Assembly: GCA_020346465.1 (NCBI GenBank)
Contig: CP070783.1
Coordinates: forward strand, 412,711 to 465,880
Direction of reading: 5' to 3'
Origin: Deltaproteobacteria bacterium
GTDB taxonomy: Bacteria > Desulfobacterota > Deferrimicrobia > Deferrimicrobiales > Deferrimicrobiaceae
DNA: 53,170 nucleotides
A program made the position numbers and the translations under genes. Positions 1 to 53,170 of this stretch are shown here, in pieces (position 1 is the first letter of the stretch; each line of letters begins with the position of its first letter). The notes under the pieces are model-generated. The model saw only the letters and a program-made list of their open reading frames with translations, did no database searches and had not been told where the DNA came from.

Positions 1-1472
1 CCCGCGGGCATGATGTGGTCGGTGGTGATCTTGTCCCCCGTCTTCAGGGACACCTCCCCCCGGATCGTCTCCGGAAGGGGGACGTTTTCCGGCGGGTTCC
101 CGATGTTCGGCCCCCGGCGGACCTCCACCTTCGAGGCGTCCTCCGCGGGCGGCAGCACCATCGAGTCGTCCACGAGGAACTTCCTGGGCACCTTCACGTC
201 CGGGTATTCGATCCCCAGCTCCGCGGCCACGTCCCGCGGGTCGGCCATCTCGCCCTTGAGCGCGCAGGCCGCTGCGGTCTCGGCCGAGACGAGGAAGATC
301 CCGGCGCTCTTGGTCCCGGAGCGCCCCTCGAAGTTCCGGTTGTTCGTCCGGACCGAGACCCCTCCCGAGGGGGGCGCCTGCCCCGCCCCGATGCAGAAGC
401 CGCAGGCGGTCTCGAGGATCCGCGCCCCGGAGCCCACGAGGGAGGCGATGCTGCTCTCCCGGGCCGCCATCTGGAGGACCTGCCGCGAGCCGGGGGCGAC
501 GCCGAAGGAGACGTTTTCCCGGATCACCCTGCCGTCCAGGATCCTCGCGAGCGTGGTGACATCCTTGTAGGAGGCGTTCGTGCACGACCCGACGAGGACC
601 TGGTCGACCTTCTTCCCCGCGATGTCCTTCACGCGGGCGACGTTGTCGGGGCTGTGCGGCTGGGCCACCATCGGCTCGAGCGCGGAGAGGTCGATGTCGA
701 TCACCCGGTCGTACTTCGCGGTGGGGTCGGCGACGAGCTTCACCCACCGGTCCCCCCGCCCCTGGCCTTTCAGGAACGCCTTCGTCACCCGGTCGGACGG
801 GAAGATCGAGGTGGTCACCCCCAGCTCCGCCCCCATGTTGGTGATCGTGGCGCGCTCCGGGACGGACAGGGTGGCGACCCCCTCCCCGCCGTACTCGACG
901 ATGCTCCCCACGTTCCCCTTGGTGGTGAGGATCTCCAGGAGCTTGAGGATCACGTCCTTGGCCGCCACCCAGGGCTTGAGGCTCCCGGTGAGGTTCACCT
1001 TGATCACCCGGGGGTACGTCATGAAGAAGGGCCCCCCGGCCATCGCCACGGCGACGTCTAGCCCTCCGGCCCCGATCGCCATCATCCCGATCCCCCCCCC
1101 GGTCGGTGTGTGGGAGTCCGATCCGAGCAGCGTCTTCCCGGGGGCGCCGAACCGCTCGAGGTGCACCTGGTGGCAGATCCCGTTGCCGGCGCGGGAGTAG
1201 TAGACCCCGTGCTTCGCGGCGACGGTCTGGAGGTAGAGGTGGTCGTCGGCGTTCTCGAACCCTTCCTGCAGGGTGTTGTGGTCGACGTAGGAGACCGAGA
1301 GCTCGGTCCGGACCTTTGGGACGCCCATCGCCTCGAACTGCAGGTACGCCATCGTGCCGGTGGCGTCCTGCGTGAGAGTCTGGTCGATCCGGATGGCGAC
1401 CTCCTTGCCGGGCTTCTTCTCCCCGGACACGTAGTGACTCTTGATGATCTTCTCGACGATGTTCCTGCCCAC
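1..1472 (-). CDS. acn: Aconitate hydratase, C-terminus cut by window edge
   Basis: Isomerises citrate and isocitrate via cis-aconitate in the TCA cycle, using a [4Fe-4S] cluster. The 490 visible residues hold the three expected cluster cysteines: Cys297 in GSCTNAS, and Cys357 and Cys360 in CGFCIGAGQ. The substrate-binding stretch LLGSDSHTPTGGGIG is near residue 115, and the start of the swivel domain (TTDHIMPAG) is at the window edge. I chose the GTG start at 1472 because AAAGGAGG precedes it by 6 bases and MGRNIVEKI is a normal N-terminus. The rest of the swivel domain lies outside the window. A 3-isopropylmalate dehydratase large subunit is the main alternative, but the swivel domain fused on the same chain favours the single-chain, roughly 640-residue aconitase found in Geobacter and clostridia. 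Confidence 0.93.
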   Translation of the reverse strand, partial: MGRNIVEKIIKSHYVSGEKKPGKEVAIRIDQTLTQDATGTMAYLQFEAMGVPKVRTELSVSYVDHNTLQEGFENADDHLYLQTVAAKHGVYYSRAGNGICHQVHLERFGAPGKTLLGSDSHTPTGGGIGMMAIGAGGLDVAVAMAGGPFFMTYPRVIKVNLTGSLKPWVAAKDVILKLLEILTTKGNVGSIVEYGGEGVATLSVPERATITNMGAELGVTTSIFPSDRVTKAFLKGQGRGDRWVKLVADPTAKYDRVIDIDLSALEPMVAQPHSPDNVARVKDIAGKKVDQVLVGSCTNASYKDVTTLARILDGRVIRENVSFGVAPGSRQVLQMAARESSIASLVGSGARILETACGFCIGAGQAPPSGGVSVRTNNRNFEGRSGTKSAGIFLVSAETAAACALKGEMADPRDVAAELGIEYPDVKVPRKFLVDDSMVLPPAEDASKVEVRRGPNIGNPPENVPLPETIRGEVSLKTGDKITTDHIMPA

Positions 1473-1703
1473 GGGATTCCTCCTTTTATCAAAGGGTTCG
1501 GAAAACGGACGCTGCGTGTCGACAGTATGTGGATCCGGAAGACCGGCCTATCATACGGAAAGGGGGGGATGAAATCAACAGCCGGAGGGATTCCCTCCCC
1601 CGCCGGCCTCCGGGTTCACCGGCCTCGAAAGACACCGGGGAGAGACGGGCATCCTGCCTTGACGCACCTTCCGGGTTTTTGGCAAACAAGGAACCGGCAG
1701 CTT

Positions 1704-1732
1704 TTGTATACAGCATCCACATACTGCATCAA
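1704..1732 (-). promoter_or_regulatory. Candidate acn promoter with overlapping operator
   Basis: Read on the minus strand there is TTGATG (1732-1727), a 16-base spacer and TATACA (1710-1705). The -10 lies inside CTGTATACAA. Upstream, GATGCAGTAT and GATGCTGTAT repeat in tandem with a 13-base period. The same palindrome core covers the -10 of the divergent promoter at 1821-1849. This arrangement looks like repressor control, possibly by a GntR/FCD-type factor. The regulator is not in the window. Confidence 0.5.
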
Positions 1733-1820
1733 TTGCTATTTTTTCGATAGCACTCCAAACGGTTGATAAATATATGGCGGAAAATGTTTTAAGGATGCAA
1801 AAAAGTGATCATGATTCTTG

Positions 1821-1849
1821 TTGACAAGCCAACGGCATCTGTATACAGT
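1821..1849 (+). promoter_or_regulatory. Candidate cytochrome promoter with palindromic operator
   Basis: TTGACA at 1821-1826 is followed by TATACA at 1842-1847 (15-base spacer) or TACAGT at 1844-1849 (17-base spacer). The -10 is embedded in the perfect palindrome CTGTATACAG (1839-1848). It would drive the decaheme cytochrome 250 bases downstream. The shared palindrome suggests co-regulation with the aconitase gene. Confidence 0.5.
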
Positions 1850-2097
1850 ATCAAAAATAAAGGGACAGGAATTACGTAAACCGCTGTTTTATCAGTATAT
1901 TCGATATGGCATGTTCGTTAAGAGATATTTATGGAATCCGGAGTGTACATAAGGCGGCAAAGTATAACAAACCCTTGATGAAACCAGTCGGTTTCTCTGC
2001 GGAAGGGGGTGATGACCGGCAAGGAACCTCGCATTAGCACCACTTTTTCTGCGATCGATGAGATGGGCGGCACCAATCAAATTTCAAGGAGGGAAAT
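1850..2097 (+). other. Long AT-rich 5' leader of the cytochrome gene
   Basis: About 250 bases without a convincing gene. It contains a small hairpin, GAAACC-AGTC-GGTTTC, at 1980-1995 and a strong Shine-Dalgarno sequence AAGGAGGG at 2086-2093. I looked for the conserved core of a c-di-GMP (GEMM) riboswitch, which often precedes such cytochromes in Geobacter, and could not match it. Together with 1473-1849 this forms a 625-base intergenic region whose AT content is clearly above the neighbouring genes. Confidence 0.4.
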
Positions 2098-4452
2098 TTG
2101 AAAAAGCTATTCATCCTTATAGGTATCTTCTGCCTGATCGTACCCCTGGTTTTCCTGGGGTGTGAAGGCGACGACGGCGCTACAGGCCCGCAGGGCCCGC
2201 AGGGCCCGCAGGGCCCCGGTGGTCCGCCGGGTGTAGCTAACCAAGTAGAGACGTGCAATTTCTGCCACATGGACGGTGATGTTGCAGCGGCGCACGCGGG
2301 CACGCTGACAGAGGCAAAACGCGGGGTTGCGACCGTAACCGGTGTCGGGGCGGTAGCGGGCAGTATCGTCATTACCTTCAATGCCACGGTAGACGACGTA
2401 GCCAATGATTCGTTCACTCTTCGCCGTGCGTACAGGCATTTCGACAATGTCGCCCTGGCAGATAACACCCTCACCGTCCCTCAGCTCACGACGTTCCAGA
2501 GGGACACGATCACGGATAATGTCACGATGGTTTCCGACGGGAGTGGCGATTACACAATCACCGTTCCCGATGCGTTCGAGCTCGCCAACGCGACCTACCT
2601 GTTCCAGCTGACGCTGGGGGCGCCGTCGTCGGCGGAGGATACTCGGCCGGTCATCATCGTCGACTGGGCGGGTGGTTCCCCTCTTCGGGACCTCGTTACG
2701 AACGTAGGCTGCAACAGCTGCCATGGTCAGTATCCGGCCTGGAGCGAGAAATTCCGGCACTACGCGGTAGAGGGGCCCGACTGCCAGATCTGCCACGCGC
2801 AGGCCAGCAGGGGGGCACAGGCCACCTACAAGGACGACACGGGCGCGTTTGTGCAGGACAATACCGCTTACGGCACCAACCTGACCGAATACGTCCACGG
2901 GATCCACAACTCGCACAACATGCAGCCGGACCGGGTCTTTTACAGAACCACCGCGTCCGATGCAAGCTTTGACGAGGAAGACCGGTATTCCGTCGGCTAT
3001 CCGTCCGACATGAGAAACTGCAAGGTCTGCCACACCACGCCGGCCCAGCTGGCGGCGGCCGCATCGGCGCCTGTCTCGTACTCCCTCTGCATGACCTGCC
3101 ACAGGAACTGTGATGGGTTCGTCGACCATCATACCGGTGAGCCGATTTTTAGTGCCGGCGATTCCCACAGAAACCGCAATGAAGAAACCGATTGTACGAG
3201 GTGCCATGACGAAGGAGCAGCCGATTTCCACGTCGACATGGTGGCCGACGATCAGCATTACAACTCGATCTATGGAGGCACGGACATTTCGTTCGACAAC
3301 CCCGACAATGTGTCCTTTGCAATTACCAAGGTCACGGTTGCCGGGGACAACGTAACATTCACCTGGACCGCAGAAAAGCTCGGCTCGGCGGTGGATCCCT
3401 GCGACGACAACACCAATGACGGGCCGACGTTCCAGAGACTCGGTGCCTACCTGGCGTACGCCAAAGGCGACGACTGGGTGAACGAGTTCGTCCGGGATAT
3501 TCCGGGGCAACCTCTGAGCGCGCGAAATCTCTACACGTCACTTTCCACTACGTGCGACAACAACGTGGCCACGACGACCGGCCTGCAACTCGCCGCGGGT
3601 ACCGATTACGCCAAAACGGTGCTGCTCGCCATCGGCGGCAAGCCGGTAGATAAGTGGACAGCAGCCAATGCGGACTACTTCATCCGCGTGCCGTCTCCGA
3701 CCTATGCGTTCGACCCGGCGGACGGTTCCGCCGCAACAGCGCGTCGCAACGCCGTCGATAATGAAAAGTGCCTTGCCTGTCACCGGGGCACGCTGTACCA
3801 GCACGGCGGCGACCGCGTGGACAACGAGCAGCTGTGCGTGATCTGCCACAACCCGTCGTCCGCCGACAAGAACAACCGTCTGGATCGGTTCCAGATCGTG
3901 GATGCGGACGGCAACGTCAACACGGCCGAAACCTATGACGGCAAGGCCAACGAATCGTACGACATGCGCGTCATGATCCACGCCATCCACGGAATCAAAA
4001 AGCGCCAGGACCCCTGGGTGGTGTACAGAAGCAGAGGCGTCTACGCCTTTGTGTTACCGGGCACGGAACCTCCGTCGAACTGGCCGCTGGACAACACCGG
4101 CAAGTTGGTCACGGCACCCGAAGAACTGCTGGATGCGCCGATCGGCGGCTCGACGAACGGCTCGGTGAACCGGCACGTATGGACGATCGTCCATTATCCG
4201 AAGCCTCCGAATGAATGCGAGGCATGTCACAATGCAGGTGAATACGAAGTTACGGACCAGACGAAAGCCGTGGCCCTGACGGTGGATCCTGGTGCGAGCT
4301 ACACGGACCAGAGCGATGACACCGTGATCGGTCCGACGCAGGCCGCCTGTATCCAATGCCACGCTGACGCCGCTTCCGCGTCGCATACGGCGCAATTTGG
4401 GTACGAAGGCAATTTCCTGAAAGAGGATCTGCTCGAACTGGCTGGGCCGTAG
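2098..4452 (+). CDS. Decaheme c-type cytochrome lipoprotein, OmcA/MtrC-like
   Basis: Predicted outer-membrane or cell-surface electron-transfer protein of 784 residues. The start is TTG at 2098, set by AAGGAGGG 4 bases upstream. A lipoprotein signal ends in FLGC (Cys22). Residues 29-45 are a collagen-like Gly-Pro-Gln repeat that probably acts as a stiff linker from the lipid anchor. Ten CXXCH motifs follow: CNFCH, CNSCH, CQICH, CKVCH, CMTCH, CTRCH, CLACH, CVICH, CEACH and CIQCH. That number, and the beta-rich segments between pairs of hemes, fit the OmcA/MtrC decaheme family of metal reductases. No MtrA/MtrB-type partner or porin gene is adjacent, so it stands as a single transcription unit. 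It is followed by a double terminator. The heme count is read directly; use of an extracellular metal acceptor is inferred. Confidence 0.93.
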   Translation: MKKLFILIGIFCLIVPLVFLGCEGDDGATGPQGPQGPQGPGGPPGVANQVETCNFCHMDGDVAAAHAGTLTEAKRGVATVTGVGAVAGSIVITFNATVDDVANDSFTLRRAYRHFDNVALADNTLTVPQLTTFQRDTITDNVTMVSDGSGDYTITVPDAFELANATYLFQLTLGAPSSAEDTRPVIIVDWAGGSPLRDLVTNVGCNSCHGQYPAWSEKFRHYAVEGPDCQICHAQASRGAQATYKDDTGAFVQDNTAYGTNLTEYVHGIHNSHNMQPDRVFYRTTASDASFDEEDRYSVGYPSDMRNCKVCHTTPAQLAAAASAPVSYSLCMTCHRNCDGFVDHHTGEPIFSAGDSHRNRNEETDCTRCHDEGAADFHVDMVADDQHYNSIYGGTDISFDNPDNVSFAITKVTVAGDNVTFTWTAEKLGSAVDPCDDNTNDGPTFQRLGAYLAYAKGDDWVNEFVRDIPGQPLSARNLYTSLSTTCDNNVATTTGLQLAAGTDYAKTVLLAIGGKPVDKWTAANADYFIRVPSPTYAFDPADGSAATARRNAVDNEKCLACHRGTLYQHGGDRVDNEQLCVICHNPSSADKNNRLDRFQIVDADGNVNTAETYDGKANESYDMRVMIHAIHGIKKRQDPWVVYRSRGVYAFVLPGTEPPSNWPLDNTGKLVTAPEELLDAPIGGSTNGSVNRHVWTIVHYPKPPNECEACHNAGEYEVTDQTKAVALTVDPGASYTDQSDDTVIGPTQAACIQCHADAASASHTAQFGYEGNFLKEDLLELAGP

Positions 4453-4471
4453 GGAAATAAACCTCTGGAAC

Positions 4472-4525
4472 AAGGGCCCTTCGGGGCCCTTGCTTAAAGC
4501 CCCCGCTCCGGCGGGGGCTTTTTTT
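4472..4525 (+). terminator. Tandem terminator after the cytochrome gene
   Basis: The first hairpin is AAGGGCCC-TTCG-GGGCCCTT (4472-4491), with a UUCG tetraloop. The second is AAAGCCCCCGC-TCCG-GCGGGGGCTTT (4496-4521), continuing into a run of T to 4525. The second is a textbook intrinsic terminator. I see nothing further in 4526-4739. Confidence 0.9.
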
Positions 4526-4739
4526 ATGGACTATGGACCATTGACGGGGCGGCAACGGTTCCATCGCCGAGCCGCGGGCATCCGCCCGGCGGGCCGCAAC
4601 GTGGTGCCGCTCCGGCAGCACGCGGCAGCCCGAGGTGCGCCTCAACGTCCGCCGGTGAAACGTCATCAAACAGCCGCAAAAGGGGGCCAGCCGACAAGCG
4701 TCCTTTTCGGGGAAGATCAGATTCGGATGGGCCTTTCCC

Positions 4740-6422
4740 TTACTCCCTCCTGCGCAAGGCCATGAGCAGGATCCCCGCCGGCGACAGCAGAAGGATCGCC
4801 GGGACGAGCCCGTATCCGTACAACTGATAGAAGGTGGGGGACGGTTCTTTCCGGTAGGGGACATCGAAAGCGTGGAACCAGTCCCGGTGAAGCGGTGAGC
4901 GCTCAAGGATCGTGCCGTCCGCCAGCATCGCGGTCGAGATCCCGGTGTTGGTCGAACGGATCACGGGACGGCGGAACTCGATCCCCCGGGCCAGCGTCAT
5001 GAAGAGGTGCTGGTGCGGCTCGGACCACGTCCCAAACCAAGAGTCGTTCGTCACGTTGACGAACGCCTGCGCCCCCCGGTCGGCCAGGGAGCGCGAGAAG
5101 GAGGGAAAGAGCCCCTCGTAGCAGATCTGCGGCCCGAGGAGGAAGCCCCCGAACTGCCGGACCCCCGGCCCGCCGCCGCGGGCGAAGTCGGCCGTGAAGG
5201 GGAACCACTCTTGAAGTGCCGGGACCAGCCGGGCCCCGGGGACGTATTCCCCGAAGGCCAGGAGCATCGTCTTGTTGTACGGGGGGCCTACGGCCTCGCC
5301 GTTGCGGTCGAAGAGAAAGAGGGCGTTCGTCTTCTTCCCTTCCGCCTCGACGAATCCCCGCGCCCCGGTCACGAGGGGGATCGAACGGCGGTGTAAGAAT
5401 TCCCGCAGGGCCTTGGTGTTCCCTTCGTCCATCCGGCCCGGGTAGATCGTGTCGGGGAAAGCCGACTCCGGCCACAGCGCGAAATCCGGGCGGCCTTCCG
5501 AAGCCGTCCACCCCCTCGCGGTCAGCGCGAAATATTTCCGAAGGATCTCCTCCCGGAAGCCCTGCCCCTTTTCCGCATACTCCTTGGCAAGGTTGCCGAT
5601 GTTCGCCTGGACGACCAGGACGCGCATCCTGCCGTCGGGGGAAGGCAGGCTCTGCCCGCGAAGCCACCCCAGCGCGTTGGCCGCCGCGAACAGGGCCAGC
5701 GCCGCCCCGAGGATGCGCGCCCCCCTCCACGATCCGCGGTGTTCCCAGGCAGCCAGGAACGCAAGGTTCAAGAATATGGTGAGCGCGGAAAGCCCCTGGA
5801 AGCCGACGTATTCGGCCAGCTGATAGACGGGCAGCTTCCCCCACAGCCAGGCGTACCCCAGGTTATACGGGAAGATCATCGGCCAGGCGTATTCGCCCAG
5901 GGCGGTGAGCGCCGGAAGCAGCCCCAGCTGCGCCCACCGGGGGACCCGGTCGCGGAGAAGGGCGAAGAAAAGCCCGGCGAGGGGGACGAACAGGTGCGCC
6001 AGGGCGCAGAAGAGGAAAAGGGCGAGCGCGGAGACATGCCACGGAAGGTGGCCGAACTCGTGGGCGGTGTGCGCCACCCAGTGGAAGCCGATCAGCGTGA
6101 AGACGAACTGGGCGGCCCACCCCGCCAGGAGGATCCGCTTCCACGACCCTTCGCGCAGCCCGAAAAGCCACAGGGGGACGAGGCCGAACAGGAGCGCCCA
6201 GGGGGGGAAGGGGATGTAGCTCGTTCCCGCGAGGATCCCGGAAAGGACGGGGAACAGGTACGGGAGACGCTTCCCGCGCGTTCCCGCCGGTTCTCCTCCG
6301 CCGCCCCGGCGATCGGGTCGTGGATCCCCTTTCCGGGGAGTCCCGGGGCCGGCCCGCGAACGACGCCCCCGCCCGGGCCTTCGGCTACCGCCCCGTGAAT
6401 TCCGGCTTCCGCTTCTGGGCAA
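4740..6422 (-). CDS. lnt: Apolipoprotein N-acyltransferase
   Basis: Transfers the third acyl chain to the N-terminal cysteine of lipoproteins in the inner membrane. Several hydrophobic segments (about residues 53-260) precede a nitrilase-like periplasmic domain. The catalytic Glu-Lys-Cys triad is visible at Glu319 (LWPES), Lys384 (PPYNKT) and Cys434 (QICYEG), and a last membrane helix ends the protein. The only ATG, GTG or TTG codon before the first helix is TTG at 6422, preceded by GAAGAAGG. This start overlaps the end of the upstream crotonase gene by 38 bases and gives an odd arginine- and glycine-rich leader of about 50 residues. A rarer start nearer residue 50 is possible. The overlap implies co-transcription and translational coupling. 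Family identity is secure; the start is not. Confidence 0.93.
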   Translation of the reverse strand: MPRSGSRNSRGGSRRPGRGRRSRAGPGTPRKGDPRPDRRGGGGEPAGTRGKRLPYLFPVLSGILAGTSYIPFPPWALLFGLVPLWLFGLREGSWKRILLAGWAAQFVFTLIGFHWVAHTAHEFGHLPWHVSALALFLFCALAHLFVPLAGLFFALLRDRVPRWAQLGLLPALTALGEYAWPMIFPYNLGYAWLWGKLPVYQLAEYVGFQGLSALTIFLNLAFLAAWEHRGSWRGARILGAALALFAAANALGWLRGQSLPSPDGRMRVLVVQANIGNLAKEYAEKGQGFREEILRKYFALTARGWTASEGRPDFALWPESAFPDTIYPGRMDEGNTKALREFLHRRSIPLVTGARGFVEAEGKKTNALFLFDRNGEAVGPPYNKTMLLAFGEYVPGARLVPALQEWFPFTADFARGGGPGVRQFGGFLLGPQICYEGLFPSFSRSLADRGAQAFVNVTNDSWFGTWSEPHQHLFMTLARGIEFRRPVIRSTNTGISTAMLADGTILERSPLHRDWFHAFDVPYRKEPSPTFYQLYGYGLVPAILLLSPAGILLMALRRRE

Positions 6423-7173
6423 ACGCCTTCTTCCCCTCCTCGAGGTCCCCGCTCTCCATGCACCGGCGGATCCACTCTTCCGCTTCCTGCGCCTCGGCGG
6501 GGGGAAGCCCCCGGAAGGCCATGCACATTGACAGGATCCGCTTCGTTCCCCGGATGGACAGCGGCGCGTTCTCGGAGATCTCCCGGGCCATCTCGGCGGT
6601 GACCTGGGCGAGTTCCTCCGGAGGGCAGATCCGGTTGACCAGCTTGAGGTCGAACGCCCGCCGCGCGCTCACCTTCCGCGCGGTGTAGAACAGCTCCTTC
6701 GTCGCGGGCAGGCCGATCGTGTGGACGAACCGCATCAGCCCCGCCGGGCGATAGATGACCCCGAGGCGCGCCGGCGTCATCCCGAAGACCGCCTGGTCCG
6801 AGGCGACGCGGATGTCGCAGGCGATCGCCATCTCGAGGCCCCCGCCGAAGGCGAACCCGTTGAGCATGGCGATCACGGGCGCGGGAAACGATTCGACCGC
6901 TTGGATCATGTCGTCGAAGGGGTTCGAGGAGAGAAGGACCTGCTCCTCGCCGGACCCTCCCGCCGGAATCGCGCCGATGTCGTACCCCGCGCAGAACGCC
7001 TCCTCCCCCTCGCCGCGCAGCACCACGCACCGGGTCTCCTCCCCCGCGAGGGACCCGAAGGCCTCCCGGAGGTCGCCCAGCATCTTCAGGTTCAGCGCGT
7101 TCTTCTTGGCGGGGTGGGATACGGTGACGGTCGCCACCGGCCCCTCCCTGTCGATCAGGACCTTCCCCCCCAT
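6385..7173 (-). CDS. Crotonase-family protein resembling methylmalonyl-CoA decarboxylase
   Basis: Enoyl-CoA hydratase/isomerase fold of 262 residues. The oxyanion-hole segments are present: CAGYD near 61 and GFAFGGGLE near 106-114, including Glu114. The second catalytic glutamate of true hydratases is replaced: the usual PE-x-x-LG reads TPARLG, with Ala135. The following GVIYRPAG keeps a tyrosine (Tyr141) that aligns with the active-site tyrosine of E. coli YgfG/ScpB. The C-terminal EGKKAFAQKRKPEFTGR also resembles that enzyme. I therefore infer decarboxylation of methylmalonyl-CoA to propionyl-CoA rather than hydration. A methylmalonyl-CoA epimerase gene lies in the window at 25343-25753. 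The ATG start at 7173 leaves 46 bases that overlap or adjoin Lnt at the other end. Confidence 0.85.
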   Translation of the reverse strand: MGGKVLIDREGPVATVTVSHPAKKNALNLKMLGDLREAFGSLAGEETRCVVLRGEGEEAFCAGYDIGAIPAGGSGEEQVLLSSNPFDDMIQAVESFPAPVIAMLNGFAFGGGLEMAIACDIRVASDQAVFGMTPARLGVIYRPAGLMRFVHTIGLPATKELFYTARKVSARRAFDLKLVNRICPPEELAQVTAEMAREISENAPLSIRGTKRILSMCMAFRGLPPAEAQEAEEWIRRCMESGDLEEGKKAFAQKRKPEFTGR

Positions 7174-7245
7174 ATCCCCTCCCGTCCGCCCGATCTGCGG
7201 AGCCTCCGTTCTTTATAAGGAAAAGCCCGGCCGGCCGCAACGAGA

Positions 7246-7274
7246 TTGACAACCTTCCGGGGGACCCCTATAAT
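7246..7274 (+). promoter_or_regulatory. Sigma-70 consensus promoter
   Basis: TTGACA (7246-7251), exactly 17 bases, then TATAAT (7269-7274): a perfect consensus. It drives the GNAT gene, whose ATG lies 60 bases downstream behind AAAGGAGAAG. Confidence 0.9.
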
Positions 7275-7334
7275 CCCAAAACACTATTTTCCGGCATACC
7301 TGTCCGACACACCGGGGAAAGGAGAAGCTACGCC

Positions 7335-7940
7335 ATGATATCGGAATACCCCAAAGAGGTGACGCTCAGGGACAAGACCGCCATCGTGCTTAAGCCGTTC
7401 GAGAGGAAGGACAAGGACGCCCTTTTGGCTTTCTTCCAGAGAATGCCGGAAGCCGACAGGCTCTTTCTCAAGGACGATGTCACCGACCCGGCCGTGGTGA
7501 ATCGCTGGGCAGTGGAGCTCAACTACGACAAGGTCTTCCCCCTCCTCGCGTGGCGGGGGAACGACGTCGTGGCCGACGCCACCCTCCACAAGAACCTGGG
7601 GGGGTGGATGAAGCACGTCGGGACGATCCGGATGGTGGTGGCGAGGGAGTTCCAGAAGCACGGCGTCGGGAGCATCCTGGCGAACGAGCTCTTCCTCCAC
7701 GCCCTGAAATCCGGCCTGGAGAAGATCGTCGCGGAGATGATGGAGACGCAGGAGGGGGCGAGAAAAGTCTTCGAGAAGCTGGGGTTCCGGCAGGAAGCGG
7801 TCCTGCACGGGCACGTGCGCGACCAGATCGGGATCCGGCACGACCTCCTCGTGCTGACGAAGGACCTCGAGGAGTTCTGGGCGAACATCCAGACCCACGA
7901 ATATTTCTCCTACCCCTCGCGCGACCGGGAAGGCGGGTAG
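7335..7940 (+). CDS. GNAT-family N-acetyltransferase
   Basis: A 201-residue acetyl-CoA-dependent acyltransferase of unknown substrate. The central GNAT core is recognisable: the strand GTIRMVVAREFQKHGVGSIL, around residues 96-115, carries a Q-x-x-G-x-G-type acetyl-CoA pyrophosphate loop. A later motif ARKVFEKLGFRQEAVLHGHV is typical of the C-terminal half. The N-terminal part (LKPFERKDKDALLAFFQRMPEADR) fits the first helix pair. It has its own consensus promoter and ribosome site and ends at a palindromic repeat shared with the convergent apbC gene, so it is probably monocistronic. Family is clear; substrate is unknown. Confidence 0.88.
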   Translation: MISEYPKEVTLRDKTAIVLKPFERKDKDALLAFFQRMPEADRLFLKDDVTDPAVVNRWAVELNYDKVFPLLAWRGNDVVADATLHKNLGGWMKHVGTIRMVVAREFQKHGVGSILANELFLHALKSGLEKIVAEMMETQEGARKVFEKLGFRQEAVLHGHVRDQIGIRHDLLVLTKDLEEFWANIQTHEYFSYPSRDREGG

Positions 7941-7956
7941 AGATACTACCAACCGA

Positions 7957-8026
7957 GGGGACGTTGCTGAACTTTCCATATTCGGCACGTCCCCTCCATT
8001 GACCCGGAAAGTTCAGCAACGTCCCC
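7957..8026. repeat. Short non-autonomous inverted-repeat element
   Basis: Two perfect 21-base arms, 7957-7977 beginning GGGGACGTTGCTGAACTTT and its reverse complement at 8006-8026, enclose 28 bases. The arms match the left end of the transposase element at 47215. It occupies nearly all the space between the convergent GNAT and apbC genes and could act as a bidirectional terminator hairpin. Confidence 0.9.
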
Positions 8027-8040
8027 CTTTTCGACAGTAA

Positions 8041-9123
8041 CTAGAGGGACTCCAGGACCGCGAGGGCGGCCGCCGCCCCGGAGGCCGTCTTCGCCAGGGC
8101 AATCGCGGCCGGGGAGTCGGGGGCCCGGGTCACGATCGGGATTCCCGCGTCCGAGGCCTCCCGCACCGTCGTCTGGAGCGGAATCTCCCCCAGGAACCGA
8201 AGGCCCATCTGCCGGCACGTCTCCGCGGCGCCCCCGTGGCCGAAGATCTCGCTCCGGCCGTCGCAGTGCGGACAGAGGAAATAGCTCATGTTCTCGATCA
8301 CGCCCAGGATCGGGACCCCGACCTGCTCGAACATCCGGACCGCCTTCTTCACGTCGATCAGCGCGAGGTCCTGCGGCGTCGTAACCACAATCGCCCCCGC
8401 GACCGGGGTCATCTGGACCAGCGAGAGCTGGACGTCCCCCGTCCCGGGGGGGAGGTCGATGACCAGGTAGTCCAGCTCCCCCCACGCCGTCCCGTGGAGG
8501 AACTGCCCCAGCGCCTTCATCAGCATCGGCCCCCGCCAGATGACCGGGGAGTCGTCCTCGAGCATGAACCCGATGGAGAGGACCTTGAGCCCGTCCGCCG
8601 ACGCCGGGAGGATCATCCCGTTCTCGCCCCGCAGCTGGTGGTTCTTCAGGTTCAGGAGCGTCGGGATCGACGGCCCGTAGATGTCTGCGTCCAGAAGCCC
8701 CACGCGGGCGCCCGCCTGCCGGAGCGACACCGCGACGTTCGCGCTGACCGTCGACTTGCCGACCCCCCCCTTCCCCGAGGCGACCGCCAGGATGTTCTTC
8801 ACCCCCTCGACGGGGCGCCGCCCTTCCATCGGGCCTTTGGCCGCCTTCACATCGGCCGAGACCCGGACATCGACCTTGCCGACCCCGGGTACCGACAGCA
8901 CCGCCCTCTCCACCGCCTCCCGGATTTCCGACTTCCTCGGGCAGGCGGGGGTGGTCAGCACGAGATCGAGGGAGACCTCCCCTCCGGAGACGGCAACGTT
9001 GCGGATCATGTTGAGGCTCACCAGGTCCCTTCCCAGCTCCGGGTCCTGAACGCGGGAGAGAGCCGAAAGGATGTCGTCGACGGATGGGACCGTCCGGCCC
9101 TCCTTCTTCTTGAACAGGGACAT
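8041..9123 (-). CDS. apbC: Mrp/ApbC Fe-S cluster carrier ATPase
   Basis: P-loop ATPase of the Mrp/NBP35 family that holds and transfers [4Fe-4S] clusters to apoproteins. The 360 residues comprise an N-terminal MIP18-type (DUF59) domain (about 12-92), then the deviant Walker A motif GKGGVGKST (117-125), DADIYGPSIP near 145-154, and the cluster-bridging CPHC motif (Cys284 and Cys287) in NMSYFLCPHC. Length and domain order match bacterial ApbC. The ATG at 9123 has GGAGAG upstream. It is transcribed away from murJ and ends at the palindromic element it shares with the GNAT gene. The many Fe-S and heme proteins nearby fit this role. Confidence 0.95.
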   Translation of the reverse strand: MSLFKKKEGRTVPSVDDILSALSRVQDPELGRDLVSLNMIRNVAVSGGEVSLDLVLTTPACPRKSEIREAVERAVLSVPGVGKVDVRVSADVKAAKGPMEGRRPVEGVKNILAVASGKGGVGKSTVSANVAVSLRQAGARVGLLDADIYGPSIPTLLNLKNHQLRGENGMILPASADGLKVLSIGFMLEDDSPVIWRGPMLMKALGQFLHGTAWGELDYLVIDLPPGTGDVQLSLVQMTPVAGAIVVTTPQDLALIDVKKAVRMFEQVGVPILGVIENMSYFLCPHCDGRSEIFGHGGAAETCRQMGLRFLGEIPLQTTVREASDAGIPIVTRAPDSPAAIALAKTASGAAAALAVLESL

Positions 9124-9232
9124 GGCACTCTCCTTCGGGACGATCTTTTCGCATCATACCACCCCGGGGAGCGCCCGGGCGTTGACGGGGGTCAAATTCC
9201 CCTTTTTTGCTGCCGCGTTCTCCTCCATCGAT

Positions 9233-9238
9233 TATAGT
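9233..9238 (+). promoter_or_regulatory. -10 box immediately before murJ (leaderless candidate)
   Basis: TATAGT ends 7 bases before the murJ ATG at 9246. That places a transcription start at or very near the start codon. No good -35 is visible at 17 bases. Confidence 0.4.
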
Positions 9239-9245
9239 CAGAGGG

Positions 9246-10883
9246 ATGGCCGACTCGCCCACGCGACAGATGAGACGCGCAGCGGCGCTCATGATGGCGT
9301 CGGTGTTCCTCAGCCGCATTCTCGGATACGCGCGGGACGCGGTGATCGCCTACCAGCACGGGGCCACCCCCGAGACCGACGCCTACTTCGCCGCCTTCAC
9401 CATCCCCGACTTCCTGAACTACCTCCTGGCCGGCGGGGCCCTCTCGATCACCTTCATCCCGATCTTCGCCCGCACCATCGCGGAAGGGCGGGAGGAGGAC
9501 GGGTACCGGTCGTTCTCCGCCATCGTCACGGTCATGGGGATCGCGATGCTCTTCTTCGTCATCCTCTGCGAGCTCCTCGCCGAGCGGCTGATCCCCCTCA
9601 TCGCCCCGGGATTCCCCCCGGACCAGATCCGCCTCGCGGCCCGGCTCACCCGGATCGTCCTCCCGGCGCAGCTGTTCTTCTATCTCGGCGGCCTCCTCAT
9701 GGCGGTGCAGTACGCGCGGAACCGGTTCCTCCTTCCGGCGACCGCCCCGCTCGTCTACAACGCCGGGATCATCCTCGGGGGCCTGCTGCTGGGGAAGACG
9801 GTGGGGATGGCAGGGTTCGCGTGGGGAGTCCTGGCGGGCTCCTTCGCGGGGAACTTCGCCATCCAGGCGGTCGGCGCGCGGCGCACGGGCCTCGTGTTCT
9901 CCCCCCGCTTCGATCTCTCCGACCCCGGGCTGAAGGAGTTCGTGCGGCTGTCGATCCCGATCATGCTCGGATTCTCCCTCGTGGTGGTCGACGAGTGGAT
10001 GACGCGGGTCTTCGGATCGTTCCTCCTCGCGGGGGCCATCACGTGGCTGAACAACGCACGGCGGCTCATGCAGGTGCCGGTCGGGATCTTCGGGCAGGCC
10101 TCGGGCGTCGCCTCCTACCCGTTCCTGTCCGCCCTCGCCGCGCGGGGGGAGACCGGGGCGATGTGGGAAACCCTGTCGGCCACCCTGCGCTGGGTCGTGT
10201 TCGTGTCGTGCGCCGCGGCGGCGGTGACGGGCGTGCTGTCCCGCGAGATCGTGCTCGCCGTCTTCCAGCGCGGGGCGTTCACCATCGAGGACACGCTGCA
10301 GACGGCGGCCGCGCTCGCCTTCTTCTCGGCCGGGATCCCGTTGTGGTGCGCCCAGACGATCGTCGCCCGGGGGTTCTTCGCATTGAAGGACACGTGGACC
10401 CCCACCCTGGTCGGCACCGGGGCGTGGCTTGTCACCCTCCCGGCCTACTACTGGCTGACCCAGCGGATGGGGGTGAAGGGGCTGGCGCTCGCGAGCACCA
10501 TCGGCATCTTCCTTTACGCCGTGGCCCTGTTCGGGATCCTGATGGGAAGGACGGTGGGAAGGAAGGGGGTCCCGGAGATCGGCGAGTACCTCAAGATGGC
10601 CGTCGCCGGGGCCGTTGCGGCCGCAGGCGGGACGTACGTCCTCGACCTGCTTTCCCGGTGGACCTCCTGGGAGACGCTCCCGGGTGCGCTCACCCGGGTC
10701 GCCGCGGGAGGAGCGGCCGTCGCGCTCCTCTACTATCTCGGCGCGCTCCTGCTTCGCAGCAGGACGGCAAGGCGAATCCGCTGGGGGAAAGAGCTGTTCC
10801 GCCCGCCCCGCGGCCCGGACGTCCCGGAGCCTGTCGAACCGCCCGCCCCGGGGCCGGGGGACACGCCGGCTACAGGCGCATGA
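9246..10883 (+). CDS. murJ: Lipid II flippase MurJ (MviN)
   Basis: Polytopic inner-membrane protein of the MOP superfamily that flips lipid II for peptidoglycan synthesis. It has 545 residues with about 14 predicted hydrophobic helices. Family hallmarks include SVFLSRILGYARDAVIA and an aspartate-rich first loop ATPETDAYFAAFTIPDFLN near the N-terminus, and QVPVGIFGQASGVASYPFLS in the middle. I start at ATG 9246; an upstream in-frame codon at 9207 would add an unlike sequence. GAGGG abuts the ATG too closely to be a normal ribosome site, and a TATAGT box sits just upstream. Its last 14 bases overlap the end of the convergent DUF116-like gene. Confidence 0.95.
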   Translation: MADSPTRQMRRAAALMMASVFLSRILGYARDAVIAYQHGATPETDAYFAAFTIPDFLNYLLAGGALSITFIPIFARTIAEGREEDGYRSFSAIVTVMGIAMLFFVILCELLAERLIPLIAPGFPPDQIRLAARLTRIVLPAQLFFYLGGLLMAVQYARNRFLLPATAPLVYNAGIILGGLLLGKTVGMAGFAWGVLAGSFAGNFAIQAVGARRTGLVFSPRFDLSDPGLKEFVRLSIPIMLGFSLVVVDEWMTRVFGSFLLAGAITWLNNARRLMQVPVGIFGQASGVASYPFLSALAARGETGAMWETLSATLRWVVFVSCAAAAVTGVLSREIVLAVFQRGAFTIEDTLQTAAALAFFSAGIPLWCAQTIVARGFFALKDTWTPTLVGTGAWLVTLPAYYWLTQRMGVKGLALASTIGIFLYAVALFGILMGRTVGRKGVPEIGEYLKMAVAGAVAAAGGTYVLDLLSRWTSWETLPGALTRVAAGGAAVALLYYLGALLLRSRTARRIRWGKELFRPPRGPDVPEPVEPPAPGPGDTPATGA

Positions 10884-11286
10884 ACGTGTCCTCCCCCGCA
10901 AGGGCCCGCCGCAGCCTCTCCCGGTCGGCCGTGTTCTCCCCCACGCGGCAGCTCCTCCTGCCGAAGAGGCTCTTCGTTCCCCCCACGATCGCCACCCGCG
11001 CAAGCTCGATGCGTCGGGTGCGGAGCCCGAGCGCTCCCTTCCCCCGCTGGCGGATCTTCAGGAGAAGGAGCCCCAGCCCGACCTTCTTGGCGCGCCCCTC
11101 GCACACGACCCCCACGATCCGGACGGGTTCCAGGCTTCCCGGGGAGATGTGTCGGCGCACCTCGGAAAGGGCCTTCCCCGTGGAGTTCGCCACGACCACG
11201 GCGTACCCGTTTTCCCCGGCCATCCGGCCGACCTCGGCCATCTCGTGCTTCGCGAGGCAGAATGGGAGAAGGAGGATTTTCTTCAT
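10870..11286 (-). CDS. DUF116-like protein lacking the cysteine clusters
   Basis: A 138-residue protein. MKKILLLPFCLAKHE at the start, GYAVVVANSTGKALSEVRR in the middle and IVGVVCEGRAKKVG recall the DUF116 domain, but the paired cysteines normally found between these blocks are absent. It is also shorter than most DUF116 proteins. The C-terminal half is rich in arginine (RTRRIELARVAIVGG). A TATGAT box (11318-11313, minus) lies upstream of the ATG at 11286. It converges on murJ with a 14-base overlap. The family call is tentative; it could be a degenerate or specialised relative. Function unknown. Confidence 0.6.
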   Translation of the reverse strand: MKKILLLPFCLAKHEMAEVGRMAGENGYAVVVANSTGKALSEVRRHISPGSLEPVRIVGVVCEGRAKKVGLGLLLLKIRQRGKGALGLRTRRIELARVAIVGGTKSLFGRRSCRVGENTADRERLRRALAGEDTFMRL

Positions 11287-11361
11287 CGGTTGCGCCGGGA
11301 TTTCACCCGTCCATCATACCCCGATTCCCCGTTCCCCCGCGGGGGAAACCGGGAGGCCCTC

Positions 11362-12252
11362 GTGATCCGGCCCCTCGCGGACCGCATCCTCCTGATCGAA
11401 GGGAAGAAGGAGGGGCGCTACCCGTATTCCCACTCCCTCTACCTGCGCGACGGGGGCGGCGTCCTCGTCGACTGCGGGTCCGATCTCGACGCGATCCTGC
11501 GCCTGAAGGAGGAGGAGGGGCTGGCGGCGGTCCTCATGACCCACTACCACGAGGACCACTTCCTCTTCCTGCACCGGTTCCCGGACGTGGAGGTGTGGGC
11601 GTCGGAAGAGGACGCCCCCGCCCTCGAGTCGTTCGACGTCCTCCTCGACCGCTACGGCGTCGCGGGGACCGGCCAGGAGCCTTTCTTCCGGGACCTGTTC
11701 GCCGAGAAGTTCCCCTACCGGCCGCGCACCGTCGCCCGCCGGATCGCGGACCGCGAGCGGATCCGGTTCGGCGGGACGGAGGCGGTGGCGATCGTCGCTC
11801 CCGGCCACACGCCCGGGCACCTGTGCCTCCACTTCCCCTCCGAGGGGATCCTGTTTCTCGCCGACTACGATCTCACCGCCTTCGGGCCGTGGTACGGCGA
11901 CAAGCCGGGCGGGATCGGGGAGTTTCGCCGGTCGGGGAGGATGCTGGCGGAGGTCGGGGCCGGGGTGAACGTCACCTCCCACGAGACCCCCGTCCACGAG
12001 GGAAGCATCGCGGCGAAGATGGAGGCGTACCTCGCCGTCATCGACCGCCGGGAGGAGTCGCTGCGGCAATTTCTCCGCCGGCCGCGGACACGGGAGGAGA
12101 TCGTGGCGAGGCGGATCGTCTACGGCGGGGAGCGCCCGGGTCCCTGGTTCGACTACGGCGAGTGGGCGCTCATGGGCAAGCACCTGGAGGGGATGGCCTC
12201 CCGGGGGGAGGTCGTCGTCGAGGAGGGGCGGTACGTCCTTATTTCTCCTTGA
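11362..12252 (+). CDS. MBL-fold metallohydrolase
   Basis: Metallo-beta-lactamase fold hydrolase of 296 residues. The metal motif reads THYHEDH, in place of the usual THxHxDH, around residues 62-68. Further ligands are likely in APGHTPGH (about 149-156), the aspartate of LADYDLT, and NVTSHETP. A C-terminal helical segment (about 225-296) resembles the DNA/RNA-independent glyoxalase II-like MBL proteins, and the substrate cannot be named. GTG at 11362 is chosen because GGGAGG lies 5-6 bases upstream and the homologous region starts there; the longer open frame upstream is antisense to the DUF116-like gene. Its 3' end overlaps the convergent DUF1858 gene by 14 bases. Confidence 0.87.
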   Translation: MIRPLADRILLIEGKKEGRYPYSHSLYLRDGGGVLVDCGSDLDAILRLKEEEGLAAVLMTHYHEDHFLFLHRFPDVEVWASEEDAPALESFDVLLDRYGVAGTGQEPFFRDLFAEKFPYRPRTVARRIADRERIRFGGTEAVAIVAPGHTPGHLCLHFPSEGILFLADYDLTAFGPWYGDKPGGIGEFRRSGRMLAEVGAGVNVTSHETPVHEGSIAAKMEAYLAVIDRREESLRQFLRRPRTREEIVARRIVYGGERPGPWFDYGEWALMGKHLEGMASRGEVVVEEGRYVLISP

Positions 12253-12454
12253 GCAGGGCGTTCAGTTCGCGGCAGACCTCCCCGGGGTCGAGCCCTTTGT
12301 GCCAGGAGGTGTAGTGGATCGTCTCCCGCTGGTTCGACTTGCACCGGAGGCACTCCGCCCCGAAGAGCTCCTTCACCTTTCCACGCACGGACGGGTGCCG
12401 CCGAAGGATATCCCCCAGGAACATCTCCGGCCGGATCGGCCCGGTCTTCGTCAT
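12239..12454 (-). CDS. DUF1858 small redox-disulfide protein
   Basis: A 71-residue protein matching DUF1858: IRPEMFLGDILRRHP at the N-terminus, then FGAECLRC with the CxxC pair, and a C-terminal GLDPGEVCRELNALL. Related domains accompany hybrid-cluster and other redox proteins and are thought to carry a redox-active disulfide. The ATG at 12454 overlaps the TGA of the upstream thioesterase gene (ATGA), so the two are translationally coupled. GGGGAG lies 9 bases upstream. The extra cysteine in EVCREL could also take part. The domain assignment is from pattern similarity; the partner is unknown. Confidence 0.78.
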   Translation of the reverse strand: MTKTGPIRPEMFLGDILRRHPSVRGKVKELFGAECLRCKSNQRETIHYTSWHKGLDPGEVCRELNALLKEK

Positions 12455-12924
12455 CTTCTTTTTCTCCCCTTGCCTGACAATCCACCCATTATAGCAGGAA
12501 CGGATCGCTTCTTCGGGTTCGGCACGATGTAATACGTCGCGGAGCCGAACGCCACGACCTCCCCCTCCTCGTTCCGGATCTCGACGGATCCGGCCGCGAT
12601 CGTCTTCCCGAGCCGCAGGATCGTCCCGTGCGCGGTGACCACGCCATCCGGGACGGGCTTGAGGAAGTTCACCTTGTACTCCACGGTGGTCATCCCGGAG
12701 GAGAGCGGCATGACGCTTCGGAGCGCGGTCGCCACCGACATGTCCACGAGGGTCCCCATCACCCCGCCGTGCAGGGTCCCCGCCGTGTTCCTGAGCACCG
12801 GGCGGATCCTGCACCGCATCACGCTCTTCCCTCCGCCCGCCGACAGGAGCCGCATCCCCATCAGCCGGATGAAGGGGAACGTGTTCACCCGCTCCTTGTA
12901 GAACTGCTCGTCGAACGTCTTCAT
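12451..12924 (-). CDS. PaaI-type hotdog thioesterase
   Basis: A 157-residue acyl-CoA thioesterase of the hotdog fold. The signature GTLHGGVMGTLVDMSVATAL (about residues 49-68) contains the catalytic aspartate and the HGG loop. TTVEYKVNFLKPV is the usual following beta-strand block. The ATG at 12924 has AAGGAGA 5 bases upstream. The stop overlaps the start of the DUF1858 gene. The substrate is unknown; phenylacetyl-CoA or other aryl or fatty acyl-CoA thioesters are typical of the family. Confidence 0.88.
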   Translation of the reverse strand: MKTFDEQFYKERVNTFPFIRLMGMRLLSAGGGKSVMRCRIRPVLRNTAGTLHGGVMGTLVDMSVATALRSVMPLSSGMTTVEYKVNFLKPVPDGVVTAHGTILRLGKTIAAGSVEIRNEEGEVVAFGSATYYIVPNPKKRSVPAIMGGLSGKGRKRR

Positions 12925-13013
12925 CGTCTCTCCTTGCGGATCAGGATCCCTGTCGCGCGGCGCCCCGGGGGCGCACCGGCGGCGCAACCGCCCCGGGGGG
13001 ATGTTCGGACAGG

Positions 13014-13034
13014 AAAAAGTTCAAGAACGTCCCC
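13014..13034 (-). repeat. Solo half-element of the palindromic repeat
   Basis: Minus-strand copy GGGGACGTTCTTGAACTTTT with one change from the A-type arm (CTTGAAC for CTTAAAC). It lies 17 bases beyond the stop of the EF-G paralogue, with no partner arm nearby. Confidence 0.8.
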
Positions 13035-13050
13035 GGAGGGGAAAGGAACC

Positions 13051-15090
13051 TCATGAGGGGGCGACCCGCGCGGCCCGGTCGTAGTGGGAGAACTTCATCA
13101 TGTAGGTTCCGCGCCCCTGGGAAAGCGACCGGAGGGAGGTGACGTACCCGAACATCTCCTTCAGCGGGACGAGGGCGGAGAGGTGGCTCACCTCGTTGCG
13201 GCGGTCGACCGAGGCGACCCGCCCCCGCCGGGCGTTGACGTCCCCGATCACGCCGCCCAGGAACTCCTCGGGAACCGTGATCTCCACCGCCATCACCGGC
13301 TCCAGGAGGTACGGCTTCCCGTTCTCGTAGGCGGACAGGAACGCCTTCACCGCGGCCACCTTCGCCGCGAGCGGCGTGGCCGTCCCGGAGAGGAACTCCA
13401 CGTGCGTCGCCTCCGCCTCGACATCGTCCACGGGGTAGCCGAAGACCCCGGTGAACGCCCCCTCCCGGATGCCGGCCTCCACCCCGTCTGCGACCTCCTG
13501 CGGGAGCTCGAGCATGCGGTGCCGGTCGGAGACCCTGATCCCCGAGCCCCTCCGGCCGGGGCGGACCTCCATGGCGATCCTCACCGTCACCAGCCGCTCC
13601 GCGATCTCGCGCTCGAACACCGCTTCCGCCGCGCCCTCCTCGCTGATCGTCTCCCGGAAGACGACCTGCGGGTTCCCGGTCCGGACGGCGAGCCCGAAGT
13701 CCCTGCCCAGGCGGTCCACCAGGATCTCGAGGTGCAGCTCCCCCATCCCGGACAGGATGATCTGGCCGGTGTCCGCGTCGTCCTTCATCGAGACCGTCGG
13801 GTCCTCCTCCACCATCTTCGCGAGCATCTCGCGGAGACGGTCCATGTCGCGGAGGCTCCTCGGCTCCACCACGACCGACACCACCGGCTTCCGGATCTCG
13901 ATCGGCTCGAGGAGGATCGGAGCGGCCGGGTCGCAGAGCGTGTCCCCCGTCCGCGCGCCGCGGATCCCCCGGACCGCCACGATATCCCCCGCCACGGCCT
14001 CGCGGATCCGTCCCTTCTTCCCCGCGTGGATCCGGAAGAGGCGGGCGACCTTCTCCTCCTCGCCGGTGGAGGCGTTCCACAGCGTGTCCCCCTCGGAGAC
14101 CTTCCCCGAATAGACGCGCAGGTAGACCGTCCGCCTGCCCTCCTCGATCATCACCTTGAACACGAGCGCCGCGAAGGGAGCTGCCGGCGTCGGTTCGCGG
14201 ACGACCGGCACCCCCGTTCTCGGGTCGTCCCCCCCCGCCGGGGTCACCTCGGCGGGGGAGGGAAGGAACTGCACGATCCCGTCCATCACCGGCTGGACCC
14301 CCTTGTTGCGGAGCGCCGAGCCGGCGAAGACGGGGAAGAACCGGGCGGCCACCGTCCCCCGGCGGATCGCCCGCCGGAGCGCGTCGGGAGGAACCTTCTC
14401 CCCGGAGAGGTACTGCTCCGCGACGCCGTCGTCGGCATCGGCGGCGGCCTCGAGAAGCGTTTCGCGGTAGCCCGCGACCTGCGCGGACTCCTCCGGCGAG
14501 AGCGCGGACCTGGCCACGCTCGCTCCCTGGTCCGCGGCCGAGAACTCCATCTTCTCCATCGACACCAGGTCCGCGACGGCGTGAAACACCCCCCCCGCGT
14601 CCAGCGGGACGGTGACGGGAACCCCCCGGGCGGAGAGCTTGCTCTCCATCTCCGCGACCACCCGGTCGTAATCGGCTCCCGGACGGTCGAGCTTGTTGAC
14701 GAACGCCAGGCGGGGAATCCTGTGCCGGTCCGCCTGCCGCCACACGACCTCGGACTGCGGCTCCACCCCGCCGACCCCGCAGAACACGACGACCGCCCCG
14801 TCGAGCACCCGGAGCGACCTCTCCACCTCGATGGTGAAATCGACGTGCCCGGGCGTGTCGATCAGGTGGACCTCCGCCCCCAGCCACGGGAACTGGGTGA
14901 CGGCCGCGGTGATCGTGATCCCGCGCTCCCGCTCCTGGGGGAGGTAGTCCATCTGGGAGTCGCCGTCGTGGACCTCCCCCATCCGGTGGCTCACCCCCGC
15001 GTAGAAGAGGATCCGCTCGGTCAGGGTCGTCTTCCCCGCGTCGATGTGCGCGATGATCCCGATGTTCCGGACCTTGTCCGCGTGGGCCAT
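13051..15090 (-). CDS. Elongation factor G paralogue
   Basis: Translational GTPase of 679 residues with the full EF-G domain order. P-loop AHIDAGKTT is at 14-22, the switch region has RERGITITAA, and DTPGHVDFT and NKLDRPGADY follow. Domain IV and the C-terminal domain are present (YDVEAEATHVEFLSG-like region; VPLKEMFGYVTSLRSLSQGRG). MDYLPQERERGIT differs from the MDWMEQEQERGIT of the main EF-G, so this is more likely EF-G2-like, for example a recycling or stress paralogue. It is not next to rpsL, rpsG or tuf, which supports this. ATG 15090 begins 1 base past the stop of the peptidase U32 gene (15092), so the two form an operon. Confidence 0.9.
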   Translation of the reverse strand: MAHADKVRNIGIIAHIDAGKTTLTERILFYAGVSHRMGEVHDGDSQMDYLPQERERGITITAAVTQFPWLGAEVHLIDTPGHVDFTIEVERSLRVLDGAVVVFCGVGGVEPQSEVVWRQADRHRIPRLAFVNKLDRPGADYDRVVAEMESKLSARGVPVTVPLDAGGVFHAVADLVSMEKMEFSAADQGASVARSALSPEESAQVAGYRETLLEAAADADDGVAEQYLSGEKVPPDALRRAIRRGTVAARFFPVFAGSALRNKGVQPVMDGIVQFLPSPAEVTPAGGDDPRTGVPVVREPTPAAPFAALVFKVMIEEGRRTVYLRVYSGKVSEGDTLWNASTGEEEKVARLFRIHAGKKGRIREAVAGDIVAVRGIRGARTGDTLCDPAAPILLEPIEIRKPVVSVVVEPRSLRDMDRLREMLAKMVEEDPTVSMKDDADTGQIILSGMGELHLEILVDRLGRDFGLAVRTGNPQVVFRETISEEGAAEAVFEREIAERLVTVRIAMEVRPGRRGSGIRVSDRHRMLELPQEVADGVEAGIREGAFTGVFGYPVDDVEAEATHVEFLSGTATPLAAKVAAVKAFLSAYENGKPYLLEPVMAVEITVPEEFLGGVIGDVNARRGRVASVDRRNEVSHLSALVPLKEMFGYVTSLRSLSQGRGTYMMKFSHYDRAARVAPS

Positions 15091-15091
15091 C

Positions 15092-17485
15092 CTACACGTT
15101 CCCCCGGAACAGGTTGAACGGCGAGGCGCCGGGGATCGCGCGGTCGGCAAAGAGGGCCGACAGGACCTCCCCGATCTCCCCTGCGGGCACGTCCCGCAGG
15201 TCCGCGAAGAAGTCCCGGATGCCCGCCGTGCGGATCTCGTGGAGAGACCCCGAGGCGGAAAACGGCTGGACGGGGCGCACGGAGGATCCCCGCTCGTCGA
15301 CTTCGATGCGGAACCGCTCGTCCCGGGGGCTTGCCACCTCGCCCCGGACCCCGGACGACGGGACCAGGCGGGAGACCATCAGCGGGACGGCTCCGTACGC
15401 CATGGCGATCCCCAGGTCGTGCAGGTACTTTCCCACCGCGCGAAGCGTGGCGAGGTTCGCCTCCACCGGAAGGATCATCCGGGAGGCCCCCAGCCCGGAC
15501 AGGGCGGAGAGCGCCCCGGTGTTGAACCCGTACAGGTAGTGGTCGGTCACCAGGGTCACCTGCCTCCTCGGGACGAGCCCGGCGAAGAGCCGGAAATGCC
15601 CGACGTCCGAGAGCACCCAGCGGCGGTGCCCCTTGAGGACCGCCTCTTTCACGGTCCTGCGGAGAAAGGGGACGTCCGATTCCCGCATCGGAGGGGGCAG
15701 CCGGAAGAACGCCCGTTCCCGGAATCCCCGGTTCCCCGGGGACGGGTCCCGCGCGAGGGACCGGGTAAACTCCACCACGGGGATGATCTCCGGGACCCGC
15801 GGCAGAAGGGCGAGCTGTTCGGCCCGGCAGCCCACGTAAAAGACGGTCGGCAGCTCCTCCCGGCGGCTCCCCGCGACCCGAAGCGTGGGCAGAATGGAGA
15901 GGCGCAGATTCTTTCCCGACAGGTAGAAGTCCCTGTCGAACTTCCTCGCCGCCTTCAGGAACAGGGCCGTCACGTCCGGCCACGGGACGGTGGCGCCCTT
16001 CCCCTCGACCCGGATCTCCCCCAGGGGGAGGTCGGACCGGTAGGCGGCGCGCAGGAGGGCCCCCGCGTCCGGCGGGATCCTTCCCTCCCCCCGCGCGCCC
16101 GCCCCGGAAACCCGGAAGGAGAACTCCCCGTGCGCCTTGCCGTACGACGCCTCGACGGCCACGACGCCGTCCCCGACGACGACCAGGAAGCGGACGCCGC
16201 CCGGGGGCAGCGTCTCCATCTCCCGCCTGGCGGCACGGGTGATCTGGGCCCTCCCGCCGCCGCCGACGCGCAAGAGGAGGTCTCCCGGCGAGACGTCGAA
16301 CGGGATCCGCACGTAGAGCCCTTCCCCGTCCGCGCGCATCGACAGCGCGGAGAACCCCCTTCCGGAGCCGTCGCTCTGAAACTGCACGCGCAGCCGGTCC
16401 CCGCGCGTGACGGCGGCGGAGGGGACGTGGGCCCACCCCTCCCGCACCTCCCGGATGGGGCCCACCAGCTCCCCCACGTTGCCCGTGGCTCCCCCGGCGA
16501 CGACCTCGCAGGGGGCCGCGCCGCCCGTGAGGCCGGGAGTCTCCCCGCGGCCGATCACGCTCTCCAGCAGCCCCCTTCCCTCCTCGACGGCCTCGGCCTT
16601 CCTGCCTTCGCGAATCAGGTCGAGGGCCCGCCGGTAGGCGGAGACGACCCCGCTCACGTACTCCGCGCTTCGCATCCTCCCCTCGATCTTGAACGCGGCG
16701 AACCCGAGCGGAACCAGCTCGGGAAGGAGGTCCATCAGGGAAAGGTCGCGCGTGGAGAAGACCGCCTCCTCACCGCCTGCGTGCGCGTAGAGTCGCCGGC
16801 ACGGCTGGACGCACGCCCCCCGGTTGCCGCTCTTGCCCCCCAGGAAGGAGGAGAAGAAGCATTTTCCCGAGTAGGAGTAGCACATCGCCCCGTGGACGAA
16901 GATCTCGACCCCGAGGCGGGCGGTCGACACGATCCTTCGCACCTCGGAGAGGTCCAGGTGCCGCTCGAGGATCACCCGCTCCGCTCCCAGCGCCGCGAAG
17001 ACGTCCGCGGCGGCGGAGGAGGCGCAGCCCGCCTGCGTGCTGACGTGGAACGCCACCCCGGGAAAGAAGTCGCGCAGGACCCGCATGAGCCCGAGATCCT
17101 GGACGATGAAGGCGTCGGGAGAGAGCGGGACAACCCGGTGGACCATCGAAATCGCCTCGGGGAGGTCCGCCTCGGTCAGGACGGTGTTCATGGCGATGTA
17201 GACGCGGACGCCGCGGCTGCGCGCGTGCGGCAGGATCCGGCACAGGTCTCCCAGGGTGAAGTTCTCGGCGCGTTCCCGCGCGTTGAACTTCTGGAGCCCG
17301 AGGTAGACCGCGTCCGCCCCGGCGGAAACGGCGGCGAAATACGCCTCCACCGAGCCCGCCGGTGCCAGCAGCTCCGGGAACGGGAACCGGGCGGGCGCCC
17401 CGGGGACGCGCGGGGAGCGCTCCCCGCCGTTCCCCCGCCCCCTGCCCCTTGCGGCAAAGGTCTTCCCTTTCCGGCTCTCCTTCAC
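15092..17485 (-). CDS. Peptidase U32 family protein with long C-terminal extension
   Basis: About 797 residues. The TIM-barrel N-terminal domain begins at PELLAPAGSVEAYFAAVSAG and contains the full U32 signature EIFVHGAMCYSYSGKC, followed by cysteines in GACVQPC. The remaining ~450 residues fit the DUF3656-containing long forms, such as E. coli RlhA, which hydroxylates 23S rRNA C2501. I therefore lean toward an RNA-modifying role rather than a protease. GTG 17485 has GAAGGAG 11 bases upstream; TTG at 17521 is an alternative start. The first 35 residues are arginine- and glycine-rich and unlike the family. The one-base gap to the EF-G paralogue suggests a shared ribosome-related job, by inference only. 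Confidence 0.87.
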   Translation of the reverse strand: MKESRKGKTFAARGRGRGNGGERSPRVPGAPARFPFPELLAPAGSVEAYFAAVSAGADAVYLGLQKFNARERAENFTLGDLCRILPHARSRGVRVYIAMNTVLTEADLPEAISMVHRVVPLSPDAFIVQDLGLMRVLRDFFPGVAFHVSTQAGCASSAAADVFAALGAERVILERHLDLSEVRRIVSTARLGVEIFVHGAMCYSYSGKCFFSSFLGGKSGNRGACVQPCRRLYAHAGGEEAVFSTRDLSLMDLLPELVPLGFAAFKIEGRMRSAEYVSGVVSAYRRALDLIREGRKAEAVEEGRGLLESVIGRGETPGLTGGAAPCEVVAGGATGNVGELVGPIREVREGWAHVPSAAVTRGDRLRVQFQSDGSGRGFSALSMRADGEGLYVRIPFDVSPGDLLLRVGGGGRAQITRAARREMETLPPGGVRFLVVVGDGVVAVEASYGKAHGEFSFRVSGAGARGEGRIPPDAGALLRAAYRSDLPLGEIRVEGKGATVPWPDVTALFLKAARKFDRDFYLSGKNLRLSILPTLRVAGSRREELPTVFYVGCRAEQLALLPRVPEIIPVVEFTRSLARDPSPGNRGFRERAFFRLPPPMRESDVPFLRRTVKEAVLKGHRRWVLSDVGHFRLFAGLVPRRQVTLVTDHYLYGFNTGALSALSGLGASRMILPVEANLATLRAVGKYLHDLGIAMAYGAVPLMVSRLVPSSGVRGEVASPRDERFRIEVDERGSSVRPVQPFSASGSLHEIRTAGIRDFFADLRDVPAGEIGEVLSALFADRAIPGASPFNLFRGNV

Positions 17486-17556
17486 GGGGAGCGGCGCTCC
17501 TTCGGGGCTGCCCGGCCGCAAATCCTTGTCCGGCAGGACGGATCGCCCCTTTTCGT

Positions 17557-17584
17557 TTGACTTTCATCTTACATCCGATAGACT
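17557..17584 (+). promoter_or_regulatory. Candidate promoter of lemA operon
   Basis: TTGACT (17557-17562), a 16-base spacer, then TAGACT (17579-17584), 57 bases before the lemA ATG. Confidence 0.45.
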
Positions 17585-17641
17585 TACCGGGAAATAGCGT
17601 TCGGGGAAAAACAGGGGAACCCCACGTTCCCGAGAGGGAAA

Positions 17642-18190
17642 ATGACCTGGATTCCGGCGATTGTCGCGATCGGGCTCGTCGGCTGGTTCGTCCTGACGTA
17701 CAACGTCCTCGTCCGGCTGCGCAACCAGTTCCGGAACGCCTGGTACCAGATCGACGTGCAGCTGAAACGGCGGTACGACCTCATCCCGAACCTGGTGGAG
17801 GTCGTCAAGGACTACATGGCCTACGAGCAGGAGACGCTCACCCGGGTCATCGAGGCCCGCGGCGCAGCCCTCTCCGCCAAGGGCGCGGCGGCGCAGGGGA
17901 AGGCCGAGAACGTCCTGACGGAGTCCCTGAAGAGCCTCTTCGCCGTCGTCGAGAAGTACCCCGAGCTCAAGGCGAACCAGAACGTGGCTTCCCTCCAGGA
18001 GGAGCTGACCGCCACGGAGAACAAGATCTCCTTTGCCCGCCAGTTCTACAACGACTCGGTGATGACCTACAACAACAAGATCCAGTCCATCCCGTCCAAC
18101 ATCATCGCCTCGGCGTTCGACTTCTCCCGGGCGGAATATTTCGAGGCGGGGGAGGAAAGCCGGGCCGTGCCCAGGGCGGACCTCCGGTAA
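17642..18190 (+). CDS. lemA: LemA family membrane protein
   Basis: A 182-residue protein with one N-terminal membrane helix (residues 4-22) and the LemA helical bundle. The diagnostic block is WYQIDVQLKRRYDLIPNLVEVVKDY (about 38-62; shown here in pieces by key residues: RRYDLIPNLVE), followed by TENKISFARQFYND and SIPSNIIASAFDF. The function is not established; it is often paired with HtpX-type M48 proteases, as it is here 17 bases upstream. ATG 17642 follows GAGAGGG. The start and family are clear. Confidence 0.93.
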   Translation: MTWIPAIVAIGLVGWFVLTYNVLVRLRNQFRNAWYQIDVQLKRRYDLIPNLVEVVKDYMAYEQETLTRVIEARGAALSAKGAAAQGKAENVLTESLKSLFAVVEKYPELKANQNVASLQEELTATENKISFARQFYNDSVMTYNNKIQSIPSNIIASAFDFSRAEYFEAGEESRAVPRADLR

Positions 18191-18207
18191 GGACCGCCGA
18201 AGCCGCC

Positions 18208-19293
18208 ATGGTCGCCGCGGGGAAGACGTGCCCGGGGTGCGGCGCCGCCAATCACCCGGACGCCGTGTACTGCAACCTGTGCCAGGGGCCTTTTCTCCCC
18301 GCCGGCGGTTCCCGGCTTGCGGGGGACACGGCGGGGGGCTCTCCCGGGCCGGCCACCCCCCTCCCGCGGGCGGCCCCCATGCTCTCCTTCTACGAGGCGG
18401 CCTCCCGCAACGTCCGCCTGTCCCGCCTGCTCTTTCTCGCGCTCCTCGCCTCCTTCCTCGCCGTCGGGGCAGGGATCGGGGGCACGTTCGGGAGCGTCGG
18501 CACCGGCATCGCGCTCGCGCTCATCCTCTACGCGATCCTCGCCGCCACCGCCTATTTCCGCGGGTCCTCCATCGTCCTTTCGATCCACGGCGCCCGGGAG
18601 GCGGACCGGTCCGCGCACCGGACACTGCGCAACGTCGTGGAGGAGATGAGCATCGCCTCGGGCCTTCCGGTCCCGCGCGTCTTCGTGATGGAGAGCCCGG
18701 GGATGAACGCCTTCGCCGCGGGAAGGAACCCGGAGGAGTCCCTCGTCGCGGTCACGACCGGGCTTCTCGAACGCCTGAACCGGGAGGAACTGCAGGGAGT
18801 GATCGGCCACGAGATGGCCCACATCAAGAGCCGGGACACCCTCTACTACATCTGCGCCGCGGTCCTGGTGGGGTCCATCGCCCTGATGGCAGACATGTTC
18901 CTCCGGGGGGTGCCCTTCCGGGGGAGAGGAGAGGCCGGGGGCGGACGGGGGAGTGCCGCAACCTTCGGGCTCGGGATTCTCCTGGCGATCCTCGCCCCGT
19001 TCGCCGCCCGGATCCTCCAGATGAGCATCTCCCGCCAGCGGGAGTATCACGCGGACGCCGTGGGCGCGCAGTTCACCCGGAATCCTCTCGGCCTCGCCTC
19101 CGCGCTCGAGAAGATCTCGCAGGTCGGAGCCGGCGTCCCGGGGGAGAACCGGGGGACCCAGCACCTGTTCCTCGTCAATCCCCTGCGCCATTTCCCCGAC
19201 GACGCATCCGCCCTGTTTTCCACGCATCCCTCGACCGCTCTTCGCATCAAACGACTGAAAGCGATGGCAGGGATCGGGGAGGCGACCGCTTGA
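18208..19293 (+). CDS. M48 family metalloprotease with N-terminal zinc ribbon
   Basis: HtpX-like membrane zinc protease of 361 residues. The first 30 residues form a zinc ribbon (Cys8, Cys11, Cys22, Cys25) not found in E. coli HtpX. Two hydrophobic helices follow (about 73-117). The catalytic HEMAH (201-205) is followed by the third ligand region SISRQREYHADAVGA, with its Glu. More membrane segments sit around 215-275. It probably degrades misfolded membrane proteins, together with LemA. ATG 18208 has weak upstream pairing. The gene continues the lemA operon and is followed after 25 bases by the selenoprotein gene. Confidence 0.9.
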   Translation: MVAAGKTCPGCGAANHPDAVYCNLCQGPFLPAGGSRLAGDTAGGSPGPATPLPRAAPMLSFYEAASRNVRLSRLLFLALLASFLAVGAGIGGTFGSVGTGIALALILYAILAATAYFRGSSIVLSIHGAREADRSAHRTLRNVVEEMSIASGLPVPRVFVMESPGMNAFAAGRNPEESLVAVTTGLLERLNREELQGVIGHEMAHIKSRDTLYYICAAVLVGSIALMADMFLRGVPFRGRGEAGGGRGSAATFGLGILLAILAPFAARILQMSISRQREYHADAVGAQFTRNPLGLASALEKISQVGAGVPGENRGTQHLFLVNPLRHFPDDASALFSTHPSTALRIKRLKAMAGIGEATA

Positions 19294-19318
19294 GAAGACC
19301 CCAACCGAGGAGGCGCCG

Positions 19319-19534
19319 ATGTCGCGCATCGTGACGATTTTCGGAAAGGACACCTGACCGTACACCGTCAACGCTCGTAAGGATTACGAGAAAGAGGGCG
19401 CCCGGGTGGTGTACAGGAATGTCCAGAAGGACAAGGAGGCGATGGCCGAGATGGTGACCGTCTGCAAGGGGCGGCGGGACGTCCCCGTCATCCTCGAGGC
19501 CGGCAAGGTGACGATCGGCTACGGCGGCACCTGA
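19319..19534 (+). CDS. UXX-star-type glutaredoxin-like selenoprotein (in-frame UGA = Sec13)
   Basis: Small thioredoxin-fold protein of 71 residues in which codon 13 (TGA, 19355-19357) is read as selenocysteine: FGKDT-Sec-PYT. Past the TGA the frame stays open and conserved (NARKDYEKEGARVVYRNV, then GRRDVPVILEAGKVTIGYGGT) to a second TGA at 19532. The cis-Pro motif DVPVI and the ending GYGGT are those of the UXX-star family, in which Sec or Cys occupies the same site. ATG 19319 has GAGGAGG 6 bases upstream. A perfect stem-loop lies 16 bases past the UGA (19374-19390), the expected place for a bacterial SECIS. It would be missed by standard gene calling. Redox role inferred; SelA/B/C/D are outside the window. 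Confidence 0.88.
19374..19390 (+). promoter_or_regulatory. Candidate bacterial SECIS stem-loop
   Basis: CTCGTAA-GGA-TTACGAG is a perfect 7-bp stem with a 3-base loop containing guanines. It starts 16 bases after the in-frame TGA, and the loop lies about 24 bases from it. Position and form match SelB-binding hairpins. It is inside the coding sequence of the selenoprotein. Confidence 0.75.
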
Positions 19535-19611
19535 GCAGTCTGACGGCCGCGGCCGTGGGCCGCGGTATCCGCAGCGGACGGAAGCACCCAACACGACGGG
19601 AGGACGCATCG

Positions 19612-20091
19612 ATGAAAATCCAGGAAGAATCGCTCAAGTACCTGAACCTGGGGATCAATTCCGAAATCGCGGCGTACGTCTTCTACAAGCGGGCATCCAG
19701 GATGATCGGGGACGAAAGCCTGCGGAAGGTGCTCGACGGGTTCGCCATGGACGAAAAGGGGCACTTCCTCGCGCTGGAAAACACGTACGATAAAAACGTC
19801 CGTTCCGAGATGTGGGCCCCCTACAAGGACATCCTGAGCCGGGAGGGCCTGCCCGAAATCGACGAACTGGTGCAGGACACGCACAAGGAACTGCTCGGCA
19901 GGATCGGAACTCTCAAGACCAGGAAAGACATCCTCGAGATGGCCCTCTCGCTGGAGAAGGAGGCCTTCGACCTGTTTCACGACGCCTCCGCGAAAGCGAA
20001 AGACCCCGACATCAAGAAGGTCTTCGACCACCTTGCGGACTTCGAGAAGGGGCACGTGATCACGATCGAAAAGGCCCTGGCCGCCCTGTAG
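19612..20091 (+). CDS. Ferritin-like diiron protein, rubrerythrin family
   Basis: A 159-residue four-helix-bundle protein. The diiron ligands are in place: Glu in NSEIAAYVFYKR, ExxH in DEKGHF, Glu in LEKEAFDLFHDA and ExxH in DFEKGHV. There is no rubredoxin domain, so electrons must come from a separate donor such as the rubredoxins at 36-37 kb. It likely reduces peroxide or stores iron. ATG 19612 has GGGAGG 8 bases upstream. It follows the selenoprotein gene by 77 bases in the same direction, making a plausible redox-stress group with it. Confidence 0.88.
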   Translation: MKIQEESLKYLNLGINSEIAAYVFYKRASRMIGDESLRKVLDGFAMDEKGHFLALENTYDKNVRSEMWAPYKDILSREGLPEIDELVQDTHKELLGRIGTLKTRKDILEMALSLEKEAFDLFHDASAKAKDPDIKKVFDHLADFEKGHVITIEKALAAL

Positions 20092-20095
20092 CCGG

Positions 20096-21235
20096 TCAAA
20101 AGCGCGGACTCTTTCCCCCCCGCTTCGGGAGGACCGTCTCGATCAGCTTCCGGTAGGCCCGGGGGAACGCGAGGTCGGAAAGACCCTCCGGCCGCACCCA
20201 GCGCCACTCCCTGTCGGTGCCCGGCCGCCCGCTGGTCCGCCTGCACCGATAGGCGTGCAGCGTGATCCGGAAATGGGAAAACCCGTGGGGGAGCGACGCG
20301 AGCCTGTCCCCGACGGCAACGCCCATCCCCCACTCCTCCCGCAGCACCCTGCGGAGCGCCTCTTCCCGCGTTTCCTGCGGTTTCCGCCGACCGCCGGGAA
20401 GTTCCCAGAGGCCGCCCAGCAGCCCCCGCTCCGGCCGTCGGCCGACGAGGACCGTCCCCTTCCCGCCGGCGATCCAGGCGGCGACCACGTCGTGGTGGGG
20501 AAGGACCTTCTTCGCCGCTTTTGCCGGAATCGTCTCCTGGATCCCGCGGCGATGTCCCTCGCACAGGGGGCGCAGGGGACATTCCGGGCATCCGGGCCTG
20601 CGGGGCGTGCAGACCGTCGCGCCGAGATCCATCAGGGCCAGGGCCGTCTCCCTCCCCTTTCCGGGCGGGATCAGCCCCCGGGAGACCTCCCACAGGAAGC
20701 GCGCGGCGGGGGACCGGGAAAGATCGCCCGTAACGGCGAAGAGCCGGGCGATGACCCGCTTCGCGTTCGCGTCGAGAATGGGGGCGTCCTTCCGGAAGGC
20801 GATCGCCGCGACGGCGCCCGCGGTGGACAAACCGATCCCCGGAAGCGCCGCCAGGGCCTCCGGCTCCCCGGGCAGGCGCCCGCCGTGGTCCCGCTCGACG
20901 ATCCTGGCGGCCCGGTGCAGGTTCCGGGCCCGGGAGTAGTAGCCCAGCCCCTCCCAGAGCTTCATCACCTCGTCCGGGGAGCTTTCCGCGAGGGCCCGCA
21001 GGGTGGGAAACGCCGAGACGAAGCGGCGGTAGTAGGGGGTCACCGCCTCCACCCGGGTCTGCTGGAGCATGATCTCCGACACCCAGATCCGGTACGGGTC
21101 GCCGGTCTCCCGCCAATCCATCCTCCTCGCCGACCGCGAGAACCACGCGAGAAGCCTGCGGGAGATCGCGCGCAGACGCCTCCCTTCCGGGAAGGTCCGG
21201 GAGGTCCCGGCGAGCGTTCCTTTCCCCGGCGTCAT
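20096..21235 (-). CDS. mutY: A/G-specific adenine DNA glycosylase MutY
   Basis: Removes adenine mispaired with 8-oxoguanine. Visible features of the 379 residues are the catalytic Glu54 in WVSEIMLQQT, the helix-hairpin-helix LPGIGLSTAGAVAAIAF with catalytic Asp155 (ILDANAKR), and the [4Fe-4S] loop Cys209-X6-Cys216-X2-Cys219-X5-Cys225. A NUDIX-like C-terminal domain follows (GGLWELPGG). ATG 21235 lies 26 bases downstream of the ferritin-like gene's stop, so the two are probably co-transcribed, pairing iron storage with repair of oxidative damage. Confidence 0.95.
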   Translation of the reverse strand: MTPGKGTLAGTSRTFPEGRRLRAISRRLLAWFSRSARRMDWRETGDPYRIWVSEIMLQQTRVEAVTPYYRRFVSAFPTLRALAESSPDEVMKLWEGLGYYSRARNLHRAARIVERDHGGRLPGEPEALAALPGIGLSTAGAVAAIAFRKDAPILDANAKRVIARLFAVTGDLSRSPAARFLWEVSRGLIPPGKGRETALALMDLGATVCTPRRPGCPECPLRPLCEGHRRGIQETIPAKAAKKVLPHHDVVAAWIAGGKGTVLVGRRPERGLLGGLWELPGGRRKPQETREEALRRVLREEWGMGVAVGDRLASLPHGFSHFRITLHAYRCRRTSGRPGTDREWRWVRPEGLSDLAFPRAYRKLIETVLPKRGGKSPRF

Positions 21236-21261
21236 GGACTGCCTTGCTGGCGGATCCGGCG

Positions 21262-21693
21262 CTACAGGTCTTCCAGGAGCCCCGCGAAGGTGTCGTGGTG
21301 CTCCTCTTCGTCGGCCAGGATCTCCTTGAACAGCTTCTCCGTGACCTCGTCGCCTTCCTTCCTGGCCAGGAGGATGATCTTCCGGTACATCGCGATGGCG
21401 CCCTCTTCGTCCTTCTTGTCGATCTGGATCATCTCCTTGAGGGTGTTCCCGACGCGGATGGGCTCGGGTTTCGTCGTGGGGGCACCCCCAAGGTAGACGA
21501 GCCGTTCGGCGATCTCCTCCGCGTGCTTCATCTCCGAGATGGCGATCTTCTTGAACTCACCCTTCACGGCGAACCCCTTCACGCCGGTCATCTGGACGTG
21601 CTGCCACATGTACTGCACGGAGACCTGGATCTCGCGGGCGATCGCCTCGTTCAACATCTCCATCAGCTGCTTCGACGCTTTCGGGCTCTTCAT
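21262..21693 (-). CDS. Bacterioferritin-like diiron protein
   Basis: A 143-residue ferritin-superfamily protein. Ligand motifs are Glu in EAIAREIQ, ExxH in SEMKHAEE, DEEGAIAMYRK, and ADEEEHHDTFAGLLEDL at the C-terminus. The spacing fits bacterioferritin or a Dps-related iron protein; a heme-binding Met cannot be assigned. ATG 21693 has GGAG 7 bases upstream. It begins just after the terminator of the upstream porin gene and leads into mutY. Confidence 0.87.
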   Translation of the reverse strand: MKSPKASKQLMEMLNEAIAREIQVSVQYMWQHVQMTGVKGFAVKGEFKKIAISEMKHAEEIAERLVYLGGAPTTKPEPIRVGNTLKEMIQIDKKDEEGAIAMYRKIILLARKEGDEVTEKLFKEILADEEEHHDTFAGLLEDL

Positions 21694-21748
21694 CGGGACT
21701 CCCTCCTCTGCCGGGTGTGGTGATCTCTCGGAGTCTGGATTGTACCAC

Positions 21749-21781
21749 AAAAAAAACGGGGGGCCGGAGAACCGGCCCCCC
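21749..21781 (-). terminator. Terminator of the fadL-like gene
   Basis: On the minus strand, GGGGGGCCGG-TTCT-CCGGCCCCCC (21781-21758) is followed by eight T (21756-21749). It lies 34 bases past the porin stop. Confidence 0.92.
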
Positions 21782-21814
21782 GGGAAACCCGCGCCGCCAG
21801 AGGCGGCGGAAGTT

Positions 21815-23137
21815 CTAGAACTTGTACCCGATGTCGAGGGCGACCAGGTGCGCGTCGCCCGTCCAGGTGCCGTTGAAGCCGGTCCCGTATGGACCGCCGG
21901 GCGGAAGGTCGAGCTGGTTGTCGACCGTCCTGTCCTGCTTGTCCACGTACATGTACGCCAGATCGAACGTCCAGTTGCTGAGCTTGTATCCGAGCCCCGC
22001 GCAGTAGTACAGCTTGTCAGCGTCGGGAAGCTCGGGGCCCATCGTCTCGGCCGGAACAGGCGTGGGGTCGTACCGGAACCCCAGGCGCAGGGCAAGCGGA
22101 TCGGTCACGCGGTACTCGCCTCCGACGTAGATTCCCACCACGTCCTTCCAGTTCTTTGCGCTCCGGGAATCCGGAAGGAGGGGGGTATTGTTCTCGATAT
22201 CGATGTTCAGCTCCTTGTAGGAGGACCAGAAGGTCCACGATGCGTCCACCTCGAGGGTCAGGCGGTCCAGGGTGTAGGCAACACCCAGGTCCAGCGTCGC
22301 CGGCATGTTGATGGTCGTGGAGCCCTTGGTGCTGTACGTGGTCCCCCCGAAAATCTGGGCAGGCGACAGGCCCCCCAACGGAGGCAATGGAACGGTGCTG
22401 ATGTTGAAGAGGTCCACATCACCGTCCTTGATCTTGAGCCGGAAGGGGCTCCGGTAGGCAATTCCGATCTGCACGCTCTTCGTCGGCTCGATCAGCGCCC
22501 CGAAGTTGTATCCCCAGGCGGTCCCGTCCCCGTCGAGGTCCAGCTGGAAGATGTTCAGCGGACCGACGCCGGCGTTCAACACCCCGGCCTTCTCGAGCGT
22601 GGCCTTGCCGTACATGAAGTCGATCCCCACGCCCAGTGTGAAGACCTCGTTGACCCTCCAGGCCACCGTGGGGTTGACGACGAGCGTCATCAGATCGATC
22701 TTGGTGATCTGGCTCCGGAAGATGCTCGCCGCGCGGTTTTCGTATTCCTGGCCCAGCCCGAACGGGGCGAAGATCCCCACGCCGTAGGCGAAGTCCGGCG
22801 ACGCCTGTCTCGTCCAGAAGAGGTTGGGGACGAAGAAGTCCAGATCCTTCTGCGTCTCGGTGACCGAGGTGCTCACCGTAATCGGGGTGGTCCCCGTGAA
22901 CGTCCCGCCGTTTTCCTTGATGTACGTGACGCCGAACTTGAGGTTCTGCCCCTCGAGCTGGATGATCCCCGCCGGGTTGAAGTAGATCGCCGACGGGTCG
23001 TCCGCCTGTGCGGTAAAAGCAAATCCCATCCCCATGGCCTTGGCGCCCGCCTCGGGAAGGCGGAATCCCCCCGCCATCGCGGACGTCGCAGCGAACATCA
23101 GTACGACAAGAATTGCCGATACCTTTCCGATTCTCAT
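21815..23137 (-). CDS. FadL/OmpP1-type outer-membrane porin
   Basis: A 440-residue outer-membrane beta-barrel that takes up hydrophobic compounds. The signal peptide ends ATSAMA before GGFRLPEAG. The family N-terminal block is intact: EAGAKAMGMGFAFTAQADDPSAIYFNPAG (key residues ADDPSAIYFNPAG). The barrel ends with the aromatic C-terminal strand DIGYKF. ATG 23137 follows a good ribosome site (AAGGAGG). A candidate promoter lies inside the GH57 gene end, and a strong terminator follows, so it is its own unit. Substrate (fatty acid or aromatic) is not determinable. Confidence 0.93.
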   Translation of the reverse strand: MRIGKVSAILVVLMFAATSAMAGGFRLPEAGAKAMGMGFAFTAQADDPSAIYFNPAGIIQLEGQNLKFGVTYIKENGGTFTGTTPITVSTSVTETQKDLDFFVPNLFWTRQASPDFAYGVGIFAPFGLGQEYENRAASIFRSQITKIDLMTLVVNPTVAWRVNEVFTLGVGIDFMYGKATLEKAGVLNAGVGPLNIFQLDLDGDGTAWGYNFGALIEPTKSVQIGIAYRSPFRLKIKDGDVDLFNISTVPLPPLGGLSPAQIFGGTTYSTKGSTTINMPATLDLGVAYTLDRLTLEVDASWTFWSSYKELNIDIENNTPLLPDSRSAKNWKDVVGIYVGGEYRVTDPLALRLGFRYDPTPVPAETMGPELPDADKLYYCAGLGYKLSNWTFDLAYMYVDKQDRTVDNQLDLPPGGPYGTGFNGTWTGDAHLVALDIGYKF

Positions 23138-23189
23138 CGGTTCCCCTCCTTGGTGGGCGTGGCCCGCCCCGCTGGGTCAAATTCCCTTC

Positions 23190-23218
23190 AACATACCGTT
23201 TTGCTCAATGAGACGCAA
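23190..23218 (-). promoter_or_regulatory. Candidate promoter of the fadL-like gene
   Basis: Minus strand: TTGCGT (23218-23213), a 17-base spacer, then TATGTT (23195-23190). The -35 overlaps the end of the GH57 gene. Confidence 0.4.
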
Positions 23219-25343
23219 CCGGAATTACGAACAGAAACAAGGAATAATCCTCGAACTCCCCCGGTCCGAGGCGCGCCGGGAAGAGGAGGCGAAGGCAGAC
23301 CCCCTGGTGGATCTTCTCGACCCCGGTCTCCGAAAGGGAGGCGGTCTCGACCGGATACCGCAGGAGGGTGAAATCCCGGTCCGCGTGGATCTCGACGGCG
23401 ATCCTCCTCCATCGGTCCACGATGCGCAATCTCCGAAGGGCAGGGGTGACGCCGCGGGAGGACAGGTCCTCGTTTCCTTCCCGGATCCCTTCGTACCACC
23501 GGTCGGGGCCGCTCCCCGAGAGGAAGTTGAGGTTCCACTCCGAGACGAATTTCCCCCAGGCCGGCCGGCCGCCCCCGTTCCGCAGCCTGTACCGGACCTC
23601 GAACCGCTCCCCGGCCGCGTCCAGGGACAGGACCTTGCCCAGGTCCAGATCGACGTCGCCGCCCCGGAGAGGGACCTGCATGGCGAGGCGGATCCTCTCG
23701 CTGCTCCGCGTGACCTTCCCCTTCGCGATCCTTCCGGCCGTGGCGCACAGCGGCGCAATCTTGTCGTCGAGGATCCCGTCCGCCGCATCCCCCTCCCGGT
23801 AGAACGCCTCCCGGAGCGACGCCCGCTGGTGCGGGTCCACCGCCAGCGCGCCGGCAACCGCCGGGTCCTTGAGAACCAGCAGGTCGCCGATGCTCGTCCG
23901 CCCGTCGAACCCCGCCCCCCCGTCCCGGAATTTCCGGTGGTACGCCTCCTCCCTCCGCGTCAGGACGTGTCCCAGGGCGACGCCGCGACGGGGCAGGGAG
24001 ATCTCCGTCAGCGCGCCGCCGTCGTGGCCGTGGACCAGAAGGGTGAGGTCCGGCGTCTTGAGAATCGCCTCCTCCCCCCCGTCGGCATCGAGATCGCCGC
24101 TCGCCGCTTCCGTCCAGCCGTCCTTCCCGCCGTGGAGGATGCGGTCGGAGGCCTCCTCGGCGCGCAGCAGGTTGGCGTACGCCGCCTCCCGGAGGTGGTT
24201 GAGGTAGAGCCCCCCGAAGATCCCGTGCCAGTACACGTCGTTGCACTGCGCGCGGTAGAGGAAATCGCGCGCTTCCGGGCCGCCGCCCCGGTCCGACGCC
24301 TCCTTCACCCGCCTGCTCACCCACAGCATCCGCTTGTGGAGCTGGTTCGCCTCCTCGTACTTGCGCAGGAACCCCCGGAACGTCCCTCCCTGCACGAAGG
24401 GCTTCACCTCCAACTGCCTTCCCGCCAGAAAATCGTGGAGCAGCCCGCCGAACCTCGCCGCCTGGGCGGGGGGAAGCGCCCACTCCCCCATCTCGATGTA
24501 GGAGCATGACGGGAGGTAGACCTTCCCCCGGAGTGGGGCGGCGGCGACGTACTCGCCGAAGGTCATCGTCCCGAGCCAATCCTCCCGGGCCGCGATCCCC
24601 TCGAAGAACCGGCGCAGCCACCCCTGCCGGTAGACCGAGTCGTACGTCCCGGGCCAGACCCCGAACTTCTCCCCGTCGTCGGCCAGGATGGCCGCCGGGT
24701 ACGGCACGTTCCGGGACGTCAACGCCTCCACCGCCCGCAGCGTCTCCTCCACGTCCCGGAACGGAATCAGGTACCGCAGCCGCTCGCTCCCCGGCAACAG
24801 GCGGACCATCGCCCCGTTCGTCTCCGTCACGTAGACCCCGTCGAGCTCCTCCGCGGGGATCCCCGCCCGCAGGAAGTGGAAGTCGTCGAGCGGAAGATAC
24901 TCGACCCCGGACGCGGAAAGCGACGCGGACAGCTCCGGCTCCCAGACCCGCTCCGCGAGCCACATCCCGCGCGGCCTCCTTCCGAAGACCTTCCCCACGA
25001 GATCGGCGAGATCGCCGATCTGCCCCCTCCGGTCCCGCTCGGGCAACAGAGGGAGCACGGGCTCGTAGATCCCCCCTCCCAGGATCTCCGCCTGCCCGCG
25101 CGAGACGAGTTCCTTCAGAAGGGTAAACGTCTCCGGGCGGTTTTCCGCGATCCACCGGAGGAGGTGGCCCGAATAGTGGAGCGTCACTTTGATCGCCGGG
25201 AACCGGGCGAGGGTCTCGAGGAACGGGAGGTAGGACCGGTCGTTCGCCTCCCCCAGGACGGAGTCGAAGTTCCCCACCGGCTGGTGGTTGTGCAGGCACA
25301 GGAGGAGAACCCGCCTCCCCGGGGAGGACGGATCGGCGGCCAT
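23205..25343 (-). CDS. Glycoside hydrolase family 57, 4-alpha-glucanotransferase/amylase type
   Basis: A 712-residue alpha-glucan-acting enzyme. Four GH57 motifs are visible in order: HNHQPVGN (18-25), the ILGGGIYEPVLP block (about 87-98), WLAERVWEPEL with nucleophile Glu131, and ILADDGEKFGVWP with the acid aspartate at 222/223. The C-terminal ~350 residues form the beta-rich domain usual for the long 4-alpha-glucanotransferase branch. No signal peptide, so it is cytoplasmic and probably acts on glycogen or maltodextrin. Its ATG overlaps the stop of the methylmalonyl-CoA epimerase gene (TGATG), so translation is coupled, though no metabolic link is obvious. Confidence 0.92.
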   Translation of the reverse strand: MAADPSSPGRRVLLLCLHNHQPVGNFDSVLGEANDRSYLPFLETLARFPAIKVTLHYSGHLLRWIAENRPETFTLLKELVSRGQAEILGGGIYEPVLPLLPERDRRGQIGDLADLVGKVFGRRPRGMWLAERVWEPELSASLSASGVEYLPLDDFHFLRAGIPAEELDGVYVTETNGAMVRLLPGSERLRYLIPFRDVEETLRAVEALTSRNVPYPAAILADDGEKFGVWPGTYDSVYRQGWLRRFFEGIAAREDWLGTMTFGEYVAAAPLRGKVYLPSCSYIEMGEWALPPAQAARFGGLLHDFLAGRQLEVKPFVQGGTFRGFLRKYEEANQLHKRMLWVSRRVKEASDRGGGPEARDFLYRAQCNDVYWHGIFGGLYLNHLREAAYANLLRAEEASDRILHGGKDGWTEAASGDLDADGGEEAILKTPDLTLLVHGHDGGALTEISLPRRGVALGHVLTRREEAYHRKFRDGGAGFDGRTSIGDLLVLKDPAVAGALAVDPHQRASLREAFYREGDAADGILDDKIAPLCATAGRIAKGKVTRSSERIRLAMQVPLRGGDVDLDLGKVLSLDAAGERFEVRYRLRNGGGRPAWGKFVSEWNLNFLSGSGPDRWYEGIREGNEDLSSRGVTPALRRLRIVDRWRRIAVEIHADRDFTLLRYPVETASLSETGVEKIHQGVCLRLLFPARLGPGEFEDYSLFLFVIPVASH

Positions 25344-25753
25344 CAGGGGCCGTCCTCCCCTTCCGCGAATTCGGTGAGGACGCCGAAGGTCGATTTCGGG
25401 TGGAGGAAGCCGATCTTCATCCCGTGGACCCCCGTGCGCGGCGATTCGTCGATCAGGCGGACCCCCTTCTCCCTCGCGCGGGCAAGCGCCGCCGCCGCGT
25501 CGTCCACCCGGAGGCAGAGGTGGTGGATCCCCTCCCCGTTCTTCTCGAGGAACTTCCCGACCGGGCCGTCGGGCGACGTCGACTCGAGCACCTCGATCGT
25601 GCTCTCCCCCACCCGGAAGATCGCCGTGCGGACCTTCTGCTCGGCCACCTCCTCGATCCCGAGGAACTCGAGCCCCAAAACATCGCGGTAGAAGGGGATG
25701 GCGTCGGAAAGGCTCTGGACCGCCACCCCGATGTGCTGGATCTTCCGGATCAT
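25343..25753 (-). CDS. mce: Methylmalonyl-CoA epimerase
   Basis: Interconverts (R)- and (S)-methylmalonyl-CoA. This 136-residue vicinal-oxygen-chelate protein has two beta-alpha-beta-beta-beta modules. HIGVAV with the metal His, the ELL-type region with Glu (VGESTIEVLES) and GIHHLCLRVDD match the family, as does the ending HPKSTFGVLTEF. Length is typical. ATG 25753 has AAGGAGG. The mutase genes are not in the window, but a methylmalonyl-CoA-decarboxylase-like gene is at 6.4-7.2 kb. Confidence 0.93.
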   Translation of the reverse strand: MIRKIQHIGVAVQSLSDAIPFYRDVLGLEFLGIEEVAEQKVRTAIFRVGESTIEVLESTSPDGPVGKFLEKNGEGIHHLCLRVDDAAAALARAREKGVRLIDESPRTGVHGMKIGFLHPKSTFGVLTEFAEGEDGP

Positions 25754-25864
25754 GGTTCGCCTCCTTGGCGGTATTCCCCTATTTAATCCGAAAAGTGGGG
25801 GAGGCGCCAGCGCATCGGGGGGACGTGGCGCAAAGGGGGCGATAAGGGGCGATGCGGGAGGCTC

Positions 25865-26869
25865 CTAGATCCTTTCCAGGGCGGGGGCGAGCAGGCGGTA
25901 TGCGACGTAGGAGGTCGCGGCCGATGCGGGAATGGTGAGCACCCAGGCCCACACGATTCTCGCCCCCACGATCCAGTTCACTTTCCGCCGGCCCTGGGAG
26001 AGTCCGACCCCGAGGATGGCGGAGGTGATGACGTGGGTGGTGCTGATGGGAATCCCCAATGCCGACGCCGTCAGGATCACCCCCGCGGAGGACGTCTCCG
26101 CGCAGAACCCGTGCACGGGCTGCAGCTTGACGAAGTCGCTTCCCACCGTCTTGATGATCCGCCACCCCCCGACCGCGGTGCCCAACGCCATCGCGGCAGC
26201 GCACGAGAGGATGACCCAGACCGGAATGTAGAAGGTCCGGATCGCCCCGTAGGAGACGAGCGCCATCGTGATCACCCCCATCGACTTCTGGGCGTCGTTC
26301 GACCCGTGGGAAAACGCCATGAATGCCGCGGAGACAATCTGGAGCTTCCGGAATCCCCGGTTCAGGGTCGACGGGTGGAACCCTCTGAAGGCCCAGAAGA
26401 TCACGACCATGATGAGGAACGCGATGATCGTCCCCCCCACCGGGGAGATGACGATGGCCGCGACGATTTTCGAGATGCCGTCCCATTTCAGGACGCCGAC
26501 CCCGCGCGAGGCGATCACCGCGCCGATGATCCCGCCGATGATCGCATGCGAGGAGGAGGAGGGGATCCCGTAGTGCCAGGTGACAAGATCCCAGAAGATC
26601 GCCCCGAGGAGTGCCGAGAGGACGACGGTCTGCGAGACGTAGCCGGGGTCCACGATCCCCTTGCCCACCATCGTCGCCACGTGCGTGGAGACCAGCGCCC
26701 CGACGAAATTGAGCCCCGCCGCCATGACGATGGCGTTCCGGATCGACAGGGCCCGGGTGGAGATGCAGGTGGCGATCGCGTTTGCCGTGTCGTGGAACCC
26801 GTTGATGAAATCGAAGGCGAGGGCCGCGACGACCACCAACCCCAGGAGGATCAGAGGGGTCTCAAGCAT
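25865..26869 (-). CDS. pit: PiT-family inorganic phosphate permease
   Basis: Low-affinity, cation-driven phosphate transporter in the inner membrane, 334 residues with about 10 hydrophobic helices. Both inverted signature repeats are present: DFINGFHDTANAIATCISTRALS near residue 20, and FSHGSNDAQKSMGVI near 190. ATG 26869 lies inside the last 8 bases of the upstream DUF47 gene, so the pair is translationally coupled, as is usual for this system. Confidence 0.95.
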   Translation of the reverse strand: MLETPLILLGLVVVAALAFDFINGFHDTANAIATCISTRALSIRNAIVMAAGLNFVGALVSTHVATMVGKGIVDPGYVSQTVVLSALLGAIFWDLVTWHYGIPSSSSHAIIGGIIGAVIASRGVGVLKWDGISKIVAAIVISPVGGTIIAFLIMVVIFWAFRGFHPSTLNRGFRKLQIVSAAFMAFSHGSNDAQKSMGVITMALVSYGAIRTFYIPVWVILSCAAAMALGTAVGGWRIIKTVGSDFVKLQPVHGFCAETSSAGVILTASALGIPISTTHVITSAILGVGLSQGRRKVNWIVGARIVWAWVLTIPASAATSYVAYRLLAPALERI

Positions 26870-27479
26870 TTTTCAACGCGACCCCCTCCAGGACGTTGGC
26901 GGCGTCTTCGCAACGGTCGGTGGCGGTCTCCAGCGTCTCGTAGATCTCCTTCCACTTGAGAATATGGATAGGATCCTTCTCCTGATCGAAGAGTTGGGCG
27001 ATCGCGTCCCGGCACACCCGGTCCGCCTCGTTCTCCAGGGAGTTCACCTCGACGCAGTGCTCGTACACTCCGTCCATTTTCGTGGACAGGTGGGCAATCC
27101 CCCGGTGAAGTTCCCGGGTCGATTTCAGGATCAGGAATCCGAGCTCCTTTGCCTGGGGAGTGGACTCGGTGATCTTGTAGAGCTGTATCCGGTTGGAGGC
27201 GCCGTGGATCAGGTCGATGACGTCGTCGATCGAGGAGGTGAGCGCCAGGATGTCCTCCCGGTCGATCGGCGTGATGAAGGTCGTGTTCAGCTTCTTGATG
27301 ATCTCGTGGGTAAGGGTGTCCCCCTTGTGCTCGATCTCCTCGATCTGGCGTGCTTTTTCCTTGACGTTCTCGAAGTTGTCCAGAAGATCCTTGAGCACCT
27401 CGGCGCCATCCATGGCGTTCTGTGCCGCTTTCTCGAACATTTCGAAGAATGCTTCTTCGCGGGGGATGATCCGGAACAT
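26862..27479 (-). CDS. DUF47/PhoU-like partner of Pit
   Basis: A 205-residue all-helical protein of the DUF47 (TIGR00153) family, which resembles PhoU and is thought to regulate phosphate transport by Pit. Characteristic stretches are EEIEHKGDTLTHEIIKKLN and FITPIDREDILALTSSIDDVIDLI, and the acidic metal-binding EVNSLENEADRV. ATG 27479 is chosen; longer in-frame starts upstream overlap the FMN oxidoreductase gene. Pit follows directly with an 8-base overlap. Confidence 0.93.
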   Translation of the reverse strand: MFRIIPREEAFFEMFEKAAQNAMDGAEVLKDLLDNFENVKEKARQIEEIEHKGDTLTHEIIKKLNTTFITPIDREDILALTSSIDDVIDLIHGASNRIQLYKITESTPQAKELGFLILKSTRELHRGIAHLSTKMDGVYEHCVEVNSLENEADRVCRDAIAQLFDQEKDPIHILKWKEIYETLETATDRCEDAANVLEGVALKNA

Positions 27480-27525
27480 GGCGTCCGCTCCTCGTCTGGC
27501 ATGTTCGTGACAGGAACCCGGTGGC

Positions 27526-28602
27526 TTAATTGATCGGCAACCCGGGACGAAACGCCGGGGGAAGACCGTTGCCGACCTCGGATCCGTTTCCCTTGGCCAT
27601 CTCGGCGAGATTTCGCTCCGCGCCGGCAACCAGCTCCTCGATGATCTCGGCGACGGGCTGGATCTTCTTCGCGAACGCGACGCTCTGCCCCGCCATCAGC
27701 GACCCGTGCTCGATGTCGCCGTCGATCACGGCCCGCCGGAGGGCGCCTACCCAGAACTCCTCGAGTTTCACCTGCCCCTCCTCCTTCGTCATCTCCCCGG
27801 ACTTCACCTTGGTGAGAAGCTCGAGCTGGAGCCGGTTGAAGTCCTGCGTCCCCTCGTTGACGATGGCGCGCACCGGGATGGTGGGCAGGGAAGGGTCGAA
27901 CTGCGTCGTGGGCATGGCATCCCGGGCGTGCGCCCGGATGAAGGCCTCCTTGAAGCGGGGGTGCGCGATGCACTCCTCGGCGACCACGAACCGGGTGCCG
28001 AGCTGCGCCCCGGCCGCCCCGAGCGCCAGGTACTGGGCGATCATCTCCCCCGTGCCGATCCCCCCCGCCACGAAGACGGGAATCTCCGTGATGTGATTGA
28101 GGAGAAATTCCTGCGCGAGGACGGAGGTCGCCACAGGCCCGATGTGCCCCCCCGCCTCGTTCCCCTCGATGATGAGGGCGTCCACCCCCTGCTTGATCAG
28201 CCGCTTCGCCAGGGCGAGGACCGGCGCGAAGCAGAGGACCTTCGCCCCCGCGGCCTTGACCTGCTCGATGTCCTTCCCCGAGGGGATGCTGCCGGCGAAG
28301 ATGGCGAAGGGCACCTTCTCCCGGACCACGACCCCGATGTGGGACCGGAAGTTGGGCGCCACCGTGATCATGTTGACCCCGAAGGGGAAATCGGTTTTCG
28401 CGCGGGTTTTCCGGATCTCCTCCGCCAGCATCTCCGGGGGCATGTTTCCCCCCGCGATGACGCCGAACCCTCCGGCGTTCGAGATGGCCGAGACGAGATG
28501 GGATTCGGACACCCAGGTCATGGCGCCGCACAGGATCGCGTAGCGGGTGCCGAGGAAATCGGTCCCCTGTTTCCACACCTTCGGAAGATAATGCAATTCC
28601 AT
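27526..28602 (-). CDS. FMN oxidoreductase of the nitronate monooxygenase/FabK family
   Basis: A TIM-barrel flavoprotein of 358 residues. The FMN phosphate-binding block is AGGIGTGEMIAQYLALGAAGAQLGTRF near residues 185-210 (key GGIGTG and GAQLGTRF), and a histidine-containing EAGGHIGP precedes it. Related proteins are nitronate monooxygenases, FabK enoyl-ACP reductases and PfaD-like proteins, and sequence alone does not settle which. ATG 28602 (MELHYLPKVW) has GGGAG upstream and a TATATT box farther back. It ends 46 bases before the DUF47-pit pair. Confidence 0.85.
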   Translation of the reverse strand: MELHYLPKVWKQGTDFLGTRYAILCGAMTWVSESHLVSAISNAGGFGVIAGGNMPPEMLAEEIRKTRAKTDFPFGVNMITVAPNFRSHIGVVVREKVPFAIFAGSIPSGKDIEQVKAAGAKVLCFAPVLALAKRLIKQGVDALIIEGNEAGGHIGPVATSVLAQEFLLNHITEIPVFVAGGIGTGEMIAQYLALGAAGAQLGTRFVVAEECIAHPRFKEAFIRAHARDAMPTTQFDPSLPTIPVRAIVNEGTQDFNRLQLELLTKVKSGEMTKEEGQVKLEEFWVGALRRAVIDGDIEHGSLMAGQSVAFAKKIQPVAEIIEELVAGAERNLAEMAKGNGSEVGNGLPPAFRPGLPIN

Positions 28603-28701
28603 CCGGGCACTCCCGCGGCACGTTCTGCCAATCCTGTGAAATATACCACGGCAGGTGGGTGATGAGGGAAGAATCTGGAACGGCAGGAACGGGTTCTCTG
28701 C

Positions 28702-28707
28702 TACACT
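28702..28707 (+). promoter_or_regulatory. -10 box immediately before the FNR gene (leaderless candidate)
   Basis: TACACT ends 8 bases before ATG 28716, which has no Shine-Dalgarno sequence. Confidence 0.35.
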
Positions 28708-28715
28708 ATCCGCCG

Positions 28716-29684
28716 ATGGTCCGCCAATCCGAAATGTACGACGTCACCGTCATCGGCGCAGGCCCGGTCGGGCTCTACGCGGCCTACTACGCGGGGCTGC
28801 GGGACTGCAGGACGAAGCTGATCGAGACGTATCCGCAGGTGGGCGGCCGCCTGATCTCCATGTACCCGGAGAAGGAGATCTTCGACGTCGCCGGCCATCC
28901 GAAGATCCTCGCCCGGGACCTCATCGTCCAGCTCACCGAGCAGGCGATGCAGTACCGCCCGACGGTCGTCCTCGGCGAGAGAGTGAAGGGGTTGAAGATC
29001 CTCGGGGAGCGGGTGATCGAGCTTGCGACCGCGAAGGGGCTCCACTACTCCCAGACCGTGGTGATCGCCGCGGGGTGCGGGGCGTTCGTGCCCCGGAAGC
29101 TGGACATCCCGCAGCTGATCGACCTGGAGGGCCACGGGATCTACTACTACCTTCCTTCCTTCGAGCCCCTGCGGGGGAAGAAGGTCCTCGTCGTGGGCGG
29201 AGGGAACAGCGCGGTCGACTGGGCGCTTTCGCTCGAGGGGATCGCCGCGGAAGTGACGCTTGTCCACCGGATGTACAGGTTTCAGGCCCACGAGGCGATG
29301 GTCGAAAGGCTCCTCGCCTCGAACGTCACCGTGAAGTTCCCTTATTTCGGCCTGAAGGAGGTCACGGGGGAGGAGAAGGTCACGGGGGCGGTCATCTGGA
29401 ACGAGCGCAGCGGCAAGGAGGAACGGATCGAGGTCGACGCGATCGTCCTCTCCATCGGGATGCTGACCAACCTCGAGCCGTTCCGGCAGTGGGGCCTCTC
29501 CATCGTGGGAAACGGTATCGCGGTCACCACGGACATGTCCACCAACATGCCCGGCGTGTACGCGGCAGGGGACATCGTGACGTACCCCGGGAAGATCCTG
29601 CTCATCTCCGCGGGCGCGGGGGAGGCCGCCACGGCGGTCAACGCGGCCAAGGAGTATATCGACGCGGGGGCTCTCGGGAGGTAA
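28716..29684 (+). CDS. Ferredoxin--NADP reductase, type 2 (thioredoxin-reductase-like)
   Basis: FAD/NADPH flavoprotein of 322 residues resembling B. subtilis YumC. The FAD site is VIGAGPVGLYAAYYAG; then YPQVGGRLISMYPEKEIFDVAG, and the NADP site VLVVGGGNSAVDWAL. The second FAD motif is GVYAAGDI. There is no CxxC redox pair in the NADP domain (one Cys in AAGCGAF), so it is not a thioredoxin reductase. It could feed ferredoxin-dependent enzymes such as nitrogenase or the Fe-S chemistry implied nearby. ATG 28716 follows a TACACT box by 8 bases; ATG 28662 in the same frame is an alternative with a weak ribosome site. Confidence 0.88.
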   Translation: MVRQSEMYDVTVIGAGPVGLYAAYYAGLRDCRTKLIETYPQVGGRLISMYPEKEIFDVAGHPKILARDLIVQLTEQAMQYRPTVVLGERVKGLKILGERVIELATAKGLHYSQTVVIAAGCGAFVPRKLDIPQLIDLEGHGIYYYLPSFEPLRGKKVLVVGGGNSAVDWALSLEGIAAEVTLVHRMYRFQAHEAMVERLLASNVTVKFPYFGLKEVTGEEKVTGAVIWNERSGKEERIEVDAIVLSIGMLTNLEPFRQWGLSIVGNGIAVTTDMSTNMPGVYAAGDIVTYPGKILLISAGAGEAATAVNAAKEYIDAGALGR

Positions 29685-29751
29685 CATCCCCCGGCGCGCC
29701 ACCGCCGGCCGCGGGGTCCCGCCCCGGACGGCCGGGCGGCCGAACGGGGGA

Positions 29752-30486
29752 TCATCGTTCCCCGGGGAACCGTTCCCTCCACGCCCTGCGCAGCTCTTCC
29801 GCCCGGTTCGAGAAGACGCCGTCCACGCCGGACTCGACGAGCCGGAAAAACTCCTCCTCGTCGTCCACGGTGTACGGGATGAGGGGCAGCCCCGCCTCCC
29901 TCACCTTCCGGATGCGGAGCACCGAGAGCCTGCGGGCATCCGGGTGGATCGACGCGAGGGCGTGCCGGAGACAGAAGGCGATGTCGGACGTCGAGGGGCG
30001 TCCGGTCACCAGCCCGCAGGGGATGTCCGGCCGTTTGGAGCGCGCGACCCGGCACTCTTCGCGCAGCGCTGACGAGAGAACGACCTCCCCCCGGTACCGC
30101 ATGCCGTGGATCACCCGGAGGGAGGCGTGCGCCCCCCCGGCCGTCTTCACCTCGATGTTGACGGGGACGGCGCCCCGGATCAGGCCCAGCACGTCCGCAA
30201 GGAACGGGAGCGGCTCCCCGTTGTGGAGCCGGACGCCCCGGAGCCGGGCGGCGCCGCATCGGGCCACCGCCAGGTTTTCTTTTCCGGTGCGCCCCGTCCG
30301 TGCGTCGTGGATGACCACCGGCTCCCCGTCCGCGGACAGCCTCACGTCGCATTCGATCATGTCGGCGCGGTCCGCCAGGGAGAGCGAGAACGCCTCGAGG
30401 GAGTTCTCCAGGGCGCGGCGGGAAGCTCCCCGGTGCGCGATGACGATCGGGGGAGACCCCTTCTCTCCCCGGGAAAGAGACCTCAT
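29752..30486 (-). CDS. Glycerophosphodiester phosphodiesterase
   Basis: Hydrolyses glycerophosphodiesters to glycerol-3-phosphate and an alcohol. The 244 residues show the GDPD pattern: IAHRGASRRALENSLEAF with the catalytic His, MIECDVRLSADGEPVVIHD with the Glu/Asp metal ligands and second His, and NIEVK. The C-terminal block VDDEEEFFRLVESGVDGVFSNR is typical. No signal peptide, so it acts in the cytoplasm. The start is ATG 30486, with GTG 30504 six codons upstream possible. It converges on the FNR gene. Confidence 0.93.
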   Translation of the reverse strand: MRSLSRGEKGSPPIVIAHRGASRRALENSLEAFSLSLADRADMIECDVRLSADGEPVVIHDARTGRTGKENLAVARCGAARLRGVRLHNGEPLPFLADVLGLIRGAVPVNIEVKTAGGAHASLRVIHGMRYRGEVVLSSALREECRVARSKRPDIPCGLVTGRPSTSDIAFCLRHALASIHPDARRLSVLRIRKVREAGLPLIPYTVDDEEEFFRLVESGVDGVFSNRAEELRRAWRERFPGER

Positions 30487-30628
30487 GCCTGTACGATATC
30501 CCACACCGGAGCCGGGGGAAACCTCCTAATGCCAAACCGATCCGGGGAAAGCGATGGGAAGAAAGGACGGAGCCGATGGCCCCGTCCTTCCCCGGGAACG
30601 GCCATCCCGGAATCCCCATCGCTGCCAT

Positions 30629-30907
30629 TCAATGATCCAGAGGATACACGTCCGCCTCAAGACGCCCCTTTGCATCCCGCTCCCCCACCAGGCACATGAC
30701 CCTCTTCCCCTTCGGGATGGCTCCCAGAAACCTTTTGTTCGGGATCGCATTCCACATATTCCAATGATGGAACTCAAAGCCGTGAAACCTCACTTGTTCC
30801 TCGGAATCGTATTGATTGCTGACGTTCCGTACGATCTGGGTAACCCTCACGCTGATCGTTTCGAGATCGATGATGTCGGTTACCCGGCCGACGATGATAT
30901 CCTTCAT
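30629..30907 (-). CDS. Small SNase-like hypothetical protein
   Basis: A 92-residue protein, MKDIIVGRVTDIIDLETISV at the start. The pattern of short beta-strands with ...RVRFHGFEFHHWNMW and KGKRVMCLVGERDAKGRLEADVYPLD recalls the OB-fold of staphylococcal-nuclease-like domains, where V-x-VxDGDT and a later arginine and glutamate form the site. The catalytic residues are not all evident, so activity is doubtful. ATG 30907 follows a GGGGGG-rich ribosome site. It is 65 bases downstream of the HicB-like gene on the same strand and could be its partner. Identity is uncertain. Confidence 0.6.
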   Translation of the reverse strand: MKDIIVGRVTDIIDLETISVRVTQIVRNVSNQYDSEEQVRFHGFEFHHWNMWNAIPNKRFLGAIPKGKRVMCLVGERDAKGRLEADVYPLDH

Positions 30908-30972
30908 CGCACACCCCCCTTTCCCTTTCCACATTTCGGTGGCGGGTCCACGATTCGTTCGACTCCAGGGCG

Positions 30973-31173
30973 TTACATCCAGTCCTTGTCTTCCGGTATC
31001 GGTTCCCCTTTTTTCTTGATTAGTTCCAAGCGATAGAGGACGGAGATCTCGATGTTCTGAAGGGCTTCCTCCCGCGTATTTCCGTATGCGGCGCATCCGG
31101 GGAGGGCGGGGCACAGGGCACGATAGTTCCCGTTTTCCTTCACCACCATGATTGTGTATGTGTACGTATTCAC
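30973..31173 (-). CDS. HicB-like (UPF0150) small protein
   Basis: A 66-residue protein with the HicB RNase-H-like fold: TYTIMVVKENGNYRALCPALPGCAAYGNTREEALQNI (key residues CPALPGCAAYGNTREEA). The GTG at 31173 has GGGGAGG 7 bases upstream. It lacks the C-terminal DNA-binding domain of full antitoxins, and no HicA-type toxin (double-stranded RNA-binding fold, about 60 residues) was found on either side. It may be an orphan antitoxin or part of a pair with the 92-residue protein downstream. Confidence 0.78.
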   Translation of the reverse strand: MNTYTYTIMVVKENGNYRALCPALPGCAAYGNTREEALQNIEISVLYRLELIKKKGEPIPEDKDWM

Positions 31174-31320
31174 TGCTTTGCCTCCCCATGCAATTCCGCT
31201 TCCTCCTCCGGGGATCCGCGCCATGAGAAAGAAAGCGGATGCGATCCGTAACAGGGCGGAAACGGCCCGCCGTTGGAGAACGGTTCCCGCAGAAACCGGA
31301 CGGGAGAAACCAGGGGGGGG

Positions 31321-31677
31321 TCAGGCGCGCGGAGGGTGAAAGATCTCGCAATAAAAGGGGATTTTTGCGCGAATGGCGGAGAACATCCTTGGCTCCTCGG
31401 GAGCCATCGGAAGAAGGGACAATCGCGGAATGATTACTGCAATCGTCGTCGAGCAGATCAGGCAGGAACAGTGGTGGAAGGAGTCCAATCCGTTTTCCGT
31501 GATCGTCTCGGAGATTTCCGGCCCGCAGGACGACGCGGAGACGGATCCCCCCATCCACTGTCCCTGCAGGAACAGATAGAGATAATCATCGGACTTGTCG
31601 AAAGGGGAAAACGTCAGGGCAAGCAGCAGAAGAGCCACAAATCTCGCGGCACGACCCTGGATGGCTGTCCGGACCAT
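31321..31677 (-). CDS. Small cysteine-rich exported protein
   Basis: A 118-residue frame with an N-terminal hydrophobic stretch (RFVALLLLALTFSP) resembling a signal peptide, a central FHHCSCLIC cluster, and the ending IFHPPRA. Similar small proteins with a His/Cys cluster and an IFxPPR ending are found beside metal-efflux operons, and I read this as that kind of protein. ATG 31677 has only a weak ribosome site (TCGGAAAC). A TTGACA lies about 110 bases upstream on the minus strand. The frame is real-looking, being AT-richer than neighbours and with sensible hydropathy, but unsupported by context. The rest of 31174-31899 holds no other gene I can defend. Confidence 0.5.
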   Translation of the reverse strand: MVRTAIQGRAARFVALLLLALTFSPFDKSDDYLYLFLQGQWMGGSVSASSCGPEISETITENGLDSFHHCSCLICSTTIAVIIPRLSLLPMAPEEPRMFSAIRAKIPFYCEIFHPPRA

Positions 31678-31884
31678 GTTTCCGACACTCGGGCCAGCAG
31701 GTGCCTTTCCCTTATCCGAAGGGACGTCTGGTTGGTCAACGGGAGAATCGACCTTTATATTCCCGCCTACGCCGATTTCTTATCCATGTCAACGAATATT
31801 TCTGTTTCCCCGCAGACAGGAAGGGGGTCCGGAAGGAGAGGTGCGGAAACCGTAAAGTTTTTCCTTCCCCGCAGGATTCCCATC

Positions 31885-31890
31885 TATAAT
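31885..31890 (+). promoter_or_regulatory. -10 box immediately before the lipid kinase gene (leaderless candidate)
   Basis: TATAAT ends 9 bases before ATG 31900. No Shine-Dalgarno sequence is present. Confidence 0.45.
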
Positions 31891-31899
31891 CCCCTCAAT

Positions 31900-32802
31900 A
31901 TGATCCGCGTCATCTACAACCCCGTTGCCGGGCCGAAGATCATCCGCAACATCACCCGGGTCCGGCAGGCCCTCGCCGCGGGGGAGACGCCCTTCGAGAT
32001 CCGGGAGACCGCCGGCCCTCGGGACGCCACCCTCCTGGCCCGGGAGGCCGCCCATGCCGGGGTGCAGGCGGTCGTCGCGGTCGGGGGGGACGGCACCGTG
32101 AACGAGGTGGTCAACGGGCTTGCCGGAACGGAGACGCGGCTCCTGGTCGTCCCCCACGGCACGGGAAACGTCTTCGCCACGGAGGTGGGGCTCCCGAAGT
32201 CCGTGGAGGGATGCCTGTCGCTCCTGTCCGAAGGAAGGACCATGACGGTGCGGCTCGCCAGGGCGGGGGAGAGATATTTCCTGCTCCTGGCCTCGGCGGG
32301 GTTCGACGCCGAGGTGGTGGAACGGATGGGCACCCGGGGAAAGCGTTACCTCGGCATCGCGGCGTACTTCCTGGCGGGCGCGGGCCATCTTCTCCGGGAA
32401 CAGCCGGGGCTCTGGATGGAACTGCCGGGGAGGGAACGCCTGCCGGCGCAGGCCGTCTTCGTCTGCCGGGGGAGAACGTACGGCGGCGGGGTGATCATGG
32501 CGCCGCGGGGGAACCTCGAGGGGAACACGCTCCAGGTGATCGCACTGCGCAGGCCCGGACGCATGTCGATCCTGCGGTTCGCGATAAACGTCCTTCGGAA
32601 GAAACACACCCGCTCCCCGGATGTCCTGGTCCGGGAGACCCCGTCGATCCTCGTCCGTTCCCGGATCCCCTCCGCCGTCCAGGTGGACGGGGACTACCTC
32701 GGGCCCCTCCCCGTCCGCTTCGAGATGACGGACGTCGCCGTCCGGATCGTCGTGCCGCCCACCTTTGCCGGGGGGAACGCGGGAGGCGCGTCGCCGCCGT
32801 AA
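31900..32802 (+). CDS. Diacylglycerol kinase family lipid kinase
   Basis: A 300-residue kinase of the DAGK/sphingosine-kinase fold (YegS/DgkB-like), which phosphorylates a lipid using ATP. YNPVAGPK at the start and the nucleotide motif VGGDGTVNEVVNG at 61-73 are diagnostic, and HGTGNVFATEVGLP follows. The C-terminal beta-sandwich contains VQVDGDYLGPLPV. ATG 31900 is chosen by homology; the open frame runs 600 bases farther upstream but through non-homologous sequence. A TATAAT box sits 9 bases before the ATG and there is no ribosome site. Substrate unknown. Confidence 0.92.
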   Translation: MIRVIYNPVAGPKIIRNITRVRQALAAGETPFEIRETAGPRDATLLAREAAHAGVQAVVAVGGDGTVNEVVNGLAGTETRLLVVPHGTGNVFATEVGLPKSVEGCLSLLSEGRTMTVRLARAGERYFLLLASAGFDAEVVERMGTRGKRYLGIAAYFLAGAGHLLREQPGLWMELPGRERLPAQAVFVCRGRTYGGGVIMAPRGNLEGNTLQVIALRRPGRMSILRFAINVLRKKHTRSPDVLVRETPSILVRSRIPSAVQVDGDYLGPLPVRFEMTDVAVRIVVPPTFAGGNAGGASPP

Positions 32803-32826
32803 GGGGAATCGCTTCCGGGCGCGGGG

Positions 32827-32856
32827 AAAAAAAGGGGGCGGCTCTTCACCGCCCCC
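32827..32856 (-). terminator. Strong hairpin with minus-strand T-tract
   Basis: GGGGGCGG-CTCTTCA-CCGCCCCC (32834-32856), with seven A at 32827-32833. Read on the minus strand it is a full intrinsic terminator; on the plus strand it is a hairpin 32 bases beyond the lipid kinase stop without a T-tract. No minus-strand gene feeds into it, so the plus-strand role may be the real one. Confidence 0.6.
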
Positions 32857-32871
32857 TCCGGCAAAACCCGT

Positions 32872-32885
32872 GAAATTCGAATTTC
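32872..32885. promoter_or_regulatory. 14-bp perfect palindrome, possible operator
   Basis: GAAATTCGAATTTC is a perfect inverted repeat about 67 bases before the FAD oxidoreductase ATG. A TAATAT box lies at 32905-32910, so the palindrome would cover the -35 position. It is unusually AT-rich for this region. Confidence 0.45.
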
Positions 32886-32952
32886 CTTTTCCCCCGACCG
32901 GCATTAATATGGTTCTTTTCCGGCAAAAATCTACCCACGGAGGATTCTCTTC

Positions 32953-33957
32953 ATGCGCCACCTGATTCTCGGAAGCGGGCCGGCAGGGATCGCGGCCGCG
33001 AAGGCCGCCCGGAAGATGGAAAAGGACGCCGAAGTCGTCATCGTGACCGAAGAGTTCGCCGCCCCCTACCTGCGGCCGAACCTTCCCGACGTCATCTCCG
33101 GCGAGAAGGACCCCTCCGCGCTCCCGGACCCGCAGGGGAAGGATCTCGCCGCCGCAGGGATCGAGGTCAAGTCCGGAAAGCGCGCGAGGCGGGTGGACGC
33201 CGGCAGGAACCGGATCCTCTTCTCCGACGGCAGCGAGGAGACCTATAACTTCCTCTGCGTCGCCACGGGGGGGAAGCCGATCCTTCCCCTGGGCCTGACG
33301 GGAAGCTTCGGGGCATTCCTGTCGCTCAACTCCCTGAGCGACGCGCTCCGGATCAAGGCGCGTGCCCTCCGCTCCGACGTTTCGGTCGTGTACGGGCCGG
33401 GCTACCTCGGGCTCGAAGCCGCCCGGGCGCTGAGGAAACTGGGGCAGCAGGTGATCTGGGTCAACCCCGGCCTCCCCCGGTTCGGGAACCCGATCTCCGG
33501 CGAGCTCGAGGCGAAGGCCACGGAGAAGCTCCGCAACAACGGCGTCACGATCAAGGAGGGGACGGACATCGCCGACGTGCTCGACCTCGACGGGCAGACC
33601 TACATCGTGTACACGACCGGCGGCGAGGAGATCCGCTGCCAGATGATCGTGGTCGCCACCGAAAGGCTTCCCGCGGTGCACTTCCTGGAGGGGAGCGGGG
33701 TGAAGGTCGGCTCGGGGATCCTGGTCGACGAGTACCTGCTGACGAACGTCTCCAACGTCTTCGCGGCGGGCGACTGCGCGGAGGTCTTCGACATCAACCG
33801 CCGGGAGAGCCGGATCAACTTCGGGTGGCGCAGCGCGATGAAGCAGGGGCAGCTCGCCGGGGAGAACATGGCCGGCGGCGGGAAGCTCTACATCCGGAAC
33901 ACCGAGGATTACTTCGGCCTTCTCTACGGGTCGCCGCTGCTGGAGAGGTCGCTGTAA
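32953..33957 (+). CDS. FAD-dependent NAD(P)H oxidoreductase, rubredoxin-reductase/NirB-like
   Basis: Two-dinucleotide-domain flavoprotein of 334 residues. The FAD motif is LGSGPAGIAAAKAAR (6-20), PYLRPNLPDVISGE follows, the NAD motif is VVYGPGYLGLEAARAL, and the second FAD motif is VFAAGDCAEV. The fold matches nitrite-reductase-type and rubredoxin reductases but the sequence is too short for NirB. With two rubredoxins and a flavodiiron protein 2-4 kb away, a role as NAD(P)H:rubredoxin reductase is plausible (inference). ATG 32953 has GGAGG 9 bases upstream. Its promoter region holds a 14-bp palindrome. Confidence 0.87.
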   Translation: MRHLILGSGPAGIAAAKAARKMEKDAEVVIVTEEFAAPYLRPNLPDVISGEKDPSALPDPQGKDLAAAGIEVKSGKRARRVDAGRNRILFSDGSEETYNFLCVATGGKPILPLGLTGSFGAFLSLNSLSDALRIKARALRSDVSVVYGPGYLGLEAARALRKLGQQVIWVNPGLPRFGNPISGELEAKATEKLRNNGVTIKEGTDIADVLDLDGQTYIVYTTGGEEIRCQMIVVATERLPAVHFLEGSGVKVGSGILVDEYLLTNVSNVFAAGDCAEVFDINRRESRINFGWRSAMKQGQLAGENMAGGGKLYIRNTEDYFGLLYGSPLLERSL

Positions 33958-33987
33958 CGGGAGGGGGAAGTCCGCCGCTCCGGCCGG

Positions 33988-34224
33988 TCAGGGTCCCTCG
34001 TCCAGATCCGGTTCGAACGGGCGCGGCTCGCCGGTGGGAACGTTCCACTCTCCGGCGGTGAACCGGTCGGAGCACGACGGACAGATCAGGAAGACGGCCA
34101 GCGAGCGGCCTCTCCGGCGGAATGCCACGTGGAATCCCGCCCCGTAGCCGCACCGGGGGCAGGAGGAGAGCTCCTCTCCGACCCGAAGGTCCTCCGGCGG
34201 CGATCCCGGTCCTTTCCCTCTCAC
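33988..34224 (-). CDS. Small zinc-ribbon protein
   Basis: A 78-residue hypothetical protein with two CxxC pairs: CPRCGYG (about residues 22-28) and CPSC (about 49-52). FRRRGRSLAVFLICPSC between them gives a basic ribbon. GTG 34224 has GGGGAGGGG upstream and lies 15 bases after cobO, so it is the last gene of that unit. Function unknown; could be nucleic-acid or metal binding. Confidence 0.75.
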   Translation of the reverse strand: MRGKGPGSPPEDLRVGEELSSCPRCGYGAGFHVAFRRRGRSLAVFLICPSCSDRFTAGEWNVPTGEPRPFEPDLDEGP

Positions 34225-34239
34225 GCCCCTCCCCCTCCG

Positions 34240-34806
34240 TCAGTAATCGATCCCCTTCTCCGCCTCGATCCCCAGCTCATACGGGTGCTTGACGCACCGC
34301 ATCTCGGTCACGAGGTGGGCGAGGCGGACGATCTCCTCGTGGGCGTTCCGCCCCGAGAGGATGAGGTGGACGGAAGCCGGCTTCTCCCGGACGAGGGAGA
34401 GGAGATCGGCCAGCTCGAGGAGCTTGAGGTGAAGGGCGACGTTGACTTCGTCGAGGATGATGACATCGTACCTTCCCGAGAGCATCTTCTTCCTCGCGGT
34501 CGCCAGGGCCTTCCCCGCCGCCGCGACGTGTTCCGCAAACGGGAGGGTGTCCCCCATGATCCCCACGAACCCCTTTCCCATGGGGGTCAGCTCGAACTCG
34601 GGGGCGAGGCGTTTCGCGCCGTCGAGCTCCCCGTAATGCAGCGACCCCTTGATGAACTGGATCATCGCGACGCGCATCCCGTACCCGACGGCGCGGACCG
34701 CCATGCCCAGGCACGACGTCGTCTTCCCCTTCCCGTCTCCCGTCAGGACGAGGACCAGACCCCGCCGCGGTTTCTCCGGAATCCTCGCCAGTCGTTTCCG
34801 GGCCAT
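34240..34806 (-). CDS. cobO: Cob(I)yrinic acid a,c-diamide adenosyltransferase
   Basis: Adenosylates corrinoids for coenzyme B12 synthesis or salvage. The 188 residues include the P-loop GDGKGKTTS (23-31), GYGMRVAMIQFIKG, and ILDEVNVALHLKLL. Length and order match CobO/BtuR. The open frame extends far upstream, but ATG 34806 with AAAAGGAGGGAGGG is the evident start. B12 is needed by methylmalonyl-CoA mutase, which fits the epimerase and decarboxylase-like genes in the window. Confidence 0.94.
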   Translation of the reverse strand: MARKRLARIPEKPRRGLVLVLTGDGKGKTTSCLGMAVRAVGYGMRVAMIQFIKGSLHYGELDGAKRLAPEFELTPMGKGFVGIMGDTLPFAEHVAAAGKALATARKKMLSGRYDVIILDEVNVALHLKLLELADLLSLVREKPASVHLILSGRNAHEEIVRLAHLVTEMRCVKHPYELGIEAEKGIDY

Positions 34807-34903
34807 CGGTCCCTCCCTCCTTTTGCGGTTCGCTGTTCCCCCCACCCCCGGGTAGGATACTATCTTGCTGTACGGATGTCGCCCCGTCCCGAAAGGAGAG
34901 ACG

Positions 34904-35077
34904 ATGGGAGAGGAAACGAAGCGGTGCATGGTGTGCGCGAAGGAAAAGGTCTTCGAGGGGTCGATCTGCGAGGAGTGCAAGGCGATGATCCGCGGGGAGG
35001 CCGCGGAAAAGGGCAAGAAAATCAAGCAGGATGCCGAGAAGGCGATGCGCCGGGAGGGGGTCCCCCCGAAGAAGTGA
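34904..35077 (+). CDS. 57-residue zinc-ribbon protein
   Basis: Small protein with CMVCAKEK and CEEC pairs (residues 8-11 and 22-25), then a lysine- and glutamate-rich helix. ATG 34904 has AAAGGAGAG 6 bases upstream. It sits alone between divergent cobO and the flavodiiron gene, with a GATACT box about 50 bases upstream. Function unknown. Confidence 0.78.
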   Translation: MGEETKRCMVCAKEKVFEGSICEECKAMIRGEAAEKGKKIKQDAEKAMRREGVPPKK

Positions 35078-35096
35078 CGGGGGGACCCTCCCCGGA

Positions 35097-36287
35097 CTAC
35101 ACGCTCTCGGCGAACTTCCTCCCGAAGTCGACGCACGCCGCCAGATCCGCCTCGGAGGGGGTCATCCGGACCCGGATCGGCTCGACGGCGATCTTGAGGC
35201 GCATCGAGGCCAGGATGTCCTGCACCGTCTTGATCGCCTCTCCGCTCCAGCCGTAGGACCCGAACACCGACGCGGGCTTCCCTTTCACGTTCAGCACGAC
35301 GAGGTTCGCGATCATGTGCAGGATCGGGTCGGGGACGTTCGCGTTGAGCGTGGGCGTCCCGATGAGGAAGCCCGCCGACGTCTCGAACTCGTCGATGATC
35401 TGGTCCGTGGGAACCTCGACGCAGTTGATCAGCTTCGCCGTGACTCCCGTCGATTCCACCCCCTCCGCCACCTTGGCGGCCATGGCCGCGGTGTTCCCGT
35501 AGGCCGAGACGTAGGCGATGGTCACCTTCTTCTCCTTGACCCGCGAGAGGACGGAGGCGCGATCCTCGTACCAGGAGATGTACGACTGGGGGTCCTTCCG
35601 CAGGATCGGCCCGTGCGACGGCGCGATCATCGCGATCGGAAGGCCTTTGAGCTTCTCGCACGCCTTGAGCACGTGCTCCTTGTACGGGCGCATGATCGTG
35701 CTGTAGTAGAACTCGAACGCCTTGCGGGTCGCCTCCTGGTCGGGGACCTCGTCGTTGAAGAACTCGGGGCTCGAGTAGTGCGACCCGAGGAAATCACACG
35801 GGAAAAGGATCCGGTCCTCGACCAGGTACGTCAGGATGGTGTCCGGCCAGTGCAGGTACGGGGTATTGAGGAACCGGAGCGTCTTCCCGCCGAGGGGAAG
35901 CTCCTCGCCGTCTTCGACGGTCTTGAACGAATACTCCCTGTTGACGATGTTGTCGATGAACATCTTCGCCGACCGGGAGAGATAGACGGTCACATTCGGG
36001 TTCCGCTCGAGCAGGTCGACGAGCGCTCCCGAGTGATCGGGCTCGGAGTGGTTGATCACCACGTAATCGAGCGTTTCCGGGGGCAGGACGCGGGAGATGT
36101 TCCGGAACAGCTCCTCCGCGAACGGGCGCTTCACGCAGTCGATCAGGGCCGTCTTGTCGGTCCCCCGGACCAGGTACGAGTTGTAGGTGGTCCCGTATTC
36201 CGTCGGGATGACAATGTCGAAAACCGCCAGACCGGGATCCTTTGCCCCCACCCAGTGGACGTTGTTTGCCAGCGAAACCGTTTCCAT
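35097..36287 (-). CDS. fprA: Flavodiiron protein (oxygen/nitric oxide reductase)
   Basis: Reduces O2 to water, or NO to N2O, in the cytoplasm of anaerobes. The 396 residues hold an MBL-like domain with the diiron motif HSEPDH (His80, Glu82, Asp84, His85), further ligands in YLHWPD, FPCDFLGSH and APSHGPIL, and a C-terminal flavodoxin domain (about 255-396). The FMN loop is SAYGNTAAMA. ATG 36287 is 17 bases past the rubredoxin stop, and rubredoxin is the usual electron donor. Two rubredoxins, this protein and an SDR form one operon. O2 versus NO preference cannot be decided from sequence. Confidence 0.95.
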   Translation of the reverse strand: METVSLANNVHWVGAKDPGLAVFDIVIPTEYGTTYNSYLVRGTDKTALIDCVKRPFAEELFRNISRVLPPETLDYVVINHSEPDHSGALVDLLERNPNVTVYLSRSAKMFIDNIVNREYSFKTVEDGEELPLGGKTLRFLNTPYLHWPDTILTYLVEDRILFPCDFLGSHYSSPEFFNDEVPDQEATRKAFEFYYSTIMRPYKEHVLKACEKLKGLPIAMIAPSHGPILRKDPQSYISWYEDRASVLSRVKEKKVTIAYVSAYGNTAAMAAKVAEGVESTGVTAKLINCVEVPTDQIIDEFETSAGFLIGTPTLNANVPDPILHMIANLVVLNVKGKPASVFGSYGWSGEAIKTVQDILASMRLKIAVEPIRVRMTPSEADLAACVDFGRKFAESV

Positions 36288-36304
36288 CGGTCCTTTTCTC
36301 CTCC

Positions 36305-36466
36305 CTATGTTTCGGGCTCGAAATCTTCCTTCCCCACGCCGCAGAGGGGGCAGTACCAGTCCTCGGGAAGTTTCTCGAACGGAGTTCCCGGCGCCACGCC
36401 GCTGTCGGGATCGCCGACGGCCGGATCGTAGACGTACGCGCACACCTTGCATCTCCATTTTTTCAT
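36305..36466 (-). CDS. Rubredoxin
   Basis: A 53-residue one-iron protein: [25 protein letters not shown] (key residues CKVC ... [11 protein letters not shown]) and the C-terminal CPLCG, ending FEPET. These match classical rubredoxin exactly in length. ATG 36466 has GGAGAG upstream. It passes electrons to the flavodiiron protein encoded next. Confidence 0.97.
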
Positions 36467-36488
36467 GGCTGCTCTCCTCTCGGGATGG

Positions 36489-37181
36489 TTATGGGACAGA
36501 AAAATTATATCCCCCGCCGCGGACGAATTGCAACACGGCGCCGGCGACCTTGCCGGGCGTATCCGGCCCCGGGACGCCGCCACGGGAGCGCAGCCGCCGC
36601 CACTCGCCTTCCGGGAACCCCGGGGGAATCAGCGCGAAGCCCGGCTCCACCAGGCCCACCCGGACCTCCGGGGCGAGGATCGTTTTCCACGCCGCCGCCT
36701 GGTGCGCGAGGGCGATCTTGGAGAGGCAGTACGGGAGGTGGCCGGGCCACAGCTTCGCCGCCCCCGCGTCCCCCAGGAAAAGGACCGCTCCCCCGGGAGC
36801 CGCGCGGAGGAGGGGAAGGAGCGACTGCGTCAGAAGGAACGGCCCGCGCAGGTTCACGGCGAAGATCCCGTCCCACTCCCGTGCCCGGAGACCGCCCACC
36901 GGTGTGCGGGGAAAGACCGCCGCGTTGTGGACGAGGAGGTCCAGGCGTCCGAACTCCCGCCGCATCGCCGCGCGGAGACGGGGGATGCCCGACGGGCGGA
37001 GGAGGTCGAGCGGGAAGGCCCTGCCGCCGATCTCCCGGGCGAGGGACGACGCCTCTTCGCGCGAGGCGCGGTAGGTGAGCGCGACGGTGAATCCTTCGCG
37101 GGCGAGCCGCCGGGAAATCGCCGCGCCGATGCGCCGGCCTCCGCCGGTCACCAGCGCGACCTTCTCCCCGGAACGGCTCAT
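36489..37181 (-). CDS. Short-chain dehydrogenase/reductase
   Basis: NAD(P)-dependent SDR of 230 residues. Cofactor motif [16 protein letters not shown] (12-27), NAAVF near 90, and the catalytic region with Tyr-x-x-x-Lys replaced or read as YCLSKIALA (Tyr and Lys spaced by four). The preceding serine position is LGDAG, so the catalytic Ser is not obvious. It resembles FolM/pteridine-reductase-like SDRs. ATG 37181 overlaps the mini-rubredoxin stop (ATGA), so it is coupled to redox partners. Substrate unknown. Confidence 0.85.
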
Positions 37182-37288
37182 TTCATCTCGGTGAACTTCT
37201 CCCTGGGGGATCCGCAGACGGGGCAGACGGGGGGGGGTTCGTCGCCCTTGTAAATGTAGCCGCATACGCTGCATTTCCATCGTTTCAT
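37178..37288 (-). CDS. 36-residue mini-rubredoxin (rubrerythrin-type rubredoxin domain)
   Basis: A very short iron-binding protein, MKRWKCSVCGYIYKGDEPPP at the start and [15 protein letters not shown] at the end. Two CxxC pairs (Cys6/Cys9 and Cys22/Cys25) are spaced as in the rubrerythrin C-terminal domain, where the 30-residue insertion of true rubredoxin is missing. It is too short to be called by length filters. ATG 37288 has GAGGAGCGCGAGG upstream. Its stop overlaps the SDR start, so it opens the mini-Rd, SDR, rubredoxin, flavodiiron operon. Confidence 0.88.
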   Translation of the reverse strand: MKRWKCSVCGYIYKGDEPPPVCPVCGSPREKFTEMK

Positions 37289-37379
37289 CGGCCTCGCGCT
37301 CCTCGGGAAGACCTTTCCCGCCTTTATACCACAAACGGGAAAAGGGGAGAAAGAACGTCACGCGCCGGGGACCGCCGTT

Positions 37380-37385
37380 TATAAT
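37380..37385 (+). promoter_or_regulatory. -10 box immediately before the exonuclease gene (leaderless candidate)
   Basis: TATAAT ends 7 bases before ATG 37393. An earlier ATG at 37384 overlaps the box itself. Confidence 0.45.
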
Positions 37386-37392
37386 GGAGGGC

Positions 37393-37950
37393 ATGAGGAC
37401 CGACGGGATCCCCCTCGCCGAACATCCCTTCGTGGCCGTCGACGTGGAAACCACGGGGCTTGCCCCCTCGGACGGGCACCGCGTCTGCGAGATCGCGCTG
37501 CTCCGCTTCCTGCGCGGGACCGTGATCGACTCGCTCGTGTCCCTCGTGAACCCGCTTCGGCCGATCTCCCCGGGAGCGTCCGCGGTCAACGGGATCACGG
37601 ACCTCATGGTCGCCGGGGCGCCCACGTTCCCCGACCTGTTCCCCCGGATCTCCGACTTCCTCCGGGAGGATCCCCTCGTCTTCCACAACGCCCCGTTCGA
37701 CCTTTCGTTCCTGCGCATGGAGGCGAGGCTCGCCGGCGGGAAGTGGCCGGGGAACCCCGTCATCGACACGCTGGCGCTCGCCCGCCGGACCCGGCTCTTC
37801 CGCGAACACTCGCTCTCCGCGATCTGCGGGCAGCTGCGGATCGGGGTGGCATTCCACCGGGCGGAGGCGGACGCGTACGCGACGGGGAAGGTTCTGCTGG
37901 CCCTCGCAGCCGGCGGAACGATCGATCCGCGGGAATATCGGGCGGGGTGA
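37393..37950 (+). CDS. DnaQ-like 3'-5' exonuclease
   Basis: DEDDh exonuclease of 185 residues. Exo[12 protein letters not shown] carries the Asp and Glu; Exo[11 protein letters not shown] carries Asp; Exo[13 protein letters not shown] carries His and Asp. INPL-type [17 protein letters not shown] is also typical of DNA polymerase III epsilon-like proteins. There is no polymerase or UvrC fusion, so the partner is unknown. ATG 37393 is chosen; the in-frame ATG 37384 lies within the TATAAT box. It converges on the deoxyhypusine-synthase-like gene with a 22-base gap. Confidence 0.9.
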
Positions 37951-37972
37951 CGGGCGCGGGCGGGAGAACCCC

Positions 37973-39106
37973 CTACCTGCCGGGGCGCCACTTCCCCCCG
38001 GCCTTCCAGGCGATGTAGTTTTTCCGGAACTCCTTCCCGAGTGCCGCGATGGACTCGGCGCGGTGGTCGTACAGGCGCCGCAAGGGGCGCTTTTTCACCC
38101 GTTCCAGGACGTACGCCGTCAGCAGCGGCATCGCCACCGTGGAGTCGAGGTAGCACACGACGGCGTCGGGAAGCCTGTCCGGGTCGACCTTCCCCCAGGA
38201 GACCGCCTCGGAAGGGGTGGCCCCCGAAAGGCCCCCCGTGTCGGGACGGGCGTCGGTGACCTGCAGGAAGTAGTCGTGACCCTTCTCCTCGATCCCCAGC
38301 ACCTCCTGCAGCTGCGGCTCCGTCTGGAGGATGAAGTTCTTCGGGGAGCCGCCGCCGAAGATCAGGACCGCGCTTTTCCCCTTTCCTTTCTTGGCGGCGT
38401 AGACGATCCCCGCGGTCTCGTTCACGTCCGCCGAGACGTCGATCGTCGTCCCCCTGCCGAACAGGCGCATCGCGGCGACGTTCATGCCGATGGAGGAGTC
38501 CCCGGGGGAGGAGGTGTACACCGGGACTCCGTAGCGGTGCGCCGCCGCGAGGACGCTGACCTCCCCGATGCCGAGCTTTTTCTCCCGCTCGGCGACGTAT
38601 CGTCCGATCCGGTTGTGGAACTCGGCGGTCCCCATCTCGCGCTGGAACTCCTCCTCCTCGAGCACCCGGCGGAAGAAGGCGTCGGTGTCGAGAAGCACTT
38701 CGTAGGCGAACAGGATGTCGTAGATCCGGACGACGCCTTCCCCGTGGAGGACGGTGTCGTCGAGGAACGGGGACCCCGCGTGCATCTCCATCCCGAGCCC
38801 GAAATGCACGTCGTGGTACAGGTTCGCCCCCGTCGAGACGATCCAGTCGACGAATCCGGCCCGGATCAGGGGGACGAGGCAGGAGACCCCCAGTCCGGCC
38901 GGGACGAGGGCCCCGGAAAGGGAAAGACCGACCGTCACTTCGGGCTGCAGCATCTTCTCCGCGTACAGCCTGGCGCCTTCCCGCAACCTGCCCGCGTTGT
39001 AGGCCAGGAAGTGGTTGTCGAGGAGATCTACCGCCCCGATCCCCTTCGCGATCGGGGGAGGCAGGATCCTCGGTCCCCGGAGGTAACGGGACTGTTTCTT
39101 CCGCAT
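37973..39106 (-). CDS. Deoxyhypusine synthase-like protein
   Basis: A 377-residue NAD-dependent aminopropyl/aminobutyl transferase homologue. [14 protein letters not shown] near 60, [14 protein letters not shown] near 89, [10 protein letters not shown] near 199 and [10 protein letters not shown] near 249 follow the deoxyhypusine synthase order. The active-site lysine motif is conserved as [14 protein letters not shown] with Lys306. Bacteria do not make hypusine, so homologues here make other polyamines, for example homospermidine, or act on unknown substrates. ATG 39106 has GAGGAGG upstream, and a TATAAT box (39196-39191, minus) precedes it. Confidence 0.9.
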
Positions 39107-39190
39107 CCTTTCGACCTCCTCGTCCGGGAACGGGCGCCGCGGGAAACGGCCGAACCGCCGTTTCTTCTTCCCGTGGAAAGGGTTGACCGC

Positions 39191-39196
39191 ATTATA
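39191..39196 (-). promoter_or_regulatory. -10 box of the deoxyhypusine synthase-like gene
   Basis: TATAAT on the minus strand (39196-39191), 85 bases before the ATG. The divergent activator has its own TATAAT 52 bases away. Confidence 0.4.
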
Positions 39197-39247
39197 CCTC
39201 CGGGCGCCGGCTCCCCTCACAATTTTCGTTCCCCCCTGCCCTCGCGC

Positions 39248-39253
39248 TATAAT
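39248..39253 (+). promoter_or_regulatory. -10 box immediately before the nifA-like gene (leaderless candidate)
   Basis: TATAAT ends 6 bases before the GTG at 39260. No Shine-Dalgarno sequence is seen in the 6 bases between. Confidence 0.45.
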
Positions 39254-39259
39254 CATCCC

Positions 39260-40843
39260 GTGGCCGACCGGCGATCCACCGAAAAAGCGGAGATCTCCGC
39301 CATTTACGAGGTGGGGAAGATCCTCACATCCACGCAGAACCTCACGCGGGCCATGGGGACCTCCCTCCGCACCCTCCAGAGCCTGCTCGGCTTCGACCGG
39401 ACGGCGATCTTTCTCCCCGACGACACCACGCGCGAGATCCGGATGGAGGTGTCCGCCGGCTACGCGGCGGAGGAGCGCGCCCGCGCCCGCTACGTGTGGG
39501 GGGAAGGGATCGTCGGGAAGACGATGAAGTCCGGCGGCCCCTCCGCCATCCCGGACGTCCGGCAGGAGCCGTCTTTCCTGGACAAGACGCGGGCCCACGG
39601 CAAGGCCCCGGCGGGTCCCCTCGCCTACATCGCCGTGCCCATCAAGATCGGGAATGAGGTCCTCGGGGTGCTGGCCGCCGAGAGGATCGGGCGGGCCGGC
39701 ACCCAGGCGCTGGAAGCGGACGCGCGCGCGCTCACGGTGATCGGCTGCCTCATCGGCCAGGCGCTGAAGATGCACGCGGCGATCGACCGGCTGCAGGAGG
39801 AGTTCCAGCGGCAGAGGCAGGAGTTCGAGAAGAAGATCCGCAAGACCTACCGGCTCGAGAACATCGTCGGCCAGAGCAAGCGGATGCAGGAGGTCTTCGG
39901 CCAGGTGGCGAGCGTCGCCCCCTCCCGCGCCACGGTGCTGCTGCGCGGCGAGAGCGGGACCGGCAAGGAGATGGTCGCCCGCGCCATTCACATGGCCAGC
40001 CCCCGCGCCGACCGCCCGTTCGTCACCGTGAACTGCGCGGCGCTGCCCGAGACGCTTCTCGAGTCCGAACTCTTCGGCCACAAGCGGGGCGCCTTCACCG
40101 GGGCCGTCGAGGAGCGGAAAGGGCGGTTCGAGCAGGCCTCCGGCGGGACGATCCTCCTCGACGAGGTCGGCGACATCCCCCTCCCCACCCAGGTGAAGCT
40201 CCTGCGCGTCCTGCAGGAGAGGAAGTTCGAGCGGCTCGGGGAGAACCGGACCACGTCGGTGGACGTCCGCATCATCGCCGCCACGAACGCCGACCTGGAG
40301 CGGCTGGTGGAGGAGGGGCGGTTCCGGGAAGACCTCTTCTACCGGCTGAACGTGATCCCGCTCTTCCTGCCTCCGCTTCGGGACCGGCGGGAGGACATCA
40401 TCCCGCTCACGGAGCACTTCCTGGACCGGTTCAACCGGGAGCACGCCAAGGGGGTCTCCTTCACGAACGGGGCGCTCGACCTGCTGATCGAGTACCGGTG
40501 GCCGGGGAACGTGCGGGAGCTGGAGAACCTGGTGGAGCGGACGGTGGTGATGGCGAAAGCCTCCCTCGTCGGGGCCCAGGACCTCCCGAGGGCGGTCCGG
40601 CTGGGGGGGATGGCGGATAGGCCCGGTCACCCGCAGGGCGACGTCGCGGCCGCCCCCGCGGGTCGCGGCGATGCACCGTCCTCGCGGGCGGCCCACCTTC
40701 TCGCCATGGAGAGAGAGGAGCTCCGGAGGGCCCTCGAGTCCACCGGGTGGGTGATCGCGCGGGCGGCGAAGATCCTCGGCTGGACCCCCCGCCAGGTCGC
40801 CTACAAGATGAAGAAGCACGCCCTGCGCTCCCCCTGGAAATAG
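39260..40843 (+). CDS. Sigma-54-dependent activator, NifA-like
   Basis: A 527-residue enhancer-binding protein. An N-terminal GAF sensor (about 20-170) is followed by a coiled linker, an AAA+ domain with Walker A GESGTGKE (230-237), the sigma-54 contact loop GAFTGA (277-282) and Walker B LLDEVG, then a Fis-type helix-turn-helix at the end ([21 protein letters not shown]). The GAF-AAA-Fis order is that of NifA. The cysteine-containing linker of oxygen-sensitive NifA is absent. GTG 39260 is chosen by homology. It lies just upstream of the porin-amtB-glnK set, which has a TGT-N10-ACA site and a -24/-12 promoter, so it likely activates them. Confidence 0.9.
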
Positions 40844-40933
40844 GGCGGCACGTCCGCCCGCCGGCCCCGCCCCGCCGGAGCAGCGCGAAGGGGCGGCCCG
40901 GAGACCTTGCCGGCCGACGAACCCCGCCACGCT

Positions 40934-40949
40934 TGTCGTTAATCCTACA
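40934..40949 (+). promoter_or_regulatory. TGT-N10-ACA, candidate NifA upstream activator site
   Basis: TGT (40934-40936), ten bases, ACA (40947-40949) is the exact NifA consensus. It lies about 112 bases before the -24/-12 promoter, a normal enhancer distance, and 90 bases after the nifA-like stop. Confidence 0.65.
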
Positions 40950-41060
40950 AATTTGTCGGGCCCGGGGGTTTGCCGTCCGGCGGGGCCCGGCTCCCCTCTC
41001 CCCTGGCGGTCCCTTTCCCATCAACGGTTTCGGGGGTTCGCATGCGCCCGGTCCCAGGCA

Positions 41061-41076
41061 TGGCACGCCTCCTGCT
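41061..41076 (+). promoter_or_regulatory. Candidate sigma-54 (-24/-12) promoter
   Basis: TGGCACGCCTCCTGCT fits TGGCACG-N4-TTGCW with one change (CTGC for TTGC). The invariant GG and GC are 10 bases apart as required. It lies 61 bases before the porin ATG. The stretch 40844-41137 holds no gene. Confidence 0.65.
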
Positions 41077-41137
41077 GTCCGCTGTTTCCTGCCACCCATC
41101 GCAGAACCGACACGGAGGGCGGGAACGGAGGAATGAC

Positions 41138-41923
41138 ATGACACGCATCCCGGACCGGGCGAAAGCAAGGATACGCGCCAGGCGGATCTCGTGGATCCTG
41201 GCGGCTTCGATCGCACTCGGCATCACCGCAGGAGCGTTTGCCGAAGAGGCGGAGAGACCGTCCGTCGGCGCGGACGTCGCGGTGAACAGCAAGTACGTCT
41301 GGCGGGGACTGATCCTGACCGACGACCCCGTCCTCCAGCCGTCCCTGACGGTGGGCTACAAGGGCCTGGGACTGAACATCTGGGCCAACACGGACCTGAC
41401 GGACGGAAACGGAACACCCGGGGAAATCAACGAGCTGGACTACACCCTCGACTACTCCTTCTCCGTGAACAAGGTGAACTTCAGCGTGGGTGTGATCCAG
41501 TATACGTTCCCCCACACCAGCTTCGAGCCGACGACGGAGATCTTCGGGACTGCCGCACTGGACGTCCTGCTCGCGCCAACCGTGAAGATCTATTGGGACG
41601 TGGACGAGGTGGGGGGGGTATACGGAACCTTCGGCATCGGTCACAGCTTCCCCCTGAAAGAAGTCAAGGGGATCTCCTCCCGCCTGGACCTCTCGGGCTC
41701 CCTCGGGTACGCCACGAGCGGCTGGAACGAGGGATATTACAGGGTGCACAGCTCCGGACTCGTGGACCTTCTCCTGACCGTGGGGCTGCCGATCTCCATC
41801 GACGGGCATCTGTCCGTCACGCCGTACATCAGCTATTCGCAGCTGATCGACGGCGACCTGAAAGACGCGGTCGAAGATGACAATGCGACGTTCTTCGGAG
41901 CCACCCTGTCCCTGGCGTTCTGA
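41138..41923 (+). CDS. TorF-family outer-membrane protein (TIGR02001 type)
   Basis: A 261-residue exported beta-barrel. A basic N-terminus and hydrophobic core (ISWILAASIALGITAGAFA) form the signal peptide. The mature start VGADVAVNSKYVWRGLILTDD matches the family pattern of a short strand followed by YVxRG. The last residues LSLAF form an aromatic barrel end. Proteins of this kind often lie next to amtB-glnK in proteobacteria and are presumed porins for nitrogen compounds. ATG 41138 has GGAGG 7 bases upstream; longer in-frame starts would place the sigma-54 promoter inside the gene. First gene of the operon. Confidence 0.85.
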   Translation: MTRIPDRAKARIRARRISWILAASIALGITAGAFAEEAERPSVGADVAVNSKYVWRGLILTDDPVLQPSLTVGYKGLGLNIWANTDLTDGNGTPGEINELDYTLDYSFSVNKVNFSVGVIQYTFPHTSFEPTTEIFGTAALDVLLAPTVKIYWDVDEVGGVYGTFGIGHSFPLKEVKGISSRLDLSGSLGYATSGWNEGYYRVHSSGLVDLLLTVGLPISIDGHLSVTPYISYSQLIDGDLKDAVEDDNATFFGATLSLAF

Positions 41924-41955
41924 TCCCTGGTGGCATCCAGGAAAGGAGACCTTCG

Positions 41956-43341
41956 ATGATCCGATTCACGACCGGGAAATGGCCTTTGATTCTCTTCTTC
42001 CTCGCCACACTGCTGATTGCGGCCGGAGTCGCCGCGGACGGCCTGGCCGCCGGGGTGACTGCCCCGCCGACGCAGGAGGCAGCCGGGGCGCCGTCCGCCC
42101 CACCGGCCCCTACGCCCGCGGAGGTCCAGAAGAACCTCGACTTCGTCTGGACTCTCGTGGCGGCGTTCCTCGTCTTCTTCATGCAGGCGGGGTTCGCCAT
42201 GGTGGAGTCCGGCTTCACCCGGGCGAAGAACGCCGTCAACATCATGATGAAGAACCTGATGGACTTCTCGGTCGGGTCGATCGCCTTCCTCGTCCTCGGG
42301 TTCGGGCTGATGTTCGGCACGAGCCCCTCCGGCTGGTTCGGGACGGACGGCTTCCTTCTCTCCGATTTCGCGAAGGACGGCGACAAGTGGCTTTACGCCT
42401 TCTGGATGTTCCAGGTCGTCTTCGCCGCGACGGCAGCCACCATCGTCTCGGGGGCGATGGCGGAGCGGACGAAGTTCTCTGCGTACCTCCTTTGCAGCGC
42501 CGTGATCAGCGCACTCATCTACCCGGTATTCGGGTCGTGGGCGTGGGGAAGCCTGTACCACGGGAGCGGGTGGCTGGAGAAGCTCGGGTTCATCGACTTC
42601 GCCGGCTCCACGGTCGTCCACTCCGTCGGCGGCTGGGCCGCGCTCTGGGGGGCGGTCATGCTGGGACCCCGCAAGGGGCGCTACACGAAAGACGGAAAGG
42701 TCACGGCGATCCCGGGCCACAACATCCCCATGGCCGCCCTGGGGGTCTTCATCCTCTGGTTCGGGTGGTTCGGGTTCAACCCGGGAAGCACCACCGCCGG
42801 AACCGCGGACATCGCACGCATTGCGGTGAACACGAACCTCGCCGCGGCGGCGGGCGCCATCGCGTCGCTCCTGGTCGCCTGGGCGATCTTCAAAAAGCCG
42901 GACGGCGCGATGGCGCTCAACGGCGTGCTCGCCGGACTCGTGGCGATCACCTCCCCCTGCGCCACGGTGACACCCGTGGCTTCGGTGGCTATCGGGGCCA
43001 TCGCGGGGGGCGCGGTCGTCCTGTCGGTCCTCTTCTTCGACCGGATCCGCATCGATGATCCGGTGGGCGCGATCTCCGTCCACGGCGTCTGCGGCGCGCT
43101 GGGAACGCTGCTGGCCGCCGTCTTCCACGAGGAAGGGTTCACCATGGCCCGTTTGGGCGTCCAGGCGCTGGGCGTCGGCGCCGCCTTCGCCTGGGTGAGC
43201 GTCACGGCCGCGCTTCTCTTCTTCCTCCTGAAGAAGACCGTCGGTCTGCGGGTGAGCGAGGAGGAGGAGATGGACGGCCTGGATTACCACGAGCACGGGA
43301 ACGCGGCATACCCCAACTTCCAGCTGATCGAGAAGAGGTAG
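41956..43341 (+). CDS. amtB: Ammonium transporter AmtB
   Basis: Inner-membrane ammonium channel of 461 residues. A signal-like first helix (10-30) and a proline-rich linker precede 11 helices. The twin histidines are His222 (TVVHSVGGW) and His376 (AISVHGVCG). The PII-docking loops are cytoplasmic. ATG 41956 follows AAGGAGA by 6 bases. Gap to the porin is 32 bases and to glnK 6 bases, so one transcript is expected. Long N-terminal form typical of Geobacter-like AmtB. Confidence 0.97.
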   Translation: MIRFTTGKWPLILFFLATLLIAAGVAADGLAAGVTAPPTQEAAGAPSAPPAPTPAEVQKNLDFVWTLVAAFLVFFMQAGFAMVESGFTRAKNAVNIMMKNLMDFSVGSIAFLVLGFGLMFGTSPSGWFGTDGFLLSDFAKDGDKWLYAFWMFQVVFAATAATIVSGAMAERTKFSAYLLCSAVISALIYPVFGSWAWGSLYHGSGWLEKLGFIDFAGSTVVHSVGGWAALWGAVMLGPRKGRYTKDGKVTAIPGHNIPMAALGVFILWFGWFGFNPGSTTAGTADIARIAVNTNLAAAAGAIASLLVAWAIFKKPDGAMALNGVLAGLVAITSPCATVTPVASVAIGAIAGGAVVLSVLFFDRIRIDDPVGAISVHGVCGALGTLLAAVFHEEGFTMARLGVQALGVGAAFAWVSVTAALLFFLLKKTVGLRVSEEEEMDGLDYHEHGNAAYPNFQLIEKR

Positions 43342-43686
<345 letters not shown>

Positions 43687-43706
43687 AGAGGGCCGGGCGG
43701 CTTTTC

Positions 43707-44645
43707 CTACCACCCGGCCGCGTTCAGGAAGAACAGCCAGCCGGTGATCGTGACGGCCGAGACCGCGGTGGACAGGACGATGGTCGTGCTGGCCAGGTCC
43801 GCGTCCCCTTTCAGCTGCGACGCCATCACGTAGGTGACCACAGCCGCCGGACACCCCATCATGATCACCCCCACGTGCAGGTCGTCCCCCGTGAGGCCCA
43901 TCCACCGGTAAACGGCGACCGCCAGTGCCGTCAACAGGATCACTTTCATCCCCGTGGCCAGCGCCGCGAGACGGAATCCCGAACGGGCCCGCTCGAAGGA
44001 GAAGGCCCCTCCGAGGCAGAGAAGAGCAAGAGGGAGCGTGGCCGAGGAAAGGATCGAAAGCGTCCTCTCCGCCATCGGGGGGAGGGGGATCCTGAACAGG
44101 CTCCAGAGAATTCCGAGGAAGCAGGAGAGGATGATGGGATTGGTGGCAAGCTGGGACGCAACCCGCCGCGCGTTCTCCCGCCCTCTCTGTTTCCCGTTGT
44201 CGTGCGGGGTGACGAGGGCGACGACCGCGAGGGAGTTGATGAGCGGGACCATGAAGCCCAGGAGGATCCCGGCCTTCGTCAGGCCGATGTCCCCGACCGC
44301 GGAGAAGACGATCGGCAGCCCCATGTAGGCCAGGTTCCCCCGGACCGTCGCCTGGACGAACGAGCCGCGCTCGGCGGGGGTGATGGCCATCTTCCGCGAG
44401 AGAAGGGTCGCTATCAGGAACGTCGTCAAGGTCGCCGCGTACCCGCCGATGACGAGGGGGGCGTTGAACGCCTCCCGGAAGTTGGAGGCGCCGATCTTGT
44501 AGAAGAGAAGCGCGGGGAGCAGGAGGTAATAGACGAGCCGGTTCGCCGTGTCGATGAAGGACTCCTCGATGAACCGGAACCGGCGTGCGGCCGCGCCGAT
44601 GGCGATCACGAGGAACACCGGAAGAACCGCCTGCAGGATATCCAT
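43707..44645 (-). CDS. AEC family transporter (auxin efflux carrier)
   Basis: Membrane transporter of 312 residues with about 10 helices. LLPALLFYKIGASNF, NLAYMGLPIVFSAVG and the later VGVIMMGCPAAVVTYVMA are the two halves of the family's repeat, each with the helix-breaking proline or glycine. Substrates in the family are organic acids, auxin or malonate. ATG 44645. It converges on glnK with a 20-base gap. Substrate unknown. Confidence 0.9.
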   Translation of the reverse strand: MDILQAVLPVFLVIAIGAAARRFRFIEESFIDTANRLVYYLLLPALLFYKIGASNFREAFNAPLVIGGYAATLTTFLIATLLSRKMAITPAERGSFVQATVRGNLAYMGLPIVFSAVGDIGLTKAGILLGFMVPLINSLAVVALVTPHDNGKQRGRENARRVASQLATNPIILSCFLGILWSLFRIPLPPMAERTLSILSSATLPLALLCLGGAFSFERARSGFRLAALATGMKVILLTALAVAVYRWMGLTGDDLHVGVIMMGCPAAVVTYVMASQLKGDADLASTTIVLSTAVSAVTITGWLFFLNAAGW

Positions 44646-44663
44646 GGCCCCCCACCGCCGAAG

Positions 44664-44696
44664 AAAAACGGGCGCCCCCCGGGAAGAGACCGCCCG
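44664..44696 (-). terminator. Possible terminator of the monoheme cytochrome gene
   Basis: Minus strand: CGGGCG and CGCCCG arms (44696-44691 and 44674-44669) with a 16-base loop, then five T (44668-44664). The loop is long, so this is weak. Confidence 0.4.
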
Positions 44697-44799
44697 CCCG
44701 TGCTATCCCGGGGGCGAAAGCGCATCCCCGGGGGTATCCCCTCGCCCTACTTCCCCTTCGGGCCCCGCCCCGCGACGAGGGAGTCGATGATCTGCGATG

Positions 44800-45117
44800 T
44801 CACTTGCCGTGCGAGGATGCGAGGTAGTCGAGAATCCTGGCCGCCTCCTCGTCGGAGATCCAGTCCGCCTTCTTCTCCTGCATCTCCTGGATGATCGACG
44901 TCCACTCCTCCTTGGTCTCGGTACGGGCCGTGGCCCGGTCGAGGCCGTGGCAGACGCTGCACTTCTGCTCGAAGAGGGCTTTCCCCTCGCCCTTGGCGGC
45001 CACCGCCGCGGTCGTGGGCGAGGCCTCGGGTTTCGGTTCCTCCTTCTTGGCGCACCCGGAGACGACGGCAATCATCAGCGGGATGACGAGGACGCAAAGA
45101 ACGGCCCGCAAGCCCAT
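44800..45117 (-). CDS. Monoheme c-type cytochrome lipoprotein
   Basis: A 105-residue exported electron carrier. A lipoprotein signal ends VVSGC (Cys22), then a linker rich in Pro, Thr and Ala, and one CSVCH heme site near residue 53. The distal methionine may be in EEWTSIIQEMQEKKADWIS. Typical class I cytochrome c size. ATG 45117 has GAGGAGG upstream, and a TTGAGT/TAAGAT promoter lies farther back. Confidence 0.9.
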   Translation of the reverse strand: MGLRAVLCVLVIPLMIAVVSGCAKKEEPKPEASPTTAAVAAKGEGKALFEQKCSVCHGLDRATARTETKEEWTSIIQEMQEKKADWISDEEAARILDYLASSHGK

Positions 45118-45153
45118 GGGAACAACCTCCTCCTCGAGGATGGGATGGCTCCC

Positions 45154-45182
45154 ATCTTACCCCCCGGGGTGCGGTGACTCAA
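45154..45182 (-). promoter_or_regulatory. Promoter of the monoheme cytochrome gene
   Basis: Minus strand: TTGAGT (45182-45177), 17 bases, TAAGAT (45159-45154). Good sigma-70 form, 37 bases before the ATG. Confidence 0.6.
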
Positions 45183-45188
45183 CCGAAA

Positions 45189-45218
45189 TTGGGGCGGAAA
45201 GGGGTTGTCTGCTATGAT
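45189..45218 (+). promoter_or_regulatory. Candidate promoter of the ttuB-ttuA-trmI operon
   Basis: TTGGGG (45189-45194), 18 bases, TATGAT (45213-45218). It is divergent from the cytochrome promoter and 36 bases before the ATG at 45254. Confidence 0.45.
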
Positions 45219-45253
45219 TGAAGGGACAGCGACCACGAAAAGGAAACGCCATC

Positions 45254-45451
45254 ATGATCCTTGTCCGCATGCCGCAGAAGAAGAAGGAGCTTACGCTCCC
45301 GGGGCCGAAGAGGGTCCTGGACATCCTGGCCGCCGCCGGCGTCCGCCCCACCACGGTCCTCGTGACGCAGGGGACGAGGCTGCTCACCAAGGACCAGCGC
45401 GTGGAGGACGGCGAAACCGTGGACATCATCTCCGTCGTTTCCGGGGGATAG
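45254..45451 (+). CDS. MoaD/ThiS-like sulfur carrier, TtuB-type
   Basis: A 65-residue ubiquitin-fold protein ending in the diglycine SVVSGG needed for thiocarboxylate formation. The core pattern RVLDILAAAGVRPTTVLVTQG and DGETVDIISVV fits the family. ATG 45254 has AGGAAA 8 bases upstream; the earlier in-frame ATG 45218 overlaps the -10. It sits 3 bases before the ttuA-like gene and most likely supplies the sulfur for it, as TtuB does for TtuA in Thermus. A ThiS or MoaD role is less likely given the neighbours. Confidence 0.88.
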   Translation: MILVRMPQKKKELTLPGPKRVLDILAAAGVRPTTVLVTQGTRLLTKDQRVEDGETVDIISVVSGG

Positions 45452-45454
45452 CCG

Positions 45455-46396
45455 GTGAAGTGCAAGCGATGCAGGAAGGCCGCGGCCGCGGTCGACCTGC
45501 CCAGCCACCATTCCGCCTTCTGCCCCGACTGCTTCTTCGTCTTCTTCCGCCGGCAGGTCGAGGAGGGGATCCGGAAGTTCTCCCTCCTCGAGCCGCGCGA
45601 CCGGGTGCTCGTCTGCGTCTCCGGGGGCAAGGACAGCCTCGTCCTCTGGGACATTCTCATGGAGCTCGGGTACGACACGGAAGGGCTCTACATCGACCTC
45701 GGGATCGAGGGGTATTCGGACCGGTCGGGGGAGAAGATCGCCGCCTTCGCCGCATCCCGGGGCAAGGAACCCATCGTCGTGGACCTGCGCCGGGAAGGGG
45801 TGCCGATCCCCGAAGCGGCGAAACGGAGTCGGAAGGAGGAGTGCTCCGTCTGCGGAACGGTGAAGCGGTACTTCTTCAACCGGGTGGCGGCTACCCGGGG
45901 ATTCACCGTGGTCGCGACCGGCCACAACCTCGACGACGAGGCGGCCAGGCTCCTGGGGAACCTGCTGCACTGGCACGGGGATCACCTCGAGCGGCAGCAT
46001 CCCCTCCTCCCCGGGGAGGGCGGGGGACTGGTGCGCAAAGTCAAACCGCTGTGGCGGGTCAGCGAGATGGAGACGGCGGCGTACGGGTTCCTCAAGGGGA
46101 TCGACTACGTGACGGAGGAGTGCCCCATGAGCGAGGACGCCACCTCCCTCGTCTACAAGGAGGCCCTCTCCCTGCTCGAGGAGAAGATGCCCGGGACCCG
46201 GAGCAGGCTCTACATGGGTTTCCTCACCAAAAAGGGGACGTTCTTAAACTTTTTAACGAGCGCGGAGATCAACGAAGCCCCCCCCTCCGGCGCAGAGCAT
46301 CCGGGGACCTGCGCCGTCTGCGGTGCGCCGACATACGCAGAGACATGCGGCTTCTGCCGGCTGAAGGAAAAGGTGGGGAGAGGAGCAGTGCGCTGA
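45455..46396 (+). CDS. TtuA-type tRNA 2-thiolation enzyme with repeat-derived insert
   Basis: A 313-residue PP-loop sulfurtransferase. Zinc-finger pairs at Cys3/Cys6 and Cys23/Cys26, ATP-binding SGGKDS at 56-61, and a C-terminal finger (TCAVCG, TCGFC). Cys130, Cys133 and Cys223 match the [4Fe-4S] ligands of Thermus TtuA (130, 133, 222), which makes the 2-thio group of ribothymidine-54. GTG 45455 follows the carrier gene by 3 bases. Residues 258-268 (TKKGTFLNFLT) are encoded by a copy of the dispersed repeat (46234-46256), in frame and without a stop. The gene overlaps trmI (TGATG). Whether the insert is tolerated or functional is unknown. Confidence 0.88.
   Translation: MKCKRCRKAAAAVDLPSHHSAFCPDCFFVFFRRQVEEGIRKFSLLEPRDRVLVCVSGGKDSLVLWDILMELGYDTEGLYIDLGIEGYSDRSGEKIAAFAASRGKEPIVVDLRREGVPIPEAAKRSRKEECSVCGTVKRYFFNRVAATRGFTVVATGHNLDDEAARLLGNLLHWHGDHLERQHPLLPGEGGGLVRKVKPLWRVSEMETAAYGFLKGIDYVTEECPMSEDATSLVYKEALSLLEEKMPGTRSRLYMGFLTKKGTFLNFLTSAEINEAPPSGAEHPGTCAVCGAPTYAETCGFCRLKEKVGRGAVR
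46234..46256 (+). repeat. Repeat arm inside the ttuA coding sequence
   Basis: GGGGACGTTCTTAAACTTTT followed by TAA reads in the ttuA frame as KGTFLNFLT, with the TAA out of frame. It is identical to the A-type arm over at least 23 bases. No inverted partner lies near. Confidence 0.93.
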
Positions 46397-47187
46397 TGGA
46401 GGGCAGGAAACCGGGAGGGGCGCTTCGCGCGGGGGAAGAGGTGATCCTCGTCGACCCGAAGGGGGAGGAACGCATGATGACCCTTTCCCCCGGGAAGCTT
46501 TTCGGCACCCACAAGGGGAACATCCTCCACGACGACATCATCGGCAAGCCGGACGGCAGCCGCGTCTGGACCGCAATGGGGGCGGAATACCGGGTATTCC
46601 GGCCGACGTTCAACCAGTTCATCATGAATCTCAAGCGGCACGCCCAGATCATCTATCCGAAGGACATCGGCCCCATCCTCCTGTGGGCGGACGTCTTCCC
46701 GGGGGCCACCATCGTCGAGGCGGGGATCGGCTGGGGGGCGCTTGCGATCAAGCTGCTCGAGGCGATAGGCCCCTCGGGCCGCCTCGTTTCGTACGAGGTG
46801 CGGGAGGACTTTGCTTCAAGCGGCGCCCGGACGGTTGCGCGGTTTCTTGGCGCATGCCCGAACCACGAGATCCGGGTGCGCAACATCTACGAGGGGATCG
46901 AGGATCGGGACGTGGACAGGGTCGTCCTCGACCTGCCGGAACCGTGGCACGTGGTCCCCCACGCCGCCCTGGCGCTCGTCCCGGGGGGGATTCTCCTCTC
47001 CTACCTCCCCTCCACGATCCAGGTCAAGCAGATGGTCGACCGGGTCGAGGAGGAAGGGGGGTTCACCGCCCCGGAGGTATTCGAGGTGATGCACCGCCCC
47101 TGGCACGTCAAGGGCCAGTCCGTGCGCCCCGTCCAGTGGATGTTTTCCCACTCGGCGTTTTTGATCGTCTGCCGGAAAATCTCCTGA
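46396..47187 (+). CDS. trmI: tRNA (adenine-58-N1)-methyltransferase TrmI
   Basis: Methylates A58 in the T-loop of tRNA using SAM. The 263 residues have the TrmI N-terminal domain (KLFGTHKGNILHDDIIGKPDG), the SAM-binding motif IVEAGIGWGALAIKLL and the active-site VVLDLPEPW. The C-terminal VRPVQWMFSHSAFLIVCRK completes the fold. ATG overlaps the ttuA stop. In Thermus, m1A58 promotes 2-thiolation of T54 by TtuA, so this operon is a coherent T-loop modification unit. Confidence 0.95.
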   Translation: MEGRKPGGALRAGEEVILVDPKGEERMMTLSPGKLFGTHKGNILHDDIIGKPDGSRVWTAMGAEYRVFRPTFNQFIMNLKRHAQIIYPKDIGPILLWADVFPGATIVEAGIGWGALAIKLLEAIGPSGRLVSYEVREDFASSGARTVARFLGACPNHEIRVRNIYEGIEDRDVDRVVLDLPEPWHVVPHAALALVPGGILLSYLPSTIQVKQMVDRVEEEGGFTAPEVFEVMHRPWHVKGQSVRPVQWMFSHSAFLIVCRKIS

Positions 47188-47214
47188 ACCCCCCGGAACG
47201 TTACTTTCCAACCA

Positions 47215-47236
47215 GGGGACGTTGCTGAACTTTCCC
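47215..47236 (+). repeat. B-type arm at left end of transposase element
   Basis: GGGGACGTTGCTGAACTTT plus CCC, 20 bases before the stop codon of the transposase gene. Confidence 0.9.
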
Positions 47237-47256
47237 AATCTTTTTAGGGTAATGCT

Positions 47257-48132
47257 CTACCCTTCTCGGAGCAGATATGCCCCTCCGGCACGGGTGAGCC
47301 CAAGCCACGTGCAAACGGATGCCTGTTTCATTCCCCTGTCCACCACGCAGGCGTGGAGAATCTTTTTCCGGGCATTCACGGAACCGCGATCCCTTCGTTT
47401 GTTGAAGATGCGGTCGGGACTGGTGCCGAATTCCTTGGAACAACGGGAAACGATGTCCAGAAATTCCCTCTTCCGGCTTTCCTTTTCCGGTAATGTCCGA
47501 AGGTCTTCCTCGCGGGTGGACAACGCGGAATGAAACGCTTCAAAGCCGTCTCCGCAGCCCTCAGCGCAATCCCCATCCACTCCTGCCGCCAGAAAATCGA
47601 GGTACAGGGGGATTCGATCCGTCTTTCCCCCCTCCGCAAAGAAGTTGCAGACCTCCGGGAATTCCTCCCAGGGGAAGATCCCCGACCGCACGATTTCGTG
47701 ATGGCCGGTCCAAGGGTACTCCGAAAGAAGGTTCAGGGAGGAAACGATCCCCGCCCGGACGGGATTCAGGTGGACATATCGTATGACTTCAAGCAGATAG
47801 CGCGCCGATCCGACGAGGGCGGATTTGTATCGGTTCTGGAATAGGTGTCCCGCACGCTCATATTTTCTGTTGAAGTAACCGGCATATCCCGTCATCACGC
47901 ACCGCATGAAGTCCGGGAGATTCCCTTTCCGGCTGTGGAACACGATGTGGAAATGATTGGGCAGGAAGGCCCATGCCAGGCAGGAGGAATCGAACTTGTC
48001 CCGGTTCGAGAGGATCCTGCGCCACAACTCGCACCTGTCCTGCTCATCCAGGAACACATCCCTTTTCTCGATCCCCCGCGCATAAACATGATGCACCGCA
48101 CCGGGGAAGTCGATACGCGCGTGCCTTGGCAT
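47257..48132 (-). CDS. REP-associated tyrosine transposase (Y1 family)
   Basis: A 291-residue HUH endonuclease. It starts MPRHARIDFPGAVHHVYARG as typical RAYT proteins. The HUH motif is NHFHIVFH (His60, His62); the catalytic tyrosine region is TGYAGYFNRKYERAGHLFQNRY, with Tyr86 the best candidate. RYVHLNPVRAGIV follows. The C-terminal part (about 230-291) resembles the DnaA-like helix-turn-helix extension found in many family members. ATG 48132 lacks a good ribosome site. The gene is intact, with no frameshift. GC content is a little lower than the neighbours. It presumably nicks or moves the palindromic repeats around it. Confidence 0.92.
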   Translation of the reverse strand: MPRHARIDFPGAVHHVYARGIEKRDVFLDEQDRCELWRRILSNRDKFDSSCLAWAFLPNHFHIVFHSRKGNLPDFMRCVMTGYAGYFNRKYERAGHLFQNRYKSALVGSARYLLEVIRYVHLNPVRAGIVSSLNLLSEYPWTGHHEIVRSGIFPWEEFPEVCNFFAEGGKTDRIPLYLDFLAAGVDGDCAEGCGDGFEAFHSALSTREEDLRTLPEKESRKREFLDIVSRCSKEFGTSPDRIFNKRRDRGSVNARKKILHACVVDRGMKQASVCTWLGLTRAGGAYLLREG

Positions 48133-48224
48133 GTTGATGTTTTTTTCAAAAGATGTGCCATGGAAGCGTGAAGGGAAGGCGTAAAAGAGGGAGGAAGGAA
48201 GTTTTTCCCCGGTTTTCAGGCTGA

Positions 48225-48247
48225 TTAAAAAGTTTAAGAACGTCCCC
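48225..48247 (-). repeat. A-type arm at right end, forms the epimerase stop codon
   Basis: Minus strand GGGGACGTTCTTAAACTTTT. The TAA inside it (48236-48234) terminates the epimerase reading frame, so the last codons of that gene are repeat DNA. Confidence 0.93.
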
Positions 48248-49184
48248 GTTGGTGAAAGTAAGTGAAGGTGCGGGAGAGGCCTTCGGGGAAGGGAACCACC
48301 GGCTCGTACCCCAGGAGTTCCTTCGCCAGGGAGATGTCGGCGAGGGAGTCGCGGACGTCGCCTGCCCGCGCAGGCTCGAAACGGGGGGAGAGACGCCGGT
48401 CGGCGAGTCCGTAAAGGACCTCCAGAATGGCGAGCAGGGATACGCGCTCCCCGCACGCGACGTTGATCACCCTCCCGCACGCCTCCCGGGGGCCGTCACA
48501 CGCCAGCATGTTGGCACGCACCACGTTGTCGATGTAGCTGAAGTCGCGGGTCTGGAGGCCGTCCCCGTAGATCGTCGGGGGAGCGCCGGAGAGGACCGCC
48601 GTGATGAACCGCGGGATCACCGCCGCGTACGTCGACTCCGGGTCCTGCTTCGGGCCGAAGACGTTGAAGTATCGCAGGGAAATCGTCTCTACCCCGTACA
48701 CCTCGTGGAAGATCCGCATGTACTGCTCTCCGGCGAGCTTCTGGGCTGCGTACGGACTCTTCGGGTTCGTCGCCATCGACTCGCGCTTGGGGAGTTCGGG
48801 CGTGTCGCCGTAGGCGGAGGAGGAAGCGGCATAGACGACTCTTTTGACGCCGGCGTCCCGTGCGGCGACGAGGAGGTTGAGCGTCCCTCCCACGTTGATC
48901 TCGTTGGACAGGACCGGGTCCGCAACCGACCGCGGGACGGAGGGAAGCGCCCCCTGGTGGAGGACGTACGCCGCCCCCTCGACGGCGCGTCGCGTGGCCT
49001 CGAGGTTGCGCAGGTCCCCCTCGACCAGTTCGAAGGCATCCCCGTAGGTTTCCGACAGGCCGGCGAGGTTCCCCCTCTTCCCCGTCAGGAAGTTGTCCAG
49101 GACCCGTACCTTTTTGCCGTCCGCGAGGAGGGCCTGGACCAGGTTCGACCCGATGAACCCCGCTCCCCCCGTCACCAGGTACAT
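48234..49184 (-). CDS. NAD-dependent nucleotide-sugar epimerase
   Basis: SDR-type UDP-sugar 4-epimerase of 316 residues, WbpP/GalE-like. NAD site GGAGFIG (6-12), serine triplet SSSAYG near 121, catalytic Tyr145 and Lys149 in YAAQK, and FNVFGPKQDPESTYAAVIP. The last five residues (QRGRS) and the stop codon come from the repeat arm at 48225-48247, so the original C-terminus may have been altered. ATG 49184 has GGAGGGG. With the dehydrogenase next upstream it can make UDP-GalNAcA or UDP-GalA for surface polysaccharide. Confidence 0.91.
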   Translation of the reverse strand: MYLVTGGAGFIGSNLVQALLADGKKVRVLDNFLTGKRGNLAGLSETYGDAFELVEGDLRNLEATRRAVEGAAYVLHQGALPSVPRSVADPVLSNEINVGGTLNLLVAARDAGVKRVVYAASSSAYGDTPELPKRESMATNPKSPYAAQKLAGEQYMRIFHEVYGVETISLRYFNVFGPKQDPESTYAAVIPRFITAVLSGAPPTIYGDGLQTRDFSYIDNVVRANMLACDGPREACGRVINVACGERVSLLAILEVLYGLADRRLSPRFEPARAGDVRDSLADISLAKELLGYEPVVPFPEGLSRTFTYFHQRGRS

Positions 49185-49241
49185 GACCCCTCCGAAAGTA
49201 ACGATTTACGGACAAAGGAGCTTTGCAGAACTTCCTCCCCG

Positions 49242-49289
49242 GGGGACGTTGCTGAACTTTCATGGATTAAAAAGTTTAAGAACGTCCCC
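49242..49289. repeat. 48-bp inverted-repeat element
   Basis: B-type arm GGGGACGTTGCTGAACTTT (49242-49260), a short loop, then the A-type arm inverted (49267-49289). Between the epimerase and UDP-sugar dehydrogenase genes. A decayed B-like copy (GGAGCTTTGCAGAACTTCC, 49217-49235) lies just left. Confidence 0.9.
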
Positions 49290-49293
49290 AAAA

Positions 49294-50610
49294 TTAAAGT
49301 TTGATGATCTTGCTGCCGTTTTTCCCCTTGAGTGCGTTGCGGGCGTCGACCACCACCTTCGACTCCCGGGCGACCAGCCGGTAGTCGAAAGCGCCGTGAT
49401 CCGTCACGACCACCACGCAGTCCGCCTTCCTGAGAGTCGCGGCCGTGAACGGCTCTGCTTTCATGTTCATGCCGTGCTCGGCGAGGACCGGCACGTGGGG
49501 ATCGCAGTAGGAGAGCCTCGCCCCCTTCCGGGCGAGGAGCTGGAGGATGTCGAGCGCCGGGGACTCGCGGACGTCGCTGATGTCCTTCTTGTAGGCGACG
49601 CCCAGGATCAGCACCCGCGCCCCGTTCACGGATTTTTTGAACCGGTTGAGGGCGTCAATCACCTTGCCGACCACGAAGTGGGGCATCTGCCCGTTGATCA
49701 CCCCGGCCAGCTCGATGAACCGGGACTCGAACCCGAACTGCTTCGCCTTCCACGACAGGTAAAACGGGTCCAGGGGGATGCAGTGGCCCCCGATCCCCGG
49801 GCCGGGAAAGAACGGCATGTACCCGAACGGCTTTGTCTTCGCCGCGTCGATCACTTCCCAGACGTCGATCCCCATCCGGTTGCACATCAGGGCCATCTCG
49901 TTGACAAGCCCGATGTTCACCGAGCGGAAGGTGTTCTCCAGGAGCTTCACCATCTCCGCCACCGACGCGCTGGAGACCGGGTGCACGTTCTCCAGGACTC
50001 CCGCATAGAGGGCCGCGGCCATCTTCGTGCATCGCGGCGTGGCTCCTCCGACCACTTTCGGGATGTTCCTCGTCGTATATTGCGGGTTTCCCGGGTCGAC
50101 GCGCTCGGGCGAAAAGGCGAGGAAGATGTCCTCGCCCACCGTGAACCCCTTCTCCTCGAACATCGGCACGAGGAGTTCGTCGGTCGTTCCCGGATAGGTG
50201 GTGCTCTCCAGGACGATCAGCATGCCCCGGTGGAGATATTTGGCGACCTGCTCCGCCGCGTTCACGACGTAGGAGAGGTCCGGGTCCTTCGTCTTCCGGA
50301 GCGGGGTGGGCACGCAGATATTGACCGTGTCCGCCTCGGCCAGAGCCGAGTAGTCGGAGGTCGCCCGCAGGCGCCCGGCGGCGACCAGGGTTCTGATCGT
50401 CTCGGAGGGGACATCGTCGATGTACGACTTCCCCGAGCGGATCGCCCGGATCTTCTCCCCGTCGGAGTCGATCCCGACGACCTGGATTCCCGCCTGCGCG
50501 TACTCGACCGCGAGCGGGAGACCCACGTACCCGAGGCCGATGACCGCTGCGGTGAAATCCTTTTCCTTCAGGCGCGAGAGGAGATCGCCGCGCGATGGTT
50601 TTTCCTTCAA
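49294..50610 (-). CDS. UDP-N-acetylglucosamine/UDP-sugar 6-dehydrogenase
   Basis: NAD-dependent two-step oxidase of UDP-sugars, 438 residues, WbpA/WecC-like. NAD motif VIGLGYVGLPLAVEYA (23-38), VNICVPTP near 96, catalytic Cys277 in GPGIGGHCIPLDPFYL, and a C-terminal Rossmann domain (LILGVAYKKDISDVRESPA). TTG 50610 has GGGAGG 8 bases upstream; no ATG fits. It directly precedes the epimerase on the same strand, giving a typical pathway to acidic aminosugars. The stop is 4 bases from the repeat element. Confidence 0.92.
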   Translation of the reverse strand: MKEKPSRGDLLSRLKEKDFTAAVIGLGYVGLPLAVEYAQAGIQVVGIDSDGEKIRAIRSGKSYIDDVPSETIRTLVAAGRLRATSDYSALAEADTVNICVPTPLRKTKDPDLSYVVNAAEQVAKYLHRGMLIVLESTTYPGTTDELLVPMFEEKGFTVGEDIFLAFSPERVDPGNPQYTTRNIPKVVGGATPRCTKMAAALYAGVLENVHPVSSASVAEMVKLLENTFRSVNIGLVNEMALMCNRMGIDVWEVIDAAKTKPFGYMPFFPGPGIGGHCIPLDPFYLSWKAKQFGFESRFIELAGVINGQMPHFVVGKVIDALNRFKKSVNGARVLILGVAYKKDISDVRESPALDILQLLARKGARLSYCDPHVPVLAEHGMNMKAEPFTAATLRKADCVVVVTDHGAFDYRLVARESKVVVDARNALKGKNGSKIIKL

Positions 50611-50716
50611 GGGTCAACCTCCCGAAACCGTTGGCGAGCGGGGATATCAAAATGCCCACGCATGCAACGTGACCACGGTCTGCGCGGGCGTCCACTCCTA
50701 CTATATCGGTTCGCCT

Positions 50717-51691
50717 TCAGGCGGACTTCAATTTCCTGAGCTCCGCGATCAGCGCAGGCACCGCCTTGAACAGGTCGGCCACCAGCCCGTAGTCGGCCAC
50801 CTGGAAGATGGGGGCCTCCTCGTCCTTGTTGATGGCGACGATCACCTTGGAGTCCTTCATCCCCGCCAGGTGCTGGATGGCGCCGGAGATCCCCAGGGCG
50901 AAGTACAGCTCCGGGGCGACGATCTTTCCCGTCTGCCCCACCTGCCAGTCGTTGGGGGCCCACCCCGCGTCGACCGTCGCACGGGTGGCGCCGATCGCCG
51001 CCTGGAACAGGTCGGCCAGTTCCTCGACGAGCTTGAAATTCTCCGGGGACTTGATCCCCCTGCCCGCGGAGACGACGACCCGCGCCTCGGTAAGCTCCGG
51101 GCGCTCGGACTTGGTCTCCTCCCGGCCGACGAAGACAGTACCTCCCGGGTCCGCCGCCAAGGATACCCTTTCGACCGGCGCCTTCGCATCGGACTGCGGG
51201 GCCGGGTCGAAGGCGGTCTGGCGCACCGTGAACAGGAGCGGGCTGCCGACGAGCTCGACCGTGGCGATGGCGTTCCCCGCGTACATGGGCCGCTGGACGC
51301 GCAAGCTGTCCCCTTCCTTCGAGAACCCCGAGACGTCACTCGCCAGCGGGGCGTCCAGGAGACCGGAGAGGCGGGGCATGAAGTCCTTCCCGAAGGTGGA
51401 TGCCGGGGCCAGGACCGCCCCGTACCCTTTTTCCCTGGCGACCTGCGCCACCGCCGGGGCGTACGCGACGGCCAGATACCGCGCGAACAGCTCGCTCTCT
51501 CCCAGGAGCACCGCGCGCACGCCGTGGGCAGCCACCGTGTCGGCCACCGCCTGCACCCCCTGCCCGAGGACGAGCGCGTCCACCTCGCCGCCGATCAGGC
51601 CCGAGAGCGTCTTCGCCGCCGTCAGGGTGGACAGGGTCGTCTTCCGGAACGCCCCCTCCTGGTGCTCGACCACGACCAGTATGTCCGCCAT
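50717..51691 (-). CDS. etfA: Electron transfer flavoprotein, alpha subunit
   Basis: FAD-binding subunit, 324 residues, that takes electrons from acyl-CoA dehydrogenases or bifurcates. MADILVVVEHQEGAFRK at the start, the C-terminal FAD domain with VVSAGRGIKSPENFKLVEELA and GQTGKIVAPELYFALGISGAIQH, ending AVPALIAELRKLK. ATG 51691 has GGGAGGAAAG. Its ribosome site starts only a few bases after the A-type arm at 51710, which splits it from etfB. Confidence 0.95.
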   Translation of the reverse strand: MADILVVVEHQEGAFRKTTLSTLTAAKTLSGLIGGEVDALVLGQGVQAVADTVAAHGVRAVLLGESELFARYLAVAYAPAVAQVAREKGYGAVLAPASTFGKDFMPRLSGLLDAPLASDVSGFSKEGDSLRVQRPMYAGNAIATVELVGSPLLFTVRQTAFDPAPQSDAKAPVERVSLAADPGGTVFVGREETKSERPELTEARVVVSAGRGIKSPENFKLVEELADLFQAAIGATRATVDAGWAPNDWQVGQTGKIVAPELYFALGISGAIQHLAGMKDSKVIVAINKDEEAPIFQVADYGLVADLFKAVPALIAELRKLKSA

Positions 51692-51709
51692 CGCTTTCCT
51701 CCCGAAAAG

Positions 51710-51822
51710 GGGGACGTTCTTAAACTTTTTAATCTCCAGCAAGGAAACGTTCGTTACCGTCCAAGGGGGAAAAGTTCCCGGGGTTTTCCCCCAACGACAT
51801 TAAAAAGTTTAAGAACGTCCCC
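51710..51822. repeat. 113-bp non-autonomous element in the etfB-etfA gap
   Basis: Perfect 24-base terminal inverted arms, 51710-51733 (GGGGACGTTCTTAAACTTTT plus TAAT) and 51799-51822. The 65-base middle contains another hairpin, GGGGGAAAA and TTTTCCCCC. It fills the space between the two genes. Confidence 0.92.
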
Positions 51823-51827
51823 GATGG

Positions 51828-52580
51828 TTAGAGTATCTTGGCCTCGTTCTTCAGCTTGTCGACGAGCTCCGCCACGTCGGCCACCTTCTTCCCCCCCGCG
51901 CGCTCCTTGGGCGGGGCGAGGGAGAGCAGGCGCACCCGGGGGGCGGTGTCCACCCCGAGGGAATCCGCCGGGACGACCTTCATCTCCTTCTTCTTCGCCT
52001 TCATGATGCCGGGCAGCGACGCGTAGCGCGGCTCGTTGAGGCGCAGGTCGGTCGTGATCACCGCGGGCAGCGTCACGCCGATCGTCTCGAGCCCCCCGTC
52101 CACCTCGCGGGTGACGTTGGCCCTCTTCCCGTCCTCGGAGAACTCGATTTTCGACCCGAAGGTCGCCTGCGGGAGGGAGAGGATCGCCGCCAGGATCTGC
52201 CCGACCTGGTTGTTGTCGTCGTCGACGGCCTGCTTCCCCATGATGACGAAGTCCGGCTTCTCCTGCTCGACGACCTTCGCCATCAGCCGGGCGACGCCCA
52301 GGGAGTCCAGCTCCTCCGTCGTCTCCACGAGGATCGCACGGTCCGCCCCCATGGCCAGCGCGGTGCGGATCTGCTGCTCGCCCTCCTTCGGGCCGATCGT
52401 CAGGATGACCGCCTCGCCGCCCCGCTTCTCCCGTATCCGGAGGGCCTCCTCCACGGCGATCTCGCAGAACGGGTTGATCACCATCTTGATGTTGTCCAGA
52501 ACAACCCCGGTCCCGTCCTTTCGGATCTTCACCCTCTCGTCGGGGTTGGGGACAGGCTTGATCGCCACGAGCATCCTCAC
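51828..52580 (-). CDS. etfB: Electron transfer flavoprotein, beta subunit
   Basis: Nucleotide-binding subunit of ETF, 250 residues. MRMLVAIKPVPNPDERV at the start aligns with the family when GTG 52580 is used (GGAGGT 5 bases upstream); ATG 52574 would lack one residue. VINPFCEIAVEEALRIREK, ALAMGADRAILV, and the signature VDDDNNQVGQILAAIL follow. DLRLNEPRYASLPGIMKAKKKEMK is standard. Upstream of etfA; the repeat lies between. Confidence 0.95.
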   Translation of the reverse strand: MRMLVAIKPVPNPDERVKIRKDGTGVVLDNIKMVINPFCEIAVEEALRIREKRGGEAVILTIGPKEGEQQIRTALAMGADRAILVETTEELDSLGVARLMAKVVEQEKPDFVIMGKQAVDDDNNQVGQILAAILSLPQATFGSKIEFSEDGKRANVTREVDGGLETIGVTLPAVITTDLRLNEPRYASLPGIMKAKKKEMKVVPADSLGVDTAPRVRLLSLAPPKERAGGKKVADVAELVDKLKNEAKIL

Positions 52581-52674
52581 GCCGCACCTCCCGGCCGGAA
52601 CCGCCTGCAAGGAAATGGAAAACAGGAAGGATGATACCGGAACGGGGACCGGGAATCAACCGGAAAATGAATGG

Positions 52675-53058
52675 TCATTCAGTGATCAGGAAGGGGAAGA
52701 GATGAGGGAGGAACAGGGAGAGGCACGCGCCGATCCCGCCTCCCATGGCGTCCGCCACCCAGTCCAGCAGCTCCATGGAGCGGCCGGGAATCCAGTGCTG
52801 GTGGACCTCGTCGACCGCGCCCATCACCGCCGTGAAAAGCAGGCCCTCGAGGACCGCCCGTTTCGCGGGAATGCCGGACTCCCTGCGCCACAGGGCGAAC
52901 AGAAGCCCCATCACGCCGTAGAACCAGAAGTGCGCGGCCTTATCCGCGAACCGGAAGGGGAGGTGGACGCCCGGATGCGGGATGGAGGTCAGGGCAAACG
53001 TCAGGACGACCCACGCGGCCAGGAGCACGAAGTAGAGCCGCCTGCGCGACAGCGCCAC
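52675..53058 (-). CDS. VanZ family membrane protein
   Basis: A 127-residue membrane protein with about four helices. FADKAAHFWFYGVMGLLFAL and DEVHQHWIPGRSMELLDWVADAMGGGIGA match VanZ, whose function is unclear except for weak teicoplanin resistance. GTG 53058 is chosen with low certainty; there is no good ribosome site, and CTG 53079 or an earlier codon would overlap rmlB. It follows rmlB by 17 bases. Confidence 0.85.
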   Translation of the reverse strand: MALSRRRLYFVLLAAWVVLTFALTSIPHPGVHLPFRFADKAAHFWFYGVMGLLFALWRRESGIPAKRAVLEGLLFTAVMGAVDEVHQHWIPGRSMELLDWVADAMGGGIGACLSLFLPHLFPFLITE

Positions 53059-53075
53059 GGTGGAAATATGGGTGC

Positions 53076-53170
53076 TCAGGCGCGGCCCTTCCGGAGGTAC
53101 CAGCGATCGTAGAAGGAACGGTACTCCCCCGACTGGACCGCCCGCCACCACGGCTCGTTCTCGAGGTACC
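53076..53170 (-). CDS. rmlB: dTDP-glucose 4,6-dehydratase, C-terminal end only
   Basis: Only the last 31 codons are in the window. YLENEPWWRAVQSGEYRSFY and the following DRWYLRKGRA match the RmlB C-terminus (WWRPLRSGEY). It makes the dTDP-4-keto-6-deoxyglucose step of rhamnose synthesis. The stop TGA is at 53078-53076. With the UDP-sugar genes it suggests a nearby polysaccharide cluster. The rest is outside. Confidence 0.75.
   Translation of the reverse strand, partial: YLENEPWWRAVQSGEYRSFYDRWYLRKGRA

Follow-up and report, generated by a model that had tools for sequence, protein, structure and literature searches.

Two selenocysteine codons and a candidate SECIS element beyond the stop codon in a UXX-star family 1 selenoprotein gene

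Introduction

On the forward strand of the window (the whole stretch of 53,170 nucleotides of DNA that was analysed), a short reading frame opens with ATG at 19319 and contains a TGA at codon 13 (19355–19357) and a further TGA at 19532–19534. Does this frame encode a selenoprotein, which of its TGA codons are read as selenocysteine (Sec), and what sets the one that ends the protein apart from the others? The initial annotation, which was made from the sequence alone, had proposed a glutaredoxin-like selenoprotein with a single Sec, at codon 13, in a frame of 72 codons ending at 19534.

Results

The gene and its product

The gene occupies positions 19319 to 19543 (+), which are 225 bases or 74 codons plus a stop codon. 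Its ribosome-binding site AGGAGG (19308–19313, +) is located 5 bases upstream of the ATG and was correctly described as strong before; a similar site is present at the equivalent position in most of the 13 orthologues of the family. The product has 74 residues with the layout MSRIVTIFGKDT-U-PYT...GYGGT-U-AV-stop, where DVPVI lies between PYT and GYGGT. The start codon, the TGA at codon 13 and the motifs FGKDT-U-PYT, DVPVI and GYGGT are thus all present as first reported.

With UGA translated as Sec, the 74-residue product scores 107.9 bits against the NCBIfam model NF041114, “UXX-star selenoprotein family 1” (curated cut-off 72 bits), and covers positions 1–70 of the 70 in the model. The 72-codon version gives 105.3 bits, and a translated frame that reaches 105 bits with this model is more than a chance match. 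When UGA is read through, the Pfam glutaredoxin model PF00462 is also matched (35.9 bits, cut-off 22.9), in agreement with the proposed UXX-star glutaredoxin-like selenoprotein. Nothing else in the genome matches the UXX-star subfamily model. Judged by its sequence, the frame at 19319 is a genuine selenoprotein gene and a new member of a family that has already been named.

Selenocysteine machinery of the host

The genome is a single contig of 2.32 Mb on which selA, selB, selC and selD are all found. The selC gene scores 74.2 bits as tRNA-Sec, and ARAGORN confirms a tRNA-SeC with the anticodon tca. The protein genes are above their cut-offs with 552.7 bits for both pieces of selA, 332 bits for selB and 320 bits for selD. 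A genome lacking this machinery would have spoken against the earlier proposal that the host makes selenocysteine; the proposal stands.

The selD gene (L019, C1:501581–502384) itself has an in-frame TGA, in SSCAG-U-ASKLG. By this reading SelD is a selenoprotein in the host genome as well, and its in-frame UGA is independent evidence that the organism decodes UGA as Sec. We also considered the presence of tRNA-Sec as a discriminator between genomes. As its score is over the cut-off in 53 of 54 genomes, with the gene present or absent, it is uninformative within the phylum.

The two selenocysteine codons

U13: The first Sec codon (TGA, 19355–19357, +) is codon 13 and corresponds to the glutaredoxin active-site position in U-P-Y-T. 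Among 63 non-redundant relatives, 36 have TGA and 27 have Cys at this site, the share of Cys being inflated as one search used Cys codons, and P-[YF]-T comes next. Of the 30 top loci in the phylum sample, 26 have TGA and four have Cys. The initial annotation had stated that the family uses Sec or Cys here and had named homologues with neither as the finding against it; the relatives agree with the statement.

U72: The 3' end of the gene reads TGA-GCA-GTC-TGA (19532–19543). When stops are read through, most relatives show two TGA codons, and the one at the C-terminal position (19532–19534, + in this gene) is TGA in all 63 non-redundant relatives and never TAA or TAG. After two to three further residues, all 63 have a stop codon of any type (TGA in 31, TAA in 19, TAG in 13), which in this gene is the TGA at 19541–19543 (+). 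A true stop would not be restricted to TGA, nor would another stop follow it at a set position. Hence, the TGA at 19532–19534 is not a stop but the codon of a second Sec, U72, and the protein ends with U72-A-V-stop. The tail is GYGGT-U-A-V-stop here versus GG[TS]-U-G-V-stop in most other relatives, and the name “UXX-star” most plausibly stands for U, X, X, stop. UXX-star family 1 is listed with two Sec in a 2026 review (PMC13188914). Of the earlier Sec assignment, U13 is therefore retained, and the view that it is the only one is not, as U72 had been missed together with the hairpin after the stop codon.

Two rare homologues beyond the 63 have another residue at the C-terminal site: Cys in L059 (2496–2735; GACGV) and Ser in L064 (2989–3219; GTSGV). 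In both, extra residues are inserted ahead of the last strand, and the hairpins 3' of the gene are weaker.

Candidate SECIS element in the coding region

A hairpin with a perfect 7-bp stem and the loop GGA, CTCGTAA-GGA-TTACGAG, is located at 19374–19390 (+). It begins 16 bases 3' of the TGA at 19355, just as noted initially, sits within the coding region and places the loop 23 nt from the UGA. By itself the hairpin is unremarkable and of moderate strength: a hairpin that is as good or better, at the spacing of a SECIS, accompanies 19% of all TGA codons in the window, and the local fold gives z = −0.8 relative to shuffles. It becomes convincing only through its conservation.

The run GCTCGTANGGANTACGAG is invariant in the 14 genomes of the family except for one column pair. 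A19 is encoded by GCT and R20 by CGT in 14 of 14 family genomes; in the genes of the window, GCT makes up about 2% of the Ala codons and CGT about 2% of the Arg codons. Moreover, hairpins at site 13 are stronger in relatives with Sec at this site than in those with Cys (P = 9e-4). Formal covariation inside the family is confined to one pair, which 3 of the 13 sequences do not keep, and is too thin to count. Geometry and fixed rare codons, of which the conservation is the better evidence, make this hairpin a candidate SECIS element.

Candidate SECIS element beyond the stop codon

The second hairpin, GCCGCGGCC-GTG-GGCCGCGGT (19546–19566, +), begins 2 nt after the true stop codon and is wholly outside the coding region, in the 3' UTR. 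Its loop is 20 nt from the UGA at 19532. Geometry demands this location for a Sec that is third from the end. With −18.1 kcal/mol, the hairpin is equalled by 0.2% of the TGA codons in the window.

At the same place, 60 of the 63 non-redundant relatives have a hairpin, mostly 1–4 nt after the stop, with a UGA-to-loop distance of 16–24 nt (14–30 nt were searched). For each relative the best hairpin per site was taken, which favours pairing, and the controls with window TGAs and gene ends were chosen likewise. The sequence of the stems varies widely while the pairing is kept: 90% of cells are paired, compared with 58% in shuffles and 22–46% in slid controls, and 117 cells are changed on both sides. 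The covariation score is 0.79 versus 0.24 in shuffles, and none of 500 shuffles scores as high. Hairpins of −7.5 kcal/mol or below are found after 77% of the UXX-star genes, whereas of 247 ends of ordinary genes in the same DNA only 1.6% have one (P ~1e-41). A search of the window against Rfam gave no match.

Strong G+C-rich hairpins 3' of genes are often transcription terminators, and the hairpin might be of this kind or a genomic repeat, in which case U72 would use another signal. We rejected this as very unlikely. Of 62 cases, 61 lack a T-rich tail (at least 5 T in 8) behind the hairpin and one has it, and a terminator scan found none at this site. The hairpin is present as a single copy in the genome when up to 2 mismatches are allowed, which does not fit a repeat. 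The spacing between UGA and loop is kept within 16–24 nt, and the Cys homologue L059, although one case only, is without a strong hairpin.

Since UGA normally ends translation and a TGA is present in frame at 19532, the protein could instead contain one Sec, at codon 13, and end at 19532–19534 after 71 residues, as was first assumed. This is very improbable in view of the invariant TGA in the 63 relatives, with a frame that runs exactly 2–3 codons on to a stop of any type. Furthermore, the curated NF041114 model extends two residues beyond the codon at 19532, a covarying hairpin is found at SECIS distance from this UGA, and two Sec are given for the family in the review (PMC13188914). The two in-frame TGA codons of such a short frame might also be nonsense mutations in a decayed glutaredoxin-like gene, but this reading deserves next to no credence, as the 14 genomes of the family and the phylum sample keep the frame together with both TGA sites and the hairpins, stops from decay would differ in type and place, and the genome has the Sec machinery.

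Predicted fold and related families

The AlphaFold model of the product is a confident glutaredoxin fold (pLDDT 94.7), and its best matches in the PDB are glutaredoxins, with query-normalised TM scores of about 0.7–0.76. Glutaredoxins (PF00462; Grx3, 3grx/1fov; A. fulgidus Grx-1, 3ic4) and the UXX-star protein are alike in predicted fold, active-site position and the VP motif. However, the UXX-star protein has no second active-site Cys (T16 takes its place) and a monothiol-like active site (U-P-Y-T), its model is without the last helix, and the protein ends with U-X-X. The alignment of Grx3 to the predicted model stops at position 69. In the model the chain terminates just beyond the strand preceding the region in which glutaredoxins bind glutathione.

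UXX-star family 1, also described as “distant Grx-like protein 1” with two Sec and the motif UxxT (PMC13188914), is matched over its full length above the curated cut-off. U-P-Y-T, the tail GG[TS]-U-X-X-stop and the two Sec are shared with this family; except for its end U-A-V in place of the commoner U-G-V, the product is an ordinary member. UXX-star families 2 and 3 and the HUGP/GUXX-star fusion (NF041211, NF047338, NF045501) have a related glutaredoxin-like domain, but the product is below the curated cut-offs of all three models. In viral contigs, ordinary glutaredoxins only were found.

Gene neighbourhood

In the window, lemA, htpX, the UXX-star gene and a gene for a rubrerythrin-like ferritin follow in a row (17642–20091). 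The htpX product is an M48 protease with an N-terminal zinc-ribbon-like segment. Most of the 14 genomes of the family have both lemA and htpX upstream, and in 13 of them the rubrerythrin-like gene adjoins the UXX-star gene downstream. A second ferritin-like gene, of the bacterioferritin type (21262–21723, −), lies a little over 1 kb past the rubrerythrin-like gene, with mutY between the two. Outside the family of the window, genes for a nucleoside diphosphate kinase and an HhH-GPD endonuclease (III/MutY-like) are near many UXX-star genes (L027, L037, L038, L039, L055, L056, L061, L072 and L074). As the neighbours differ outside this family, the neighbourhood was rejected as uninformative about function.

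Discussion

A small glutaredoxin-fold protein with two selenocysteines, both of them inserted by recoding of UGA, is very probably the best explanation of the locus as a whole.

Both hairpins agree with the published model of bacterial SECIS elements in loop length, stem length, a G within the first two bases of the loop and the UGA-to-loop spacing of 16–37 nt (PMC13188914). In that model bacterial SECIS elements are within coding regions, whereas the second hairpin is after the stop codon. The stop that follows U72 is likewise UGA in this gene, as in 31 of the 63 relatives. Lying nine bases closer to the hairpin than the UGA of U72, it is 11 nt from the loop, which is less than the 16-nt minimum of the model.

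We propose that SelB bound to the coding-region hairpin (19374–19390) would insert Sec at the UGA at 19355, and that SelB bound to the hairpin after the stop (19546–19566) would insert Sec at the UGA at 19532. The ribosome would then halt two codons further on, at the UGA at 19541, which would stay a stop because 11 nt from the second loop is too close for recoding. The finished protein of 74 residues would have U13 where glutaredoxins have their active site (monothiol type) and U72 three residues from its C-terminal end. It is likely that the 3'-UTR element recodes the UGA located nine bases before the true stop but spares the stop UGA itself; the layout suggests that the Sec UGA and the stop UGA are sorted by their distance from one hairpin.

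The protein may be a redox protein of the glutaredoxin fold or may hold a metal. U13 and U72 probably act together, either as a redox pair or by jointly coordinating a soft metal. In the first case, they would be the nucleophile and the resolving residue and form a diselenide, or a selenenylsulfide where site 13 is Cys. In the second case, both would be ligands of this metal; metal binding has been suggested for UXX-star proteins in the review (PMC13188914). We favour the redox pair and would place the metal-ligand role second. As the C-terminal Sec is nearly invariant and the internal one alternates with Cys, the C-terminal Sec seems to be the more demanding of the two.

Gene finders that treat UGA as a stop only would lose this gene entirely or, like the initial annotation, end it early. 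The gene adds a member to a known family; the points worth keeping are the candidate SECIS element in the 3' UTR and the paired UGA codons. Two independent recoding signals would serve a gene of 225 bases. If the proposed arrangement is true, it departs from the description of bacterial SECIS elements as parts of coding regions, and the family is a natural gauge of the distance required between UGA and SECIS. As about half of its members have UGA as the stop, the family would also be a convenient natural system in which to test the distance rule by which bacteria tell Sec from stop.
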